Assembly (NCBI RefSeq): GCF_003865345.1
Contig: NZ_RMVE01000006.1
Coordinates: 124,001 to 188,000 of the forward strand
Length of the DNA: 64,000 nucleotides
Direction: 5' to 3'
Source: Nonlabens xiamenensis
Lineage (GTDB): Bacteria > Bacteroidota > Bacteroidia > Flavobacteriales > Flavobacteriaceae
The stretch's first letter is position 1, and the number at the start of each line of letters is the position of its first letter. The notes under the pieces are model-generated. The model saw nothing but the letters and a program-made list of their open reading frames with translations. It did no database searches and was not told the DNA's origin. Shown here piece after piece: positions 1 through 64,000 of this stretch. Both the position numbers and the translations under genes were made by a program.

Positions 1-159
1 ATTGTTGATAATGATCGACGTGATGAAACTAATACCAGAGTCAAGAGAAAAATCGATAAGTTATTTCCTAAAGGTAAATCATGGGAGTTGAGTGAAGAAG
101 AGGAAAGTATAATTACAACATACATTGAAGACGTCGGTCATGTAGAGTGTGACATTTAA
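1..159 (+). CDS. C-terminal end of an unidentified protein (5' truncated)
   Basis: An open frame enters from the left edge in frame 1 and ends with TAA at 157-159, giving 52 residues. The tail is charged (two KRK/EEEE-like patches) and ends in GHVECDI. There is no start codon in the window, so the gene begins upstream. I do not recognise the family. The next gene starts 69 bases later behind its own promoter, so this is probably the last gene of the preceding unit. Confidence 0.6.
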   Translation: MVDNDRRDETNTRVKRKIDKLFPKGKSWELSEEEESIITTYIEDVGHVECDI

Positions 160-176
160 ACTATTGTCATATACTA

Positions 177-205
177 TTGCATTTTGACCACTCATGCCCT
201 ATAAT
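177..205 (+). promoter_or_regulatory. sigma70-type promoter
   Basis: TTGCAT (177-182) and TATAAT (200-205) are separated by 17 bases. The start codon at 229 lies 23 bases after the -10. The leader is short, A/C-rich and has no Shine-Dalgarno. Unlike the six modules further right, it has no CACTACCG box. Confidence 0.55.
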
Positions 206-228
206 GGTATGTAATCACACACAAACAC

Positions 229-549
229 ATGGAAGACCAACTAGCGATCATCAACTCACACCTTGATCTAAACGTCTCAACATATAGTGAGCATGTTTAT
301 GTATCCGAGGATTATGTAGAGAATGACCACGGTATCCAGTTAAGTGCATTTACCATTACTGAAGATCTTAGTGGTGAGCATGTTGGTGATTATAATGCTT
401 ACAAGTATAGAGTAAATGCTCGTAAGCAATTAGATAATGGTGTATTCATCTACACTAAGATAGGTGGATATGATACTGTTTGCGAGTGTAAGGAGTTTAT
501 TGAAAAATATATTAATGAAGCAATCACTCAAACAATCTTAGCATCATGA
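229..549 (+). CDS. hypothetical protein, 106 aa
   Basis: This soluble, acidic protein of 106 residues has no visible membrane segment. It is rich in Tyr, Asp and Glu, and ends with a helix-like stretch containing CECKEFIEKYINEA. I do not recognise a family. The start is the ATG 23 bases after a TATAAT hexamer, with a CA-rich leader. The stop TGA overlaps the next start as ATGA at 546-549, so the two are probably co-translated. Small genes of this type are usual in early regions of T4-like marine phages, where they often modify the host, but no specific role can be inferred. Confidence 0.7.
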   Translation: MEDQLAIINSHLDLNVSTYSEHVYVSEDYVENDHGIQLSAFTITEDLSGEHVGDYNAYKYRVNARKQLDNGVFIYTKIGGYDTVCECKEFIEKYINEAITQTILAS

Positions 550-683
550 GAATCATTTTAATCTCATTCATACTTTTATTTGCCACACACATAGGAATCA
601 ATGCAATCCAAAAAATCAACACAATCCAAGATCAAAAGATTGACCAATTATGCTCAATCGATAAAGCATACTGTAAACGATAA
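546..683 (+). CDS. small membrane-anchored or secreted protein, 45 aa
   Basis: ATG at 546 overlaps the preceding stop (ATGA). The 45-residue product starts with a hydrophobic segment (IILISFILLFATHIGI, about residues 3-18) that could be a membrane anchor or signal sequence. A polar, Gln-rich stretch follows, and the tail holds two Cys (LCSIDKAYCKR). The tight start/stop overlap supports translation. Another open frame (601-750) overlaps its last 83 bases in a different phase, so one of the two could be spurious. Its role is unknown. Confidence 0.5.
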   Translation: MRIILISFILLFATHIGINAIQKINTIQDQKIDQLCSIDKAYCKR

Positions 684-750
684 TTATATCGATGCAGTAA
701 TTAATGGTAATCCTTACCTATGTAAAAGAGAAAGTCTATTGTCAGAGTGA
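601..750 (+). CDS. small protein, 49 aa, overlapping the previous gene out of frame
   Basis: This 49-codon frame starts at ATG 601 inside the preceding small gene and ends with TGA at 748-750. The product is basic at the N-terminus and has a normal-looking C-terminal half (DAVINGNPYLCKRESLLSE). The main support is that its TGA forms part of the left arm of the intergenic hairpin. The stops at 2921, 3742 and 4216 sit in the same place in three other hairpin modules. No SD is evident. It may be translated by reinitiation. Its function is unknown. Confidence 0.4.
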   Translation: MQSKKSTQSKIKRLTNYAQSIKHTVNDNYIDAVINGNPYLCKRESLLSE

Positions 751-804
751 CAGTTTAATTAGTGGCACATGGTAACACACTACCGTGTGCTTTTTTGTTA
801 TTAT
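747..804 (+). promoter_or_regulatory. hairpin-box-promoter module, copy 1
   Basis: The hairpin is GTGACA (747-752) with TGGCAC (762-767), carrying one mismatch. The box CACTACCG is at 778-785 and TATTAT at 799-804, leaving 13 bases between them. In this copy the box also forms a small stem, CACAC-TACC-GTGTG (776-789), followed by six T (791-796), which reads as an intrinsic terminator for upstream genes. The start at 826 is 21 bases after the -10. Confidence 0.65.
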
Positions 805-825
805 ATTAATAGTTAAACAAATCAC

Positions 826-1086
826 ATGCACAACTTCAAAGAATTTCTTGACTATTGTGAATCATTCTATTCACCTGAGCATCCTGACTGTTTATATCCT
901 ATCGATGGATTAACAAGACAAGAGTTAGCACTTGCAACTCTCAACGTTTTAGATTTATGTGAAGAAGGCACTCATGTAACATGGGGTGGTGGTGATAGTC
1001 TAGACCGTGAGAGAGTGAGAGATCAGGTTATCGAAGCAAGAGCAGTTGCTTACAACAATGCACTCAACATCATAGGAGTTAAGTAA
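826..1086 (+). CDS. hypothetical protein, 86 aa
   Basis: This 86-residue soluble protein is first in a probable operon (826-2921) behind module copy 1. It has an N-terminal helix-like segment (FKEFLDYCESFY), a HPDCLYP stretch, a TWGGGDS segment and a C-terminal helix (REVIEARA-like). It resembles the many short uncharacterised proteins of cyanomyovirus early regions, but I cannot name a family with a function. The start ATG follows a short leader without SD. The next gene begins one base after its stop. Confidence 0.7.
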   Translation: MHNFKEFLDYCESFYSPEHPDCLYPIDGLTRQELALATLNVLDLCEEGTHVTWGGGDSLDRERVRDQVIEARAVAYNNALNIIGVK

Positions 1087-1087
1087 C

Positions 1088-1252
1088 ATGAATGATAATC
1101 AAATCAACTGGTTAAGTGACATTTATGTGCAGTATTGCACAGATCACAATCTACCTATGTTAAGTGCTGATGAGCAAGATTTAGCATCAATGTCAGTTGC
1201 AAATCGTGACTGGATTACAACATTTATTTCAATCTGGGAGGGATTATCATGA
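1088..1252 (+). CDS. hypothetical protein, 54 aa
   Basis: An open frame runs from ATG 1088 to TGA 1250-1252 and encodes 54 residues. It is acidic and polar, with a Trp near each end (NWLSDIYVQYC, RDWITTFISIWEGLS). It starts one base after the previous stop and its own stop overlaps the next start (ATGA at 1249-1252). This fits a co-translated member of the 826-2921 operon. Family and function are unknown. Confidence 0.6.
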   Translation: MNDNQINWLSDIYVQYCTDHNLPMLSADEQDLASMSVANRDWITTFISIWEGLS

Positions 1253-1521
1253 CTGTAAAAACTGGTGATTTACAAGAGATCAAAGAGGAGTATGTAGAGT
1301 ATATTATCACAACTATGAGTAACGAAGAATTGCTCTCACTTGCTAGAAATCAAGTTAACAATGAAATTGAATCACTTGACAGTAAGCAATTTAAAAAATA
1401 CACATTTGATAATTGTGATGAATACATCTATGAAGATCTCAAGGCATATGTAGAGGAAGATGACCCCTCTAAAGCATATCAATTAATGCTAGAGATTATT
1501 GACGATAGGGAGTTAGCATAA
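1249..1521 (+). CDS. hypothetical acidic protein, 90 aa
   Basis: The 90-residue product is highly acidic and mostly helical in appearance. It contains EYVEYIITTMSNEELLSLARNQ near the N-terminus and a YEDLKAYVEEDDP segment. A good Shine-Dalgarno (GGAGG within GGGAGGG) lies before the ATG, unlike many neighbours. It overlaps the previous gene by ATGA and the next by TAATG. The general pattern resembles small acidic proteins common in cyanophage early regions. No catalytic motif is seen. Confidence 0.7.
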   Translation: MTVKTGDLQEIKEEYVEYIITTMSNEELLSLARNQVNNEIESLDSKQFKKYTFDNCDEYIYEDLKAYVEEDDPSKAYQLMLEIIDDRELA

Positions 1522-1733
1522 TGTATAACTCAGTCAAACACATATCTATAGGTGATATTGTATCATACAAGAATAAAACCTATACTGTATTAATCAACTA
1601 TATTAAGGATGATACAGACAGAAAAGGATTTACACCTACTGAAAACTGGACAGTTTTAATTGATGATAATGGAGATCGTAAAACTGTTTACAACTATCAA
1701 GAATTAAAACTTATTCAATCAATCGCATGTTAA
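1521..1733 (+). CDS. hypothetical protein, 70 aa
   Basis: This 70-residue protein has alternating hydrophobic and polar residues (SIGDIVSYKNKTYTVLINYI, NWTVLIDDNGDRKTVYNYQEL) that suggest a small all-beta, SH3-like barrel. That is a guess from pattern only. It starts in a TAATG overlap with the previous gene, and its 3' end overlaps the start of a 24-codon membrane peptide frame (1727). No specific function is evident. Confidence 0.65.
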   Translation: MYNSVKHISIGDIVSYKNKTYTVLINYIKDDTDRKGFTPTENWTVLIDDNGDRKTVYNYQELKLIQSIAC

Positions 1734-1801
1734 TTATTACTATAATAGTCATAATCTTTATACTCTTATTAATGCTCAACTTTTACAACCCGCACCACTA
1801 A
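1727..1801 (+). CDS. 24-residue single-span membrane peptide
   Basis: ATG at 1727 overlaps the end of the previous gene (ATGTTAA), and the stop TAA (1799-1801) overlaps the next start as TAATG. The product is 24 residues: an almost uninterrupted run of Ile, Leu, Val, Phe and Met (residues 2-19) followed by NFYNPHH. It is long enough for one transmembrane helix. The stop/start overlaps at both ends, identical in style to the other junctions of this operon, are the main evidence that it is real. Its function is unknown. Confidence 0.5.
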   Translation: MLIITIIVIIFILLLMLNFYNPHH

Positions 1802-2013
1802 TGAAAGAAATTACTTACTGTTTCAAAATTCAAACTGGCAAAGATGCAGAGATCAATCCGTATCACTTAGCAGAAGAGATACAGGCATATCTTGATAGTC
1901 ACGCATCTTATTATAATAGTGCTAAGGATGTATATGAAACACCTAGAGTAATAGGTTATAATGTTAAACTAGATGAATTCACACCTACAGGTTTTCCAAA
2001 GTTATCAGAATGA
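1801..2013 (+). CDS. hypothetical protein, 70 aa
   Basis: This 70-residue soluble protein carries a NPYHLAEEIQAYLDSHASYYNSAKDVYETPRV segment that looks helical, flanked by beta-like ends. It is joined to its neighbours by TAATG at the start and ATGA at the stop (2010-2013), immediately before the methyltransferase. No family is recognised. The position suggests only co-expression with the methyltransferase. Confidence 0.65.
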   Translation: MKEITYCFKIQTGKDAEINPYHLAEEIQAYLDSHASYYNSAKDVYETPRVIGYNVKLDEFTPTGFPKLSE

Positions 2014-2921
2014 GAAACAAAATATATTATGGTGATGTTAGAGAAACATTGCCACAATTATGGCAATATAAGGCACAAATGTGTGTGACTAGTCCACCCT
2101 ATTATGGACTAAGGGATTATGGTGGGGAAGATAAACAAGTAGGTCAGGAAGAAACACCAGAGGAATATATTAATAATATGGTGGAGATCTTTCGCTTAGT
2201 GAGAGATAACTTACAGGATGATGGCACATTATGGTTGAATATTGGGGATAGTTATTATAATTATAGACCAGGAAAAGGTCAGTCATATCCTAAACAGTCA
2301 GTAAGTAAGACTAAACAAGATTTGCCTGATAAATGTAATAAACGTGGTAATAAGTTAGAAGGATTAAAAGAAAAGGATTTAATCGGTATTCCGTGGATGT
2401 TAGCGTTTGCATTACGTCAGGATGGATGGTATCTAAGGCAAGATATTATTTGGCATAAACCTAACCCGATGCCCGAATCCGTGAGAGATAGATGCACTAA
2501 AGCACATGAGTATATTTTTCTATTCTCAAAGAGTAAGAAATACTTCTATGATAATGAAGCAATTAAAGAGGATGCTAAGGACTGGGGCACTAGAGATAGG
2601 ACTAAAGGAAAGTATCACAATAAAGGCACAGGATTACAACCCCATACTGGACTATCAAAGAGTTATCCAAAGAAAAATAAACGTAGTGTATGGTCAGTAA
2701 CTAATAAACCATATAAAGGAAGTCATTTTGCAGTATTTCCACCTGACTTAATACAACCGTGCATATTAGCAGGGAGTAGAGTAGGCGATCTAATACTTGA
2801 CCCATTTATGGGTAGTGGCACCACGGCAATGGTTAGTAAGCAATTAGGACGTGATTATATTGGATGTGAGTTACATTCTGAATATAAGGAGTTAATCGAC
2901 AAACGTATTAATAGTGTGTGA
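2010..2921 (+). CDS. DNA methyltransferase, beta-class (N4-cytosine or N6-adenine)
   Basis: This 303-residue protein transfers a methyl group from S-adenosylmethionine to an exocyclic amino group in DNA. The catalytic motif TSPPY is at residues 27-31, near the N-terminus. The AdoMet-binding motif DPFMGSGTT is at 264-272, near the C-terminus. The order catalytic motif, variable target-recognition region, FxGxG defines the beta class. A TSPPY motif is more often found in N4-cytosine enzymes, but adenine cannot be excluded. The middle (about 80-230) is Lys/Tyr-rich and is the likely target-recognition part. No restriction endonuclease gene is adjacent, so it looks like an orphan enzyme that protects phage DNA or marks it for regulation. 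It is last in the 826-2921 operon, and its TGA lies in the left arm of the following hairpin. Confidence 0.9.
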   Translation: MRNKIYYGDVRETLPQLWQYKAQMCVTSPPYYGLRDYGGEDKQVGQEETPEEYINNMVEIFRLVRDNLQDDGTLWLNIGDSYYNYRPGKGQSYPKQSVSKTKQDLPDKCNKRGNKLEGLKEKDLIGIPWMLAFALRQDGWYLRQDIIWHKPNPMPESVRDRCTKAHEYIFLFSKSKKYFYDNEAIKEDAKDWGTRDRTKGKYHNKGTGLQPHTGLSKSYPKKNKRSVWSVTNKPYKGSHFAVFPPDLIQPCILAGSRVGDLILDPFMGSGTTAMVSKQLGRDYIGCELHSEYKELIDKRINSV

Positions 2922-2975
2922 CAGTTGGATTAGTGTCACATACATGTGCACTACTGTATGAAAATGAGTTATATT
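2917..2975 (+). promoter_or_regulatory. hairpin-box-promoter module, copy 2
   Basis: A perfect 7-bp hairpin pairs TGTGACA (2917-2923) with TGTCACA (2934-2940). The box is CACTACTG (2949-2956) and the -10 is TATATT (2970-2975), 13 bases later. The methyltransferase stop (2919-2921) is within the left arm. Unlike the other copies, the next start codon is 81 bases away, and the leader contains an inverted repeat. Confidence 0.65.
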
Positions 2976-2981
2976 AAATAC

Positions 2982-3034
2982 ATCAAGGTTAATGCTTACA
3001 TTCACAAGTGCTAAGGGATACCTTTAACCTTGAT
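2982..3034 (+). promoter_or_regulatory. 11-bp inverted repeat in a 5' leader, enclosing an 11-codon frame
   Basis: ATCAAGGTTAA (2982-2992) and its perfect reverse complement TTAACCTTGAT (3024-3034) are separated by 31 bases. The -10 of module copy 2 ends at 2975, so transcription should start near 2982 and the stem would form at the very 5' end of the mRNA. A short frame, MLTFTSAKGYL, starts at ATG 2992 on the edge of the left arm and stops with TAA 3025-3027 inside the right arm. The start codon of the main gene is 3057. The layout suggests a structured leader or attenuator, or a protein-binding operator. Confidence 0.5.
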
Positions 3035-3056
3035 CCAAAATTTACAACTCAGGATC

Positions 3057-3464
3057 ATGGACATTTATCAGACAAGAGTATTACAGGCAATCAAGCAAAG
3101 AGAAAGCACATCATTAAAGAATAATGTAATGGTGCATAACTCATACCAAACTGGTAACCAATTCACTAGTAATATATTTGTTGATGATCAGCACATTGCA
3201 ACAGTTTACTATACTCACGATATAGACGATTTAAACTTTAATAGCAATGGTGGGACATTGACATATAATAATTTTGATCACAGCAATGGCGATTTTATTG
3301 ATGCTATCCGTAACGATTCATGGGATATAGATGAAATCGTATTCAATGAGAGAGCGATCGCTAGATGCCTAGGCACAAATGCAGTAAGATATAGAAACTT
3401 CATCACTAGACAATTTGGTGAGCAAACTAAGATAGTTAGAGAATTCTACGAGGTGAGAAAGTAA
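3057..3464 (+). CDS. hypothetical protein, 135 aa
   Basis: I start this gene at ATG 3057, preceded by AGGA, rather than at an upstream in-frame TTG at 3030, because the upstream part lies in the leader inverted repeat. The 135-residue product has a helical start (DIYQTRVLQAIKQRE), a beta-like centre with QHIATVYY, and a basic C-terminal helix (RYRNFITRQFGEQTKIVREFYEVRK). The HIATV segment also occurs in the protein at 5561-5881, which has a similar layout, so the two may be distant paralogues. No function is known. The stop overlaps the next start (TAATG). Confidence 0.7.
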   Translation: MDIYQTRVLQAIKQRESTSLKNNVMVHNSYQTGNQFTSNIFVDDQHIATVYYTHDIDDLNFNSNGGTLTYNNFDHSNGDFIDAIRNDSWDIDEIVFNERAIARCLGTNAVRYRNFITRQFGEQTKIVREFYEVRK

Positions 3465-3742
3465 TGCCTACTAGAATACCACTAAGGGAAAAACATAACT
3501 ATTCCCCAACACCATATGGATTTTTCAATAGCGAAGCATTCGGTATGTGTTTTTGGTTAGATAGCGATGGAGATTTTCGCTATGCACCACAATTTAAGAA
3601 TGGGCAACCAGATTTGAATGGAGTGGGATATGTTGGAGAGTGGGATGACTTCAGCGATGTTGATATGTTTGAATTGTTTAAAATACATGAGGGACTAATT
3701 GACTTTAAGCACAAAGTGCAAGAAGAATACCCAGATATGTGA
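3464..3742 (+). CDS. hypothetical protein, 92 aa
   Basis: This 92-residue acidic protein has a GMCFWLDSDGDFRYAPQF segment, followed by GVGYVGEWDDFSD, and a C-terminal helix. It resembles short uncharacterised cyanophage proteins with a WLDSDGD motif, but I know no function. It overlaps the previous gene by TAATG, and its TGA (3740-3742) lies inside the left arm of module copy 3. Confidence 0.7.
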   Translation: MPTRIPLREKHNYSPTPYGFFNSEAFGMCFWLDSDGDFRYAPQFKNGQPDLNGVGYVGEWDDFSDVDMFELFKIHEGLIDFKHKVQEEYPDM

Positions 3743-3796
3743 CAGTTGTATTAGTGTCACATATAAATGCACTACCGTGTTTTTATTGACTATAAT
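3735..3796 (+). promoter_or_regulatory. hairpin-box-promoter module, copy 3
   Basis: This copy has the longest stem: a perfect 10 bp between ATATGTGACA (3735-3744) and TGTCACATAT (3755-3764), with a 10-base loop. The box CACTACCG is at 3770-3777 and TATAAT at 3791-3796, with 13 bases between them. The box and following bases (CAC-TACC-GTG then TTTTT) could also work as a weak terminator. The start codon at 3822 is 25 bases after the -10. Confidence 0.7.
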
Positions 3797-3821
3797 ATGA
3801 ATATAATTAATCAATCAACTC

Positions 3822-3995
3822 ATGGATTACACAGCAAACGAGATCTCACTACTTGATCTAATCAAAGACATTCACAACACATTTTACTATGTTGGCGAAG
3901 AGAATGACAACATCGATGACATTGATCTAAAAACACTTGATGAGATAGTTGCTAGATTCAAGAGACAAGTATATTGCAATCAGTTACCAGAGTAA
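3822..3995 (+). CDS. hypothetical acidic protein, 57 aa
   Basis: An open frame runs from ATG 3822 to TAA 3993-3995 and encodes 57 residues. It looks helical, starting DYTANEISLLDLIKDIHNTFYYVG and ending DEIVARFKRQVYCNQLPE. The start is 25 bases after the TATAAT of module copy 3, in an A/T- and C-rich leader without SD, just like the other module-driven genes. No family is recognised. Confidence 0.6.
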   Translation: MDYTANEISLLDLIKDIHNTFYYVGEENDNIDDIDLKTLDEIVARFKRQVYCNQLPE

Positions 3996-4015
3996 ACCAT
4001 TATCATTTTATTATC

Positions 4016-4216
4016 ATGAATCAATTCTTATACACTATCGAAACCCCTAACGGATTAGATGGGGATGTTTACACTTCAGACTTAGAGAAAGCAGAAAATT
4101 CTTGTATCGAATGGGGTGAAGAGTATGGTTACTCATGTGTGAGAGAAAACTCTACTGGTGAAATCATATTTGACTATGGTGATATTTTTGACATGGTAGA
4201 GCAAGGCATTGTGTGA
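4016..4216 (+). CDS. hypothetical protein, 66 aa
   Basis: I use ATG 4016. An in-frame ATG at 3974 would overlap the previous gene and add 14 unlikely residues. The 66-residue product is acidic (NQFLYTIETPNGLDGDVYTSDLEKAENSCIEWGEE), probably a small alpha/beta fold. The stop TGA (4214-4216) is in the left arm of module copy 4. It is 20 bases after the previous gene and probably shares its transcript. Function is unknown. Confidence 0.65.
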   Translation: MNQFLYTIETPNGLDGDVYTSDLEKAENSCIEWGEEYGYSCVRENSTGEIIFDYGDIFDMVEQGIV

Positions 4217-4270
4217 CAGTTGGATTAGTGTCACACATGAATACACTACCGCACATTTACCCATTATAAT
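4210..4270 (+). promoter_or_regulatory. hairpin-box-promoter module, copy 4
   Basis: A perfect 9-bp stem pairs TGTGTGACA (4210-4218) with TGTCACACA (4229-4237). The box CACTACCG is at 4244-4251 and TATAAT at 4265-4270, 13 bases apart. The next start is 4294, 23 bases after the -10. The upstream gene's TGA is in the left arm. Confidence 0.7.
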
Positions 4271-4293
4271 AATAGTATAGACAACAAACAAAC

Positions 4294-4767
4294 ATGACTC
4301 AAACAAAAGTAATCGGCGAATCAGTCAAGCAAACAAACAAGACTTTCATCAAGCACTACACAGAAGGTTATTGTGATGCACTTACTGAGAATCTAAAACT
4401 TTATACTATTGACATGTATAACAGACCAACATTCGGCGGTGAGTTGAGATCTACACCATCACAGTATCAACTTGACAGACTTGCAGAAATCGAAAATGGC
4501 ACAGCAAAGTTAGACATTTTCAGAGCAATCGAAGGTAAGAAGTATTTCAAAGTTGTTTCATGTGAGTGGGATGAAAAGAGACAAGAGTATAGAGATCGCT
4601 CAGTCGTTACTTTCATCGATAAAAATACTGGTGACGTGTATAAAGCAGCATCATGGAAATCACCTGCTAAGCATGTAAGATACACTTTTCAGAATCCTGA
4701 GCACATCAAAATTCTACTTGACCCTAAGAAAGTTGACTGGGCAGGCGGTCACCTCTACATGAGGTAA
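4294..4767 (+). CDS. hypothetical protein, 157 aa
   Basis: This 157-residue protein sits alone behind module copy 4. Visible parts are a polar N-terminus, a central YQLDRLAEIENGTAKLDIFRAIEG segment and a conserved-looking C-terminal half (VVTFIDKNTGDVYKAASWKSPAKHVRYTF). I believe this C-terminal pattern is common in marine T4-like phages without an assigned function. It has no membrane segment or catalytic motif. The leader before ATG 4294 is A/C-rich and lacks SD. Confidence 0.75.
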   Translation: MTQTKVIGESVKQTNKTFIKHYTEGYCDALTENLKLYTIDMYNRPTFGGELRSTPSQYQLDRLAEIENGTAKLDIFRAIEGKKYFKVVSCEWDEKRQEYRDRSVVTFIDKNTGDVYKAASWKSPAKHVRYTFQNPEHIKILLDPKKVDWAGGHLYMR

Positions 4768-4779
4768 GTCAACCGATCT

Positions 4780-4838
4780 TGTGCCACTTTCATTAGTGGC
4801 ACATAATCCTACACTACCACACTTTAATCCTTTATAAT
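4780..4838 (+). promoter_or_regulatory. hairpin-box-promoter module, copy 5 (compensatory stem)
   Basis: A perfect 9-bp stem pairs TGTGCCACT (4780-4788) with AGTGGCACA (4795-4803). Compared with copies 2-4, the A-T pair of GTGACA/TGTCAC is replaced by C-G in both arms, a compensatory change. The box is CACTACCA (4812-4819) and TATAAT is 4833-4838, again 13 bases apart. The start codon at 4860 is 21 bases after the -10. The upstream stop is 13 bases before the hairpin. Confidence 0.7.
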
Positions 4839-4859
4839 ATTACTAACGACACAAATCAC

Positions 4860-5057
4860 ATGGCACTTTCAAGAAACATGACTAAAAAGCAAGTTGTTGC
4901 TATCTTCCGTGAAGCATGGAGACAAGAGACACTAGGCACACAATGGTGGGGTGATGCTATCGCTAAACGTGAAGCATTTAATGATTACGTCGATTCACTT
5001 AATAAAGAGGGACGTGTAACTGACTGGCAGGCATATAACTGGTCAAACCCATTCTAA
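4860..5057 (+). CDS. hypothetical protein, 65 aa
   Basis: This basic 65-residue protein reads SRNMTKKQVVAIFREAWRQE at the N-terminus and AKREAFNDYVDSLNKEGRVTDWQAYNWSNPF at the C-terminus. The Trp-rich end and NYVDSL/AYNW pattern look like a small protein family that recurs in cyanomyoviruses. Its function is unknown. The gene is first in a module-5-driven unit with 5073 and 5222. Its stop TAA overlaps the strong SD (AAGGAGG, 5056-5062) of the next gene. Confidence 0.75.
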   Translation: MALSRNMTKKQVVAIFREAWRQETLGTQWWGDAIAKREAFNDYVDSLNKEGRVTDWQAYNWSNPF

Positions 5058-5072
5058 GGAGGATTTTAAACA

Positions 5073-5225
5073 ATGTCATTTGCAGCAAACACAGATCTAA
5101 TCGAAGCACTCTTTGAGGAAGCAATCGCAGAGCAAGAGAGAGCACATCCAAATCTATCAATCAGAGAGATAGAATCAAGAGCGGAATCAATCGCTAAATC
5201 ACGTTTTTGGGACATGGCACAATGA
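5073..5225 (+). CDS. hypothetical helical protein, 50 aa
   Basis: ATG 5073 follows one of the best Shine-Dalgarno sequences in the early region (AAGGAGG at 5056-5062, 10 bases upstream). The 50-residue product looks like two acidic helices (DLIEALFEEAIAEQERAH and IREIESRAESIAKSRFWDMAQ). The stop overlaps the next start (ATGA, 5222-5225). No family is recognised. Confidence 0.65.
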   Translation: MSFAANTDLIEALFEEAIAEQERAHPNLSIREIESRAESIAKSRFWDMAQ

Positions 5226-5359
5226 GCACTATTAAATTGTCTTTTGATGAGCAATATGAAATCATCAAATTATATGATATCCTTAGGGATATGGATTTTG
5301 AGTTAACTGACTTGCAAAGATCAGTATTTGACAAGATACAGGAATCCAAGTATAATTAA
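5222..5359 (+). CDS. hypothetical protein, 45 aa
   Basis: This 45-residue acidic, helical-looking protein (DEQYEIIKLYDILRDMDFELTDLQRSVFDKIQ) starts at ATG 5222 in an ATGA overlap and ends with TAA 5357-5359. Its last ten codons contain a perfect consensus promoter (5328-5356) for the next gene. Its role is unknown. Confidence 0.6.
   Translation: MSTIKLSFDEQYEIIKLYDILRDMDFELTDLQRSVFDKIQESKYN
5328..5356 (+). promoter_or_regulatory. perfect consensus sigma70 promoter
   Basis: TTGACA (5328-5333), a 17-base spacer and TATAAT (5351-5356) match the bacterial sigma70 consensus at every position. The promoter is inside the 3' end of the 5222-5359 gene. The expected transcription start, about 7 bases past the -10, falls at or next to ATG 5364, so the following gene would have a leaderless mRNA. 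It is the strongest promoter by sequence in the window. Confidence 0.75.
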
Positions 5360-5363
5360 TAAC

Positions 5364-5522
5364 ATGGAAGACATTTTCACAGACATTTTTGAATCCCTTG
5401 ATCAGTTGACTGTAGTCACCTATCCCGACGGATTTAAACCCTACCAAATTCCGCAACCATCCGCACCTACCGTTGTGCCATTTGCGGAAGTGGCACACAT
5501 CCGCACACTACCGTCGGATTAA
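5364..5522 (+). CDS. hypothetical protein, 52 aa, possibly leaderless
   Basis: The frame from ATG 5364 to TAA 5520-5522 encodes 52 residues, acidic at the N-terminus (EDIFTDIFESLDQL) and Pro/Val-rich later. Its last 16 or so codons run through the hairpin and CACTACCG box of module copy 6, so the DNA is doing two jobs there. ATG 5364 is only 8 bases after a perfect -10 hexamer. The more GC-rich 3' part differs from its neighbours. Its function is unknown, and it may be a short early protein or a largely regulatory transcript. Confidence 0.5.
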   Translation: MEDIFTDIFESLDQLTVVTYPDGFKPYQIPQPSAPTVVPFAEVAHIRTLPSD

Positions 5523-5532
5523 CCACTATAAT
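5474..5532 (+). promoter_or_regulatory. hairpin-box-promoter module, copy 6 (inside a coding frame)
   Basis: The stem is TGTGCCA (5474-5480) with TGGCACA (5491-5497), extended inward by weaker pairs. As in copy 5, both arms carry the compensatory C-G pair. The box CACTACCG is at 5506-5513 and TATAAT at 5527-5532, exactly 13 bases apart. It overlaps the coding frame that ends at 5522. The start codon at 5561 is 28 bases after the -10. Confidence 0.65.
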
Positions 5533-5560
5533 AATAGTATAAACAAACACGGAGCACCAC

Positions 5561-5881
5561 ATGCGTAAGATCGAAAGACAAATGAATCAAGCGATCAGAA
5601 ACGGAGTTAACTTCTCTTCTTCTAATACAATGGTTAGACAGGGATGGGAAGGCGAAAGTGATGTTTATCTACATGGCAATCACATCGCTACAGTCAAATC
5701 TAACTCAATCATCATCAAAGATGGCGGTTGGCAGTCAAACACCACTAAGTCACGTTTAAATGCATTACTTGATGAATTCTCTTATGGCACTAGAGTTTTT
5801 CAAAAGCAATTTGAGTGGTTTGTTGGTTATAAGAATGTCACAGAGGACTTTGTAAGCGGTATGGAGTTAGCAATAGACTAA
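5561..5881 (+). CDS. hypothetical protein, 106 aa
   Basis: This 106-residue basic protein starts RKIERQMNQAIRNGVNF, has a central VYLHGNHIATVKSN strand pair, and then a GGWQSNTTKSRLNALLDEF motif. I recognise this pattern as a small protein family recurrent in cyanomyoviruses, with no known function. The HIATV element is shared with the protein at 3057-3464. GGAG lies 7 bases before the ATG. It is followed by an intrinsic terminator. Confidence 0.75.
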   Translation: MRKIERQMNQAIRNGVNFSSSNTMVRQGWEGESDVYLHGNHIATVKSNSIIIKDGGWQSNTTKSRLNALLDEFSYGTRVFQKQFEWFVGYKNVTEDFVSGMELAID

Positions 5882-5911
5882 TCCACCCCAAACAACTAAA
5901 TAATCCACTAC

Positions 5912-5931
5912 AGGGGCATATCGCCCCTTTT
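5912..5931 (+). terminator. intrinsic terminator
   Basis: A 6-bp GC-rich stem, AGGGGC (5912-5917) with GCCCCT (5923-5928), has a 5-base loop and is followed by TTTT. It lies between the last module-driven early gene and the oxygenase gene at 5943. A CTAAATAAT late-promoter-like stretch (5896-5904) is just upstream. Confidence 0.75.
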
Positions 5932-5942
5932 CATCGTTAATT

Positions 5943-6575
5943 ATGACTCAATCACCACTAAGCGATAATTTACCATCTCAACCAGTTAATGAGGTTTACG
6001 CACTTTTTGCTTTACCAGTTGGTCGGTATAGTATGCCAGATTTTCCCACACATAAAAAACAGATATTTAAGTGGATAGAAACACAGGATATAAGACCAGA
6101 GCATGAGCGATTAGCAATTACTCATAATGTTTCACAGATAGGTAAACGTAACACCATACTAGAAGACAATGCGACACTCGCCGATTTTTTGCTAGACAAG
6201 TGTAGAGAATACAATACTGAATCATATAACTATGATCTAGATTTTGCGATATCTGACTGTTATCTAGAATTAGCAACTAAGGGAGCACTATATGCACCAC
6301 ATGAGCATTCTAATTGTATCTACTCGGCAACCCTATTAATTAACTACATCGATGGACATTCACCCCTAAAGTTTAGACGTGCAGTAAACGGTAGTTATTA
6401 CCCTGTTATGCAATTCCCTAATAAGGATTACACAGCATTTAATATGACTGAAGCAACCGTGCCTATGAATGAAGGAGATCTTATCATCTATCCATCAAGT
6501 ATGACACACGGATACGAGGGCAACCCCTATGACGATAGAGTAACCCTTACAGTCAATTTTATCCCTAATAAATAG
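5943..6575 (+). CDS. 2OG-Fe(II) oxygenase family protein
   Basis: This 210-residue protein resembles the putative 2-oxoglutarate/Fe(II)-dependent oxygenases frequent in cyanophages (2OG-FeII_Oxy_5-like). The C-terminal double-stranded beta-helix shows the expected pattern: APHEHSN (H120 or H122 as first metal ligands), an IIYPSSMTHGYEGN segment with the distal His at 189, and DDRVTLTVNF with Arg199 as likely 2-oxoglutarate anchor. Members couple 2-oxoglutarate decarboxylation to hydroxylation of a substrate. The substrate here is unknown. It is preceded by a terminator and may be transcribed by read-through or from the weak CTAAATAAT motif. Confidence 0.8.
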   Translation: MTQSPLSDNLPSQPVNEVYALFALPVGRYSMPDFPTHKKQIFKWIETQDIRPEHERLAITHNVSQIGKRNTILEDNATLADFLLDKCREYNTESYNYDLDFAISDCYLELATKGALYAPHEHSNCIYSATLLINYIDGHSPLKFRRAVNGSYYPVMQFPNKDYTAFNMTEATVPMNEGDLIIYPSSMTHGYEGNPYDDRVTLTVNFIPNK

Positions 6576-6718
6576 CACTTTTTGCCCACTTATGCCAGTT
6601 TTAAAAATGTATTAAAAAACATAGTTAAGTGCTTTATCTTTAGCAGTCTAAGAGCGTAACACACGAAGATTTTTTTGTCAAGTATTGCCAGACCACTATG
6701 ACAACCTGCACAGAGGGG

Positions 6719-6747
6719 TTGACTTATTCCTCGAAATCGCTTATTAT
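6719..6747 (+). promoter_or_regulatory. sigma70-type promoter
   Basis: TTGACT (6719-6724) and TATTAT (6742-6747) are separated by 17 bases. It is in the 213-base gap between the oxygenase gene and the small-gene cluster starting at 6789 and is the only good promoter there. The rest of the gap (6576-6718) shows T-runs but no convincing gene or RNA. Confidence 0.6.
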
Positions 6748-6788
6748 GATTAAGTAAATCAAATTAGGATGACTGAATGAATTAATGA

Positions 6789-6947
6789 ATGGGACGGACA
6801 TACAAACGTAATGACCCACACAATTCACGCAAACCTAAATCAATCAGAGAGAAAAGACAATGGCATAAGCAAACCACACACAAACCAATTTACCAGGATG
6901 ATCCGCATCTATCCGCACCACATGAGGAGGGCATGACTAATGAGTAA
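6789..6947 (+). CDS. small basic protein, 52 aa
   Basis: An open frame from ATG 6789 to TAA 6945-6947 encodes 52 residues. The N-terminus is strongly basic (GRTYKRNDPHNSRKPKSIREKRQWHKQ) and the C-terminus acidic. It is probably unstructured or nucleic-acid-binding, by composition only. It overlaps the next gene by eight bases (6940-6947) and sits behind the promoter at 6719-6747. No family function is known. Confidence 0.6.
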   Translation: MGRTYKRNDPHNSRKPKSIREKRQWHKQTTHKPIYQDDPHLSAPHEEGMTNE

Positions 6948-7110
6948 GGTTTTTCAGTTACCTACCCATCCACCTGTTAATATCAAAATATGGGAGAAGT
7001 CACGCAAATACTTCTGGCAATATGATTATCCCGAGTGCCCTAAGAATGGACCATTTAGGAGTCAATCCCTAGCACTCGATGATGCAAACAAACACAGTAG
7101 GAGCGTATGA
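6940..7110 (+). CDS. hypothetical protein, 56 aa
   Basis: ATG 6940 overlaps the end of the previous gene, and TGA 7108-7110 overlaps the next start (ATGA). The 56-residue product is rich in aromatic residues and Pro (FQLPTHPPVNIKIWEKSRKYFWQYDYPECPKNGPFRSQ). The compact overlap on both sides supports translation. No family is recognised. Confidence 0.6.
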   Translation: MSKVFQLPTHPPVNIKIWEKSRKYFWQYDYPECPKNGPFRSQSLALDDANKHSRSV

Positions 7111-7304
7111 GCATCCCCACCAAACTTGAATCACTATTAGATCTCTATGACGAGGGAAACTTACCACCTGATGAAATCGGGGACATGTGTCAGTTTCTAA
7201 TAGATTTGGGTCTCAATGAGACACTCACACAGTATACACAGTTATGCGAGTATTGCATCCTGGAGGGTATCTGTTACGATGTTGCAGTTGGGGACACTAT
7301 GTAA
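7107..7304 (+). CDS. hypothetical acidic protein, 65 aa
   Basis: This 65-residue acidic helical protein (LESLLDLYDEGNLPPDEIGDMCQFLIDLGLNETL) has four Cys, in DMCQ, LCEYC and GICY. It is the last gene of the 6789-7304 cluster. Its stop codon is part of an inverted repeat (7300-7334). I know of similar short proteins in cyanophages but no function. Confidence 0.65.
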   Translation: MSIPTKLESLLDLYDEGNLPPDEIGDMCQFLIDLGLNETLTQYTQLCEYCILEGICYDVAVGDTM

Positions 7305-7353
7305 CACTTAGAGAGCGTCACAGTTATTGTTACAAATCGCAGTTAATTTGTGA
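7300..7353 (+). other. two overlapping, mutually exclusive inverted repeats
   Basis: TGTAACA (7300-7306) is the exact reverse complement of TGTTACA (7328-7334). Part of that second arm, TTACAAAT (7330-7337), can instead pair with ATTTGTGA (7346-7353), with one G-U. Only one of the two stems can form at a time. It lies at the 3' end of the small-gene cluster and 130 bases before the peptidase gene. There is no U-tract, so it is not a classic terminator. Confidence 0.3.
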
Positions 7354-7441
7354 TAATTCTTGATGCTTAGGATGTTGATATATAAAAACTCTTACTTCCC
7401 TAACCTACAAAAGTATCCCAAAGCGAGAGTTTTATTCTAAG

Positions 7442-7469
7442 CAATATAAAAAATTTTTCCAATATAAAA
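7442..7469 (+). promoter_or_regulatory. direct repeat resembling late promoter elements
   Basis: CAATATAAAA occurs twice, at 7442-7451 and 7460-7469, 18 bases apart, before the first probable late gene (start 7488). T4-type late promoters have a single TATAAATA-like -10 element. These are close to that, although the -10 to start codon distance for the second copy is short. Confidence 0.35.
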
Positions 7470-7487
7470 TCCCCCCACAGAGGTCGC

Positions 7488-7967
7488 ATGGGTAGACGCA
7501 CGAAACAAAAAGAGATAGAGAGGGAATACTCACACTTACTCGGAGAGGAGTGGAAGAGTATTCATAGTTGGTCGTGCTACCACTGTGTGAGGAAATATTA
7601 TGCACTCTACTGTAATAGAGACCTCAGAGATTTCACGAAGTTAGATCAGATATATGCATTCACGGACGGAGCGATAGAGACAGAGCAGGGAGAGTATGTC
7701 ATGAAGTCTGAGATGTGGGAGAAAGCATCTCTAGACAATCTGCAGAAGGATGACATAATCCTCTTCAGACTGTGGTATACGCCTCTGGAAGGGGGTTATT
7801 CTAAAAGACATGGGCAAGCACCTAACCATGGAGGTATATACCTTGGTGATGGTTTTATGTTGCATCATCCTTACAGGGGGCAGAGTCAGATCACAGACCT
7901 AAGAGCACCTGGCAATAGTTTCTATATGGAAACATGTGTTGGTGCAATTCGGGGAAAGTCTACATAA
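7488..7967 (+). CDS. NlpC/P60-like peptidase
   Basis: This 159-residue protein looks like an NlpC/P60 cysteine peptidase, a family that cleaves cell-wall peptides. The likely nucleophile is Cys30 in SWSCYHCVRKYY, comparable to the DCxxLVRxYY motif of phage tail-assembly peptidases such as lambda gpK. The likely catalytic His is His114 in NHGGIYLGDGF, and FMLHHPYRG (His126/127) completes the C-terminal beta part. A basic N-terminus (GRRTKQKEIEREY) precedes the domain. It is next to tail genes, so a role in penetrating the host wall or in tail assembly is plausible. A good SD (AGAGG) precedes ATG 7488. Assignment is by motif only. Confidence 0.7.
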   Translation: MGRRTKQKEIEREYSHLLGEEWKSIHSWSCYHCVRKYYALYCNRDLRDFTKLDQIYAFTDGAIETEQGEYVMKSEMWEKASLDNLQKDDIILFRLWYTPLEGGYSKRHGQAPNHGGIYLGDGFMLHHPYRGQSQITDLRAPGNSFYMETCVGAIRGKST

Positions 7968-7989
7968 AATGTATCCACGATAACTACTA

Positions 7990-8154
7990 ATGAGCAAACG
8001 ATACATCCTAGATGTAGAAGACGATGACTATGGTGATCTGTTTATCACTATTCCTACTGAGTTAATGGAGGAGATGGGATGGCGAGCAGGCACTAAGTTA
8101 GAGTATACCGAAGAAACTGATGGCTCTATCATATTGAAAGCCATCGAAGAGTAA
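7990..8154 (+). CDS. AbrB/MazE-like small DNA-binding protein, 54 aa
   Basis: The frame ATG 7990 to TAA 8152-8154 encodes 54 residues. The second half, LFITIPTELMEEMGWRAGTK followed by LEYTEETDGSIILKAIEE, matches the swapped-hairpin AbrB/SpoVT fold: a strand ending in IP, a helix ending in LGW-like MGW, then GTKLE and a final strand pair. Proteins of this fold bind DNA as dimers, as transition-state regulators or antitoxins. No toxin gene is adjacent. Its position at the boundary between early-type and structural genes suggests a regulatory role, which is inference. Confidence 0.6.
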   Translation: MSKRYILDVEDDDYGDLFITIPTELMEEMGWRAGTKLEYTEETDGSIILKAIEE

Positions 8155-8174
8155 AAAAATCGCGAGCGTGAAAC

Positions 8175-8477
8175 ATGCCAGTTAAATCAACTAGTCCTAT
8201 TAGTTATGGGGATGTCGCAAATCCCAACCCATCGCTACCTACTCAGGGTATGGACGATATGGAAAAAATCGCTTTCTGCCTAGAAAAGGTGGGTCAAGGT
8301 TTAGAGAATCTTGCGAAGCGTGTATCCATTACAGAGGGGGCAATCGCTAAGTTACCTCCACCTGGTGCTGATATGATTCAGTATAAACCACCAGGTTATG
8401 AAAAGCATTTGAATATCAAAGAGATCCTAGACGATCTGTATGACCGACTAAATAAATTGGAAGACCGTCTAGGCTGA
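8175..8477 (+). CDS. hypothetical protein with C-terminal coiled coil, 100 aa
   Basis: This 100-residue protein has a Pro/Ser-rich N-terminus (about 1-25), a helical centre (DDMEKIAFCLEKVGQGLENLAKRV) and a C-terminal heptad-like helix (IKEILDDLYDRLNKLEDRL, about 80-99). A trimeric or dimeric coiled coil is likely. It is one base upstream of a large structural gene, so I suspect a virion or assembly role. The sequence gives no direct evidence for this. Confidence 0.6.
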   Translation: MPVKSTSPISYGDVANPNPSLPTQGMDDMEKIAFCLEKVGQGLENLAKRVSITEGAIAKLPPPGADMIQYKPPGYEKHLNIKEILDDLYDRLNKLEDRLG

Positions 8478-8478
8478 T

Positions 8479-11400
8479 TTGGCTTGTTATATCCTATCGA
8501 CTAAACGATCGTTTCCAAACCCTATAGAGGGTGAGGACTACATTAAACCTTTTTATGATGAGGACAACGACGAAAACTATACGATTGAGTATGTAGACGA
8601 AGGTCCTGGCACTATGCCACTAGGCAAAGATATAGTGCATTACATTGGAGAGGAGCAGAAACTATGTGTCGGTAACTGCACAGGTGGCAGAAACCCGATC
8701 TATCGCTTCTATAGAGGTAGTAAAGACGATCACAAGTATAGTAAGACCCCAGAGTTGACAAAAGAGCACGCTGTTGGGGACGATGAGTCGTGGCAAAAAG
8801 TATTAAGAGGGTATAACCCAGAGCCTAGACAGGGACAGATCCCTGTTTTCTACTTAATGAGCACACAGGTAGGAAATTCTGTGCCTGTATACGTCTGGTA
8901 TAGAGGAGAAAGAGACGATAATACAAAATTAACTACATCTAATAGTCAACCAAGTAGTAATAATGGTAAACCTTACTACCTTGTTGGCACTTTAGGATAC
9001 ATTTTTACTAGTTTGAGTGATGCACAGGCAGAAGCGGGGACAGGAGAGACCCCTGTGCCTCTATATCACTACTTCTATGACCCAGAAGATGACTTCTATA
9101 CCATTGATCCTGCTAATGAAGTCAATCTGAAAGGCGGTCCTATCCCTCCTGCAGACCCCAGAGACGAAAGATACGTCTATCAGGGTATCTTTGGGTATGT
9201 TTTTACAGGTGATAACCCAGATGCACCCGAAAGTGAGTATAAGGACGTCGGTAAAATAGGTCCTACTGGTCAGTGTGTTGATAAAAGTGGTTGGTATACA
9301 TGGGGAAATGAAGGATCAGGGTTTAGTTATCGTGATTATAGGAAGAATTCCTTCGGGACTAATGCATTTGGTCAACCAATAGGCACACCTGGCGTCAGTG
9401 GATTCGGTGAAAGTGGCACAGCAGGCATTGTAGGCGGTGTGCAAGCAGATGGAGACGCTAATTTTGAGTGGTTGTATGGTCTAAACGGTGCGGTGAAAGG
9501 ATCTGTGCCAAGATTTCTTGGATTTCAGACTGCATATGACTCACAATACATGTATTATCTGTATGATACGTCCTATCCGTGGAATGGACCTGTCTTCGGA
9601 ATACAATATGAGCTCTCTGATGCGACATGTTGCCCCAATCATCTAGACGATGACGACGTTGATGGGTGTATTTTGAGTAAAGAGTGGTATTCTCACTTCT
9701 ATCAGATCCGTGAAGACTCATGGAAGACGACAAAAACGCGAATAGAGGTCACAGGACCTGCAGGATCTGGTGTAGAAGAGTCATTTAGGACTGCAGATAC
9801 AGATACACACAGGATCTTTTTCAAGTATTTGACCACTACAGGCACATTCCGCAAGGGTGAGCAGATAAACGGATGGAATATTGCGGGTGTTTTCTACTTT
9901 GGTGGGAAAATGAATGCGGGTTATATGGAATTAACCAAGGATGGACGCAACAAAGGAGAGAAATTTACATACTTACAGCAGTTTGTGAGTCATCCATACC
10001 CTTCAGACGAGGGAGATCCCCCTATACCACAGGCAACTATCCAAGTTTTAGCGGGATATGGCATTGAAGACAAGGCAGCATTCTTCGGAGTGTATGAATT
10101 TGAGAAGAATATTGCGTATTATAAGGTAAAGGTAGATCCAAAAGCACTCATTCCGACCCGCACACTGGATTTAGCAGAGGCAGAAGCGGTTGTAGACACA
10201 GAAGGTAAGATCATTGCTATCGATATTATCAATGGTGGTGTAGGATATAAGAATCCTATCGTGACTATTAGTGAGCCAGGTCAGTTAGAGGAGTTTAGTA
10301 GCACAGATACAGCACGTCAGATGCGTGGTGCCTTCCTCAGAGACTACGATAAACCTGTAAAGAAGTTTCCAGACTACAATCAGAGCGGTGAAATTGGTGA
10401 GCAGAAGATATCTTTGGACAAATTTGAGCGTAGACAACTACAAGTGCTCAAGAATAGGAAGGAAAGAGAGTTTGATACGGTGCAACAATTCCGTAATGCA
10501 GAGGTTAGGGTCGGTAGGATCACTAAATCAGGCATTATTAAGCGGATTGACGTAGTTGAGGGTGGGTCTGGTTACGATCCGCAAAACCCACCGATGGTTT
10601 ACATCGCAGAAAAGGGTATTTCAATCAATGTAGACACTAAATTTAGTGAGCAATCACTAGATGATGCTCAAAATGACCTTGCGGACATGCTTGATTTTGA
10701 GGCAGAGGGTAATCCTAACGCTTCTAGTAAGATTACAGAGTCAATGTCTACCATAAATGCAGGTTATACGACTAATGTGCCCATCACATACATGGAATAC
10801 GCAGAAGTTGACCCAGAAGGTAAGACAGTTTTGTGTCAAAACCTCCCTGCGGACTGTATTGAGATCAATATGGGTCTACCTTTGGTCAAAGCGTTGCCTC
10901 CTGTAGACTTTTTTGAGAATCTTAACGCTCAAGAAGACCCTAGATTCCTAAAAGCGGAGGGTGAGAGGTCACAACCTGCAGGTGCAAACTTTGCAAGCGG
11001 AGCATATTCACAAATTTTGTCAGATCTACAGCAAACTGAGGCAGATAGCGAAGCATTTAACGGACTGTACGGATCATTTGACGGTAGTAGGTGTATAATT
11101 GTGGATCAACCAATAATTCACAACATCAAAAAGTGGTTTCAGATGCCATGTGCGTATATGGAAGCGGAAGATAACCCTAGAGAAAACTTTTACGGCGAAG
11201 TGCAGGACAAATTGACCGCATCTAGGAAGGCATTTGGATATTTGCCGTGGAAATACTGTGCACCAACGGATGAAAGAGCAGAATTCACCGTATCACTGTC
11301 CTTTGACGGTAAAACTACAGGACCTCAAGGGCAAGCATTCATGGAATGGTTGAATTCTTTGCCTAAACCTAAACTTACACCGAAGAGAAATGTATCAGGC

Positions 11401-12174
11401 GGGTATAAAACGTGGAAATGCACTAGAGGTAACGTGCCTGGTAGGTGTTACCGTGGTAGTAACAATAGTATAGAATACGTCCCAATCGGATTAGAGGAAA
11501 ATACATATGATTATAACCGTAGTAACTATTCTAGAGCAGAGCAGTTTAGATTATGGTTAGGAAATAACCTAGACGCAAACCCAGTAGACACAGTTGCGAC
11601 TTGGAATACGATTGTTAACGGTGTAGACGAAGAAGGCAATGCCACACAAACATCAATACCAGGATCACAGAGCTATGTTGCTTTTACAGTCAACGGCGGG
11701 AATTGTGCAACTGATCCTACCAATATTCCTCATGACTGTTGGGATCGTTACGTTAGAAAAGGTAATAACACAAATGGCGTCTTGGATGTATACTGCGGAT
11801 GGGACGACTCGGGTAACCCACTCGCAGGACAAACCTACTATGAGATCACTCCTCCTTCAGCAACAAATACAGGAGCGAATGGAGGTGGTCTAAGTCCATC
11901 ATGGCCTGGTAGTGGTAGTGGTCTGTGCCACTCCTGTAACGCTCTAGAGCACGTCGCAGACTGCTCTATATCCATTGACCCCAAACGTATGGAAACATCG
12001 CGTTGGAGGATCAAGATGGGGGATTACAGTGGCACCATGGAGATCCTTAACTATCTTACTGGTGGCACGAATGCACTGGCAAGGAGTATCAAGAATTTAG
12101 GTAACCCATTCTTTGATGAGTGCCAAGATAAATACCCATATCTGGACGGAAGGCAGCTCAGAGGTGAGGGATAA
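8479..12174 (+). CDS. large virion structural protein with DUF5648-like repeats
   Basis: This 1231-residue protein starts at TTG 8479, one base after the previous stop. There is no ATG near the N-terminus, so translational coupling is likely. Residues about 70-245 hold three divergent DUF5648-like repeats (PIYRFYRG, PVYVWYRG, PLYHYFYDPEDDFYT ... YVYQGIFGYVFTG), a lectin-like repeat thought to bind carbohydrate. Two GxGY units are near residues 580 (INGGVGYKNP) and 690 (EGGSGYDPQNPP). The C-terminal third is Cys-rich. I take it for a tail or baseplate protein of marine T4-like phages from its context, directly before the PAAR-like tip and gp25/gp6. No T4 equivalent is recognised. Confidence 0.7.
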   Translation: MACYILSTKRSFPNPIEGEDYIKPFYDEDNDENYTIEYVDEGPGTMPLGKDIVHYIGEEQKLCVGNCTGGRNPIYRFYRGSKDDHKYSKTPELTKEHAVGDDESWQKVLRGYNPEPRQGQIPVFYLMSTQVGNSVPVYVWYRGERDDNTKLTTSNSQPSSNNGKPYYLVGTLGYIFTSLSDAQAEAGTGETPVPLYHYFYDPEDDFYTIDPANEVNLKGGPIPPADPRDERYVYQGIFGYVFTGDNPDAPESEYKDVGKIGPTGQCVDKSGWYTWGNEGSGFSYRDYRKNSFGTNAFGQPIGTPGVSGFGESGTAGIVGGVQADGDANFEWLYGLNGAVKGSVPRFLGFQTAYDSQYMYYLYDTSYPWNGPVFGIQYELSDATCCPNHLDDDDVDGCILSKEWYSHFYQIREDSWKTTKTRIEVTGPAGSGVEESFRTADTDTHRIFFKYLTTTGTFRKGEQINGWNIAGVFYFGGKMNAGYMELTKDGRNKGEKFTYLQQFVSHPYPSDEGDPPIPQATIQVLAGYGIEDKAAFFGVYEFEKNIAYYKVKVDPKALIPTRTLDLAEAEAVVDTEGKIIAIDIINGGVGYKNPIVTISEPGQLEEFSSTDTARQMRGAFLRDYDKPVKKFPDYNQSGEIGEQKISLDKFERRQLQVLKNRKEREFDTVQQFRNAEVRVGRITKSGIIKRIDVVEGGSGYDPQNPPMVYIAEKGISINVDTKFSEQSLDDAQNDLADMLDFEAEGNPNASSKITESMSTINAGYTTNVPITYMEYAEVDPEGKTVLCQNLPADCIEINMGLPLVKALPPVDFFENLNAQEDPRFLKAEGERSQPAGANFASGAYSQILSDLQQTEADSEAFNGLYGSFDGSRCIIVDQPIIHNIKKWFQMPCAYMEAEDNPRENFYGEVQDKLTASRKAFGYLPWKYCAPTDERAEFTVSLSFDGKTTGPQGQAFMEWLNSLPKPKLTPKRNVSGGYKTWKCTRGNVPGRCYRGSNNSIEYVPIGLEENTYDYNRSNYSRAEQFRLWLGNNLDANPVDTVATWNTIVNGVDEEGNATQTSIPGSQSYVAFTVNGGNCATDPTNIPHDCWDRYVRKGNNTNGVLDVYCGWDDSGNPLAGQTYYEITPPSATNTGANGGGLSPSWPGSGSGLCHSCNALEHVADCSISIDPKRMETSRWRIKMGDYSGTMEILNYLTGGTNALARSIKNLGNPFFDECQDKYPYLDGRQLRGEG

Positions 12175-12704
12175 TGGCATTTGGATTTCTTAAACCAGTT
12201 GCTGCTATCAACGGACTACCATGCTCAGGGCATGGTCTATGCCTACCTCCTGTTGTGCATAGCACAGAAGCATGCGGTGCTCCTCCTAGACCAAGGACTA
12301 TCCGTATCAAAGAATATTCATGTTGGTGGCCACCACTAACATTAACACCTTTGACTCCACTAGGACCTAATCGTGCTACAGTGTTAGTCAATGGATTCCC
12401 AATCATGTTAGCGGGTGACAAATTTATCCCTCACCCATCTACATGCACAAACATAGTTATCCATATGTGTCCGTGTGGAAAGTCTCTATGTCCTAAACCC
12501 ACACCATACCCCTGCTCGATATTAACGACAGAGGATAAGGGTGTTGGACATGACAGGACTGTCTACCCGACAACCCTAACTGTATTTGCACTCAAGAGAT
12601 TGGTTGCTAGACAGTTAGACCCGCTAGGAGTTGGATTTCCTGGCTTCTCATACCCCTGCTCATCTGTAGTTGCCTATGGCTCTATGAATGTCTGGGCAGG
12701 TTGA
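12174..12704 (+). CDS. PAAR-like tail spike tip protein
   Basis: The 176-residue protein is rich in Cys, His and Pro. It contains the typical PAAR-type stretch GPNRATVLVNGFPIMLAGDKFIPHP (about residues 62-86), framed by Cys-containing loops (CSGHGLC, CTNIVIHMCPCGKSLC). PAAR proteins form the sharp, metal-binding tip of contractile tails. T4 gp5.4 is the counterpart. It overlaps the previous gene by TAATG and precedes baseplate genes. Metal ligands are not assigned because several His/Cys are possible. Confidence 0.7.
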   Translation: MAFGFLKPVAAINGLPCSGHGLCLPPVVHSTEACGAPPRPRTIRIKEYSCWWPPLTLTPLTPLGPNRATVLVNGFPIMLAGDKFIPHPSTCTNIVIHMCPCGKSLCPKPTPYPCSILTTEDKGVGHDRTVYPTTLTVFALKRLVARQLDPLGVGFPGFSYPCSSVVAYGSMNVWAG

Positions 12705-12722
12705 CCTTTTGCTAAATTATTA

Positions 12723-12854
12723 ATGGCTCTTTATAACAACACACAGTACCAAAAGCAGACTCCAAAGAAAACTAGACAAGGAAGAGGCAAGAATACAAAG
12801 TATTCTGCAACCTCCTCAAATAGTGCCCGCAAAAAGTATCGTGGACAAGGCTAA
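12723..12854 (+). CDS. small basic protein, 43 aa
   Basis: The frame ATG 12723 to TAA 12852-12854 encodes 43 residues, of which about a third are Lys or Arg (KQTPKKTRQGRGKNTKYS, SARKKYRGQG). I recognise it as a short basic protein type that recurs near baseplate genes of cyanomyoviruses. It may bind nucleic acid or be packaged, but nothing shows this directly. It lies 18 bases after the PAAR-like gene. Confidence 0.55.
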   Translation: MALYNNTQYQKQTPKKTRQGRGKNTKYSATSSNSARKKYRGQG

Positions 12855-12860
12855 ATATAA
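12851..12860 (+). promoter_or_regulatory. possible late promoter element
   Basis: CTAAATATAA begins at the end of the small basic gene, 29 bases before ATG 12880. It shares the TAAATA core of T4-type late promoters. A similar CTAAATATA is at 15467-15475, before the giant gene. Support is weak. Confidence 0.3.
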
Positions 12861-12879
12861 TTAACTAGCTTGTTTTCCC

Positions 12880-13017
12880 ATGGTTAGAGTAGATCGATCA
12901 GAAGAATTCATTAGAAGTGGTAAGGTGCTCATCACCGACTATGGAATTGAAGAGATTCTGAGACTAAGAGATCAGAAGGAAAAAATTCGTAATGGCAAAT
13001 CTTACGCTAATGTATAG
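12880..13017 (+). CDS. hypothetical protein, 45 aa
   Basis: ATG 12880 to TAG 13015-13017 encodes 45 residues (VRVDRSEEFIRSGKVLITDYGIEEILRLRDQKEKIRNG), charged and probably helical. The stop overlaps the GTG start of gp25 (TAGTG), which points to coupled translation and makes this frame credible. Function is unknown. Confidence 0.55.
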   Translation: MVRVDRSEEFIRSGKVLITDYGIEEILRLRDQKEKIRNGKSYANV

Positions 13018-13427
13018 TGTCATACAGAATTCGATCAGATAAAAACATAAGTCGTGGTTATAAGGATTTCGCAATGTCTTTCAAAGCGAATCCTAATAAT
13101 CGCGACTTTGGTGCTGTCAAAAATGAAAATGCAATTAAGCAGGCAGTGCTAAATCTGGTCATGACCCAACCAGGTGAGAAACCCTTTCAATATGAAGTTG
13201 GATCTAGAGTAACAGGTCTCTTATTTGAGCCTTACGACGTTTTTACAGGCGAAGCAATCAAAGACGAGATTCAAAGCACCCTTGCTCGATACGAAACACG
13301 CATCAGAGTCACCTCCGTCAGCATACGAGACGGTTTTGATACTAACTCAATAGAAGTTAACGTTGAATACACAATCGTAGGTGAGAGGGTCGTTAAAGTA
13401 ATCGATTTCATACTAGAGAGGACGTAA
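13017..13427 (+). CDS. gp25: baseplate wedge subunit gp25
   Basis: This 136-residue protein belongs to the GPW/gp25 family, the lysozyme-like wedge subunit that joins the baseplate to the tail sheath. Typical features are DFAMSFKANPNNRDFGAVKNENAIKQAVLNLVMTQPGEKPFQYEVGSRV and the C-terminal strand EVNVEYTIVG. I use the GTG start at 13017, which overlaps the previous stop. Length matches T4 gp25. The adjacent gp6 gene completes the wedge pair, and the two genes share a TAATG junction. Confidence 0.9.
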   Translation: MSYRIRSDKNISRGYKDFAMSFKANPNNRDFGAVKNENAIKQAVLNLVMTQPGEKPFQYEVGSRVTGLLFEPYDVFTGEAIKDEIQSTLARYETRIRVTSVSIRDGFDTNSIEVNVEYTIVGERVVKVIDFILERT

Positions 13428-15529
13428 TGCCTGCAGTACCATCAGAATTAACCTCCTTAGATTTCTTTGAAATCAAGGAATCCATAAGATCATACCTTAG
13501 GACTCGGACTGAGTTTACGGATTATGATTTTGAGGGATCTGCTGCGTCTTATCTTCTTGATATTCTCGCATACAACACATATTATACTGCATTCAATGCA
13601 AACATGTCTCTTAATGAGGCATTTCTAGAAACATCTACTGTTAGAGACAATATTGTTAAGGTTGCTAAGCAACTTAACTACACTCCTCGTAGTATTAAGT
13701 CTCCAAAAGCATTTGTAACAGTATCGATACAGACTTTAGTCGGTGCAAATGGTTTAACTTACCCTGAGCAGGTTACAATTAACAAGGGTGACTCATTTAG
13801 TGCTGAAAATAACTTTGATGACTATATTTTTACAATCTTAAACCAAGTCCAAGCACCTGTTGACCAATCTACAGGTATTGCGACCTTCAAATGCCTTGCA
13901 GCGTATCAAGGTAACCTTCTTACTTACTCGTTTATTGTTAATAACACGAAAAAGCAAGAATACATCATTCCTAGTGAAGATGTAGACACTGAAAGAATGA
14001 TTGTCTACGTTTCTCCTTCTGTGCAGTCGTCAGAAATCGATATTTACAACAGAGCGACATCTTCAGTTAACCTAGACTCAAATTCTCGTATTTACTTCCT
14101 TGAAGAAGTTGATGATTTACGTTACAAGGTCATTTTTGGAGATGGTGTCCTAGGTAGACAACTAGTTGACGGTGAATTTGTAAAAATTGACTATGTAAGG
14201 ACTATTGGTAAGGAAGCAAACGGTGCTAGGGACTTTACCTTCATCGGGACTGCTGTAGATAGTGAAGGACGCATCATTGGTAACAATAATATCACTGTTG
14301 TCACTGAAAACCAAGCAGCAGACGGGGAAGATAGAGAAACACCCGTATCAATCAAATATAATGCTCCTAGATTATACACAACACAAAACAGAGCAGTTAC
14401 AGAAAGGGATTTTGAGAATCTAGTCCGTCAAATCTATCCACAGTCAAGAAGTGTGGTTGCATATGGTGGTGAGAAACTAAGTCCACCTGTTTATGGTAAG
14501 GTTTACGTTGCAGTAAGACCAAAAACAGGATCTAAACTAAATGAGACTACTAAGACACGAATTAAGAATGAATTAAAAGACTATTCGATTGGTGCTATCG
14601 ATCCAATCATCATTGATCCTAGAACTCTCTATGTTATTCCTAAGTCTTACGTTTACTATAACGGTAATGACACTAATCTTAGTTCTAATGACCTAAGGAC
14701 TAAAGTATTAAAGAATGTAGACGACTACAACTCAAACAATGCTGCAAATAGATTCAACAATCGTTTTGAAGGATCTAAGTATGCAGGTGTAGTTGATAAT
14801 GCAGACCCTGCTATCTCTGGTAGCACAACTCAACTTACATTAGGTCAGAATCTGGATACATTCCAGTTTGGTCAAGTCTTTAACCAGTGTCTTGACTTCA
14901 ACAACCCTCTATTCCGTCCTGGTGACTTTGCAGGCACCCCTGAGGACTCTAATGGTATGGGTGATGGTGGTGGAATGGGTGATACATGTAAACCAACATT
15001 CTCTGTTGTTAAATCTGGCACATTCTATGCTACTGGTTATACAGAAAGTCTTCTTAACAATGCTAACCTAACTAGTGGTGTTGTCCAAGTAGATACAGCA
15101 ACATTATCTTCTACCGAAGCACAAACTCTTGTCCCTGTGAATTTGAGGGATGACGGTGCAGGTAATATGATGCTTGTAACAGTTAGAGACGAAGCAGAAG
15201 TCGTACTTAACAACAATGTCGGATCAGTCAACTATGCAACTGGTGAAGTATGCATAGGACCTCTCAACGTAGCACTGACACCTGACAATACAAACAGAAT
15301 TCCAGTGGTGGTTTATCCTAGTGGTGGATCACTTGAGCCTCCTGCAGGCACAGACCCAATCATCTTCAATCCAGAAGTCAATCCTATCGATTACACTATT
15401 AGTGACTTGTCAGTCCCTATCTTTGATCCTAATAATTTCAATGGATTTAACTTCGGTGGAGGCGAGCTAAATATACTTGATTACCCCACGGATAGTTTCA
15501 CTTATCCAGAATTAGAAGAGTGCTTCTAA
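13427..15529 (+). CDS. gp6: baseplate wedge subunit gp6
   Basis: This 700-residue protein corresponds to T4 gp6 (baseplate J-like family), which forms the continuous inner ring of the baseplate. The N-terminus has the usual DFFEIKESIRSYLRTRTEF, DYDFEGSAASYLLDILAYNTYY and FLETSTVRDNIVKVAKQLNY motifs. The central part carries RYKVIFGDGVLGRQL. The C-terminus (about 440-700) is longer and Asn/Gly-rich. An SD (GAGAGGA) sits before ATG 13427. It follows gp25 directly and precedes the giant gene by 3 bases. Confidence 0.9.
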   Translation: MPAVPSELTSLDFFEIKESIRSYLRTRTEFTDYDFEGSAASYLLDILAYNTYYTAFNANMSLNEAFLETSTVRDNIVKVAKQLNYTPRSIKSPKAFVTVSIQTLVGANGLTYPEQVTINKGDSFSAENNFDDYIFTILNQVQAPVDQSTGIATFKCLAAYQGNLLTYSFIVNNTKKQEYIIPSEDVDTERMIVYVSPSVQSSEIDIYNRATSSVNLDSNSRIYFLEEVDDLRYKVIFGDGVLGRQLVDGEFVKIDYVRTIGKEANGARDFTFIGTAVDSEGRIIGNNNITVVTENQAADGEDRETPVSIKYNAPRLYTTQNRAVTERDFENLVRQIYPQSRSVVAYGGEKLSPPVYGKVYVAVRPKTGSKLNETTKTRIKNELKDYSIGAIDPIIIDPRTLYVIPKSYVYYNGNDTNLSSNDLRTKVLKNVDDYNSNNAANRFNNRFEGSKYAGVVDNADPAISGSTTQLTLGQNLDTFQFGQVFNQCLDFNNPLFRPGDFAGTPEDSNGMGDGGGMGDTCKPTFSVVKSGTFYATGYTESLLNNANLTSGVVQVDTATLSSTEAQTLVPVNLRDDGAGNMMLVTVRDEAEVVLNNNVGSVNYATGEVCIGPLNVALTPDNTNRIPVVVYPSGGSLEPPAGTDPIIFNPEVNPIDYTISDLSVPIFDPNNFNGFNFGGGELNILDYPTDSFTYPELEECF

Positions 15530-15532
15530 GAT

Positions 15533-18500
15533 ATGTCTAGAGTCAACGTTTCTGACAGAGTTGAGCAACAACTCCCTGATTTTATCAAGCAGGAAGATCG
15601 TCAGTTAGTCAAACTACTACAACAATACTACAAGTCACAGGAGAAAGTCGGAAGACCATTCGACATTCTTAACAACATACTCGATTATCTTGACATTGAC
15701 ACTTATCAGTCAAATGTCTTAACATCTGAGACAACTGTGCTACAGGCGATCGGTCTTAACGATACCGAGATCGTCGTAGAGGATATTGACGGTTATCAAG
15801 AGCGTAATGGTAGTATCAAGGTTGATAATGAGATCTTTTACTATGAGACAGTAACTAGAGGTCCTGACGCCATTATGACGCCAGGTATTTCACCTTCAGA
15901 ATTTAAAAAGAAAGAGCAAGCACTAGAAAATCCATATACCCTATTTGATGGAGTCCGCACTTCATTCCCACTTAAGTTTCAAGGCACTCCTGTAACTCCT
16001 GCGTCTGTAGATCACCTTGTAGTTACTGCATATAACCAGACTCTACGTCCTACCATTGATTATACTGTCAATGGCACAAACATCATCTTTACAACTCCTC
16101 CTAGAGCACCCTCTGGTGGAGATGATCAAAGTTTTACACAAATTAAGTATCTGATTGGTTTTGCTGATAAAACCATCGTTACTATGGATCCTATTCCTGT
16201 TAGTGAATGGGAAGGCACCAAATATTATCCTCTAAGAGTAAATGGTCAACCATATACTCCTATTTCTGACGTCTCTCTAGTTGTAAACCGCACAGGACAA
16301 CTACAGAGACCTTTTGAGCAGTTTAATGTTTATCAAGATACTCTAGTTGCTAAATTTGCACTTGGTAGTGCTGATACTCTTCATATTAGAGCGATTGAGT
16401 TTGTGCCTGCCTCATTTGGTAGTGGTGCAACTGCAGTTTGTAATGTACTTGAGAATCAGATTGATAATATCTTAGTAAAAGATGGTGGAAAGGGATATAG
16501 ACTTGATTTTGCTCCTAGAGTAAACATTCAGACTGCTACTACTGGTGAATATGCTACTGCACACAGTTTGGTTGCAGGTATTAAAGATATTCAGTTGATT
16601 TCTGGTGGTCAGGGTTATACATCTTACAACCCACCCATTCCCTTAGTCACTCCTCCTACAAATCCTAACGGTAGACAAGCAAAGGTTGCTCTGACAGTCA
16701 ATGACACCACTGGAATGGTGGATACAGTCAGAATTACTGATTCTGGATCTGGATATGACTTTGTGCCAGTCATTACCTTCAATAATCCTGGCGGTGCAGA
16801 GATTAGTGACGCAACTATCGATACTGAAGGTAGACTTAACGTAGATAGCATCTTAGTTACTAAAGCAGGACTGAATTATGCTAACCCTCCTGCCATTTAC
16901 ATTGATCCTGCTCCTGAGGGTGGTATCAACGCTATTGCTGAGTGCTCACTAACTCCTGAGGGTGGTGTTTTAGCGGTTACTATCGTTAATAGAGGTCGTG
17001 GGTATACAACTGCACCAAGATGTAGAGTAATCGACCCTGTAGGGGCACAGGTGCTTGATGTGACGGTATCTAGCGGTGCTGTGACAGATATCGAATTGTT
17101 GACAGGTGGTAGAGGTTATACCGACGCTCCTTCTGTTTATATTGTTGATGATCGTAAGGATGCATACGGTGATCCTATTGGAGGCACAGGTGCAACTGCT
17201 GTTGCGACTATTTTTAACGGTGAGTTAACAGATATCAATATTACCAACTTCGGTACTGGATATTCTGAAACAGAGCCCCCTAAGATTTACATTGCTGAGC
17301 CTCTTGCAGCAAAAGCATCTGTAAACGTAGGATATGACCAAGTTACTGGTTTTGTAATCGAAGAGCGTGGTAGAAACTACGTCCCTAGTGCTTTTAACGG
17401 TATTGTCCGTGGTGTTTCCAACGTTGTTGAATTTGATGAGTATGGAAACCAAATTTATGCAAAAGAAGAGCAACTTTCAAGCAGTACACACCCAGTAGGG
17501 TCTATTGTCCATAATCTTGACTCTATTTTCATCTATCAGTTATTTGAAAAGTTTAGAAAGCAATATTTGCCCACTATTCAACTTGATCCGTCAAAAGTTA
17601 ACCCTGTTAACGTAATTAAGAATATCAGGGACTTCTATCTTGCAAAAGGTACTGCACTAGGTGCAAAATACCTCTTCAAGGTGCTTTTCGGTGAAGAGAT
17701 TGAAGTATCATACCCTAAAGAGCAGATCATCTCCCCATCTGCTGCTACATGGGTCGTAGACACCATTCTAAGGACACAAGTAGTGTCTGGTGACCCTGCT
17801 AACCTAATTGATGCAGAAGTTATTCAATATGCCGACGAAGTTGACCAAAATATCAAATATGCATCAGCATTAGTTGAAAATGCGATTTCTATCATCAAAG
17901 GTGAAGATACAATTTATGAATTGGTAATTTCTGAAGAAACACTAGTTGGCACCTTCAAGATTCCATACAAAACACGTCTAGTTGAGCCATTAGACACTGT
18001 TGACCAAATTGTAACTGTTGACTCTACTATTGGATGGCCTGAGAGAAACGGCACCTTCTTTATTGGCGATAATGAGGAAGTCCAGTATAAAGAGAAGTCA
18101 CTTAACCAATTTATTGAATGTACTCGATCAAATAACGGTATTGTTGAAGATTGGGATCCTGGCACAATCATTACTTCCAATATCTTCATATACGCTAATA
18201 AAGACACTGCTAATGAAGTCAAAATGCGTGTTTTGGGTATTGCCGAAGCAGGAAGCACTGTGCTCGACGATACTGGATCATATTACCTACCTGGCGATAA
18301 ATTAAAGGTTGCATCACTTGGATCCGACTCTGTTGGAGAGCAAAGACTAGAATCTTGGTTTTACAACGTTAAAAAACTTATTAAGGTCTCTGCAATCGAT
18401 CCTGGCGGTGCATCACAAGTTGCAACCGTAACAACCGAAGAACCTCACGGATTATTGGTTGAAGACACCGTTACAGTGTATGGTGCAAACCCAGTTGTCT

Positions 18501-21500
18501 TTAACGGCACATTCCAAGTATCTTCTCGTATTGACGAGTTTACTTTCTCATATAGAGTTGCTACACCGACTGATATCATTCCAGTTGGTAATATCCTTCT
18601 TTCAGTCGATCTTAACAGAGGTAAGTCCACTGAAATCCCAATTAACAATGTTGTAACCGAATTTACAACTAATATTCAGAATTCCTTCTTCAACGCTGAT
18701 TATGTCTATGTTGCAGCGTCTGGTCTTCCAAACTACAAGATAGGACCTTTCATTGGGTCTGCATTGATACCTGGCAACCAAAGAAAACTTATTAGAGTCC
18801 CTAGAGTCGTAAATACCGTTTCTGAGAGACAAGAGATTGCTGCTAATAGTGCAATCGGTGCTTGGGTAAATGGTGTCTCTATTTGGTGCTATAAGTCAAG
18901 AGAGTCAGTCCTTTTCGGTCCTCTGACTGGTATTGTCGTTTCTACTGCAGGACAAAACTATGATGCAGGATCACCACCCGAAGTCCTTATTGAAGGTGGT
19001 GGTGGATCTGGTGCAACTGCTAATGTTACAGTTAACGGTAGTGTTGATTCATTTGAAGTAACAAACAGTGGATCTGGTTATACATCATCACCTTTGATCT
19101 CTATCGTTGGTGGTGGTGGATCTGGTGCATCTGCAAGTGCTGTTGTTACTAATGGTAATATTACTCGTATCTTGGTAAGCAATCCTGGCAGTGGTTTCAC
19201 ATCACAACCATCTATCACTATTACTGGTGGTGGCGGTAGTGGTGCTGCAGCAACTGCTAATATCAGAGGTCCTATCTCTGCTGTTACACTTACATCTGGT
19301 GGATCTGGTTATACATCTCTACCAAAGATATCTGTTACATCTGGTGAGGGTGCACTAGCACAACCCATCGTATTGAATGGTAGAATCGTTTCTATCGCTA
19401 TTATTAACTCTGGTCGTCGTTATACCACTGCACCTAAGGTAATCATCAATGGTGATGGTTTTGGTGCTGTTGCTAAAGCAAGTATTGCAACTACTGGTGA
19501 AGACAAGGGTAAAGTTATTGGTATCGAGATTCTTAACAGAGGTATCAACTATCGTCAAGGCACAACCAGTGTTAGACTAGAAGCAGTCGGTGAGTTTGCA
19601 ACATTCACTGCAGAAGTATTTGAGTGGAATAAAAACTTTGAATATGACCTTGCATCCAAGTATGACATTGCAAGAGGTTATGTATTCACTGGTCTTAACA
19701 ACCAGTATGGTGGTGAGTATGCACACGTTTCTGACCCTAAAGAGCTACGTTATGTGGTTGGTGACAACGTATTCCTTAATCAAGAGACAAATCAATTCCA
19801 AGAGATCTCCCAGAACTTCCAACACTCTCCAATCTTGGGATGGGCATATGATGGTAACCCAATCTACGGTCCTTATGGATATGCAAATCCAACTGACCAA
19901 AATAGCGGTGTAAGAAGACTTCGCACATCATATCGTCTAAAACCAGAGATTGTAGAAGATCCACTTACCAATCCTAATCCTAGCAGGACAGACGGTCCTC
20001 TACTTGCAGATTATCCTGCAGGATCATTTGTGCCTGATTATGAGTATGTTTTCCAAGCAGGTGACTTAGATCAGTATAACGGTCGTTTCTGTAAGACTCC
20101 TGAGTATCCTGACGGCACATATGCATACTTCATCACTATTGATGCATCTGATAGAGGTAATCCAGAATTCCCATACATTATGGGTCCTGCGTTTAACTCA
20201 CTGCCTGATGAGTGGAATTTAAGTCAGGGTGCAGTCCAAGAGAATATTCCTGCTGATGTTGTTAGATATCGTGTCCCATATGAGAATGTGGACATTGATG
20301 TTGAGCGTCAACCCAACCAAGAAGCAGATGTCCTTACAACAGAGATTGAAGGATATCCTATTATCTTTGAGATTCAAGATAGCAATAATGATGGTTTAAT
20401 TGATGCTAATGAGCAACAAGAGATTCTACAACTACAAGAAGAGCCTACTCTACAAATTTACGATTACTTCCCTCAAGTCTCACTTGAGTCTAAAGTTGAC
20501 ATCGATGTAGAGACTGTTACTCAGTTTGAGACTGCACAGATTGATGGATTCGTTATTGAGAATCCTGGCAGATCTTATCAGGTAAATGATACTGTATTCT
20601 TTGATAATGAGAGCACTGGTGGATTTGGTGCTTCTGCTATTATTGATAGCATCAAAGGTGTTGCTATTACTGCATACACCAAAGAAATTATTGGTGATAG
20701 ACCTTATGGTGTTATTACAACTAGTGAGAATCATGACCTGATTCAAGGTGATGAAGTTATTGTTAACTCTACTCCTATTCTTGCAAATACAAATAAAGAG
20801 TATGTTGTAAAAGTTGTAGACGGTATCGAGTCAGTTACAGTCGATCAAGTAGGTATTGGTTATAATGCAAACATTCCACCTGTATATGAGTTAGTTGATG
20901 CATCTGGTGGTATTGACGCTGAGTTTACTATTAACTTAGATGCTGCAGGTGTTGCTGATTCCTTTGCGATCGTAAACTCTGGTAATGGATATGATACTGC
21001 TAATCCTCCACAAATCAGAGTAACACATCCTCAATCATTTACTAAGACACGTTATTGGTTGTCTGAGTATTTGAATGACAGTGGTAATATTGAAGTATTC
21101 GATAGTATCATTACTAATAATAGAGACTACTATGTTTGTGGATCTCTAGTAGAAGATTTAGATGGTGACCAAGTTGGTTTCCTTGCTAAGTTTAACGACA
21201 ATGGTGAAGTGCAGTGGGTAAGGACATTGCTTCCAAACAATGCAGGCACTAAGAAACTTGAATTTACTTGCCTCTATGTCGATGACTCACAAGAAAACGA
21301 CGCCATTTATGTTGGTGGCCAAACATATGACCCATCAAACGCCAATTATAATCCAGATGTCTGGTTTGGTAAATATATCTCTGAGAGAGATAATGCCAAC
21401 AATCCTACAGGCACACTGAAGTGGCAGAAGTCTATTGCAGGTATATCTGGTGGACAACGTAGAGATTATATTACTGACATCTACTTAGATGAGAATAACA

Positions 21501-24500
21501 ATATTTACATTGTTGGTTATACTGATACTCAAGCAATCGATGCTAATGATATTTGGATTATTCAATCTAATAATGATGGTGATCTTAAAGAGAAGCGTAA
21601 GATTTCTTCTCCAAATGGTGATGAGGACATTACACAAATTAGATGGATTGCAAATAGTCAATTCTTCTTCACTGGTGTAAACCAAACTCAAGATAATTTA
21701 ATTTACGGCACATTCTCATATGATGGATCTAACATCAATGTAGACTACGTTAAGCAAGTTCCTGCTCTTGGTGGTTATGTAAGAAGTCCAAAATTCATGA
21801 TTGACGAATACAGAGATGTATTCATTCTTTGGGATGTCTATAATAATGCAAATGGTAAGTTTGAGAAAATTCAACTTGGTAAACTTGCTTTAGACACTGC
21901 AAACTCAACACAAGCAGATGCACAAGGTAATCAGGTGCAAGTGCCTTGGTTGTGGCGTAAAACACTGACACCTCAAGGTAACTATGTTTCTATCAAAAAT
22001 ACAGGTCTACATGTTGATGTATTCGGTGACGTTGTTGTTACTGCTGCTATTGATTATGACGAAGATAGAAAAGTCAATATCGTATCTTCACTCAAGTATG
22101 ATGGCACAATTAAAGCAGAATCTCTAATTGAAACTACTGACTCTGTTGGTCAGGTTGGTAAGTCATCTGTTGTTGATAATTCTGGTGATATTATTACTTT
22201 TGCTGAAAGATTGATTCCTAATCAACTTGCAGTCTATAGATTTGATAATAGTGCTGATTTAGACTATGACACAACTAAACAGACTATATCTACTCTTACA
22301 ATTCAAACACCTGCTGATGCTACTGTAGATACTGGTTATTACAAGTTTGGCAGTGGATCACTTAAATTCCAAGCACCAAACCGTGCTACTGCATCTGGTC
22401 TAGCATGGGAAGGTCAAAACTGGACTACTGCAGCATGGTTTAGTATGAATACCACTGCATATGCTGCAGGTAATACTCCACACTTCTTTGACACTGTTGA
22501 AGTAAATGGCAGCTCTGGTGTTTCTGTATACCTTATGGGTATCTCATCTGATCCCAACTTCGGTAAAATCATTCTTGAAGTAAATGGCAGTGTAGTTGCT
22601 TCTTCTACCGAAACTACTTACTGGGGCAATTTTGCTGCTGCAGCATGGCACCATATTGCACTTGTTAAAGAAAATACTGGATCAGGTGTTTGGGAAATCA
22701 ATGTTTACTACGATGGCAACCTTGCAGTCACATATCAAACTCTAATTGACGTTAATATGGCGTCTGTTGGATTAGGTGGCACTGATCCTTCTGTAGCAGC
22801 TAAAGCATTTATTGGACATATTGACGATTGGATTATATCTAAACTTGATGAGTATGAGTCAACATTTGCAACTCCTCTAGTTAAATTCCCATTGTCACAT
22901 GAAAGAAGTGACATGGTTGCTGTTAAGATCGATAAAGCACATACTTCTGGAAGAGGCACATATGCTCTAACTACACCTACCAACTACGATAATCTTACTA
23001 TCAGTGAGTGGACAACTGGCACATGGTCTGATGCAGGTCTTCCTGCTATTGACCAGTGGGATGTTGGTGCAGGTGGTCTACAACTACTTGACTTCTCTGA
23101 TACTCCTAGTGTCTACACCCCAGTCCAGACATATACATGGACTAACAATAAAGAGAATATTGCATCTAAGTCTTCTACAATTCCTGTTAAGAATGGTAAG
23201 AAGATGTTTGTTACTGCAAATGTCGTCCCCAAATTCTACATTAAGGATGCAAACTATAGCAAGATTGACAACGTTTATGAGTTGACACTTAACCAAGATG
23301 TTAAGTTTACTAAGGGTGCAATCCTTCAGCAATACAATGCTCTTGGTGTTGTCCAAGCATACGGCACCATTGTAGGTGTCCCAGAAGGCACTACAACTAA
23401 TCCTGGTCTAGGAAACAAGTATAAGATTGGTAAGATCTTCGGCACTATCAACACTACTGATCTTCTTAGATCTACAGAGGCAACAGATATCAACGAGATG
23501 CCTGGTAAGTTTGTTGGTATTGAGGCAGAAAACCTTTGGGTAACTGCAACTTCATATGCTACTGGTGATAGAGTTTACTATGCACAGAAGATATACGAAG
23601 CACAGGCAGGTGGCACATCAGGTGTAACACCTCCAACACATACAACTGGTGCAGTATCTGACGGTGCTATCACTTGGGTGTTTATCAGGAATGCAGGTGA
23701 GTTTAACATTGACATTCAAGAAGAGCCATATCCTACACCTCAATATAGAGATCTCGACATGGAGCGTTGGGATTCTGGCATTCTATATCCTGTTGGATAT
23801 CAAGTTTATTGGAAGCGTAACATATATGAAGTAACGATTGCAGGTACATCTGGCGTCACTGCTCCCGTCCATACAACTGGCACAGCATCTGATGGTGGTG
23901 TTACATGGGAATGGAAATCTACAGAGTTGGCATTGTCTGACTACGCTAGATTCCAACCATATGATGATAGAGGTCAGTATTCTGTTAAGATTCTTAAAAC
24001 ACAACCTGCATCTTCTTACATACCTGGCGATGTTATTGCAATTAACTCTAGTAACATTGTCATCGATGATGATGGAAATGATGCATACAAGATTGTTAAG
24101 GTTACTGGATTCCCATCAGTTAAAGAGGTTGAGTTAACTTGTGTCCTTAAGAAAGATATTAAGAAGACTAGCGAAGCAAGATCAGATCTTGTTTATGCAA
24201 CATCTGTTACACCTCACAACTTCAGAGCAAACGATATTATCTTTACTGAAGGATTTACGACTACTGAATATAACGGATCATTCTTTATCAGTGAAGTATT
24301 TGGTAGTAGAGAATATGTCTTTGCATTGAGGACAACTGCTGCAGGTGATCCTCTATTCGTACAAGGAGCAATCTCTAGCGTTAAGATATATGCTAAGCAT
24401 CCATCACTAACCTTTATCAGAAATCATCAATACGTCTTTGACGTTGGTGATGCATCTAACTTCGGTTACTATCTGTCATTTGCACAGGATAACCAGTATA

Positions 24501-27500
24501 AGTTGGAATATTCCTTTAACAATATTACTCGTGTTGGCACACCAGGTGTGCAGGCAGAAGGTCTACGTCCATACGTTAAATTCTCTGCTATAGGTAACGT
24601 AACAAATATTTCTTACTACTTTGATCCATCTAGGGTTGGAGCAAACTCACCTGTTGGTGATAACTCCTTTGTTGATGTTATCAAGACTCCTTATGATGGC
24701 ACATTTAGAATTTCTCAGGTTGTTAATAACACTGAATTCAAATTCCCACTATTACTTGAGCCAGAGACAACATCTGCAGAAGTCCAAGATGATGAGTTTG
24801 GTAATCCATTCTCCTACTACTCAACCACATCTGTTAAGGCAATCGGACCTATTAACACTATTAAACTAGTGTCTGCAGGTGGATTCTATCAGAAACTTCC
24901 TGTTATCTCTGACATTGCATCATTCAGACAGATTGAGCGTATCACCATCATTGATGGAGGTACAGAATATCAACCTGGCGTTTACTATAACGTGCCTATC
25001 GATGGAGATGGTGAGGGTGGTCTAGCAACTCTTACTGTTACTCTCGACGAGGAAATTGGATCTGGCACAATCACATCTGCTACTGTATCTGATGCAGGTA
25101 AAGGTTATACAACTGCATCCATAGACGTTGATGCCATCACTGGTATCTTAGGACCTACTCTTGCAGGATCTGGTGCTGCTCTAGACGTTGTAATTCCTGC
25201 TGAAGGTGAAGGTGCATCTGTATTCTTGACTGGTAAGAATATTGGTAAGATTAAGAGACTTAAGAATAACGAATTTGGTTTTGGATACTCTCATGACTAT
25301 ACTCTACGTCCTGAGATTACATTCCCTGTTAACCTTCAACTATTCAATACTTCAATCCTAACTGAAATTAAGATTACAAATCCAGGTTCTGGTTATACCT
25401 CTGCTCCTGCAGTTGTAATTGAAGGTGGTGGTGGATCAGGTGCTGAGGCAGAGGCGGTTATCAAAAACAATCGTCTTAATGAGATCATCATCAAGAATCC
25501 AGGTCAAGGATATTCATCTGAGCCTGTTGTAACTCTGAAATCAGAATTCAACTATGTTGTTAACTTAGACCTTAACTATCTACAGTTTAACTTCCCACAT
25601 GGTATCACAACTGGTGCTGCTATTCAGTTGCGTGCTGATGATGTTGGATCTACAACTGGTATTCTACCAAAACCAAGTAGTGCAGGTTTGACTACTTTGG
25701 TTGCAGGTCAAACTTATTATGCTATTGCTGATCAGTTAGAGTCTGATCAATTACGTTTCGGTCTAACACTACAGGCTGCACAATCTGGTGACTTTATTAC
25801 CTTCCTAACTCAAGGTGAAGGACGACAAACTCTCTTGACCGAGGTGTTTGGAGGTACTGCTGATGCTGTTGTTGCAACTTCTAGATTCTTAGAAGGTGAG
25901 AAAGTATATCAAGGTAACTCTCCCGAGCAAGCAACTGCAGAAGGTTTTGTTTCTACTAACACTGGTTGGCAGATCGGTCCTAAGATTCTTAAGATTGTTG
26001 ATTACACAGGTAACTTTGTCCAAGGTGAAAAAGTATCAGGTGAGGTTTCTAAAGCATCAGGTGTTATTGACAACTTGAGCATTGCTCGTGGTGTATTGAA
26101 TATTGACTCAATTACACAGACACCTGGTAGATTTATTGATGACATTGGTAAACCATCTGAGATTGTCCAGAAGATTCAAGATAGTTTCTTCTATCAGTCA
26201 TTCTCTTATGTTATTACATCTGAGATTCCTATCACAAGATGGAAGAAGCAAGTATTAGATAACAACCACCCAACTGGATTTAAGATGTTTGGTCAGTTAC
26301 AACTGACTGGTGGAAAGGACGTATCTGGTAGAAAGGTTGGCACAGAATTTATTAAAGAAGTTAATATTAATGAGTATACTAACGTAAACCAGATTACATC
26401 ATTCGGTGCTGCTGAGCCAGTATATACTGACTATAACAATACAGAGGTGCTATTCAGAAATAGAAGATTGACCTCATCTGAGGAAATCTTGACTTCTATT
26501 GTTAAGAAGATTGATGATATCTCTGGTGAATTTGACGGATTGCAGAAATCATTCCCAATCACTGTTGAAGGTGAAGGTGTAATTGTTAAGGGTAACCAGT
26601 TAGCGGTTACATTGAATGGTGTTATTCAAGCACCTGGCACTGCATATCAAATTGTTGGTAATCAGATTGTATTTGCTGAGCCACCTAAAGCAGCATCTCA
26701 GGTCAGATATAGAAGCGTTAGATTTGCAACAGTTCCTGTTTATAGAATCGCCCTACAAAATCCACAGGGTATTTTCCCTGAGATGGGTCAACAAGTAAAT
26801 GGTGAATCTTCAGATGCATATGCAACTGTCGTTGACTCTGGGACTTTCCACATTGACGTAATTAATATTACCGACGGACCTTTCACAGTCAGTGAGATTA
26901 TTAAGAGATCTAACCTCTTCACTGCTATTGTAGATTCTGTTACTCTACTCAATACTGAAAACCTCTTCAAATTCCAAGAGACTATCACTAACTTTGAAGG
27001 TGATATCGCAATTATTGAAGAGACAAACCTCGATGCACAAGGTAATGCAACCGATGAATTACTCTTAAGTAAGACTTCAGGTACTGCGAGATTTGAAACT
27101 GGTATCTTTGATATCAGACTAAACGAATATATCTACTCAAGTAAATCTAAGATTGTTGCTCAGATTACATTCATTAGTCCATATCTTGATCCTAATACTG
27201 GTCAACCTGTTGATACTCTAATCATTAACAAGGGATCTACATTCTTTGGTCTTATCTACGAAAGACTTGTTGCTATTCAGAATCCTAACGTTATTCTGGA
27301 TGACATTTCACAGTCTTCTATTACACCTGTCAAATTGTATGATCCTAGTGCAAGAATCAACGAAGACTTCCTAGACTTTGAAGAAGTTAGAAGCACTGAG
27401 ATTGAATACGATAATCTTTCTAGTGGCACATTTGCAAAAGGTGATGCTCTTAGAAATAAAGCAATTTTCTATGCAAACCTTGTAGGTAATGCAGGTAATA

Positions 27501-30500
27501 GAAAGAATGACGGTGCAAGAAGTATCCGTAGAAACAAGCAAGAGATTATCGATAGAGCAGAGCGTTATGTTGCTGTAGAGCATCCTGACTTCTACTATCC
27601 TGGCGACGTCCAAACAAATACAACCTCAAGATTCAGAGATGCATATCGCATGATCTGGAAGAATATTGAGGCAATCAAACTAAGAGCATACGATTTACAG
27701 AAAACACAGTTTACTGGCACCTCAGCAGGAGATAAAGATGCATACATTGCTGACGTTATGTTATGGTTGGAATGTATTGCTCTTGACATCCACTCAGGTG
27801 GTAACCAGTATTCACTGAAATGGATTAACGAATACTTCTCCGACGCTGCAACTTTCTCCTACGATAGGGCACAGGCCGAATTGATCTATATCGTTGAGCA
27901 AGCGAAAGATCTAGTGATGGCAGCGATTACAAACCAGTTGACTGGCGTATTCAGTGCAGTCAATTCTAACGATGAAGCAACTTATTATGCAGACCTCTCA
28001 ATCACAGCAGACCCCTCACCAGGATCTCCGTACGCGACTCCAGGCAGCAATACAGATAACGCTACTGTTGATAATTGTAGCGACGTGCAGTCTGCAATTA
28101 ATACTATCTGGACTTGGCAAAACGAAGCACTCACAGCAGGAAACTTAAATGATATTCCTTCTGAGATTGAGCCTACAACATCTATCGGACAAGAAAAATG
28201 CCGTCGTGATTTAGGACTCTTTATTGAGGCAATCGCTGACGATTTGGCATCAGGTGGTGAATTCCAATCTCAAAACTTTGCAGAGCAATATTTTGACTCT
28301 ACTGGTAACTTTATCCTTAATGGATTCTATGGTGAAGTTGCTGAGTCTCAAACTGCAATATTGAAAGCAAGAGATACAATGTATTATGCTATCAATAACT
28401 TGCTCTTCATTAAGGATATTGGTAACGAAGGATATAACTTAAACGATCCTATAACTTACGGTGGATCTGCTCCTGCACATACTTACGATCCTAACTACTC
28501 TTCTGGTAATGCTCAGAGTTTGTCTAACTGTGCTGACGTGCAGCAGAATATCAGATTCTTAACTGATATTATTATCCACTCTGTTACTGCAGAAAATACA
28601 CATAACCTTACAGGTGCTATATCTTACTCATCTGAAGGCACAGGTGGTCCTAAGATTACTGGTCTATTTGCTGATCCAGTATCACAGGGTAATCTTAAGA
28701 TTGATGGATCAAACCTTCTTCTTAATAACAAAGAATTTATTGCTGCAGAAGCACTTCACGTTTATAAGACTGCTAATCCAGGATTTACTCCTCACCAAAC
28801 TGACGCTGATTGCATAGACGACATTAAAGATGTAATTGAAGCTATTGCTTACGATCTTAAGTATGGTGGTAATAGTAGAGTATATGATGCTGCAACTTAT
28901 GCTATTGCATACGATGATTCTCCTACAACTGCATCTCAGATAAACGGTATCTTTGCTCAAGTGCAAAATATTGCACACGATATCATCGATAATGGTAGTC
29001 AAACATTTACAGTTGCTAACGTAAACAACAGCAGCAGGACATTTGATGTCACTGTCCCAACTGTCACACTGGATGCAGGTGACGCATTGACATATGTTGG
29101 TAACGGTAAGATGGTTGTGGCACCTCCACAATTTACACCATCTGGTGCTACTTACGATCCTGTAACTGGTGATCTAGTCCTTACTATCGGATCTCATAGT
29201 ATCACTGCAGGTAGAATGGTTTCTATCGCTGCAAATAGTTTGACCTTTACTTGCACGATGGATGGAAATAGTAGTCAGAAGACTTATCCTCGTGCATCAG
29301 ATCCTTATTATAATGTCCCTCTAGAAGTTAAATCTGTTGTTGCAAACACATCAATTACAGTTAACGTTGGTGCATCTCCATTAATTAATTTCACTCCTAC
29401 AGCTGTTAGTTACAACCCTGCTAGTGGTGTGATGATAATGACTATTGGTGAGCACAAATTAGAGGCAGGCACACATATCAAGATTGCTCAAGAATCTCTA
29501 ATCTTTAGATGCTCTCAGGATAACTATCAAACTGATCATGCTTATCCTAGGACAACTGACCCATACTTTAACACTTCTATTGAGATTCTCTCAGCAACAT
29601 CAACTACTATCACTGTAAACGTTGGTGCTGCAACTGCACAAGGTCAGTATGATCACATCTTCCAGAGTGCAACATTTGGTGCTGTTATCACAGGTGGTAA
29701 CTATACTCATACATTCATAAGTGCTTCTTCTAATGCAGTTACTTTAGATGCTACTGCTGATATTGCGAATGCAACCTATGACGTTGCAGGAGGCACACTC
29801 TCTATTACTCTTGCTGAAGATTATACACCTACTCTCAGTAACGGAGACACTGTAAGACTTCATTACTTACACTTTGTGTCTAAGACATTTGATGACTACT
29901 TCTATCCTAGAGTTGCAGTAACAGGTAACCATGGTAAGAGACAGTGGTTTGATCAAGATCTTACACCTTACAACCTTAATACTGGCGGATGTGCGACTGT
30001 TGTATCTGCATACACAACACTACAAAGTGTGTATACAACAGCATATACCAATAACAACATGGCACATGCCACTCGCACTGCTCCTACCGAAAGGACTATC
30101 ACTGACGGTGGATACACTGCGGGCGAGACACTTCGTGTTTCTAAGTATGCATATAAAGATCCTTCTAGAGGTCTATTCCTACCTGGCGAAAATCTTAAAG
30201 GTGTTACAACTAAAGCATCTGCACCAATCAAGGGATCTAACTCTGGTCTTAAATGGATCTACAGTGGCACAGCAACTGGCACATTTAGCATCGGTGAATT
30301 TGTAACCAACTCTACTCTGGTTAACACTGCATGCACCATTGATGATATTACAATTCTTTCTTCCTTATCTAATAGCACCAAATCTATAAGAATACCTAAT
30401 ACTGGTAGTATCATCCAACCTGCAAGAAACGACTTCAAGTTTAGCACTGGTGATTTCACCATCGAAATGAGAATTCGTCTAGATGCAGTATCTGGCACTC

Positions 30501-33500
30501 AAACCTTATTTGATATGCGTAGACCTCAAGCAACTGCTAGTGGTCTGAATGCAGAAGTTAATGGTAGTGGTAACGTGCTTATTAAGAATGGATCTTCTAC
30601 CTTAATAACGTCAACCAATACTCTTATTGCACAGAGGTGGCATCACATCGCTGTTGTAAGAGAGTCAGCTGTCACTTCGCTGTATATCGATGGCATACAA
30701 CAAACAACATACAGTGATACAAACGACTACCCCTATGCAAGATTTGGTCTTGGTAAGGATGTCGCTAATAGTCAGCAGTTGGTCGGCAACCTCGATAACC
30801 TCATTGTCCGAAAGGGCACTGCTGATTATACTGGTGCGACAATTACTCCTTCCTCTGATCCAGATTTCACTAGAGATGGGATTGTATTTGGTCTTAACGC
30901 CGAGGCTCCGTTTGTGGTATCTACGACGGAGACATATGCTACCCTGACTGGCATAACTCTATCCTCTTCTACACTTAAGTCTATTGACTACCTCAACAAA
31001 CGTATCACAATCGAGGAAGTTGATCTGGGTAGAGAAATTTACAGGGATGCTGCAGATATAATTGATATTAACCGTGATTGGATTGCTGAGGAAGCAGTCG
31101 GTATCATGCAAGCATTCTTCCCAGACTTTACAATACCTGGCGATACTTACGGAGCAGGTGGCACAATGAGTGGCACAAACGTTTGTATTCGTGACACAAG
31201 AGATTATATATTACCTGCTATTGTCAAGGATTTGAGAGAAGGTGGTAACTACAACGTTATCGTTACTGCTCGTTTCTACCGCACAAGAGGTGGTGAGATC
31301 GAGTATATCGGTCAAGAGTTACTACAAACTTTATATGCATGGCGTGAAGTTGTAAAACTTTGTAAGTATGTCATTAACACTAGTGACGTTGGACTTACAG
31401 GCACATACACAACTAAACTTCGTGTCCCACATTCACTCAGTGGCACAACTCAAGTAGAGTCACAATTAGATGTTTTAGGTGATTATATTGCTGATGTCCT
31501 TGCTCCTACTGGACATAGATTTAGAGATGCAGGTGCACTTATCTGGAAAAACCGCGATTATATCGCTGAGGAGGCAGTTGGATATATCAAGAATCTTTAC
31601 ACCAAGACTATCAACGGCAACCCTGTTGAATTCTTGACAATTCCTAATGAGAGTAAGTGCATTCGTGATCTTAAGGATCATGTCTTGCCTGCTGTCATTG
31701 GTGACATCATTATGGGTGGTAATGCTGAAACTCAGAAGGTAATTGATAGTTACCTTAACAGCGACAATGAAATTCTCTATATCACTGATGAATTGCAACC
31801 AATGCTTGATGCAATCAAGTATACAGAAATGCTTGCATTGAAAGCAGCGAATAACATGTTGCTCTCACCAGGCGAAACTGCTGCTGCCGTTGGTGCTACT
31901 GCAACACATCAAGACGAATATTACACTCCAATCTATACATCTAGAAGCTCTTATAGAGATCTTACAATTACATACGATCCTAAGCAGTTTGATCAATTAA
32001 GAACTGGAGCAAACAAATACTTCGATGCTGCAGATGCAATCGAAACAAATGCAAGAGTGATTGCTAAAGAAGCAGTCTCTACGATGAATGACTTGTCATA
32101 CTTCGGATCATTCACTGTCCCAACTGGTAACCCTGTTGATTGTGAAGATGATGTTGTTGATGTATTGAAAGGTGTTGCACATGACTTACGTCATGGTGGT
32201 AACTCTGAGATCTTTAGGATTGGTAAACTTTATGTAAGATCTGACGGTGGTCTCAAGCACGTCGAAGGTGAAGAGAAAGCAACTAAGACTGTATTTAAGA
32301 TTGCTAGAGACATGGCAATCCTTACCATGAGAAATGGATTTGGTCGCGATACATTACCTGGTCACAATGAGGTAACCTTCCAATCTGAGAGTTACGAGCG
32401 TAATGGTGCATCTAATAATAGAATCTATGGTGCTCGTGCTATTGAAAGAAACATTAGATTTATTGCAGAAGAGGCAGTCCGTCGTGGATTAGATCAGTAT
32501 CCTTCATTGAATATTAATGGTGGATCTAGTGCATTGTGGACTAAGGAGTTTACTCCTACTGATGTGCTTTACAATTCTACCAACGGTAAGATGGAAGTCA
32601 CCATTGGTAAGCATGATATACAAAGAGGCGATACTATCAGAATTACTCCTCTAGGTATCACCTTAAGATGCTCTCAGGATAACTATGCAACTGATCATCC
32701 ATATCCTAGGACAACTGATCCTTTCTATGAAAAGAATATTCTTGTTGAGGATATCTCACAAACAACTATTACTGTAAACGTCGGAGCGTCACCACAAGGT
32801 CAGCAGTATACTCACCAATTCCAGAGTGCACTTGCAGGATCTATTAAGTGGGGAGATCAATTCGGTGGTCAGAAGAATACACCTGATGCTATCACCTATA
32901 ACTCATCTACTGGTGACATGGTGATGACATTCAACAATCTTGATCATGTATTCAACGTTGGCAATCGTTTGATGATTGCTCCTAACTCACTGACATTTAC
33001 TTGTGATCAGGATAACAATGCATCTAACCATTCATATCCTAGGACAACCGATCCTTACTATGGTAAAACTGTCGGTGTAACTGCTGTTGGCACAAGCACT
33101 CAGACACCAACAGGAGCAACCTATGATCCTCAGACTGGTATTTTAAATATCACTGCTAATGGTCACGGTCTTGTAACTGGAAACCGAGTAAAAATTGCTA
33201 CTGACGGTATTACATTTACATGCACACAAGATGGAAACAACTCAAACCATGCATACCCAAGGAGCACCGACCCTGCAAATAACAAGTGGTTACTTGTTAC
33301 TAAAATTGATGATGACACAATCAGTGTTAACGTTTATCCTTCTCAAGTTGGTCAGCAATACGCACATACCTTCGTTTCTGCATCATCTGGTGCCCTTATT
33401 AAACAGTCTGGCACTGTAACAGTTAACGTTGGTGCATCTCCTGCAGGTCAACAATATAACCATACATTTGTAAGTGCTACACATGAATGTATCACTGCAG

Positions 33501-36500
33501 CAGGATCTATTGATTGTGTCCATGACGTCGCTGATATTCTTCATTGGGCAACATTCAACCTAGAGTATGGTGGAGACAACATGGTTGCACTTGGTGCAGG
33601 ATTCTATGTTGAGAATGGTGTTATCCAACACATTCAAGGTGTTATCAACGAGACAACTTGGATTACAAATACTGCTAGAGATATTGCTAAGCAAATCTAT
33701 CAAGGCACTACACCTTCTAGACATGCTACTAACGGTGCTGAGTTTACTCCTCTTGCTGATATTGAAGACAAATGGGTCAATAATACTGGATCAATATCTG
33801 CTGTAAATGACGCTGATGTAGATGATGAATTTGAGAGACTTGTAAGCATCGTTACTGACACCATCAATGATCCTGATGGTAACGATAACTCCACATATCC
33901 TAATAGCATTAGTGGCACATTTGAGCCATCACTGCCAAACATATGGCCAGCAAAATATGGTGGAGATATTCCACTCAGAGATCTTTCTGTCACATTTGAT
34001 AATCAGACAGGGACTGATAGCAACGGATTTAGAATATGGAATCAAACATGTCCTGATCAAAGATCTGCAATCAATACTTTGATGGCAATTCTTGAGGGTG
34101 GTATTGATGCTGCTGTTGCAGGTAATGGTAACACATACTATGGCACAACTGTTACTGAGACTGCTCCTACTGCAAGTGCCACAAATGAATACAACTTCGG
34201 CACATGTTATGACGTTAGAAATGGAATTAGAGACAAGTATGAAGTCCTTCTGAAGACTCTTGGTGCAGGCACCAACTCTAATATGATGGCAGCGTCGATG
34301 ATTCTATTCAACAAACCTGCTATTAAGAAGAGAGCATTTGATCAAACTGTAACCTTCTATCCTTCATATGCAGGAGATGCAGACTTTGCTGATCAAATAA
34401 TTCATGCTGTAATCTACGACCTCATTACAGGTGGTAACGGTGAAGCATTTGATTCTATCAGTAACTGGTTTGACGGTGACGGTAACATGATCGTTTACCA
34501 AGGAATTGTTAGGACTCACCTCATCTATCACATGACTCGTGTTAGAGAATATTGTAAGTCAATCATATATGCTCCTGACGGTGCAGGTTGGATTCCATAC
34601 ATTGCAGATCCTGGTCTTTACATTCCACCTCTTCGTGTTGAGTGGGATCAAGAGGCAACAGAATTCAATATGGATTCTAGTTTCAACGTCTTTGAGTTTG
34701 CTCTTGAGCAATCTAAATTCTCTACTGAGGCGAAGACTACATGGATTGCTAATACTGACGTCCACAACAGACATAACGCATACAACGAAGGATTTGATTG
34801 GAATACCGATCCTGCTCTTGTATCTCTTACTCCTACAGTCCGTGCAGGATATGATAGAAAAGAATACAGAGTTAGAATCTACCGTGCTAACTTCTTCAGA
34901 CGTGGTGATGTTGTCCAATACATCCCTGCATCTGGCACGACATTAGTTGGTGCTAACCAATCAATGTATAAGATCTTGAATGCTGAAGCAACATTCTTCG
35001 AGATTGGTGCTGTGGCAACTCACGATGGTAGATTTAGACCTCTCATCTTTGACGACACTTCAAATTCATCTCATATCTTCCAAGTCCTTGTTAGATCTGG
35101 TATTAATAGAGTAACTACAACATACGGTAATCCTGATGTTGAAACTCCATACTCAGGTGGATTCCTTGATGCTGACGTCCTTTACGGCACAACATCTGAT
35201 GTGTTTGCTGAGATTGGATCACAGTCCTTCAACCAAGCATCCATTAGAGAAACATACTTATACGTTAGACTTAACAATCCTTCTGATGTTGGTGTATCTA
35301 AACTACAGAATGGCGAGCGTATATTCAAGTCTGGTGATGCAACTGCAATCGGTAAGGCATTACAAGTTAACTACAACGCAGGAAATACAGAAATTATTCT
35401 TAGGATAACTGAGAAGCAAGGACCTAACTGGGCAGTTGGTGACACACTTATTGGTGAGGATAGTGCTGCAACTGCAGACGTTACTGCTATAACTGATCGT
35501 CTGCTCCTAAACGTTGATCTTGGTAACTACGCTGTTGGAGATAAGATCTTTAAGAAGGCAGATAACACTGAAGCAGACATCGTATTCTACGATAACAAGT
35601 CTGGTGCAATCATCGGTAATGATGGTGGTCGTGTTGTTATGGATGTTGAAACTATCCAATCTGGATGGGATACCAACGATATTATCTACGGTAGTCTTAC
35701 TGATTACATCCTTGATGTTAAGGGTATCTATCAACCTGGCGGTGTTGCAGAGGTTAACGATATTATCCACGGCACAGAGATTATTGAATTGGATCTTGGT
35801 AGTCTATTCATCGAGGCAGGTCTTGCTGCTACCTTTGAAGAAGGAGATGAAGTATACATGCTCCAAGGCACAGTTATTAAGAATCCTGGTTTGAAAGGAT
35901 ATGTAACTAAGTATCAAGAGCCAGATGCAACAGCAACTCCTCCTGTCCCACACAAACTCTGGATTGGTAATATCCAACCAGAAGGCACAGGTGCTCCTGT
36001 ATCTGAATTTACAAACGCAGGTATATTCATAGGTAAGTTTGATATCTCTACAAACTTCCCTGTTATCTACTCTAACGTAATTGCAGTAAGCAACCCACAG
36101 TATACTTCATACGCTAAGATCGCTAAGATTGAGCAGCAAGGTATTACTGCAAGAATATGGGTTGAGGAAGCAGTTGGTGAATTCTATGACAACATGACCA
36201 TTAAAGGTGATGATGGATGGGGTGCTGCTATATCTGATGCAAGGACATTGGTTGGACGTGTTGATCGTTACTTCAGAGGATTTGACGGTGTGCAGCAAAA
36301 CTTCTCACTATCTGTTGAGAATGGAGAAGCATACTTCCCAGATCCTGCAGGACACATGCTCATCTTTGTTAACGGTATTCTACAACCACCAGGTGCTGTT
36401 AACGCATACACTGCATTCTCTGATCAGATTCAGTTTACTGAGCCACCTGAGATTGGATCTGAGTTTATCGGATACTACGTTGGTAAACTAAGACAACTTG

Positions 36501-37588
36501 ATGATATTGGATTTGAGTTTGATTCATTGAGATCTTCCTTCAACTTGAAGTTAGACGGAATCTTCTACTCCTTGACTCTAACTGAAGGTGTATCTTCTGC
36601 AACGATCCTACCAGAAAACAACATTCTTGTTTCTCTCAACGGTATCATACAGGAGCCAGGCGTAGCATACGAGATTGTTGGATCTAGAATTATCTTCGCT
36701 GAAGTCCCAAGAGCAGGAGCAACATTCGTTGGATTCTCTTACATTGGATCTGATGCTGACGTTATCTCAGCAACTGTTGTCCCACCAATCGAAGCGGGTG
36801 ACTCATTAGAAATCGAGGGTGAAGAATTCCCAAGAGAAGTTGCTCTAATTGAATCTTCTAACTCCTTGATTACATTTGAATATACAGGATCAGTTAAGGG
36901 TAGAAGTGCAGAAGCACTAGCAAACATCACTAGTGGTCAGATTGTCGCTGCTACAATTACTAATCCTGGCGATGGTTATACCTCTAAACCTAACGTTGAG
37001 GTTATCTCCTCTACTGGTTTCGACGCAAGATTGGTGCCTATGATGGGTATCCAGAGGATCGACGTAAGGACACCTGGCGTTGGATATCAATTACCTCTAG
37101 TCGCTGCTGAGACAACTGTTGAGGATGACTTCGTAACACCATCAGGATCACCTGTTAACGGTGGATTTGATATCTATGCAGGCGAGGGTATTGATAATCA
37201 AGGTAACCCAATCGTTGTAGAAGATGGTTTAATCAGAATTGTAATCTCTCCTGTTAACGTTACAGTTAACCAAGGTCAGACTGCAGCATTTACTGTGGTT
37301 GCTGAGTTTGTAAGAGCATCCGATCAAGCGATAAATACTACTACACTAAACTACCAGTGGCAGAAGAAAGACTACGGCACACAAGTCTGGTCAAACATCA
37401 TTGGTGGTAACCAAGCAACATTCAACACAGGTAACTCAACTCAACAAGATGATGGTGATGAATACAGAGTTGCAATAACAGCAGCAGGTGCAACACCTGT
37501 CTACAGTTTCTCTGCAATCCTGTCTGTCCAGATCGGCACCACAGTGATCTCTAACTTCAACCCTGCTGATATCTTTGACGACGCATGA
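15533..37588 (+). CDS. giant multidomain virion structural protein, 7351 aa
   Basis: One uninterrupted frame of 7351 codons, about 0.8 MDa at average residue mass. N-terminus (1-55): VEQQLPDFIKQEDRQLVKLLQQYYKS, an adaptor-like start seen in T4-like tail proteins. GxGY beta repeats: about 315-625, 1130-1355 and 3105-3345. Residues 655-740: IRDFYLAKGTALGAKYLFKVLFGEE. YHYH-like domain about 1425-1555, lacking the YHYH residues. EF-hand-like loop 1616-1627. Propeller-like repeats about 1835-2230. LamG-like domains about 2230-2435 and 4945-5100. Two CBM5/12-like units about 2670-2800. Eight helical GGN modules and five YPRTTDP modules about 4000-6350. Ig-like domain about 7235-7340. It lies between gp6 and gp10/gp8, where T4 has gp7. 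A baseplate or fibre role with glycan binding is inferred. Confidence 0.85.
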   Translation: MSRVNVSDRVEQQLPDFIKQEDRQLVKLLQQYYKSQEKVGRPFDILNNILDYLDIDTYQSNVLTSETTVLQAIGLNDTEIVVEDIDGYQERNGSIKVDNEIFYYETVTRGPDAIMTPGISPSEFKKKEQALENPYTLFDGVRTSFPLKFQGTPVTPASVDHLVVTAYNQTLRPTIDYTVNGTNIIFTTPPRAPSGGDDQSFTQIKYLIGFADKTIVTMDPIPVSEWEGTKYYPLRVNGQPYTPISDVSLVVNRTGQLQRPFEQFNVYQDTLVAKFALGSADTLHIRAIEFVPASFGSGATAVCNVLENQIDNILVKDGGKGYRLDFAPRVNIQTATTGEYATAHSLVAGIKDIQLISGGQGYTSYNPPIPLVTPPTNPNGRQAKVALTVNDTTGMVDTVRITDSGSGYDFVPVITFNNPGGAEISDATIDTEGRLNVDSILVTKAGLNYANPPAIYIDPAPEGGINAIAECSLTPEGGVLAVTIVNRGRGYTTAPRCRVIDPVGAQVLDVTVSSGAVTDIELLTGGRGYTDAPSVYIVDDRKDAYGDPIGGTGATAVATIFNGELTDINITNFGTGYSETEPPKIYIAEPLAAKASVNVGYDQVTGFVIEERGRNYVPSAFNGIVRGVSNVVEFDEYGNQIYAKEEQLSSSTHPVGSIVHNLDSIFIYQLFEKFRKQYLPTIQLDPSKVNPVNVIKNIRDFYLAKGTALGAKYLFKVLFGEEIEVSYPKEQIISPSAATWVVDTILRTQVVSGDPANLIDAEVIQYADEVDQNIKYASALVENAISIIKGEDTIYELVISEETLVGTFKIPYKTRLVEPLDTVDQIVTVDSTIGWPERNGTFFIGDNEEVQYKEKSLNQFIECTRSNNGIVEDWDPGTIITSNIFIYANKDTANEVKMRVLGIAEAGSTVLDDTGSYYLPGDKLKVASLGSDSVGEQRLESWFYNVKKLIKVSAIDPGGASQVATVTTEEPHGLLVEDTVTVYGANPVVFNGTFQVSSRIDEFTFSYRVATPTDIIPVGNILLSVDLNRGKSTEIPINNVVTEFTTNIQNSFFNADYVYVAASGLPNYKIGPFIGSALIPGNQRKLIRVPRVVNTVSERQEIAANSAIGAWVNGVSIWCYKSRESVLFGPLTGIVVSTAGQNYDAGSPPEVLIEGGGGSGATANVTVNGSVDSFEVTNSGSGYTSSPLISIVGGGGSGASASAVVTNGNITRILVSNPGSGFTSQPSITITGGGGSGAAATANIRGPISAVTLTSGGSGYTSLPKISVTSGEGALAQPIVLNGRIVSIAIINSGRRYTTAPKVIINGDGFGAVAKASIATTGEDKGKVIGIEILNRGINYRQGTTSVRLEAVGEFATFTAEVFEWNKNFEYDLASKYDIARGYVFTGLNNQYGGEYAHVSDPKELRYVVGDNVFLNQETNQFQEISQNFQHSPILGWAYDGNPIYGPYGYANPTDQNSGVRRLRTSYRLKPEIVEDPLTNPNPSRTDGPLLADYPAGSFVPDYEYVFQAGDLDQYNGRFCKTPEYPDGTYAYFITIDASDRGNPEFPYIMGPAFNSLPDEWNLSQGAVQENIPADVVRYRVPYENVDIDVERQPNQEADVLTTEIEGYPIIFEIQDSNNDGLIDANEQQEILQLQEEPTLQIYDYFPQVSLESKVDIDVETVTQFETAQIDGFVIENPGRSYQVNDTVFFDNESTGGFGASAIIDSIKGVAITAYTKEIIGDRPYGVITTSENHDLIQGDEVIVNSTPILANTNKEYVVKVVDGIESVTVDQVGIGYNANIPPVYELVDASGGIDAEFTINLDAAGVADSFAIVNSGNGYDTANPPQIRVTHPQSFTKTRYWLSEYLNDSGNIEVFDSIITNNRDYYVCGSLVEDLDGDQVGFLAKFNDNGEVQWVRTLLPNNAGTKKLEFTCLYVDDSQENDAIYVGGQTYDPSNANYNPDVWFGKYISERDNANNPTGTLKWQKSIAGISGGQRRDYITDIYLDENNNIYIVGYTDTQAIDANDIWIIQSNNDGDLKEKRKISSPNGDEDITQIRWIANSQFFFTGVNQTQDNLIYGTFSYDGSNINVDYVKQVPALGGYVRSPKFMIDEYRDVFILWDVYNNANGKFEKIQLGKLALDTANSTQADAQGNQVQVPWLWRKTLTPQGNYVSIKNTGLHVDVFGDVVVTAAIDYDEDRKVNIVSSLKYDGTIKAESLIETTDSVGQVGKSSVVDNSGDIITFAERLIPNQLAVYRFDNSADLDYDTTKQTISTLTIQTPADATVDTGYYKFGSGSLKFQAPNRATASGLAWEGQNWTTAAWFSMNTTAYAAGNTPHFFDTVEVNGSSGVSVYLMGISSDPNFGKIILEVNGSVVASSTETTYWGNFAAAAWHHIALVKENTGSGVWEINVYYDGNLAVTYQTLIDVNMASVGLGGTDPSVAAKAFIGHIDDWIISKLDEYESTFATPLVKFPLSHERSDMVAVKIDKAHTSGRGTYALTTPTNYDNLTISEWTTGTWSDAGLPAIDQWDVGAGGLQLLDFSDTPSVYTPVQTYTWTNNKENIASKSSTIPVKNGKKMFVTANVVPKFYIKDANYSKIDNVYELTLNQDVKFTKGAILQQYNALGVVQAYGTIVGVPEGTTTNPGLGNKYKIGKIFGTINTTDLLRSTEATDINEMPGKFVGIEAENLWVTATSYATGDRVYYAQKIYEAQAGGTSGVTPPTHTTGAVSDGAITWVFIRNAGEFNIDIQEEPYPTPQYRDLDMERWDSGILYPVGYQVYWKRNIYEVTIAGTSGVTAPVHTTGTASDGGVTWEWKSTELALSDYARFQPYDDRGQYSVKILKTQPASSYIPGDVIAINSSNIVIDDDGNDAYKIVKVTGFPSVKEVELTCVLKKDIKKTSEARSDLVYATSVTPHNFRANDIIFTEGFTTTEYNGSFFISEVFGSREYVFALRTTAAGDPLFVQGAISSVKIYAKHPSLTFIRNHQYVFDVGDASNFGYYLSFAQDNQYKLEYSFNNITRVGTPGVQAEGLRPYVKFSAIGNVTNISYYFDPSRVGANSPVGDNSFVDVIKTPYDGTFRISQVVNNTEFKFPLLLEPETTSAEVQDDEFGNPFSYYSTTSVKAIGPINTIKLVSAGGFYQKLPVISDIASFRQIERITIIDGGTEYQPGVYYNVPIDGDGEGGLATLTVTLDEEIGSGTITSATVSDAGKGYTTASIDVDAITGILGPTLAGSGAALDVVIPAEGEGASVFLTGKNIGKIKRLKNNEFGFGYSHDYTLRPEITFPVNLQLFNTSILTEIKITNPGSGYTSAPAVVIEGGGGSGAEAEAVIKNNRLNEIIIKNPGQGYSSEPVVTLKSEFNYVVNLDLNYLQFNFPHGITTGAAIQLRADDVGSTTGILPKPSSAGLTTLVAGQTYYAIADQLESDQLRFGLTLQAAQSGDFITFLTQGEGRQTLLTEVFGGTADAVVATSRFLEGEKVYQGNSPEQATAEGFVSTNTGWQIGPKILKIVDYTGNFVQGEKVSGEVSKASGVIDNLSIARGVLNIDSITQTPGRFIDDIGKPSEIVQKIQDSFFYQSFSYVITSEIPITRWKKQVLDNNHPTGFKMFGQLQLTGGKDVSGRKVGTEFIKEVNINEYTNVNQITSFGAAEPVYTDYNNTEVLFRNRRLTSSEEILTSIVKKIDDISGEFDGLQKSFPITVEGEGVIVKGNQLAVTLNGVIQAPGTAYQIVGNQIVFAEPPKAASQVRYRSVRFATVPVYRIALQNPQGIFPEMGQQVNGESSDAYATVVDSGTFHIDVINITDGPFTVSEIIKRSNLFTAIVDSVTLLNTENLFKFQETITNFEGDIAIIEETNLDAQGNATDELLLSKTSGTARFETGIFDIRLNEYIYSSKSKIVAQITFISPYLDPNTGQPVDTLIINKGSTFFGLIYERLVAIQNPNVILDDISQSSITPVKLYDPSARINEDFLDFEEVRSTEIEYDNLSSGTFAKGDALRNKAIFYANLVGNAGNRKNDGARSIRRNKQEIIDRAERYVAVEHPDFYYPGDVQTNTTSRFRDAYRMIWKNIEAIKLRAYDLQKTQFTGTSAGDKDAYIADVMLWLECIALDIHSGGNQYSLKWINEYFSDAATFSYDRAQAELIYIVEQAKDLVMAAITNQLTGVFSAVNSNDEATYYADLSITADPSPGSPYATPGSNTDNATVDNCSDVQSAINTIWTWQNEALTAGNLNDIPSEIEPTTSIGQEKCRRDLGLFIEAIADDLASGGEFQSQNFAEQYFDSTGNFILNGFYGEVAESQTAILKARDTMYYAINNLLFIKDIGNEGYNLNDPITYGGSAPAHTYDPNYSSGNAQSLSNCADVQQNIRFLTDIIIHSVTAENTHNLTGAISYSSEGTGGPKITGLFADPVSQGNLKIDGSNLLLNNKEFIAAEALHVYKTANPGFTPHQTDADCIDDIKDVIEAIAYDLKYGGNSRVYDAATYAIAYDDSPTTASQINGIFAQVQNIAHDIIDNGSQTFTVANVNNSSRTFDVTVPTVTLDAGDALTYVGNGKMVVAPPQFTPSGATYDPVTGDLVLTIGSHSITAGRMVSIAANSLTFTCTMDGNSSQKTYPRASDPYYNVPLEVKSVVANTSITVNVGASPLINFTPTAVSYNPASGVMIMTIGEHKLEAGTHIKIAQESLIFRCSQDNYQTDHAYPRTTDPYFNTSIEILSATSTTITVNVGAATAQGQYDHIFQSATFGAVITGGNYTHTFISASSNAVTLDATADIANATYDVAGGTLSITLAEDYTPTLSNGDTVRLHYLHFVSKTFDDYFYPRVAVTGNHGKRQWFDQDLTPYNLNTGGCATVVSAYTTLQSVYTTAYTNNNMAHATRTAPTERTITDGGYTAGETLRVSKYAYKDPSRGLFLPGENLKGVTTKASAPIKGSNSGLKWIYSGTATGTFSIGEFVTNSTLVNTACTIDDITILSSLSNSTKSIRIPNTGSIIQPARNDFKFSTGDFTIEMRIRLDAVSGTQTLFDMRRPQATASGLNAEVNGSGNVLIKNGSSTLITSTNTLIAQRWHHIAVVRESAVTSLYIDGIQQTTYSDTNDYPYARFGLGKDVANSQQLVGNLDNLIVRKGTADYTGATITPSSDPDFTRDGIVFGLNAEAPFVVSTTETYATLTGITLSSSTLKSIDYLNKRITIEEVDLGREIYRDAADIIDINRDWIAEEAVGIMQAFFPDFTIPGDTYGAGGTMSGTNVCIRDTRDYILPAIVKDLREGGNYNVIVTARFYRTRGGEIEYIGQELLQTLYAWREVVKLCKYVINTSDVGLTGTYTTKLRVPHSLSGTTQVESQLDVLGDYIADVLAPTGHRFRDAGALIWKNRDYIAEEAVGYIKNLYTKTINGNPVEFLTIPNESKCIRDLKDHVLPAVIGDIIMGGNAETQKVIDSYLNSDNEILYITDELQPMLDAIKYTEMLALKAANNMLLSPGETAAAVGATATHQDEYYTPIYTSRSSYRDLTITYDPKQFDQLRTGANKYFDAADAIETNARVIAKEAVSTMNDLSYFGSFTVPTGNPVDCEDDVVDVLKGVAHDLRHGGNSEIFRIGKLYVRSDGGLKHVEGEEKATKTVFKIARDMAILTMRNGFGRDTLPGHNEVTFQSESYERNGASNNRIYGARAIERNIRFIAEEAVRRGLDQYPSLNINGGSSALWTKEFTPTDVLYNSTNGKMEVTIGKHDIQRGDTIRITPLGITLRCSQDNYATDHPYPRTTDPFYEKNILVEDISQTTITVNVGASPQGQQYTHQFQSALAGSIKWGDQFGGQKNTPDAITYNSSTGDMVMTFNNLDHVFNVGNRLMIAPNSLTFTCDQDNNASNHSYPRTTDPYYGKTVGVTAVGTSTQTPTGATYDPQTGILNITANGHGLVTGNRVKIATDGITFTCTQDGNNSNHAYPRSTDPANNKWLLVTKIDDDTISVNVYPSQVGQQYAHTFVSASSGALIKQSGTVTVNVGASPAGQQYNHTFVSATHECITAAGSIDCVHDVADILHWATFNLEYGGDNMVALGAGFYVENGVIQHIQGVINETTWITNTARDIAKQIYQGTTPSRHATNGAEFTPLADIEDKWVNNTGSISAVNDADVDDEFERLVSIVTDTINDPDGNDNSTYPNSISGTFEPSLPNIWPAKYGGDIPLRDLSVTFDNQTGTDSNGFRIWNQTCPDQRSAINTLMAILEGGIDAAVAGNGNTYYGTTVTETAPTASATNEYNFGTCYDVRNGIRDKYEVLLKTLGAGTNSNMMAASMILFNKPAIKKRAFDQTVTFYPSYAGDADFADQIIHAVIYDLITGGNGEAFDSISNWFDGDGNMIVYQGIVRTHLIYHMTRVREYCKSIIYAPDGAGWIPYIADPGLYIPPLRVEWDQEATEFNMDSSFNVFEFALEQSKFSTEAKTTWIANTDVHNRHNAYNEGFDWNTDPALVSLTPTVRAGYDRKEYRVRIYRANFFRRGDVVQYIPASGTTLVGANQSMYKILNAEATFFEIGAVATHDGRFRPLIFDDTSNSSHIFQVLVRSGINRVTTTYGNPDVETPYSGGFLDADVLYGTTSDVFAEIGSQSFNQASIRETYLYVRLNNPSDVGVSKLQNGERIFKSGDATAIGKALQVNYNAGNTEIILRITEKQGPNWAVGDTLIGEDSAATADVTAITDRLLLNVDLGNYAVGDKIFKKADNTEADIVFYDNKSGAIIGNDGGRVVMDVETIQSGWDTNDIIYGSLTDYILDVKGIYQPGGVAEVNDIIHGTEIIELDLGSLFIEAGLAATFEEGDEVYMLQGTVIKNPGLKGYVTKYQEPDATATPPVPHKLWIGNIQPEGTGAPVSEFTNAGIFIGKFDISTNFPVIYSNVIAVSNPQYTSYAKIAKIEQQGITARIWVEEAVGEFYDNMTIKGDDGWGAAISDARTLVGRVDRYFRGFDGVQQNFSLSVENGEAYFPDPAGHMLIFVNGILQPPGAVNAYTAFSDQIQFTEPPEIGSEFIGYYVGKLRQLDDIGFEFDSLRSSFNLKLDGIFYSLTLTEGVSSATILPENNILVSLNGIIQEPGVAYEIVGSRIIFAEVPRAGATFVGFSYIGSDADVISATVVPPIEAGDSLEIEGEEFPREVALIESSNSLITFEYTGSVKGRSAEALANITSGQIVAATITNPGDGYTSKPNVEVISSTGFDARLVPMMGIQRIDVRTPGVGYQLPLVAAETTVEDDFVTPSGSPVNGGFDIYAGEGIDNQGNPIVVEDGLIRIVISPVNVTVNQGQTAAFTVVAEFVRASDQAINTTTLNYQWQKKDYGTQVWSNIIGGNQATFNTGNSTQQDDGDEYRVAITAAGATPVYSFSAILSVQIGTTVISNFNPADIFDDA
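16470..17400 (+). repeat. GxGY repeat cluster 1 in the giant gene
   Basis: About eight units of roughly 40-45 residues share the pattern hydrophobic strand, GG/SGxGY, x3-5, P-x-h-x-h. Examples are DGGKGYRLD, SGGQGYTSYNPP, DSGSGYDFVP, NRGRGYTTAP, TGGRGYTDAP and NFGTGYSETEPP. A stacked beta structure is likely. Related clusters are at about 18930-19600 and 24840-25560. Confidence 0.7.
27750..34450 (+). repeat. eight helical GGN modules in the giant gene
   Basis: Eight copies of a helical pattern, roughly C-x2-D-x3-h-x2-h-x-D-h-x3-GGN, start near 27754, 28197, 28809, 31182, 31657, 32139, 33514 and 34378 (for example IEAIAYDLKYGGN, LKGVAHDLRHGGN, IHAVIYDLITGGN). Many are preceded by a second helix of the type N-x2-h-IAEEAV. 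They are interleaved with YPRTTDP beta modules. Confidence 0.65.
29130..33480 (+). repeat. five YPRTTDP beta modules in the giant gene
   Basis: Five copies of about 75-110 residues share YDPxTGxhhhTIGxH, FTCxQDxxxxxHxYPRTTDP and TITVNVGASP. The YPR segments are near 29285, 29540, 32700, 33030 and 33250. Copies 1-2 and 3-5 are in tandem, separated by about 2.8 kb of other domains including the second LamG-like domain. Confidence 0.65.
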
Positions 37589-39165
37589 CCGCTACAGCAT
37601 CCTACGACTCAGGCACGAAAATACTTGCCGTAACTGGTGACGGACTTCCCGATCCAGTTGGTTACGGCACTTTTCCTAACCTAAACAATCCCAACTCAGT
37701 AACTGAGCAGGCATTTAGTCACTCGTTTACTTACCGTGGTGGTGAGTTTGGTGTGCAGAGGACTTTTGATGATAACACTTATTTTCAAAGTGGATTTGTT
37801 ATCTCTATCAATATTTCACTTAACGACAATGGGTTATTTTCTTCCCAAACTATTACTCCTGGCGATCATCTATTCTTTATCTTCAGTGATGGTAGAAAAC
37901 AACGATTTATATTTAGAGGGACAACATTTACATCCATTGCAGGGGAATGCTGGCTCGCTACAGACCAAAGATTAGATCTTATTGTTGCAGACTCACAAAC
38001 AATACCAACAGGCACATACACATATTACGATCAAAGAAATGGAAGAATAGAAACACCACTTGGTGCTATTGGTATTGCTGCTAATGGTGTTGTATTTTTC
38101 AATCCTAGTGCAGGGACAGGAGGAAACCCCCCTGTTGGATTTAACTGGAATGCACATTATGAAAACTCACCTGTAGATTTTGGAGATGACTCTTGTGGAG
38201 GACATCCAGAAAACACAGGACAATATCACTATCATGATAGTCATTTTATAGATTGTTATAAGGCAAATTCTGCCATGGCAAACTATAACGATTATTTTGG
38301 TAGCAGTCAGTTTAACGGTGACAACATGCGTCATCCTGACGGACATTCAAAAATCCTAGGATACTGTTTTGATGGTTTCCCTATTTACGGTCCTTATGCA
38401 TACGACGTGCCCTTTACAGCATCACAAACAACTAGACATATGACATCTAGTTATAGGACAAGAAATATTGAAGTGGAGAATAGACCTGATTATGGCACCA
38501 CAGCACAAAACCCTCCTGCAGGATCACTGATACAGGACTGGGAATATGTTGATGGTGTAGGTGATTTGGATATGCACAATGGAAGATTCTGTGTAACACC
38601 AGAGTTTCCAAATGGGACTTATGCATACTTTATCTCTATAGATGCAGAAGGTGATCCTACCTTCCCTTATATGGTTGGATCATTTAGTAGAGAGAGTTTA
38701 GATGCACCTGCTAATAACGGAGCAGCAGCACCTCCTCCACCTCCTACAGGAGATGGTGGTGCACCACCTGTTACACCTACGTTGCAGATTACTGCTCAAC
38801 CTCAGAGCTCTACTGCAGCAGTCAACACAACTGTTACATTTACAGTCCAAGCACAGGTGTCACCAATACCTGGACCTATCTCATATCAGTGGTATAGATC
38901 AACTGATAATGGATTTGCATACGCTGCAGTTACTGGAGCTACAAGTAATTCCTTGTCATTCACTGCATTGGGTTACATGTCCAACTACAAATATAAGGTT
39001 GAGTTACGAGGACCTGCACCCGCAAACAATGCAAGTAACTCACCATTGATGTCTTCTGTTGCAACACTAACAGTAACAGGACTAGGCGGTGGACAAGGTG
39101 ATACTGACTTCTCATCTACCGCAGTGAAGTATGACACTACGACAGTTACATATGATGCGACCTAA
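37585..39165 (+). CDS. YHYH-domain virion protein with C-terminal Ig-like domain
   Basis: This 526-residue protein overlaps the giant gene's stop (ATGA at 37585-37588). Residues about 200-360 form a YHYH domain: CGGHPENTGQYHYHDSHF (YHYH at 214-217), ILGYCFDGFPIYGPYAY, and GDLDMHNGRFCVTPEFPNGT. The giant protein carries a degenerate version of the same domain. A Pro/Gly linker (about 377-397) leads to an Ig-like domain (PTLQITAQPQSS ... ISYQWYRS ... KVELRG, about 398-500). The last 28 residues are Thr/Asp-rich. YHYH domains are of uncertain function, and conserved His/Cys could bind metal. A surface-exposed tail role is inferred from context. Confidence 0.75.
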   Translation: MTATASYDSGTKILAVTGDGLPDPVGYGTFPNLNNPNSVTEQAFSHSFTYRGGEFGVQRTFDDNTYFQSGFVISINISLNDNGLFSSQTITPGDHLFFIFSDGRKQRFIFRGTTFTSIAGECWLATDQRLDLIVADSQTIPTGTYTYYDQRNGRIETPLGAIGIAANGVVFFNPSAGTGGNPPVGFNWNAHYENSPVDFGDDSCGGHPENTGQYHYHDSHFIDCYKANSAMANYNDYFGSSQFNGDNMRHPDGHSKILGYCFDGFPIYGPYAYDVPFTASQTTRHMTSSYRTRNIEVENRPDYGTTAQNPPAGSLIQDWEYVDGVGDLDMHNGRFCVTPEFPNGTYAYFISIDAEGDPTFPYMVGSFSRESLDAPANNGAAAPPPPPTGDGGAPPVTPTLQITAQPQSSTAAVNTTVTFTVQAQVSPIPGPISYQWYRSTDNGFAYAAVTGATSNSLSFTALGYMSNYKYKVELRGPAPANNASNSPLMSSVATLTVTGLGGGQGDTDFSSTAVKYDTTTVTYDAT

Positions 39166-39190
39166 ATAACACTGTAGAAAACTACCTGCC

Positions 39191-40666
39191 ATGGCTAAGC
39201 AAAATCTAAACGTTGGATCATCAGCGAATGACGGCACAGGTGATACCCTGAGAGATGGTGCTATCAAATTGAATAGCGTCATTGATGAGTTGTATACCAA
39301 CCTAGGAAATGATACCAACTTACAAGTTAATATCGGAGCACCTGTAAACGATCAAGTGTTGCGATGGACTGGCACGGCATTTACTGAGGCACATCTCGAC
39401 TCATTGAGTGCTGATCTTAATGTAAAAGCATATAAAATTATTTCTGAGAATAACGAGAATATTGTTATTGAGCCTAATGGTACTGGAGATCTACAATTTA
39501 AGGCAGGTAGTCAAGGTGCAGCAAAGGTTTATATTGATGGTGCAGATGGATATTTGAAGTGGGAGGCTGCGTATCCTTTATTGACTGATCTTCCCGATGC
39601 TGCTGCACATCACGGTATGTTTGCACATGTGCACGATACAGGTAAAGCATATTTCTCACATGCAGGATGGAATCAACTTTTAGACGTCAATGATGGTATT
39701 TCTATCTTAACTGATGTAGACACAACTGTTAATGGAGGACCTTCTGACGGTCAGGTATTAAAGTGGAATGACACATCTTCAAAATGGGAGCCTGCTAATG
39801 ATGAGTCAGCAACAGGTGGTGGCGGTGGCACAACACAAAACCTATTTGAAACTATTACAGGTGATACTGGCACAACCACAGCGTCTGCTGCAAATGACAC
39901 ATTTAATATTGTAGGTGGCACAAACATCTCTACTGCATTGGTTGGAGATACAATTACAATCACCATGACAGGTGCACTTGGTGATCCTGATCAAAATCTA
40001 TTTGAAACGTTTGGTGCTGACAATGGTAGCACAACTGCAACAGTAACTACTGACACTCTTAACTTCTTAGGTGGTAGTGGTATTAGCACTAACCTCAATG
40101 CAGGTGCTATTACTATCACTAACGATTCACCTAACATTGTGCAAAATGTATTGCAATCTGTATCAGGTGACAGTGGAAGTTATACTGCAGTCGCAGCTAA
40201 CTCTGGAATCACTATTGCAGGTGGCACAGGTATTACCACTGCAGTTAGTGCAAATACTTTAACAATTACAAACACTGCATCCTTCCCATCAGCAAATGAA
40301 AATGACAACCTTGTATATGACGGTAGTCAATTCATTGCAACAGAATCACCAACCATTAGTTTTAGGATCACTAGCGATCTTTCTAACGGTTATAGATTTG
40401 ACGGTGGTGGTGCCCCTTCTAACACAAATAATCCAACAATATATGTCTATCGTGGATTCACCTATAGATTCAACAATACTACTGGTGGAGGTCACCCATT
40501 CGCTCTCAGGCAGAGCAATGGTGGATCTGCTGTTACCGACGGTGTAAGTGGATCACAATCAGGTATCCAATTCTGGACAGTGCCTCAAACTCTTAGTGCA
40601 GGCACAACTTATGTTTATCAGTGCACCATTCATGGTGGCATGGTAGGTAATCTCGTAGTGGTCTAA
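39191..40666 (+). CDS. gp10-like baseplate protein with C-terminal cupredoxin-like domain
   Basis: This 491-residue protein begins QNLNVGSSANDGTGDTLRDG and continues with a SVIDELYTNLG segment, matching the N-terminus of T4 baseplate wedge gp10 (NIGNVVDDGTGD ... NFDELYYELG). That region anchors gp10 in the wedge. The middle is Thr/Gly-rich with three similar beta repeats (NLFETxxxDxGxTTAxxxxD). Residues about 387-491 resemble a cupredoxin: His435 in GGGHPFAL, and Cys478, His481 and Met484 in YQCTIHGGM, the arrangement of a type-1 copper site. The name gp10 applies only to the N-terminal part. A CTAAATAA late-promoter-like motif (39162-39169) precedes it. The next gene overlaps by TAATG. Confidence 0.7.
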   Translation: MAKQNLNVGSSANDGTGDTLRDGAIKLNSVIDELYTNLGNDTNLQVNIGAPVNDQVLRWTGTAFTEAHLDSLSADLNVKAYKIISENNENIVIEPNGTGDLQFKAGSQGAAKVYIDGADGYLKWEAAYPLLTDLPDAAAHHGMFAHVHDTGKAYFSHAGWNQLLDVNDGISILTDVDTTVNGGPSDGQVLKWNDTSSKWEPANDESATGGGGGTTQNLFETITGDTGTTTASAANDTFNIVGGTNISTALVGDTITITMTGALGDPDQNLFETFGADNGSTTATVTTDTLNFLGGSGISTNLNAGAITITNDSPNIVQNVLQSVSGDSGSYTAVAANSGITIAGGTGITTAVSANTLTITNTASFPSANENDNLVYDGSQFIATESPTISFRITSDLSNGYRFDGGGAPSNTNNPTIYVYRGFTYRFNNTTGGGHPFALRQSNGGSAVTDGVSGSQSGIQFWTVPQTLSAGTTYVYQCTIHGGMVGNLVVV

Positions 40667-42510
40667 TGGCAAGAACAGTTCCTGGCTCTGGTGCAATTAT
40701 TCAGCCTGAATTCAACAGTGTGTTTGGAGTCAGGGCGATTGCTGTTGTCGATGGCGGGGACGGTTATGATGCAAACGATCCACCAAAGTTAACTGTCCAA
40801 AACTGTGGCACCCCTTTGAGGGAAGCAGTATTAAGACCTATAATCCAAGATAATAGAATACTTGCTGTTGAGATCTTAGATCCTGGCGAAGGATATGACC
40901 CTCTACGTTTAAAGATTGATTCAACAGATGAAGGTAGTCTTGGTGCAAGAGGCAAAGTTTTTTTAAATGAGACTGGTGGAATAGACTATATCCAGATGAC
41001 AACTCTGGGTGATAATTATTTTGACGGCACTAGTGCTGTTATTGAGGGTGGCGGTGGATCTGGATCAGAATTAGTCCCTGTCACTGGTGGTGTAACAGGT
41101 CTAGTGATTACACGAGAAGGTAGAAACTATGACCTTAATGATGCTAACGTTGTTATTTCTGGTGGTGGCGGTGGTGATGGTGCGACAGGTACTGTTACAC
41201 CTAACCAATTTGGTAAAGTTACATCTATTACCCTAACAAATCAGGGTGAATTCTTTGAGACTGCACCTATTGTGCAGATCATTGGTGGTGGAGGAAAAGG
41301 TGCTGCAGCAAATGCAAGCATTGACCTTGGTGCTATTACCAGTATAGATCTTACTAACAAAGGTAATGGATATACTAATAGTCCTAAAGTCATATTTGCT
41401 AGAGATACCAATCTCATTCGTAAACAACGCAACAGGCAAAGTCTTAATAGTGTTGTTTATAATCTTACTGGTCTCATTTCAGATGTGGCACCTAGTGATA
41501 GCACCATTAATGTTGAGACTACGGCAGCGTATCCTGGCTCAGGTAAATTCTTGGTTGGGAAGGAAATCGTCAGATACACTGGTAAAACAGCAACCTCCTT
41601 TACTGGACTCGACAGGGGTATCAACTTTAGATTTGATCAGAAAGTTATTCTTGACAATCTACAAGACGATGCTAATGGAGTTTCGCAGTATTCGTTTGAG
41701 GTTACCGACCAAGTAAAACGTTTTGTTGCTAGTGCTACTAGTAGGGTTGCCATTGTCTACGACTGGGATCCTGTTGCACATGCTCTGTATCTAACCTTTG
41801 AGGTTGACGAGTTAGCATTTATTGATGGTGGTAATTCATCTGATAAGACTGCATCAATTCAATTCGTTGCAGGTAGTGCACAATCTAGTGGCACAGGTGT
41901 ATCACCACACGTCATTATTGATAGTGCAGGTAACGACATTGTTACTTTTACAGATCCGTTATCAGCAATCCTAAACAAAGCGTTTGAGGATGATGATGAA
42001 TTAGACGGAGTAGGTGACGGTATTATTGACCTCGTAAATACTGGCACAGAATTTGAGAATGATATCAACCTAGACGGTGGTATCGCATCATCTAAATATG
42101 GTATTGAGGAAGAATTAGGTGGACAGAATATCACCTTATTCCAAGCTGCAGACAAGTTATACGACGGAAATAGCGTGCCTCAGCTTGCAACAGTTGTTAC
42201 CGCAGGTGTTTTGGGTGATGGAGACACCCACCAATCCTTCGGTGCAATCTCTGTAAGAAATAGAAATGCAACAGCATACTCTCTCAATGAGACTGTAACT
42301 GGTCAATCAACTGGTGTTACTGCAACGTTTAAGGGCATTACAGCAGGTGAGAGAGATGGTGAATTCATTTTAAACGTTGAATCTATAACTGCATCAAACA
42401 CAAATAATAAGTTTAGTGCGGGCGAAACCATACAAGGTCAAGGATCAGGTGCAACAGGCACACATATCTTTACTGAGTATACAACCAGAGTCCGAAATGA
42501 GGACGATTAA
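40666..42510 (+). CDS. GxGY-repeat virion structural protein, 614 aa
   Basis: Residues 20-245 hold about six GxGY-type units (VVDGGDGYDANDPP, DPGEGYDP, REGRNYDLND, NKGNGYTNSP) alternating with GGGGSG turns, like those in the giant protein. A middle domain follows (SDVAPSDSTINVETTAAYPGSGKFLVGKEIVRYTG). The C-terminus has two F-x-x-GE-x-x-x-G cassettes (YSLNETVTGQSTGVTATF, FSAGETIQGQGSGATGTH). It sits between gp10-like and gp8 genes. I judge it a tail or baseplate protein of marine T4-like phages, with no defined T4 counterpart. Confidence 0.7.
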   Translation: MARTVPGSGAIIQPEFNSVFGVRAIAVVDGGDGYDANDPPKLTVQNCGTPLREAVLRPIIQDNRILAVEILDPGEGYDPLRLKIDSTDEGSLGARGKVFLNETGGIDYIQMTTLGDNYFDGTSAVIEGGGGSGSELVPVTGGVTGLVITREGRNYDLNDANVVISGGGGGDGATGTVTPNQFGKVTSITLTNQGEFFETAPIVQIIGGGGKGAAANASIDLGAITSIDLTNKGNGYTNSPKVIFARDTNLIRKQRNRQSLNSVVYNLTGLISDVAPSDSTINVETTAAYPGSGKFLVGKEIVRYTGKTATSFTGLDRGINFRFDQKVILDNLQDDANGVSQYSFEVTDQVKRFVASATSRVAIVYDWDPVAHALYLTFEVDELAFIDGGNSSDKTASIQFVAGSAQSSGTGVSPHVIIDSAGNDIVTFTDPLSAILNKAFEDDDELDGVGDGIIDLVNTGTEFENDINLDGGIASSKYGIEEELGGQNITLFQAADKLYDGNSVPQLATVVTAGVLGDGDTHQSFGAISVRNRNATAYSLNETVTGQSTGVTATFKGITAGERDGEFILNVESITASNTNNKFSAGETIQGQGSGATGTHIFTEYTTRVRNEDD

Positions 42511-42516
42511 AAACTC

Positions 42517-42524
42517 CATAAATA
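42517..42524 (+). promoter_or_regulatory. late promoter element
   Basis: CATAAATA, matching the NATAAATA late-promoter pattern of cyanomyoviruses (T4: TATAAATA). It lies 24 bases before ATG 42548 in a short true gap between genes. A GGGAG SD follows at about 12 bases from the start codon. Confidence 0.55.
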
Positions 42525-42547
42525 AAGTGTGGGAGACCTATAGCTAA

Positions 42548-44083
42548 ATGGCACTATTAACCGACCAGTTTAGAATTTTTACTGCCAAGAGATTCATTAA
42601 GTCTCTGGAAGGTCCTGATTCGGCTCAGTCCGATTTACTTGCAGGAGCATCCAGAGATAGACTGTATGTATTCATTGGCAGACCTCAAAGCTGGGATAAT
42701 GAAAATGACCCACCTGATCCAACAGATTCGCTGCAAGAATTTGCTGACAACTTCTCTGACATGATCTCCCTCAAGAGGGTGTTGGCAAACGATACTATTC
42801 AAGTTGTCCGTCGTATCAACTGGATCCCACCCGAGCAAACTACTGGTGGTTTGGGTTACGTTTATGACATGTATAGACATGATTATTCATCCACTAAGAC
42901 TGCTGCGTCTGGTGCGACGAAGTTGTATGACGCTGACTTCTACGTTGTCAACTCTAGTTACCAAGTATATAAGTGCATATTCAACGGCACAAGTCCTTCT
43001 GATCCTAACGGTAAACCTTCTACTGTTGAGCCTACTGGCACCTCCACATCTATTATTACGACTGCCGATGGCTATCGTTGGAAGTATCTTTATACTATCC
43101 CTGTGGGGCAGGTCTTAAAATTCTTCTCTAACGAATATATGCCTGTGTTGAGTGACACTGCTGTTATCTCTGATGCAGTTGGTGGAGAGATTGACACAGT
43201 TATTATCGGATCTTCAGGTACTGGTTATAACAACGGCACCTATGAAAACGTCCCTATTAAAGGAGACGGTGTTGGTGGACGTGTATCACTAGTGGTTGAC
43301 GGTGGTAAACTTGTTACTGCTACTGTTACATCTGGTGGATCTGGATATACATTCGGGACAGTTGTTATCGATGAGATCAACGGTATCGGAGCAGGAGCAG
43401 GATCTGGTGCATCTGTTGAGGTTATCATTCCTCCATCTGTAGGTCATGGTGCTCAACCTGACACAGAGTTGGGTGGATATCGTGTGATGATCAACACCAA
43501 ATTTACATACGCTGAAGGATCTGGTGACTTCCCAACTGATAACGACTATCGTCGTATTGGTTTGTTGCTCAACCCATTCAGATATGGCACAAATGAATTG
43601 ACTGCAGAATTAACTTTGTCAGGCACAAAGGCAGTTATTTTCTCTCCTACATTCACAGGAAACTATAGCACAGACGAGATCGTAACACAGTCTAGGACTG
43701 TTGGTGGTCAGCAGGTTACTGCTAGAGGTCGTGTTGTTTCTTGGAATAGCACTACAAAAGTATTGAAGTATTACCAGAATAGAATCGACGGAATCTTCCC
43801 TGAGATTACTGGTAGTTTGACTGAGTTTGATGGAGGTAACCCAATCGTGGGATCTATCTCAGGTACATCAGGTGACCCAGACATTAACTTCCCTATTGTC
43901 TCTGGATCCTCTACCAGAGTCATTAACAACACAGAATATGATTTGGGTATGGCATTTACCAACGGTTATGCAGACCCCGAGATTGAGCCAAATAGCGGTC
44001 GGATTATTTACATAGATAATAGAGGACCAATCACTCGTGCGGGCGACCAAATTGAGGATATCAAAGTCGTAATCGAATTCTAA
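42548..44083 (+). CDS. gp8: baseplate wedge subunit gp8
   Basis: This 511-residue protein corresponds to T4 gp8, the wedge protein that contacts gp6, gp7 and gp10. Shared features are an N-terminal FRIFTAKRFIKSL, YVFIGRPQSWDNENDPPDPTDS (T4: ITFGRSEPW ... PPYPTDS), YQVYKC and GYRWKYLYTIP (T4: GYVWEYLFEIP). T4 gp8 is 334 residues. The extra length here is partly a GxGY insertion at about 215-300 (GSSGTGYNNGTYENVPIKGDG, SGGSGYTFG) that closely resembles a segment of the giant protein (about 3140-3210). The C-terminal part carries further beta segments. Confidence 0.85.
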   Translation: MALLTDQFRIFTAKRFIKSLEGPDSAQSDLLAGASRDRLYVFIGRPQSWDNENDPPDPTDSLQEFADNFSDMISLKRVLANDTIQVVRRINWIPPEQTTGGLGYVYDMYRHDYSSTKTAASGATKLYDADFYVVNSSYQVYKCIFNGTSPSDPNGKPSTVEPTGTSTSIITTADGYRWKYLYTIPVGQVLKFFSNEYMPVLSDTAVISDAVGGEIDTVIIGSSGTGYNNGTYENVPIKGDGVGGRVSLVVDGGKLVTATVTSGGSGYTFGTVVIDEINGIGAGAGSGASVEVIIPPSVGHGAQPDTELGGYRVMINTKFTYAEGSGDFPTDNDYRRIGLLLNPFRYGTNELTAELTLSGTKAVIFSPTFTGNYSTDEIVTQSRTVGGQQVTARGRVVSWNSTTKVLKYYQNRIDGIFPEITGSLTEFDGGNPIVGSISGTSGDPDINFPIVSGSSTRVINNTEYDLGMAFTNGYADPEIEPNSGRIIYIDNRGPITRAGDQIEDIKVVIEF

Positions 44084-44084
44084 G

Positions 44085-47000
44085 ATGCCACAGAATACCA
44101 ACCTAAACATTAGTCCATATTTCGACGACTTCGATAAAGATAAGAATTTTTATCGAGTGCTCTATAGACCTGGATTCCCAATACAGGCAAGAGAGCTAAC
44201 GACGATGCAATCGATCTTGCAAAATCAGATCGAGAATATGGGTCAGCACTTCTTCAAAGAAGGTGCAATGGTCATACCTGGTCAAGTAGGTTATGATCTG
44301 AATGTGCAAGCTATTGTACTTCAACAAGCATTTTTGGGAGTTGACGTTGAGACGTATCGTGCTCAACTTAGTGACAAGATTATCTCTGGACTTACATCTG
44401 GTATTCGTGCAAAAGTCCTATACTCTATTCCTGCCACTGAGTCAACTAAAGGATATATCACTCTCTATGTAAAGTATATTGACTCTGGTGATACTATCTC
44501 AGAGACTAATGTTCGTGGTTTCCAAGCAAACGAGCAGTTGATCTGTGAGTCTGAATTGACTTTTGGCACAACTTTGATTGAGATTGGATCTCCCTTTGCT
44601 CAGTTGCTTCCTGTTGATGCAACCGCAGTTGCTGCTGTAGCATATATCAATGAAGGTATCTACTTTATTCGTGGACATTTTGTAAACGTCCCTAGCAGTT
44701 ATATTATCCTTGATCAATATACGAATAACCCATCGTATAGAATTGGTCTAGAAGTCGCAGAATCTATCGTTACCCCAGAAGATGATACATCTCTAAACGA
44801 TAACGCTGCAGGCACATCAAACTATTCAGCACCAGGTGGTCATAGATTTAAGATCTCTACTACACTGGTCAAGAAACCAATCGCCGATGAAACTGATAAA
44901 AACTTCATCGAATTAATTAGAATCCGTGATTCTAAGATTGAGCAACTTGTCAATACATCTGCATACTCACAACTTGAGAAATCACTTGCTCGTAGGACTT
45001 TTGAAGAGTCTGGTGATTATGTAATCGATACATTCGATGTTAAGTTGAGAGAGCATCGTAATGATGGATTTAACAATGGTGTATATTCAGCAGGTCAATC
45101 CTCTAGAGCAGGACAACCTGCATCAGAAGAATATGCAGCAATCGAGGTATCACCAGGTAGAGCATATATTAAAGGTTATAGGACAGAGTTTTTAACTCCA
45201 CAATATGTTGACCTTAAGAAACCAAGAGACTTTGTTGGTATTCAGAATACTATCATTCCTCTAGAGTGGGGTCAATATCTAAAAGTATTTGGTGTATATG
45301 GGTGGCCTAACTTCACTGGTGAAGGTGTTAGTGATGCTTATCAAATTCTTGATCTGCAAGATGGATGGACAACCTCTACTAACAATAGTGTAACTGGTCA
45401 AAAAATCGGACGTGCTCGTTGTGTGCAACTACAGAAATCAGGAGCAGGTCTATTTGACATGTATCTGATGGACATCCAGTTATATACTGCTGTCAATTTT
45501 GTTGCAGGTAATACAACTGTTGCTGTTGGTGACAAACTTGTTGGACGTATCTCAGGTGCTACAGGATTTGTAACTGATGACTTCTCAGGACAGAGAGTGT
45601 CTATGGAGCAGGTATCAGGTACTTTCATTGACGGTGAAGTAATCACTAGAGATGGCAGAGTTGTTGGCACACTAGATGCTGTGCACACATATAAGATTAC
45701 TGACGTAAGATCTGTTATTGGACGCAACGCCCAATCTGTTGTTAGTTTTGCTGCGAAACTGTTGCTTAATGATAGAGCAGTTATTAGAGGATCTTCTATT
45801 ACAATCGATCAGGCAGGATCTCCTCCTAAAATTACAGGTACTAACGGATCTAAGTTTGAGCAAGATCTAAGACCTGGCGATGTTATTTCTCCTGACGGTC
45901 TATCATCTCCACAAGGTGAGAAGACTCTTGTTATCACAAAAGCAGTTAAGAATGCTATCAACCTAACAGCTGGAAACAATACAGGTGTTACACCATACGT
46001 TTTTGACTACCAAGCACAGACTGCTACTATTGATACTAGTCTAACTAAAGGATCTATTACAGACGGCACATATACTACAGTTGTTAGATATAGACCATAT
46101 CTATATGGTCAGAATCAACCTTCTGGTCAGTTGTCTCAAGACTTACCTAAGAGGACAATCAAGTCTATTACTGACGAATCATTCTTTGTCTTTAGGACAT
46201 TCGATAACAAAACTGTTGTATCAGGTGGTTTAACTGTTGCACTTCCAGAATCTGAGCAGTTTGCTGCACTGGATGATGACAACTATATTCTTACAATTCT
46301 TGCAGAATCTGGATCAGCATATTCAGTTGGTGACAACCTTGACATCGAGGCACTATCTGACGCACAGACATTGACAGTTACCTTTGGTGCTGACAGACAG
46401 TCCATTACTATTGACGGTCTTACAGGTGTTACCACAGTTAAACTAACTGCATTGGTATCTAAGAATATCGTTTCTAGAAAAATTAAAACTGCATCTAAGA
46501 TGCGTGCTATGAAAGTCACTAGGACTTCTAAGCAACAAGATATTCAAAGATTCGGACTAAACTACGGAGGATTGTATGGCACAAGAATCGAAGACCCCGA
46601 GATCTCATTCGGTCTCAACGATGTATATAAACTCCACGCAGTCTATGAATCTGAAGATGACAACGCTCCCAAAATCCCTTACGTTGTCCTCTCAGAAGCA
46701 ACCTTCTTTGCTCCTGGCACAGTTATCACTGGCGTTACATCAGGTGCAAGAGCAGTAGTTGTATCATTTATTAACGCAACTCTAAGACTTTATAACGTTG
46801 ACCTAAACGGCACACAGTTTAATCCTGGCGAAACAATCAACGGTGAGGACAGTGATGGTAACGTATTGACTGCAACTATTGATGATGCTGACGGATCTGT
46901 TGAAAAAGGATCTAAGGTTATCACAAATCAGTATGAGTTAAATCAGTCACAAAATGCATTCTTCTATGACGTATCTCGTCTAATTAGAAAACCTGGCACT

Positions 47001-50000
47001 ACTCCTCCAACCAGACAGATGATGGTAGTGTTTGACTACTTCATCCATGAAGCATCTGGTGATTACTTCTCTGGTCAATCATACACTGGTATTGACTTTG
47101 CTGATATCCCATCACCACTTCTCAAAGGATCTAGTAGGACTGTTAGAGACCAACTTGACTTCCGTCCTGCAGTTGGTGAATTGGCAACAGGACAAGGCAC
47201 AGTCGGTAGTCCTTTTGAGGTGACTTGTGCAACTCTTGACTTTGATGCTAGACAATTCTCTACAACTGGTCAAGGTGCAGGTGCTGCAGCAGCAGCGACC
47301 CTGTTTGATATTCCTAAGGCAGAAACAGAATTCCGTTGTGACTTCGACTACTACCTACCTAGGACAGACAAACTATTCCTTACTCACGACAATGATCTAC
47401 AGTTGATTGAGGGTATATCTTCAGAAGATCCTCAACCACCTGATAACATTCAGAGTGCTATGTGTTTGGCAACGCTCAAGCATAGAGCATTTATGTTTGA
47501 TCCAGAGCGTGACTCCACAATCAATCAAGAAATCATTCGTCGTTATACGATGAAGGACATTGGTGACCTTGATAAACGTATCACTAATGTTGAGTATTAT
47601 ACTGCACTTTCTCTACTTGAGGTCAAGGCAGAAAATACCGCGTCTTACGATGAGAATGGTTTTGATAGACTTAAGAATGGATTCGTTGTTGATGACTTCT
47701 CTGACCATAAGATTGGTGACGTCAACAGTGCTGATTACAAGTGCTCTCTAGATTTCAAAGAAGGAATCATGAGACCTTCTCACTTTACTAACAACGTCCC
47801 ACTCGGAATCAACAATACTAAATCAGTCAACGTCGTTACAACCCCTGCAAATATTTGCATGTTGCCATACGAAAACGTTGTTATCGTGGAGCAACCCTAT
47901 GCATCAAGAAGTGAAAATGTTAACCCATTTAATGTATTTACTTTCATCGGTCGTATCGATCTTACACCTACATCAGATGACTGGCTCGAAACCAACAGAC
48001 TCCCTGCCCGAGTAGAAAACATCGAGGGTGACTTTGCCTCTGTTGCTGCAGAGAATAACATTGACCCTAACACAGGTTTTGCACCTATCCAATGGGGTGG
48101 TTGGGAAACTAACTGGGTTGGAGAAAGTCTAGTTTCTACAGATACTATCATCAACAGGACTGGTAGTCACAGTGGTGGTGGTACTTGGGTCGGCACAAGA
48201 CATCAAGGTCTTGAGTTTATCCATGAGAGACGCACATTTGAAATTAGAGAGAATCAATCTAGACAAGGTATTAGGACAAGAATCGTGCCTAAGATTGAGA
48301 GAAAATCAATGGGTGATTCTATCCTGTCACAAACTGCAGTGCCATGGATCAGATCTAGAAACCTTGCATTCGACGTTTATAGAATGAAACCAAGGACTCG
48401 TGTCTACTGTTTCTTCGATGGCGTTGATATTACTCCTTATATTACACCTAAAGTAATCGAGCTTAATAAGACTGGTAACAACAGTAATGTTAAGAATGAA
48501 GTTGTTACAACGATGGGAGCAAACGCATTCAACCAACCATCAGACAGCACTATTGATAACAGTAACCAAATCCCATTCGTGGTTGGTGAGACTGTTGTTG
48601 GTATTGAATCTGGCGTCAAGTTGAAAGTTGCAGCTGCAGATGACGAGTATGTGACTACTCCTTACGGCACAGGTGCTGCGACGTTGCCTACATCATATGC
48701 ATCTAACACCAACCTTCTTAACGTTGACATCAACGAGATGGCATCTACCGCTAATGGTGAATTCCAAGGTAATATAAAAATTGGTGAGTTGCTTGTTGGA
48801 CAAACATCTGGTGCTGCTGCCTACGTTAAAGATCGTCGTCTATTGACTGACAACGTTGGTAACTTTAAAGGAACATTCTTTATTCCTAATCCTAAGATTG
48901 ACTCCAACCCACGTTGGGCAACAGGTACAAGGACTATTAGATTTACAACCAGTGCAACAAACGAAAGGACACCTGGCACAGTTGACTCATCTGCTGACGC
49001 AGAATACAGAGCAACAGGTACATTGCAGACTGTAAGAGAAAACATTCTTGCAATTCGTAATGCTGAGTTAGTCCGTGACACCGTTACTGATGAGAGGACA
49101 ATCAACTCTACTAGATCTGAGACAAGACAGATTGGTTGGTATGACCCTCTTGCACAATCATTTATTGTGGATGAAGAAGGCGGTATCATGATCACTGGTG
49201 TTGAGATCTTCTTTAGGACTAAGGACTCCAACATTCCTATCTCTATGCAGATCAGGACAATGGAAAATGGATCTCCTACAAAAGATATCTTGCCTCTATC
49301 TGATATTACTATCAACGCTGCTGACGTTGAGGTATCAGAAAGTGCAGCGATCCCGACAAGGTTTACGTTTAGATCTCCTGTCTATATTAAACAATCGGTT
49401 GAATATTGTTTCGTCTTACTGTCTGACTCTAACGAATATCAAGTCTGGATATCCAGAATGGGTGACGTTGAGAAATCTGGTAACAGGACGATCTCAGAGC
49501 AACCATATGCAGGTGTGCTATTCAAATCACAAAACGCATCAACGTGGACTGCTGACCAATATGAGGATCTTAAGTTTACAATTTATAAAGCAGCATTCGA
49601 TACTACTCTCGATGGCACCGTAACTCTTGAAAACGTTGAGATGGGTGAAACTAATGGTGGTTATACAAGACTACTTGATAACCCACTGGTTACTATCCAA
49701 CCTGAGCAAGTATTGACTCTACCTGTTGCAGGTGGACCTTTTAGTTACACAGTTGGTGCTAGACTAACACAAAGTCCATCAGGTGCATCTGCTACTGTAT
49801 CAGCATTTGACTCGACCTCAACTCCTAATGTCATCACTATTAATGATATCTCAGGTATTTGGTCTGCAGGTTTCTTAGATGCTAATAATAATGCATTCCA
49901 AGGAATCGTATCATCTCAAGCAACAGCAATCTTCCAGTTGTCTACAGTGTCTAATGGTGACTTCTCACCTAGACCTAATCCTGCAACAGGTACTGCAACA

Positions 50001-51524
50001 ACTACAGTTGATATTATTACAGGATCTACATCCAACTCTACTGCAAGAGTTACAGCATACTATGCGACAGGTGATACTCTACCTGATGGTAATACTGCAT
50101 CTAATCCTGTTTTATATGTAAATTATGTTGATAAAGACTTTGACCTCGCCGACACCCTTTCGGAGAATGGTGGCGTTGTTACTGCTACTATTACTTCAGT
50201 TGCCTATAGTGGAGACACAAGGAATATCTACCCTGTTTCGGCACCATCGTATCAGGCGAAGGATAGGAAGATCCTCGTGTATCACAAGAATCATTGCATG
50301 CACCAACGCACCAACAATGTTGATATAAGAGGCGTAATCTCAGAAGTCCCACCAACAACTCTGACGTCATCTCTATCAGCAGGTGCTACAAGTATTAACG
50401 TAGAGGCAGGTGCAGCATTCCATACACAAGTTAATGGACAAGCAATCGGTAACTTGAATCCTGGCTACCTCATGATTGGTAGTGAGATTATTCAATACTC
50501 TGCTATCTCTAGCGACGGTAAAGTTATTACAGTTGCTACATCTGGTAGAGGATCTAATACGACTGCTGACCAAGATCATCCTACTGGATCACAGGTCTTC
50601 TGTTACAACTTTGATGGTATTCCTCTTACAGAAATTAATAAAGTCCACGATAGTATTGGCGATCCATGGATGGATCATTACCTACTCAATACTACATCTG
50701 TTGCTAACAACGGTATTCGTGGTGGTGGTATCAATGCAATCGCTTCACAAAACTTCCAGTTTGAAACGTTGCGTCCATCGGTTGCCAATTTGGTATTCCC
50801 AGAAACCAGTATTGTTGCTCGTGTAAATACTACGTCGGGCACATCTGTTGGAGACGGCACGACGGTTGTTGATCAAGCGTCATTCGTTAACAATGGTACA
50901 TATTATGATATCACTTTAAATACAGAGAATTATTTCACAACTCCTCAACTCATTTGCTCTAAGGTCAACGAAGACAACAAGTTGGGTGGTAACAAATCTA
51001 TCTCTCTTGATTTAACACTTCATACGGATAATGCAAATGTGTCGCCGTATGTTGACCTAGATAGGACATCTCTTATTACTGTCAGCAACAGAATCAATCA
51101 ATGGCCAGGCGGTCCTCAACCACTTGGTATCAACAGTTTGATTGAAGCAACTGCTGATGTATCTTTAGAACCTAGTGGAGATCAAAACGACGCCGTTTAT
51201 CTCACTCGTATAGCAAACCTTGCTCAACTTTCACGCACACTTAAAATTGACTTTGGATGCTATAGACCACAAGGCACAGAGGTAAGAGTTTATATCAAGA
51301 CTTATGAATCAGGAAGTGAAGTCGATCCAAATACAATCAACTTTGTAGAGGTGCAACCTAAAGGAAGCATCGCTGCCTCCGATGTATTTGAATTCAGAGA
51401 TTATTCTTATGAAGCGGTCGGACTTAATTTCAATGCATTCCAAGTCAAGATTGTATTGAGGTCTAAGAATCAGGCAACCGTGCCTCAGGTAATCGACTTT
51501 AGGTCAACAGCACTCGCTACTTAA
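44085..51524 (+). CDS. DUF4815-type large tail/baseplate protein, 2479 aa
   Basis: The N-terminus (LNISPYFDDFDKDKNFYRVLYRPGFPIQARELTTMQSILQNQIENMGQHFFKEG) is the signature of DUF4815, a large structural protein of marine T4-like phages. F-x-x-GE-type cassettes occur around residues 470-540 and 890-950. Residues about 1685-1845 form a second conserved region (YDPLAQSFIVDEEGGIMITG ... PISMQIRTMENGSP ... YVWISRMG-like ... LFKSQNASTWTADQYEDLKF). The C-terminus ends in a beta-rich segment (FRDYSYEAVGLNFNAFQVKIVL). It starts one base after gp8 and is probably attached to the baseplate. The exact role, wedge extension or fibre, is unknown. Confidence 0.75.
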   Translation: MPQNTNLNISPYFDDFDKDKNFYRVLYRPGFPIQARELTTMQSILQNQIENMGQHFFKEGAMVIPGQVGYDLNVQAIVLQQAFLGVDVETYRAQLSDKIISGLTSGIRAKVLYSIPATESTKGYITLYVKYIDSGDTISETNVRGFQANEQLICESELTFGTTLIEIGSPFAQLLPVDATAVAAVAYINEGIYFIRGHFVNVPSSYIILDQYTNNPSYRIGLEVAESIVTPEDDTSLNDNAAGTSNYSAPGGHRFKISTTLVKKPIADETDKNFIELIRIRDSKIEQLVNTSAYSQLEKSLARRTFEESGDYVIDTFDVKLREHRNDGFNNGVYSAGQSSRAGQPASEEYAAIEVSPGRAYIKGYRTEFLTPQYVDLKKPRDFVGIQNTIIPLEWGQYLKVFGVYGWPNFTGEGVSDAYQILDLQDGWTTSTNNSVTGQKIGRARCVQLQKSGAGLFDMYLMDIQLYTAVNFVAGNTTVAVGDKLVGRISGATGFVTDDFSGQRVSMEQVSGTFIDGEVITRDGRVVGTLDAVHTYKITDVRSVIGRNAQSVVSFAAKLLLNDRAVIRGSSITIDQAGSPPKITGTNGSKFEQDLRPGDVISPDGLSSPQGEKTLVITKAVKNAINLTAGNNTGVTPYVFDYQAQTATIDTSLTKGSITDGTYTTVVRYRPYLYGQNQPSGQLSQDLPKRTIKSITDESFFVFRTFDNKTVVSGGLTVALPESEQFAALDDDNYILTILAESGSAYSVGDNLDIEALSDAQTLTVTFGADRQSITIDGLTGVTTVKLTALVSKNIVSRKIKTASKMRAMKVTRTSKQQDIQRFGLNYGGLYGTRIEDPEISFGLNDVYKLHAVYESEDDNAPKIPYVVLSEATFFAPGTVITGVTSGARAVVVSFINATLRLYNVDLNGTQFNPGETINGEDSDGNVLTATIDDADGSVEKGSKVITNQYELNQSQNAFFYDVSRLIRKPGTTPPTRQMMVVFDYFIHEASGDYFSGQSYTGIDFADIPSPLLKGSSRTVRDQLDFRPAVGELATGQGTVGSPFEVTCATLDFDARQFSTTGQGAGAAAAATLFDIPKAETEFRCDFDYYLPRTDKLFLTHDNDLQLIEGISSEDPQPPDNIQSAMCLATLKHRAFMFDPERDSTINQEIIRRYTMKDIGDLDKRITNVEYYTALSLLEVKAENTASYDENGFDRLKNGFVVDDFSDHKIGDVNSADYKCSLDFKEGIMRPSHFTNNVPLGINNTKSVNVVTTPANICMLPYENVVIVEQPYASRSENVNPFNVFTFIGRIDLTPTSDDWLETNRLPARVENIEGDFASVAAENNIDPNTGFAPIQWGGWETNWVGESLVSTDTIINRTGSHSGGGTWVGTRHQGLEFIHERRTFEIRENQSRQGIRTRIVPKIERKSMGDSILSQTAVPWIRSRNLAFDVYRMKPRTRVYCFFDGVDITPYITPKVIELNKTGNNSNVKNEVVTTMGANAFNQPSDSTIDNSNQIPFVVGETVVGIESGVKLKVAAADDEYVTTPYGTGAATLPTSYASNTNLLNVDINEMASTANGEFQGNIKIGELLVGQTSGAAAYVKDRRLLTDNVGNFKGTFFIPNPKIDSNPRWATGTRTIRFTTSATNERTPGTVDSSADAEYRATGTLQTVRENILAIRNAELVRDTVTDERTINSTRSETRQIGWYDPLAQSFIVDEEGGIMITGVEIFFRTKDSNIPISMQIRTMENGSPTKDILPLSDITINAADVEVSESAAIPTRFTFRSPVYIKQSVEYCFVLLSDSNEYQVWISRMGDVEKSGNRTISEQPYAGVLFKSQNASTWTADQYEDLKFTIYKAAFDTTLDGTVTLENVEMGETNGGYTRLLDNPLVTIQPEQVLTLPVAGGPFSYTVGARLTQSPSGASATVSAFDSTSTPNVITINDISGIWSAGFLDANNNAFQGIVSSQATAIFQLSTVSNGDFSPRPNPATGTATTTVDIITGSTSNSTARVTAYYATGDTLPDGNTASNPVLYVNYVDKDFDLADTLSENGGVVTATITSVAYSGDTRNIYPVSAPSYQAKDRKILVYHKNHCMHQRTNNVDIRGVISEVPPTTLTSSLSAGATSINVEAGAAFHTQVNGQAIGNLNPGYLMIGSEIIQYSAISSDGKVITVATSGRGSNTTADQDHPTGSQVFCYNFDGIPLTEINKVHDSIGDPWMDHYLLNTTSVANNGIRGGGINAIASQNFQFETLRPSVANLVFPETSIVARVNTTSGTSVGDGTTVVDQASFVNNGTYYDITLNTENYFTTPQLICSKVNEDNKLGGNKSISLDLTLHTDNANVSPYVDLDRTSLITVSNRINQWPGGPQPLGINSLIEATADVSLEPSGDQNDAVYLTRIANLAQLSRTLKIDFGCYRPQGTEVRVYIKTYESGSEVDPNTINFVEVQPKGSIAASDVFEFRDYSYEAVGLNFNAFQVKIVLRSKNQATVPQVIDFRSTALAT

Positions 51525-51591
51525 AGTACCTAAGCTTCGATCCCGAAAACCGACAAGCTGATTCTACTTATTATTTTGATACTTGTCAAGT

Positions 51592-51837
51592 ATGGACATT
51601 AAAAATCTGATACCTGTTGATGGAAAAGAGGGTTGGTATCGTGATCCCCTGACAAATGCCATCATTAATAACAATAAATCCGAATACGAAAAATACATGA
51701 ATGCCTACAACAAGCGGGCAAAAACTGAAGTCACGATAGAGACTTTACAAACTGAGGTTGATGAAGTAAAATCAGATCTGAAGGATATTAAGGGTCTACT
51801 CAAATCATTATTGGAGCTACAAAATGACAGCAACTAA
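51592..51837 (+). CDS. small coiled-coil protein, 81 aa
   Basis: I start at ATG 51592, not the upstream TTG at 51583. The product has an N-terminal segment MDIKNLIPVDGKEGWYRDPLTNAIINNN, which I recognise as recurrent in cyanomyoviruses, and a C-terminal coiled coil (ETLQTEVDEVKSDLKDIKGLLKSLLELQ). The ATG is inside a near-perfect palindrome (51579-51593). It overlaps the next gene by 14 bases. Position between tail genes suggests an assembly or structural role. Confidence 0.65.
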   Translation: MDIKNLIPVDGKEGWYRDPLTNAIINNNKSEYEKYMNAYNKRAKTEVTIETLQTEVDEVKSDLKDIKGLLKSLLELQNDSN

Positions 51838-52054
51838 AACTGAATCTCTTTCTAAGGAAGAGCTTCTTGATCAATTCAAGACACGTTATGGCAAACTAGT
51901 TGAAGAAAACAAAGAGCTAAGCGAAAAGATCCGCTCAAATGAGCAAACTGCACTGAAACTGTTGGGTGCAATCGAGACACTAGAATATCTCTCACCTGAG
52001 AAACTTGCTGCAACAACCGAGGTAACTGAGGACATAAATAACTCAGACGAATAG
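51824..52054 (+). CDS. small coiled-coil protein, 76 aa
   Basis: This acidic, helical 76-residue protein (KEELLDQFKTRYGKLVEENKELSEKIRSNEQTALKLLGAIETLEYL) is mostly coiled coil with an acidic tail. GGAG lies 7 bases before ATG 51824, which is within the previous gene. Two consecutive small coiled-coil genes before a long fibre gene resemble assembly partners, but this is inference. Its 3' end contains a CATAAATA late-promoter motif for the fibre gene. Confidence 0.65.
   Translation: MTATKTESLSKEELLDQFKTRYGKLVEENKELSEKIRSNEQTALKLLGAIETLEYLSPEKLAATTEVTEDINNSDE
52033..52040 (+). promoter_or_regulatory. late promoter element
   Basis: CATAAATA (then A) is identical to the element before gp8 and fits NATAAATA. 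It lies in the 3' end of the preceding coding region, 40 bases before ATG 52080 of the fibre gene. Confidence 0.45.
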
Positions 52055-52079
52055 TGTGCTTTGCAAGGATCCTTAAGCA

Positions 52080-55000
52080 ATGGCAAATAGAATACAACTA
52101 AGACGTGATGGTGCTCAGCAGTGGGCAAACATTAACCCGATCCTCGCCCAAGGTGAATTGGGTATTGAAATCGATACGTCTAGACTTAAAATCGGTGACG
52201 GTGTTACTCCGTGGAATAGTCTTCGCTATGAGCGACCACTAGAGACGGAAAGTAATACTGCGAACACTCTTGTAAAGAGAGATGCCGACGGTAATTTTGA
52301 GGCAGGTGCCATTACTGCTTCACTGGTGGGTAACTCCGCTACAGCAACTAGACTAGCAAACGCTAGACAGATCTCCCTTGGTGGTGACATGTCTGGTAGT
52401 GGTACGTTTGATGGATCCGCAAACTTAACCATTACTGCTGAGTTGAATTATCAACCAGGTCTACCACACTATGATCCTAATGATCTAGATGCTCAAGCAC
52501 AATATACTAGATTAACTGTTGACTCTCGTGGTCGTATCGTGGATGGTGACAACCCCACGACTCTTGCTGCGTACGGTATTGCTGACGCTCAAGCTGCAGA
52601 CACAGATCTACAGTCTATTGCAGACATGACCTCTTTCGGTCTGATGTCACGTCAGGCAGAAGGCACTATTACCACTAGGACTATTACAGGTGGTGCAGGT
52701 CGTATCATTGTCAATAATGGTAACGCACAGAGCAGTAACCCATTCATTGACCTTGCTGATACTACAGTTGTTATCGGTTACTACAACCCTACTGGTAACT
52801 TAGATACACCTCTAATTTCAGTTAATCTGCCAGATGACCAAACAGTCAATACAACTGAATTTACAGTTGACAGATATGGTCGTTTGACACAAGCACTTAC
52901 CATTCCTATCGCTACTGCAAAGGAAGGAAGTGAAGATCCAGTATTTGATAACGCAACATCTTACTCAAGAAATGATAAGGTCAAGAACTCAAGTAATCGC
53001 TTGTATCAGGCTATCCTTGATATCAACTCTGGAGGCGGTGAGCCTACACACACCGACACCTCCGACACAGGGTCTTGGAGATATCTGGGAACTGCTGTAA
53101 GTCCACAAAAAGGTCTTGCATCATTTAACCAAGAAGATTTCGACGTCACATCGTGGAATCCTGCCTCGCAGTATGAGGGAGGATTTGTTAGCATTGCAGA
53201 GAATGCAGTTGACAATAATCAACTACAAAACAATCGCGTCTCGTTTGCTGACGGAAACACAAAAGAAGATTTTGAGTTAGATAGCGAGTTAACTGCAACT
53301 ACTGGTTATCGAGGTTTTAATTACTTAAATTATGTTAAAGTTAACAATACTTCGGGGTCTCTTTTATTCAGTGCTAATAATACTGGTGACTCTGGTAGTG
53401 GAGAGGTTGATATTAATGTAAGGTCATACTTTAGTGACCCTGACATTACACTCGACGGTGCCGTAAATCAGAAACTAGACAAGACTGGTGACGGTGATCT
53501 TACTTTCCAACACACACAAAACACTGCAAACAATCGCACTCTGTTAATCAATGCGACTAATGCAGGTAGTGGTAATGCACTTATTAACATTACTGCTGAA
53601 AATGATATTACTATCAGTGCCACCAACGTTGCCAACAGAGTCAACGTAGAGGACTTCCATTTCCAAGATAACGTCATTTCGACAACCAACTCAACGTTGA
53701 TTATCGATCCTAATGACGATGATGGTGCAACTGGTCTAGTTAGAGTCCGTGGTGATCTTCAAGTTGACGGCACCACAACTACTGTAAATTCAACTACATT
53801 AACTGTCCAAGATCCTATCATCACACTTGGTGGAGAGGATACTCTTACAACAGATGACAATCTGGATCGTGGTGTAGAATTCAGATATTATGATTCGCAA
53901 GAAAGATTCGGTTTCTTCGGGTGGGACGAGGATTATGCAGACTCTAACATATGGTCTGGCACTGGCGGGTATCGCTTCCTCTACAATGCCACCAACTCGT
54001 CTGAAACATTTACTGGGACTGACGCTGCTATCATTGGTGGTAACCTCAGACTCACAACCAACACAAACTCATCCTCAACCACTACAGGTACGCTAGTCGT
54101 AACTGGTGGTGCAGGTATTTCTGCTAATGTATACATTGGTGGCACACTTGATGTTGCCCAAGATGTAGACATTAATAGTGGAGAGATGACCGTTACTGCA
54201 TCTAACGGTAACATCTATACACAAGGTGACTTGCAGGTAGACAGCAACGTTACTCTTGGCACAGATGCAAACGATACTGTTACTGTAAACTCTGACTCGA
54301 CATTTGAAGATGACGTCAGAATTGTCGGTCCTAATACAGTATTTTCTATCACAGACGGCACTGCCGAAAAATTTGTCATCGATAGTGACAACGGAAATAT
54401 TCACAGTGATGGCACCCTTGATGTTGATAGTGGTGTTACATTCAACAGCACACTTGATGTAGATGCTGCTGTCACCTTTAACAGCACTCTGGATGTAGAC
54501 GACGATTCAGTATTCCATAATGACATCACTCTTGATACTACTGGTAAGTATTTCAAGATTACTAATGGCACAGATGATAAGTTTACCGTCCTATCTACAA
54601 ACGGTAATACTGACATCAGAGGCACACTTACTGTTGGATCTGCTGTAACATTTGAGAATAATCTACAAGTAGATGGAAACATTACACTCGGTAATGCTTC
54701 TACTGATATTCTTACTATCAACAGTGACACAACAATCACAGATAATCTTACAGTTAATCAAGCGGTAGATTTTGATTCTACTCTTAATGTAGATCAGGCA
54801 GTTGATTTCAACTCAACTCTTACAGTTGATGGCACAACTACGATCTATGATTCTGTAATCATTCAGTCTGATAACGAAGTATTTAATATCAACAATGCAT
54901 CTGGTCAAATCCAATTTGCAGTTGATAGCGACAATGGTAATACAATAATTGGTCGTGTTGGTCAGGGCACAGGTACACTGACTGTCCACGGTGACGCAAC

Positions 55001-58000
55001 TTTCAACGACAATACACAGTTTACTGACAACGTAACTATCGGTAATGCAAACACCGATACTCTTACAGTCAATAGCAACACAACTCTAACTGACGACGTT
55101 AGAATTAATGGGTCACTAATTGTTGACACGAATGCTACAATAGAAGGTAACCTGACTGTTAACGGCACAACAAGCACAGTTAACTCTACTGTTGTAACGT
55201 TAGACGATCCTATTATCACTTTAGGTGGTGACACTGCTCCTAGCACTAATGATGCTAAGGATCGTGGTGTTGAGTTTAGGTATTACGATTCACAAGCAAG
55301 ACTAGGATTCTTTGGTTGGGATAACTCTGCAGGAAGATATGCACTTTATCATGCTGCTACTAATTCTTCAGAGGCATTCGCAGGCACAAGATCTGGTCTA
55401 GATGCAGGATCATTAAAACTATTTGATACAACAAATGCGACAAACTCTGCTACTGGGACTCTCATCGTTGGGGGCGGTGTTGGTATTGGATTGGATCTCT
55501 ACGTTGGAGACGATCTCGTCGTCACAGACGATGGATCATTTGGTGGAGATGTCAGTATCACTGGCACGCTCGATGTAACCAATGACTTTGCAGTAAACAC
55601 TACTAAGTTTACTGTTGCGTCTTCCACAGGTAACACCGTTGTCCAAGGCACATTACAAGTTGATGGAAACACAACTATTGGTAATGCTTCTGGGGACGCA
55701 CATGTAATTACTGGTGGAGTCACATTCAACCAAGCGATTATCTCAACAGACATCACTGCCGATAACATTAAGATCGGTGTTGATGGATCTAGTGAAATCT
55801 CTACTACTTCTGGAAATCTAATTTTAGATTCAGATGGTGGCACAGTTAATATCACAGATAATGCTGACGTAGATGGAAACTTAAATGTTGACGGCAATAC
55901 TCAAATCGATGGCACTCTTACTGTTGATGGCAATGCTACTATTGGCAACCAGTCAGGAGATAACCACACCGTTACTGGCACGGTTACATTTAACCAAGCA
56001 ATCACCAGTACAGACATCACCGCCGACGCCATCAAGATCGGGGTCGATGCTGACAATGAGATTAGTACCACAACTGGTAACCTTGTCCTAGATTCTGCTG
56101 ATGGTAAAGTCCATATCACAGACAATGCTGAGGTAGATGGTAACTTACAAGTTGATGGTAATTCAACATTAGGTGATGGAAGCAGCGACACATTAACTGT
56201 CAATGCAACATCTACATTTAATGCTCCGATCACATCTACAGACATCACTGCTGATAACATTCAGATCGGTGTTAGTGGATCCTCTGAGATTGATACCGCT
56301 CTAGGTAACTTAACTATTGACTCTGCAACTGGTGAAACCATTGTAGATGACAACTTGACTGTCAATGGCACAGCAGATATCAATCAGTTGACTACAATCA
56401 CTGATGGTTTGGTAGTCAAGGCAGATAATAAGCAAGTAAGAATTCAGACCGCAGGTGGTCTAGACAAAGTTACTATTGATACTGACAATGGTAATACAGA
56501 TATTCAAGGCACACTTAATGTAGAGGGTGCCACAACTATTGACGATACTTTCAATGTCACTCAAGCAACTGATCTTGATAGCACTCTAAACGTAGATGGT
56601 GCAGCGACATTCCAAGATAACGTTACAATTAACGCTGATAATAAGTCATTCATTATCCAGAATAATTCTGGTGTAGATAAGTTTACAGTAGATACAGATA
56701 ACGGAAACACAGTAACTCAGGGTAACCTAACTGTTACAGGCACAACAACTCTTGTTGATAACATTACTGCACAGGCAAGATTGGATCTCACTAAGAATGA
56801 GAATCCTACATCTCTGACTGGTAATGCACCGTTGATGATTCCTAACGGTGGTATGACTGTTGCAGAGGATGCCTTTATTGGTCAGACTCTAAAACTAGGA
56901 CCTAACGCTGCTGAGACAATCACTCTTGTAGGTGCTACTGGTAACGCAACTATCGGAGGCACATTGGGTGTCACTGGTATCACTACTCTTACTACTCTAA
57001 ACTTAGGAAGTATCACATCTACTGGTGCTGCAAACATCGGTGGTAGTTTGATTATCAACACCGATAAGTTTACGGTTTCATCTACAACTGGTAACACTGA
57101 CATTGCAGGCACATTGAATGTCGATGGTCGTGTGATTATTGATGACACCTTGAATGTTACACAGGGTGTTGACTTTGACAGCACAATGAATGTAGATGGT
57201 AATTCCACATTCAATGGCACGATTACTCAGAATAGCACTTCACTCTTCAAAGATGATGTTGTTTTAAGAGGATCTACCAAGACACTTAAGTTGCAAAATG
57301 GTAGTGGCACAACTAAAGTTGAGTTACAATCTACTTCTGGTAACGTTACTGCAGCAGGTCTTACAACCACTAACTCACTTGAGGTCGTAACTAACACCTC
57401 CATCGGAGGCACACTTGGTGTAACAGGACAGATCACTGGTGATGTAACTGGTGACCTAACAGGTACTGCTGACAAGGCAAACCTTGCTGACATCACAGAT
57501 ACCACAACATCTAACCTTACATACTTCCCAACATTCGTATCTACAAATAACGGATACACTGAATTACGCACAGACTCTACTAACCTTACATATAACCCAT
57601 CTACAAACAGACTAACTGTTGAAAACTTCAGATCAACCACTGACTTTGAAGTCCAAGGTAACTTGAATATCACAGGTAATATTACCTTCGGTCAGTCACA
57701 GGTTGGTAGTATTGCAAACCATGACACTGATGCACTTACTGAAGGGTCAACTAACCTTTACTTCACAAACGAAAGAGTTGACGACAGAGTTAATGATCTG
57801 ATCACTGGTGGCACAGGTATTACTGCAACATACGATGATGCAGGTAACATTCTAACCTTGAGTGCTACACAGGCAGACATCAATACTGACAACATCACAG
57901 AGGGATCCACTAACCTCTTTACCACTGCTGCACGATCAAGGACACACTTTACCTACGGAACGGGTATCGAGTTGTCTGGCAGTGGTCAGTTGTCAGTTAC

Positions 58001-58985
58001 ACAAGCAGACATCAATACTGATAATGTTACTGAGGGATCTACAAATCTCTTTATCACTGCTGCTCGCACTAGAGGACATCTAAGTGCAAGTGGTGATCTG
58101 TCATATAACAGTAGCACAGGTGACTTTAGTGTAACTACATTTAAGACTGCTGATGCTCGTGGATCAGTCAGTGCAAGTGGTGATCTTTCTTACAACTCAT
58201 CAACTGGTGTATTCTCATATACTCAGTCTGATACTGACGGTGTTAGCGAAGGATCTACTAATCTTTACTTTACTAATGCTCGTGCAGATGCAAGAGTTAA
58301 CCTACAGACAGGTGCTAACCTAGACCTTTCTTCTAAGGACACTGGGGATCTTGCTGAAGGATCTAACCTTTACTACACAGATGCAAGAGCAGATACAAGA
58401 ATTAATTTACAGACAGGTGCAAATCTTGATCTCTCATCTAAGGACACAGGCGATCTTGCTGAAGGATCTAACCTCTACTATACAGACGCAAGGGCAGACG
58501 CTCGCGTTACAGCAGGTATCACTGGAAAACTTGATGCTTCTGCAGTCAGTACATTTGGTGGCACCCTCATTGATGATGCTGACGCTGCTGCAGCAAGGAC
58601 AACCCTTGGACTGGCAACTGTAGCATCTACAGGTGCATATGGTGATCTATCTGGCACACCTTCTCTTGGTGCTGTTGCCACATCTAATGATTATGATGAC
58701 CTAAGCAACAAACCTACATTATTCTCTGGTAACTATGCAGACCTAAGTGGTAAACCTACATTATTCTCTGGTGATTATGATGACCTAACCAACAAACCTA
58801 CATTGGGTACTGCTGCTGCAACCGCAGCAACTGCATATGCAACTGCTGCACAGGGATCTAAGGCAGACGCTAACGATACTGACATAGATGACATCTATAC
58901 TCAGTTGGTTGCGATTGGTAATGACAACTCTATCACTACAGTCGCACAACTTAAGACTGCATTACTCGCACTAGCAAGAAGTTAA
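52080..58985 (+). CDS. tail fibre protein, 2301 aa
   Basis: Residues 1-55 (IQLRRDGAQQWANINPILAQ, GELGIEIDTSRLKIGDG, PWNSLRY) match the N-terminal domain of the phage Mtd tropism protein, a fibre attachment domain. The shaft is made of repeats: LQVDGNxTxGNASxDxLTVN units; two copies of a DPIITLGG ... RGVEFRYYDSQxRxGFFGWD domain (about 561-698 and 1024-1150); TFNQAIxSTDITADxIKIGV units (about 1215-1400); EGSTNLYFTNxRxDxRV units (about 1890-2140); and DYDDLxNKPTLFSG units (about 2200-2245). No C-terminal chaperone domain is evident. It should bind host receptors. AAGGATCCTT, a perfect palindrome, precedes the ATG. Confidence 0.85.
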   Translation: MANRIQLRRDGAQQWANINPILAQGELGIEIDTSRLKIGDGVTPWNSLRYERPLETESNTANTLVKRDADGNFEAGAITASLVGNSATATRLANARQISLGGDMSGSGTFDGSANLTITAELNYQPGLPHYDPNDLDAQAQYTRLTVDSRGRIVDGDNPTTLAAYGIADAQAADTDLQSIADMTSFGLMSRQAEGTITTRTITGGAGRIIVNNGNAQSSNPFIDLADTTVVIGYYNPTGNLDTPLISVNLPDDQTVNTTEFTVDRYGRLTQALTIPIATAKEGSEDPVFDNATSYSRNDKVKNSSNRLYQAILDINSGGGEPTHTDTSDTGSWRYLGTAVSPQKGLASFNQEDFDVTSWNPASQYEGGFVSIAENAVDNNQLQNNRVSFADGNTKEDFELDSELTATTGYRGFNYLNYVKVNNTSGSLLFSANNTGDSGSGEVDINVRSYFSDPDITLDGAVNQKLDKTGDGDLTFQHTQNTANNRTLLINATNAGSGNALINITAENDITISATNVANRVNVEDFHFQDNVISTTNSTLIIDPNDDDGATGLVRVRGDLQVDGTTTTVNSTTLTVQDPIITLGGEDTLTTDDNLDRGVEFRYYDSQERFGFFGWDEDYADSNIWSGTGGYRFLYNATNSSETFTGTDAAIIGGNLRLTTNTNSSSTTTGTLVVTGGAGISANVYIGGTLDVAQDVDINSGEMTVTASNGNIYTQGDLQVDSNVTLGTDANDTVTVNSDSTFEDDVRIVGPNTVFSITDGTAEKFVIDSDNGNIHSDGTLDVDSGVTFNSTLDVDAAVTFNSTLDVDDDSVFHNDITLDTTGKYFKITNGTDDKFTVLSTNGNTDIRGTLTVGSAVTFENNLQVDGNITLGNASTDILTINSDTTITDNLTVNQAVDFDSTLNVDQAVDFNSTLTVDGTTTIYDSVIIQSDNEVFNINNASGQIQFAVDSDNGNTIIGRVGQGTGTLTVHGDATFNDNTQFTDNVTIGNANTDTLTVNSNTTLTDDVRINGSLIVDTNATIEGNLTVNGTTSTVNSTVVTLDDPIITLGGDTAPSTNDAKDRGVEFRYYDSQARLGFFGWDNSAGRYALYHAATNSSEAFAGTRSGLDAGSLKLFDTTNATNSATGTLIVGGGVGIGLDLYVGDDLVVTDDGSFGGDVSITGTLDVTNDFAVNTTKFTVASSTGNTVVQGTLQVDGNTTIGNASGDAHVITGGVTFNQAIISTDITADNIKIGVDGSSEISTTSGNLILDSDGGTVNITDNADVDGNLNVDGNTQIDGTLTVDGNATIGNQSGDNHTVTGTVTFNQAITSTDITADAIKIGVDADNEISTTTGNLVLDSADGKVHITDNAEVDGNLQVDGNSTLGDGSSDTLTVNATSTFNAPITSTDITADNIQIGVSGSSEIDTALGNLTIDSATGETIVDDNLTVNGTADINQLTTITDGLVVKADNKQVRIQTAGGLDKVTIDTDNGNTDIQGTLNVEGATTIDDTFNVTQATDLDSTLNVDGAATFQDNVTINADNKSFIIQNNSGVDKFTVDTDNGNTVTQGNLTVTGTTTLVDNITAQARLDLTKNENPTSLTGNAPLMIPNGGMTVAEDAFIGQTLKLGPNAAETITLVGATGNATIGGTLGVTGITTLTTLNLGSITSTGAANIGGSLIINTDKFTVSSTTGNTDIAGTLNVDGRVIIDDTLNVTQGVDFDSTMNVDGNSTFNGTITQNSTSLFKDDVVLRGSTKTLKLQNGSGTTKVELQSTSGNVTAAGLTTTNSLEVVTNTSIGGTLGVTGQITGDVTGDLTGTADKANLADITDTTTSNLTYFPTFVSTNNGYTELRTDSTNLTYNPSTNRLTVENFRSTTDFEVQGNLNITGNITFGQSQVGSIANHDTDALTEGSTNLYFTNERVDDRVNDLITGGTGITATYDDAGNILTLSATQADINTDNITEGSTNLFTTAARSRTHFTYGTGIELSGSGQLSVTQADINTDNVTEGSTNLFITAARTRGHLSASGDLSYNSSTGDFSVTTFKTADARGSVSASGDLSYNSSTGVFSYTQSDTDGVSEGSTNLYFTNARADARVNLQTGANLDLSSKDTGDLAEGSNLYYTDARADTRINLQTGANLDLSSKDTGDLAEGSNLYYTDARADARVTAGITGKLDASAVSTFGGTLIDDADAAAARTTLGLATVASTGAYGDLSGTPSLGAVATSNDYDDLSNKPTLFSGNYADLSGKPTLFSGDYDDLTNKPTLGTAAATAATAYATAAQGSKADANDTDIDDIYTQLVAIGNDNSITTVAQLKTALLALARS
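53760..55520 (+). repeat. duplicated GVEFRYYDSQ domain in the fibre gene
   Basis: Two copies of about 125-135 residues lie at about 53760-54170 and 55150-55520. Both run VNSTxxTxxDPIITLGG, RGVEFRYYDSQ, GFFGWD, ATNSSExFxGT, then ATGTLxVxGGxGI. The copies differ at many positions, so the duplication is old. Between them are LTVDG/TFNST shaft repeats. Confidence 0.65.
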
Positions 58986-58989
58986 TTAA

Positions 58990-59790
58990 ATGGCACAACC
59001 TAATTCTAAAGCTACTCTCAAAGAATATTGTCTCCGTAGACTGGGTAAACCAGTCTTGGAGATTAACGTGTCTGACGATCAGGTTGATGACGCTATTGAC
59101 TATACCTTACAGAAGTTTCAACAGTATCACTATGATGGTGCTGAGCGTTGCTATCTAAAGCATAAGGTTACACAGGATGTAATTGACAGATCTGAATCTA
59201 ATACAACCTCTACCTCCAAAGCAGGAAACGATTCATGGACAGAGGGTAATGGTTATATTGAAATTCCAGATCATATCCTATCTGTAGAAGGTATCTTCTC
59301 TTTCACAGATAAGGGCACATCAAACATGTTTGATATTAGATATCAGATGCGTTTGAATGACTTGTATGATTTTACATCTACACAGTTTTATCATTACTAT
59401 ATGATACAACAACACCTTTCTACCATTGACTTTTTGTTAGAAGGTATTAAACCAGTAAGATATCATGCAGTGCAAGATAGATTATATCTAGATTTTGACT
59501 GGCCACAGGATGCACAGTTGGATCAGTATATTGTTATCAAAGCATGGAGAGCATTAGATCCTGTAACGTGGACAGAGATATACAATCAGATGTGGGTTAA
59601 AGATTATGCCTCTGCTAAGATTAAGAAACAGTGGGGACAGAATCTAACTAAATTCCAAGGAGTGCAGATGCCAGGTGGTGTCACTCTTAATGGTGAAATG
59701 ATTTACAATGATGCAGTAGAAGAGTTGAAAAATCTAGATGAGCAACTACGCACCACTTGGGAAACACCACCTCTAGACATGATAGGATAA
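58990..59790 (+). CDS. gp13: neck protein gp13
   Basis: The 266-residue protein matches T4 gp13, a head-completion/neck protein. The N-terminus carries KEYCLRRLGKPVLEINVSDDQVDDAIDYTLQKFQQYHYDGAERCYL, equivalent to the T4 [23 protein letters not shown] ... YHFDG stretch. A later WRALDPVTWTEIYNQMWVKDYASAKIKKQWGQNLTKFQGVQMPGG motif is typical. It starts 4 bases after the fibre gene and is one base from gp14. Confidence 0.9.
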   Translation: MAQPNSKATLKEYCLRRLGKPVLEINVSDDQVDDAIDYTLQKFQQYHYDGAERCYLKHKVTQDVIDRSESNTTSTSKAGNDSWTEGNGYIEIPDHILSVEGIFSFTDKGTSNMFDIRYQMRLNDLYDFTSTQFYHYYMIQQHLSTIDFLLEGIKPVRYHAVQDRLYLDFDWPQDAQLDQYIVIKAWRALDPVTWTEIYNQMWVKDYASAKIKKQWGQNLTKFQGVQMPGGVTLNGEMIYNDAVEELKNLDEQLRTTWETPPLDMIG

Positions 59791-59791
59791 C

Positions 59792-60667
59792 ATGGCTACC
59801 AATTCTTTCTTCACACAAGGCACTACAGGAGAGCAAGATCTCGTTGGAAATCTTGTTGTCGAGCAAATTAAGATGTTTGGTAAGGATGTGTATTACATCC
59901 CTAGGACTCTTGTGAAGAATGATTCTGTCTTTGGTGAAGATACATTAAGTCAGTTTAACGGTGCATTTCTTATAGAAGCATACATTGAAGATGCCTCAGG
60001 ATTCCGTGGCGACGGTGATATGTTTAGTAAATTTGGTGTAAGGATATCTGACCAAGTTACTTTTATTATCTCACGCACAAGATTTACAGAAGCAGTGGAT
60101 GATAACGCACAACTAATTGTAGAGGGTAGACCAAATGAAGGTGATCTAATTCACTTTCCTTTAGCAAATAAAACTTTTGAGATCCAATTCGTAGAGCACG
60201 AAGTGCCTTTCTACCAGTTAGGTAAAGTGCACGTTTGGGGATTACGTTGTGAGCTCTTCGAGTACAGCGACGAGGACTTCGATACTGGTGTTGCTGCTGT
60301 AGATGCGATAGAAGTAGACTTCTCTAACGCAGTTACTGTCAACTTTGCAGCAGGTGGTAGTGGTGACTTTACAGTTGGTGAGATCGTTGCAGGTGGCACA
60401 TCTAATGTCACAGCAGAGGTTAAGTCTTGGGATTCATCAAACAGACAACTGCAGGTCTACAACAGATCAGGTATATTTACGATCCCCGAAACTGTTACTG
60501 GCCAGACATCAAGTGCTGCATGGACAACTGCATCCTACAATACAATAAATAATGTGAATAGTGAATTCGATCAGAATTTTGCCTTAGAGACTACTGCTGA
60601 TGGAGTCATTGACTTTACTGAAAGCAATCCATTCGGTGAATTCGGTAACAAAGGGACTACAATCTAA
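59792..60667 (+). CDS. gp14: neck protein gp14
   Basis: The 291-residue protein matches T4 gp14, with VVEQIKMFGKDVYYIPRTLVKNDSVFGED, GDMFSKFGVRISDQVTF, EGDLIHFPLANKTFEIQFVEHEVPFYQLG. With gp13 it builds the collar that connects head and tail. Residues about 175-250 contain an inserted cassette, FTVGEIVAGGTSNVTAEVKSW ... IPETVTGQTSSAAW, of the F-x-x-GE type found in the tail proteins of this genome. The end (NPFGEFGNKG) is typical of gp14. The stop overlaps the next start. Confidence 0.9.
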   Translation: MATNSFFTQGTTGEQDLVGNLVVEQIKMFGKDVYYIPRTLVKNDSVFGEDTLSQFNGAFLIEAYIEDASGFRGDGDMFSKFGVRISDQVTFIISRTRFTEAVDDNAQLIVEGRPNEGDLIHFPLANKTFEIQFVEHEVPFYQLGKVHVWGLRCELFEYSDEDFDTGVAAVDAIEVDFSNAVTVNFAAGGSGDFTVGEIVAGGTSNVTAEVKSWDSSNRQLQVYNRSGIFTIPETVTGQTSSAAWTTASYNTINNVNSEFDQNFALETTADGVIDFTESNPFGEFGNKGTTI

Positions 60668-61461
60668 TGTTAGGCACATACTCATATCACGAAATCTTTA
60701 AGAAGACAGTTGTCGGATTCGGCACACTGTTTAATAACATAGAGCTTCGTCGCACATCTGGATCTAAAACTGAGGTTATGAAAGTGCCTCTTGCTTATGG
60801 TCCTAAACAAAAGTTTCTTGCTCGTCTTGCACAACTAGGAGATCTGACAACAAAGGATAGGACACAGATCACACTACCTAGAATATCATTTGAAATTCAA
60901 GCAATAGCATACGACTCTACAAGAAAATTATCACCTACCTCATACATAAGACATACAACAGGAGATAAAACCAATAAAGGTTTTATGCCAATCCCATATA
61001 ATGTTAACTTTGAGTTGGCGATCCTATCTAAAAACCAAGATGATGCTCTCCAAATCCTAGAGCAGATTCTTCCTCACTTCCAACCTAGTTTCAATATTAC
61101 TATGAATCTAGTTGCTGAGTTGGGAGAAAAGAGAGATTATCCAGTCACACTTTTGAGCGTTGACTACGATGATCAATACGAAGGTGACTATGATACACGT
61201 CGCACATTGATATATACGTTACAGTTTGTCGCAAAGACTTACTTATACGGACCTATCAGCGACAAGTCTGGTGAGCTTATCACTAAGGCGATTGTTGATT
61301 ATGCAACCGATAGTAAGGTTACCGCTCCTAGAGAGGTGCGTTACACAGTTGAGCCTGATCCTGCTAACGCAGATCCAGATGACAACTTCGGATTTAATGA
61401 GCTTTATAGTGAGTTTACAGATGGAAAATCAAGAAACCCAACGACAGGAGCAGACGAGTAA
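60667..61461 (+). CDS. gp15: tail sheath stabilizer and completion protein gp15
   Basis: The 264-residue protein matches T4 gp15, which caps the tail tube and sheath and docks it to the neck. Recognisable parts are a YSYHEIFKKTVVGFGTLFNNIELRR N-terminus, VPLAYGPKQKFLARL, TLPRISFEIQAIAYDSTRKL, and ALQILEQILPHFQPSFNITMNLVAELG. The usual RRTLIYTLQFVAKTYLYGP segment is present. The 3' end overlaps gp16 by 41 bases. Confidence 0.9.
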   Translation: MLGTYSYHEIFKKTVVGFGTLFNNIELRRTSGSKTEVMKVPLAYGPKQKFLARLAQLGDLTTKDRTQITLPRISFEIQAIAYDSTRKLSPTSYIRHTTGDKTNKGFMPIPYNVNFELAILSKNQDDALQILEQILPHFQPSFNITMNLVAELGEKRDYPVTLLSVDYDDQYEGDYDTRRTLIYTLQFVAKTYLYGPISDKSGELITKAIVDYATDSKVTAPREVRYTVEPDPANADPDDNFGFNELYSEFTDGKSRNPTTGADE

Positions 61462-61867
61462 GTTTGATGGAATCTCTGATGCATTAGACATCGAGACAGA
61501 CATCATGCCTATCGAGAAACCTGCAGTAGAAAAGGTAGAGGAGATTGTAACCTCAACTAAAGCACAGCTCAAAAAAGATTATGAATACACTCGTGGAAAT
61601 CTATACTCTCTAATTGAGAAAGGACAAGAGGCAGTAGACGGTATCCTTGAGTTAGCACAGGAATCTGACCAACCTCGTGCGTTTGAAGTAGCAGGTCAAC
61701 TTATCAAACATGTCGGCGACGTTGCTGACAAGTTGGTAGACCTACAAAAGAAAGTTGCAGACATAGAAGCACCTAAGAAGAAAGAAGTAAATACCACAAA
61801 CAATACTATGTTTGTAGGTAGCACTGCTGACCTGGCAAAGTTTCTAAAGCAGCAACGAGATAAATAG
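61421..61867 (+). CDS. gp16: small terminase subunit gp16
   Basis: The 148-residue protein (start ATG 61421; an in-frame ATG at 61397 is an alternative) matches T4 gp16, the DNA-recognition subunit of the packaging terminase. It has the central DYEYTRGNLYSLIEKGQEAVDGILELAQESDQPRAFEVAGQLIKH helical hairpin and the NTTNNTMFVGSTADLAKFL C-terminal motif. It overlaps gp15 by 41 bases. The large subunit gp17 is not in the window. Confidence 0.85.
   Translation: MENQETQRQEQTSKFDGISDALDIETDIMPIEKPAVEKVEEIVTSTKAQLKKDYEYTRGNLYSLIEKGQEAVDGILELAQESDQPRAFEVAGQLIKHVGDVADKLVDLQKKVADIEAPKKKEVNTTNNTMFVGSTADLAKFLKQQRDK
61859..61866 (+). promoter_or_regulatory. late promoter element
   Basis: GATAAATA (61859-61866) overlaps the end of gp16 and lies 26 bases before ATG 61892. 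It fits the NATAAATA late pattern. AGGAG follows as SD, though 12 bases from the ATG. Confidence 0.5.
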
Positions 61868-61891
61868 AAAGTATAGGAGAATCTTTACCCC

Positions 61892-62431
61892 ATGTCAGTA
61901 CTTAATGTAATCGACACCCAAACTATCACTGCAAGTCAGTCTGGCTATGTCGTGGTGAAATCTGGTGTCCTTCGCGTCCTTGCGACGTCAGCGTCTTCAA
62001 TCCAAGTAGATGCAGGACCTGCTATCACTTTGGTAGCAAATGAGTCACTACTAATCTCATGTGGTAAGGCAAAATCTGCTAAGATTGCAGTAGCGACTGA
62101 CGCTGCAGCAATGGTAGTTACTGCCGAAGGATTTTCTGGTGGTGGACGTCACACCTTTAGTGTTGGCGATTTCATCCAAACAGTTGACGGTGGTGACACT
62201 GATGGATTTACTTCTGACTTTGAGTCAGCAGCAGCATCAGGTAAGAAAGTTACTGCTGTTACAGCATCTACTATCACAACTGATTATGATTCATCAGCAG
62301 CAAGTGGTAACTACACTCTCAGTGCAGCAGACGCAACTGCAGGCACTGTGCCACTCATCCAAAGGACAGTTAAACTCACAGCAGGATCTGCCAACGTTAT
62401 CGTCGAGCAAGTCCAAATCGTCGGAGGCTAA
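61892..62431 (+). CDS. probable structural protein, 179 aa
   Basis: This 179-residue Ala/Ser/Val-rich beta protein starts SVLNVIDTQTITASQSGYVVVKSGVLRVLATSAS and contains NESLLISCGKAKSAKIAVAT. A low-complexity AAASGKKVTAVTASTITTDYDSSAASG region follows. I recognise it as a protein commonly next to gp16 in cyanomyoviruses, generally regarded as a virion component, with no T4 counterpart. It has its own late-promoter motif. Confidence 0.65.
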   Translation: MSVLNVIDTQTITASQSGYVVVKSGVLRVLATSASSIQVDAGPAITLVANESLLISCGKAKSAKIAVATDAAAMVVTAEGFSGGGRHTFSVGDFIQTVDGGDTDGFTSDFESAAASGKKVTAVTASTITTDYDSSAASGNYTLSAADATAGTVPLIQRTVKLTAGSANVIVEQVQIVGG

Positions 62432-62434
62432 CAC

Positions 62435-64000
62435 ATGCCCGCCGTCTCCAAAAAACAACAAAGATTCTTCGGGATGGTTAGACAAGCTCAAAAAGAGGGT
62501 CAGGCGAAAGCTTCCTCACCTGAGGTTGCCAGAGTTGCTGCCAGTATAAAAAAATCTGATGCTAAAGATTTTGCATCCACTAAACACAAAGGTTTGCCTG
62601 AGAAAAAAATGAAAAAGGAAGATTACAAGTATCCTCTATATGCACCTGCTCACAAGGTGGATGAGTTTCATGCAAACAAAATTAAGTTGGATGAAGAAGA
62701 ATACGATCATTACAGAGACAAGCAATTAGAAAGAGGCACATGGAAAGGAGGTGGTGGAAGACCTTCTACAGGTGGAGGAAATAAATCCAAAGGTAAAACT
62801 GTACTTCAGAAACAAGCAGAGAAGAAGTATGGCAAAGGTAAATCAGCATTAGACATGGTAAAAGCAGACATCATCGCCAAGCACGGCAAAGGTGCAATTA
62901 TGGACACCTCTAAGAAAAAGAATGAAGAGGTGGAGATTGATGAAGCAAAGGTCGATATGAAGACCCCAGACTATAAGAGAGCAACCGTTAGAGATAAGAG
63001 ATACGGTAATCCACATAAGTCTTTTGCATTGGGTGGTGGTATCAGAAAAGATAGAAGAGCAGATCACGAAGCAAGACGTGGTGTAAAAACTAAAGGCAGA
63101 CCAAAGAATCCACATACAGTTGATGAGGAAGTAATCAACGAGAGAGGTGACTTTTGGCATCCTGATCCAGAGAAGGATAAGAAACTTGGAGGACCTGGTG
63201 CAAACCAACGTGCTCGTGAAGATCGTGCTGCAGCATCTAAACCAAAGGAAGATCCTAAGAAACTTCGTAAGGGTGAGTCCTACATGGATTACGCTAAGCG
63301 TCAACCAGGTTACAAAGCACCTGCTAAGAAGAAGTCTCTATTAAGTCGTCTTCTTAAGAAAGAAGAATTTGTTGATGAAGCAGCATATACAGGACCTGAC
63401 AAGAAAGACAGAGCAGTTATCAAGAAGATGGATAACAAAAAATTTGCTGCCAAACTAGCAGACTATGAAAAGAATATGGATCCTAAGAAACGTCAGGCAC
63501 TTAAGGACAAAGCAACCAAGGGTATGAAGTTTACTCATGAAGAAGCATTGAGTGAGATAACTGCAAAGGAAAGATTCAAGAGAGATGCAGGTGCTATTGC
63601 TAAGAAGAAGATGCGTAACAAAGAGCACAACAAGTATGTCAATTTTCTAGACGTTGATGAAGCAAATGTAAGACAGAGGAGAAGTCCTGGTCTACAGTTG
63701 AGTCAGAGAGATGTTGCTCTTAACTTGATTGAAAAACTTAAGATGTCTCGTAAAGAATACGCTAAGATTCATAAAGACTTCAAGAGTGATGATCCTAAGA
63801 AACCTAGGACTACAAAGTATGTGCCAGGCAAAGGCACAGTTTCTATGCCAGTAGAATTGACTGATGAGTTGCATCCTAATCTTAAGAAGATTGATGCTGT
63901 AAACAAAGCAAGGGTTGCAAAGAGATCAGCAGAGGCTAAGGCAGAGAAAGAAAAGAAAGATAAGTCTGCTGCTGACTTCCAAGCACATAAAAAATCCGAG
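62435..64000 (+). CDS. long basic, probably disordered protein with DUF3008-like N-terminus (3' truncated)
   Basis: An open frame from ATG 62435 runs without a stop to the window edge (522 codons so far). Residues 1-60 (PAVSKKQQRFFGMVRQAQKEG, then DFASTKHKGLPEKK) match DUF3008, a short domain found alone in many bacteria. The remainder is dominated by Lys, Glu, Asp, Arg and Ala, with little hydrophobic content, and repeats short acidic tags (EEVEIDEAK, HTVDEEVINERG, EEFVDEAAYTG, HEEALSEITAK) between Lys-rich stretches. It lies between gp16 and the expected gp17. A DNA-associated or head-internal role would fit the composition but is not shown. Confidence 0.7.
   Translation, partial: MPAVSKKQQRFFGMVRQAQKEGQAKASSPEVARVAASIKKSDAKDFASTKHKGLPEKKMKKEDYKYPLYAPAHKVDEFHANKIKLDEEEYDHYRDKQLERGTWKGGGGRPSTGGGNKSKGKTVLQKQAEKKYGKGKSALDMVKADIIAKHGKGAIMDTSKKKNEEVEIDEAKVDMKTPDYKRATVRDKRYGNPHKSFALGGGIRKDRRADHEARRGVKTKGRPKNPHTVDEEVINERGDFWHPDPEKDKKLGGPGANQRAREDRAAASKPKEDPKKLRKGESYMDYAKRQPGYKAPAKKKSLLSRLLKKEEFVDEAAYTGPDKKDRAVIKKMDNKKFAAKLADYEKNMDPKKRQALKDKATKGMKFTHEEALSEITAKERFKRDAGAIAKKKMRNKEHNKYVNFLDVDEANVRQRRSPGLQLSQRDVALNLIEKLKMSRKEYAKIHKDFKSDDPKKPRTTKYVPGKGTVSMPVELTDELHPNLKKIDAVNKARVAKRSAEAKAEKEKKDKSAADFQAHKKSE

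Follow-up and report, generated by a model that had tools for sequence, protein, structure and literature searches.

Middle promoters of phage T4 that depend on MotA have a sigma-70-type -10 element and, ahead of it at about -30, a conserved box. For T4-like cyanophages, the control of transcription in the early and middle phases is described as not yet clear, and motA and asi are reported to be absent from cyanomyoviruses (PMC2984593). T4-like phages also possess PeSLs, in which a promoter and a hairpin-like element are repeated among the small genes of variable regions (PMC4503421). Cyanophages can, in addition, make use of PhoB and NtcA sites, where a nutrient-sensing regulator of the host reads, or is predicted to read, phage genes (PMC10976474, PMC3037559). 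On the host side, the GntR regulator PMM1637 (PlmA) is reported to bind yfr2 promoters and to mediate the induction of Yfr2 (PMC6778093), and the PlmA regulon is described as still to be defined (PMC6243067).

Repeated modules in a cyanophage contig

The window (the whole 64,000-nucleotide stretch of DNA that was analysed) belongs to a 188-kb contig that is a cyanophage near P-TIM40 (Kyanoviridae), with ocean cyanobacteria as the host group; the host of P-TIM40 is NATL2A. All six modules of the original prediction are present where it had placed them, and the order of parts that it described (palindrome, box, -10) is borne out in each. The distance between box and -10, which had been claimed to be exactly 13, measures 13 bp in all six. 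The palindrome is 22 bp long, and 30 bp separate its end from the -10 in every one of these modules.

All of them lie on the + strand. Module 1 (747-804) consists of a palindrome at 747-768, the box CACTACCG at 778-785, and the -10 TATTAT at 799-804, whereas module 2 (2918-2975) has its palindrome at 2918-2939, the variant box CACTACTG at 2949-2956, and the -10 TATATT at 2970-2975. The remaining four share the -10 TATAAT: module 3 (3739-3796; palindrome 3739-3760, box 3770-3777, -10 3791-3796), module 4 (4213-4270; 4213-4234, 4244-4251, and 4265-4270), module 5 (4781-4838; 4781-4802, 4812-4819, and 4833-4838), and module 6 (5475-5532; 5475-5496, 5506-5513, and 5527-5532). Module 5 has the box CACTACCA, and CACTACCG is found in the other three as in module 1, that is, in four of the six.

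In module 2, a TGA within the palindrome (2919-2921) also ends the DNA methylase ORF, and in modules 3 (3740-3742) and 4 (4214-4216) the corresponding TGA ends the preceding gene; a Kyano_Gp96-family ORF (5561-5881) follows module 6. As -10-like elements at a constant distance, repeated between small ORFs, the modules are predicted promoters. A degenerate extra copy, absent from the original prediction, is found on the + strand at 149-205, upstream of the ORF at 229-549. It scores 21.2 bits and has the palindrome GTGACATTTAAACTATTGTCAT (149-170), a spacer of 29 bp, and the -10 TATAAT (200-205), without a CACTACCG box.

Up to 8 consecutive spacer columns have five or more identical letters out of six, a length reached by none of 20,000 shuffles. 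Using a scoring model of palindrome plus -10, with letters taken from modules outside the P-TIM40 group and spacing weights from all 419 modules of our comparison, the six modules score 36.7-41.2 bits and are the top six on the 188-kb contig, as against a best score of 8.5 bits on the reversed contig. Further copies elsewhere on the contig also exceed this null. The box pattern alone is less specific, giving 14 matches in the window at up to three mismatches where 6.07 are expected. A seventh exact box plus TATAAT occurs at contig position 120961, just before the start of the window, and since the palindrome-like sequence preceding it reaches only 5.5 bits, under the null, box and palindrome are separable.

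The palindrome: DNA site or RNA hairpin

The palindrome is present in all 14 Kyanoviridae records, in 1-28 copies each, and also in P-HM2. Searches for it in T4, RB49, and S-TIM5 gave no matches, and neither did the reversed-pattern control across all 18 phage records. A -10 follows at about 30 bp in 13 of the 14 Kyanoviridae records: the six examined by region all have a -10-like hexamer 29-31 bp after the palindrome, and seven of the remaining eight have the exact 30-bp pattern, the exception being S-RSM4. Across 82 palindromes taken from both strands of the window and of regions from five cultured phages, the distance to -10-like hexamers peaks at 30 bp (26 hits) and 31 bp (14 hits). A second spacing of 41 bp in this count was discarded, because AT-rich sequence past the -10 can mimic such a peak.

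Spacing counts from the IMG/VR loci are biased, because the patterns used to fetch these loci include the module itself; counts from them are among the matches listed, and the contigs compared are related, not independent. Of the conservation in relatives that had been predicted for both box and spacing, the spacing recurs and the box is lost outside the P-TIM40 lineage. The sequences support the proposed separate class of promoters, with an activator-like site in fixed position, and this class is also seen in relatives.

One alternative is that the modules are PeSLs, in which a terminator formed by an RNA stem-loop is joined to an early promoter; their main role would be to end upstream transcripts and to offer sites of recombination in the variable region. 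Such cassettes are cited for T4-like phages (PMC4503421), and they have a similar composite layout, with promoter and hairpin-like element repeated between small ORFs. The palindromes of the window can fold as RNA, with energies of -10.6 to -15.3 kcal/mol in modules 2-6, and module 5 folds far better than its shuffles (z -6.0; others, z -0.45 to -2.70). In contrast, the palindrome of a relative (locus L024) folds no better than shuffles (z 0.02).

Because the search expression fixes pairs 1-3 and 5-6 with their partners, only the free pairs and the deviating copies test pairing. Among the matches listed, pair 4-19 is formed in 160 of 338 distinct palindromes (167.8 expected under independence) and pair 7-16 in 81 of 338 (145.1 expected). 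The modules with two deviations, 76 among the matches listed, have both at adjacent positions of one arm in 69 cases and at pairing partners in one. These covariation tests, on free pairs and on double deviations, led us to reject an RNA stem-loop as the common element. With free pairs that do not covary, the palindrome more likely behaves as double-stranded DNA than as RNA.

The compensatory stem changes reported for the window are seen in five of the six modules; they do not extend to module 1 (GTGACA/TGGCAC, with an A.G mismatch) or across relatives. The palindrome had also been taken for an RNA end, a role that does not agree with its unconserved pairing, with the absence of a T-run after it (the T fraction at spacer positions S1-8 is 0.19), or with the finding that a palindrome acting as terminator fits 6 of 419 modules among the matches listed.

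A terminator-like hairpin with a T-run was found in the spacer of 34 of the 419 modules (among the matches listed), compared with a mean of 8.0 and a maximum of 13 in 50 shuffles, and it is through this minority that the cassettes resemble PeSLs. Among the 34 is a P-TIM40 copy that matches module 1 exactly. In module 1, an intrinsic-terminator-like hairpin occupies 764-791 of the + strand, with its T-run at 791-796; the stem is 11 bp, and the box forms its 3' arm. A minority of modules may therefore have a built-in RNA end. We also considered whether the box belongs to a terminator, which holds for module 1 and leaves its conservation in modules without such pairing unexplained.

The common palindrome differs from a PeSL in that it does not act like an RNA stem, lacks a T-run, and keeps a fixed geometry to the -10, whereas a terminator would need no strict distance. 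It is also absent from T4 and RB49, and the same element stands ahead of yfr2 promoters. We regard the PeSL explanation as unlikely.

The box at the -35 position

The box CACTACCG is common to five P-TIM40-like IMG/VR stretches. Its place is taken by CCCCATT-like, GCAAACCCC-like, or TTGAAA-like sequences in the other Kyanoviridae examined, with palindrome and distance unchanged. Comparison with other genera thus ruled out CACTACCG as a family-wide activator box; the box, suggested as an activator site in the original prediction, is shared only by P-TIM40-like contigs, and the palindrome is the conserved part. A -35 with at least four of six matches to TTGACA is found in 30% of the 419 modules among the matches listed (11% in shuffles), and most -35 positions are weak.

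These weak -35 positions would suit a MotA-like activator, encoded or recruited by the phage, that reads CACTACCG at about -30 and leaves the palindrome a secondary role. As in T4 middle promoters, a box stands near -30 before a sigma-70-type -10; CACTAC is found in all six modules of this genome while the flanking bases vary, and the seventh exact box plus TATAAT has no significant palindrome. Identity at S8-S16 is higher within than between genomes in 28 other loci too, but this excess is equally large at S24, D12, and H13 and is not restricted to the box. The box letters are, moreover, not those of T4; they are lineage-specific and differ between genera, whereas palindrome and distance stay constant. 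Together with the reported absence of motA and asi from cyanomyoviruses (PMC2984593), this makes a MotA-like reader quite unlikely, and the best candidate is a host GntR protein rather than the phage-encoded factor first suggested. A GntR operator leaves the box itself unexplained.

A probable yfr2-type operator and its candidate host regulator

A search with the palindrome alone in 386 genomes yielded the link to yfr2; it gave matches in 98 genomes, the reversed control in about 30 by hand count. Twenty chromosomal palindromes were hand-picked as consensus-like among the matches listed, and 9 of them lie directly upstream of a Cyano-1 RNA, the Rfam family that we take to be the sRNA Yfr2, the other 11 having no adjoining Rfam-recognised Yfr2.

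A matrix trained on the phage modules was then applied to the promoters of 73 of the 76 Cyano-1 loci (the incomplete L295, L348, and L378 were left out). Its best match is centred at -57..-48 in 37 of the 73, as opposed to 9.2% of shuffles, and falls outside this interval in 36. Scores of at least 10 are found 10 times inside the interval and never outside, scores of at least 5 are found 15 times inside and twice outside, and 30 of 64 distinct best-match sequences lie inside. As 11 of the 40 genomes sampled for Yfr2 had been added for having a palindrome in the 386-genome search, we also give the subset without palindrome-selected genomes, in which 28 of 57 best matches lie at -57..-48. Of 21 distinct Yfr2 operators inside that interval, 14 have their best -10 at 30-32 bp and 7 have it elsewhere between 28 and 37.

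In small cyanobacterial genomes the Yfr2 operators are degenerate, and in most cases one half-site is good. When 40 smaller cyanobacterial genomes were searched with one mismatch, the palindrome occurred at about the frequency of the reversed control in most, and the excess was mainly in three (18, 21, and 19 matches vs 4, 4, and 3). We set aside the idea that host promoters contain the whole module together with an exact TATAAT, since genome contigs gave only 26 scattered stretches, near the rough chance expectation of about 30.

The modules share with a portion of the yfr2 promoters (PMM1637/PlmA, CGRE1 motif; PMC6778093, PMC6243067) the half-site and N6 spacing, an operator centre between about -48 and -54 relative to the RNA start, and a best -10 at 30-31 bp, as seen in all nine host promoters with perfect palindromes; this likeness is drawn from the yfr2 promoter sequences themselves. 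Unlike yfr2, the phage has several copies per genome, each ahead of protein genes, and it adds a lineage-specific box at -35; its operators deviate less from a perfect palindrome than do the operators in small genomes of cyanobacteria. The use of a host regulator would recall the PhoB and NtcA sites, although the operator and the regulator family are different and the modules form a repeated promoter class with fixed spacing. The GntR domain PF00392 was found in five of five cyanobacterial genomes and in none of 13 phage records, a comparison at the level of the domain. Among the literature titles listed, none links PMM1637/PlmA or Yfr2 with cyanophage promoters; a remark of this kind may stand in the paper about PMM1637 in DNA Research (2018), and PMC7760959 mentions both PlmA and cyanophage.

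We consider it fairly likely, judging from sequence, that the modules are phage promoters built on a host yfr2-type GntR operator, bound by a host protein and probably activating. Each would be a promoter for host RNA polymerase with an upstream operator in double-stranded DNA, GTGMCAST-N6-ASTGKCAC, whose centre lies about 53 bp before the expected start. This operator would be the yfr2-type site of cyanobacterial PMM1637/PlmA, borrowed by the phage with the host geometry kept. The host GntR protein would bind it, probably as a dimer, and stimulate transcription at a -10 of the TATAAT type, in most cases paired with a weak -35, while the lineage-specific box (here CACTACCG) would replace or tune the -35 contact. 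The operator also lies at the end of upstream genes, its TGA often being their stop codon, and a minority of modules have a terminator-like hairpin between this site and the -10.

From this arrangement we infer that PMM1637/PlmA acts on the phage copies as their reader and that it activates. GntR proteins often act as repressors at palindromic operators, and the same GntR protein or another host factor might repress the phage genes through the palindrome or shut them off later. Activation accounts better for the strict distance to the -10 and for the weakness of the -35 sites, and Yfr2 is described as induced via PMM1637 (PMC6778093); repression is, in our judgement, unlikely.

More tentatively, and with somewhat more doubt than belief, control by PlmA/PMM1637 might extend to a family-wide regulon in the Kyanoviridae, which would thus be linked to the nitrogen/energy sensor formed by PII, PipX, and PlmA. 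The palindromes, as many as 28 in a genome and far more once it has replicated, would then titrate the protein off yfr2 and lower the host sRNA Yfr2. Now that this promoter class has a candidate reader with a name, early and middle control in cyanophages can be tested. If the explanation is true, it would provide a large set of candidate PlmA targets and tie the genes of ocean viruses to the nitrogen/energy circuit of their hosts.

The six modules and their source

Cyanophage P-TIM40 (Kyanoviridae, Libanvirus; KP211958) shares 98.2% identity with a 6.3-kb piece of this DNA; the corresponding part of its genome is a series of small ORFs ahead of gp25/gp6. The cyanophage contig C10 (188,235 bases, the window being C10:124001-188000) has about the full length of P-TIM40 and is part of a 3.68-Mb assembly of 13 contigs (G000), perhaps as a result of co-culture.

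Each module (747-804, 2918-2975, 3739-3796, 4213-4270, 4781-4838 and 5475-5532) measures 58 bp, that is, a 22-bp palindrome, a 30-bp spacer (S1-S30) and a -10 hexamer, with zero indels, and the fixed order of parts in the original prediction holds in 6/6. Within the spacer, CACTAC (S10-S15) is invariant in all six and S16-S17 in five, with variable bases on both sides; conserved columns (5/6 identity or better) run for up to 8 positions in a row, a length that none of 20,000 shuffles attained. When both contig strands were scored using a matrix whose letters were trained on relatives outside the P-TIM40 group, the six modules took the top six places (36.7-41.2 bits; reversed-contig maximum 8.5), followed by weaker operator/-10 modules at window 149-205 and C10 44464, 60667 and 123336 (19.0-23.1 bits). 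Searching elsewhere on the contig for the box, 13 bases and TATAAT, as had been proposed, yielded a seventh exact CACTACCG-N13-TATAAT at C10:120931-120987, just upstream of the window; another CACTAC precedes its box by 11 bp, and the palindrome-like sequence ahead of the box scores 5.5 bits, below the null.

Ten ORFs under the modules were scanned. Module 1 lies upstream of small ORFs and an N6/N4 DNA methylase (2010-2921), module 4 of a DUF7717 protein, and module 6 of Kyano_Gp96 and a 2OG-Fe(II) oxygenase; the remaining scanned ORFs under modules gave no function above cut-off. Further along, window 15533-37588 is a single ORF of 7351 codons, the P-TIM40 equivalent of which is annotated as a putative structural protein.

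Occurrence in other phages

The palindrome pattern was found in 15 of 18 whole records, namely each of the 14 from Kyanoviridae, at 1 to 28 copies, and P-HM2, and was absent from S-TIM5, T4 and RB49; the reversed-pattern control gave 0 in all 18. The exact full 30-bp pattern occurs in 7 of 12 records searched (S-PM2, Syn9, P-SSM2, P-SSM4, S-SM1, S-CRM01 and Syn19) and not in S-RSM4, P-HM2, S-TIM5, T4 or RB49. Allowing two mismatches brings S-RSM4 (3+3 vs. 1+1) and P-HM2 (5+4 vs. 0+3) barely over control. Palindromes without a -10 also exist.

The box and its spacing had been expected to persist together in relatives. The spacing does, with mostly 29-31 bp from palindrome to -10-like hexamer in regions of P-RSM4, ACG-2014f, S-SSM4, S-SSM5 and P-RSM1, but the box is replaced there by other sequence; palindrome and box are both common to this phage and five IMG/VR stretches. 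Across 28 loci (102 modules), identity within genomes exceeds that between genomes by 0.11-0.33 at S8-S16 and not from S17 on; since the excess is also high at S24 (0.27), D12 (0.33) and H13 (0.23), the box is not the sole part common to the copies of one genome.

A scan of genome contigs returned the full module with exact TATAAT in 26 scattered stretches, some of them from the Flavobacteriales-labelled MAG TMED113. This MAG holds 13 modules at one mismatch or fewer (control 0), and its module-rich contigs NHFO01000061.1 and NHFO01000063.1 (loci L233, L238 and L248) look like cyanophage DNA, i.e., contamination.

DNA site or RNA stem

The original prediction saw in the palindrome a hairpin with compensatory stems, forming an RNA end. 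Folding of the window palindromes is feasible, with -10.6 to -15.3 kcal/mol and z from -0.45 to -6.01 for modules 2-6, and this phage taken alone would speak for a hairpin; the one ACG-2014f copy tested folds as its shuffles do (z 0.02). Compensation is not borne out by a wider sample drawn from the matches listed: 186 loci gave 419 unique modules, in which 338 different palindromes occur. Position 4 is A/C in 96% and position 19 G/T in 97% of the modules, and the two pair in 160/338 palindromes, where independence predicts 167.8. At positions 7 and 16 the count of pairs is 81 (expected 145.1), G/G and C/C being favoured (212/338 distinct palindromes); these positions shun pairing, so that one half-site tends to CAG and the other to CAC, which might curb hairpin formation or point to asymmetric binding. 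TATAAT-bearing copies that depart from the fixed letters do so once in 69 cases and twice in 76; the two changes occupy neighbouring positions of one arm in 69/76 and pairing partners in 1/76. A selected RNA stem would give the opposite pattern; the palindrome behaves more like a DNA site.

The palindrome itself fits a terminator in 6/419 modules. In 34/419, the spacer ahead of the -10 holds a separate hairpin that resembles a terminator and has a T-run (spacers shuffled 50 times gave a mean of 8.0 and a maximum of 13). The P-TIM40 copy identical to module 1 belongs to these 34; in the window, module 1 has this stem at 764-774/781-791 and the T-run at 791-796. At least 50 open codons end exactly at the operator TGA in 70 of 191 GTGACA-type modules (mean of the other two frames, 30.5); the upstream ORF ends there in modules 2, 3 and 4 of the window. 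Four or more of the six TTGACA letters are matched, at 16-18 bp, in 30% of modules (11% of shuffles), so the -35 is weak in most.

Yfr2 promoters and a candidate host reader

Of 386 genomes in the cyanobacterial phylum, 98 match the palindrome alone, part of them by chance, since the reversed pattern matched about 30 (hand count). Of 20 consensus-like chromosomal palindromes hand-chosen from the genome matches listed, nine stand directly upstream of a Cyano-1 RNA (RF01701), which we take to be Yfr2, a cyanobacterial sRNA. When the -10 of these nine promoters was searched freely over 20-41 bp, seven had the best one at 31 bp and the other two at 30 bp, the phage distance. In five large cyanobacterial genomes (loci L262, L263, L264, L278 and L280), a near-identical palindrome (GTGTCAGTTAAGAAAGTGTCAC and close variants) precedes a conserved stretch with GCAAGGAGTGATACCACTTC and no Rfam match, possibly a diverged Yfr2-like sRNA. 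With one mismatch, the palindrome is near control frequency in most of 40 smaller genomes (8/40 have a Cyano-1 match), which gives no sign of a wide host regulon.

Conversely, we scanned 120 bp upstream of Cyano-1 model loci (76 fetched, 73 used) with the phage-trained matrix. The best match has its centre between -57 and -48 in 37/73 Yfr2 promoters (shuffled sequences 9.2%) and elsewhere in 36/73, where no operator was seen at the expected place. Matches inside vs. outside this interval number 10 vs. 0 at scores of at least 10, 11 vs. 1 at 8 and 15 vs. 2 at 5; shuffled upstreams gave none at any of these thresholds. The share is 28/57 without loci from genomes partly picked for having a palindrome, and 30/64 by distinct best-match sequence. 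The 1.6-Mb genomes, presumably high-light Prochlorococcus, have a single good half-site (GTGACAGTTAAGATAGAGG) upstream of Yfr2, without a perfect palindrome.

A GntR domain was found in 0/13 phage records and 5/5 cyanobacterial genomes, and four extracted host GntR proteins, compared among themselves, are mutually alignable and have a helix-turn-helix. The GntR regulator PMM1637 is reported to bind yfr2 promoters and to control two MED4 homologues of Yfr2 (PMC6778093), and PMC6243067 credits this regulation to PlmA, a partner of PII-PipX. The modules are members of a Kyanoviridae promoter class with a yfr2-type operator, and the best-supported reading, which we consider reasonably probable, is that a host GntR protein reads this operator and activates.
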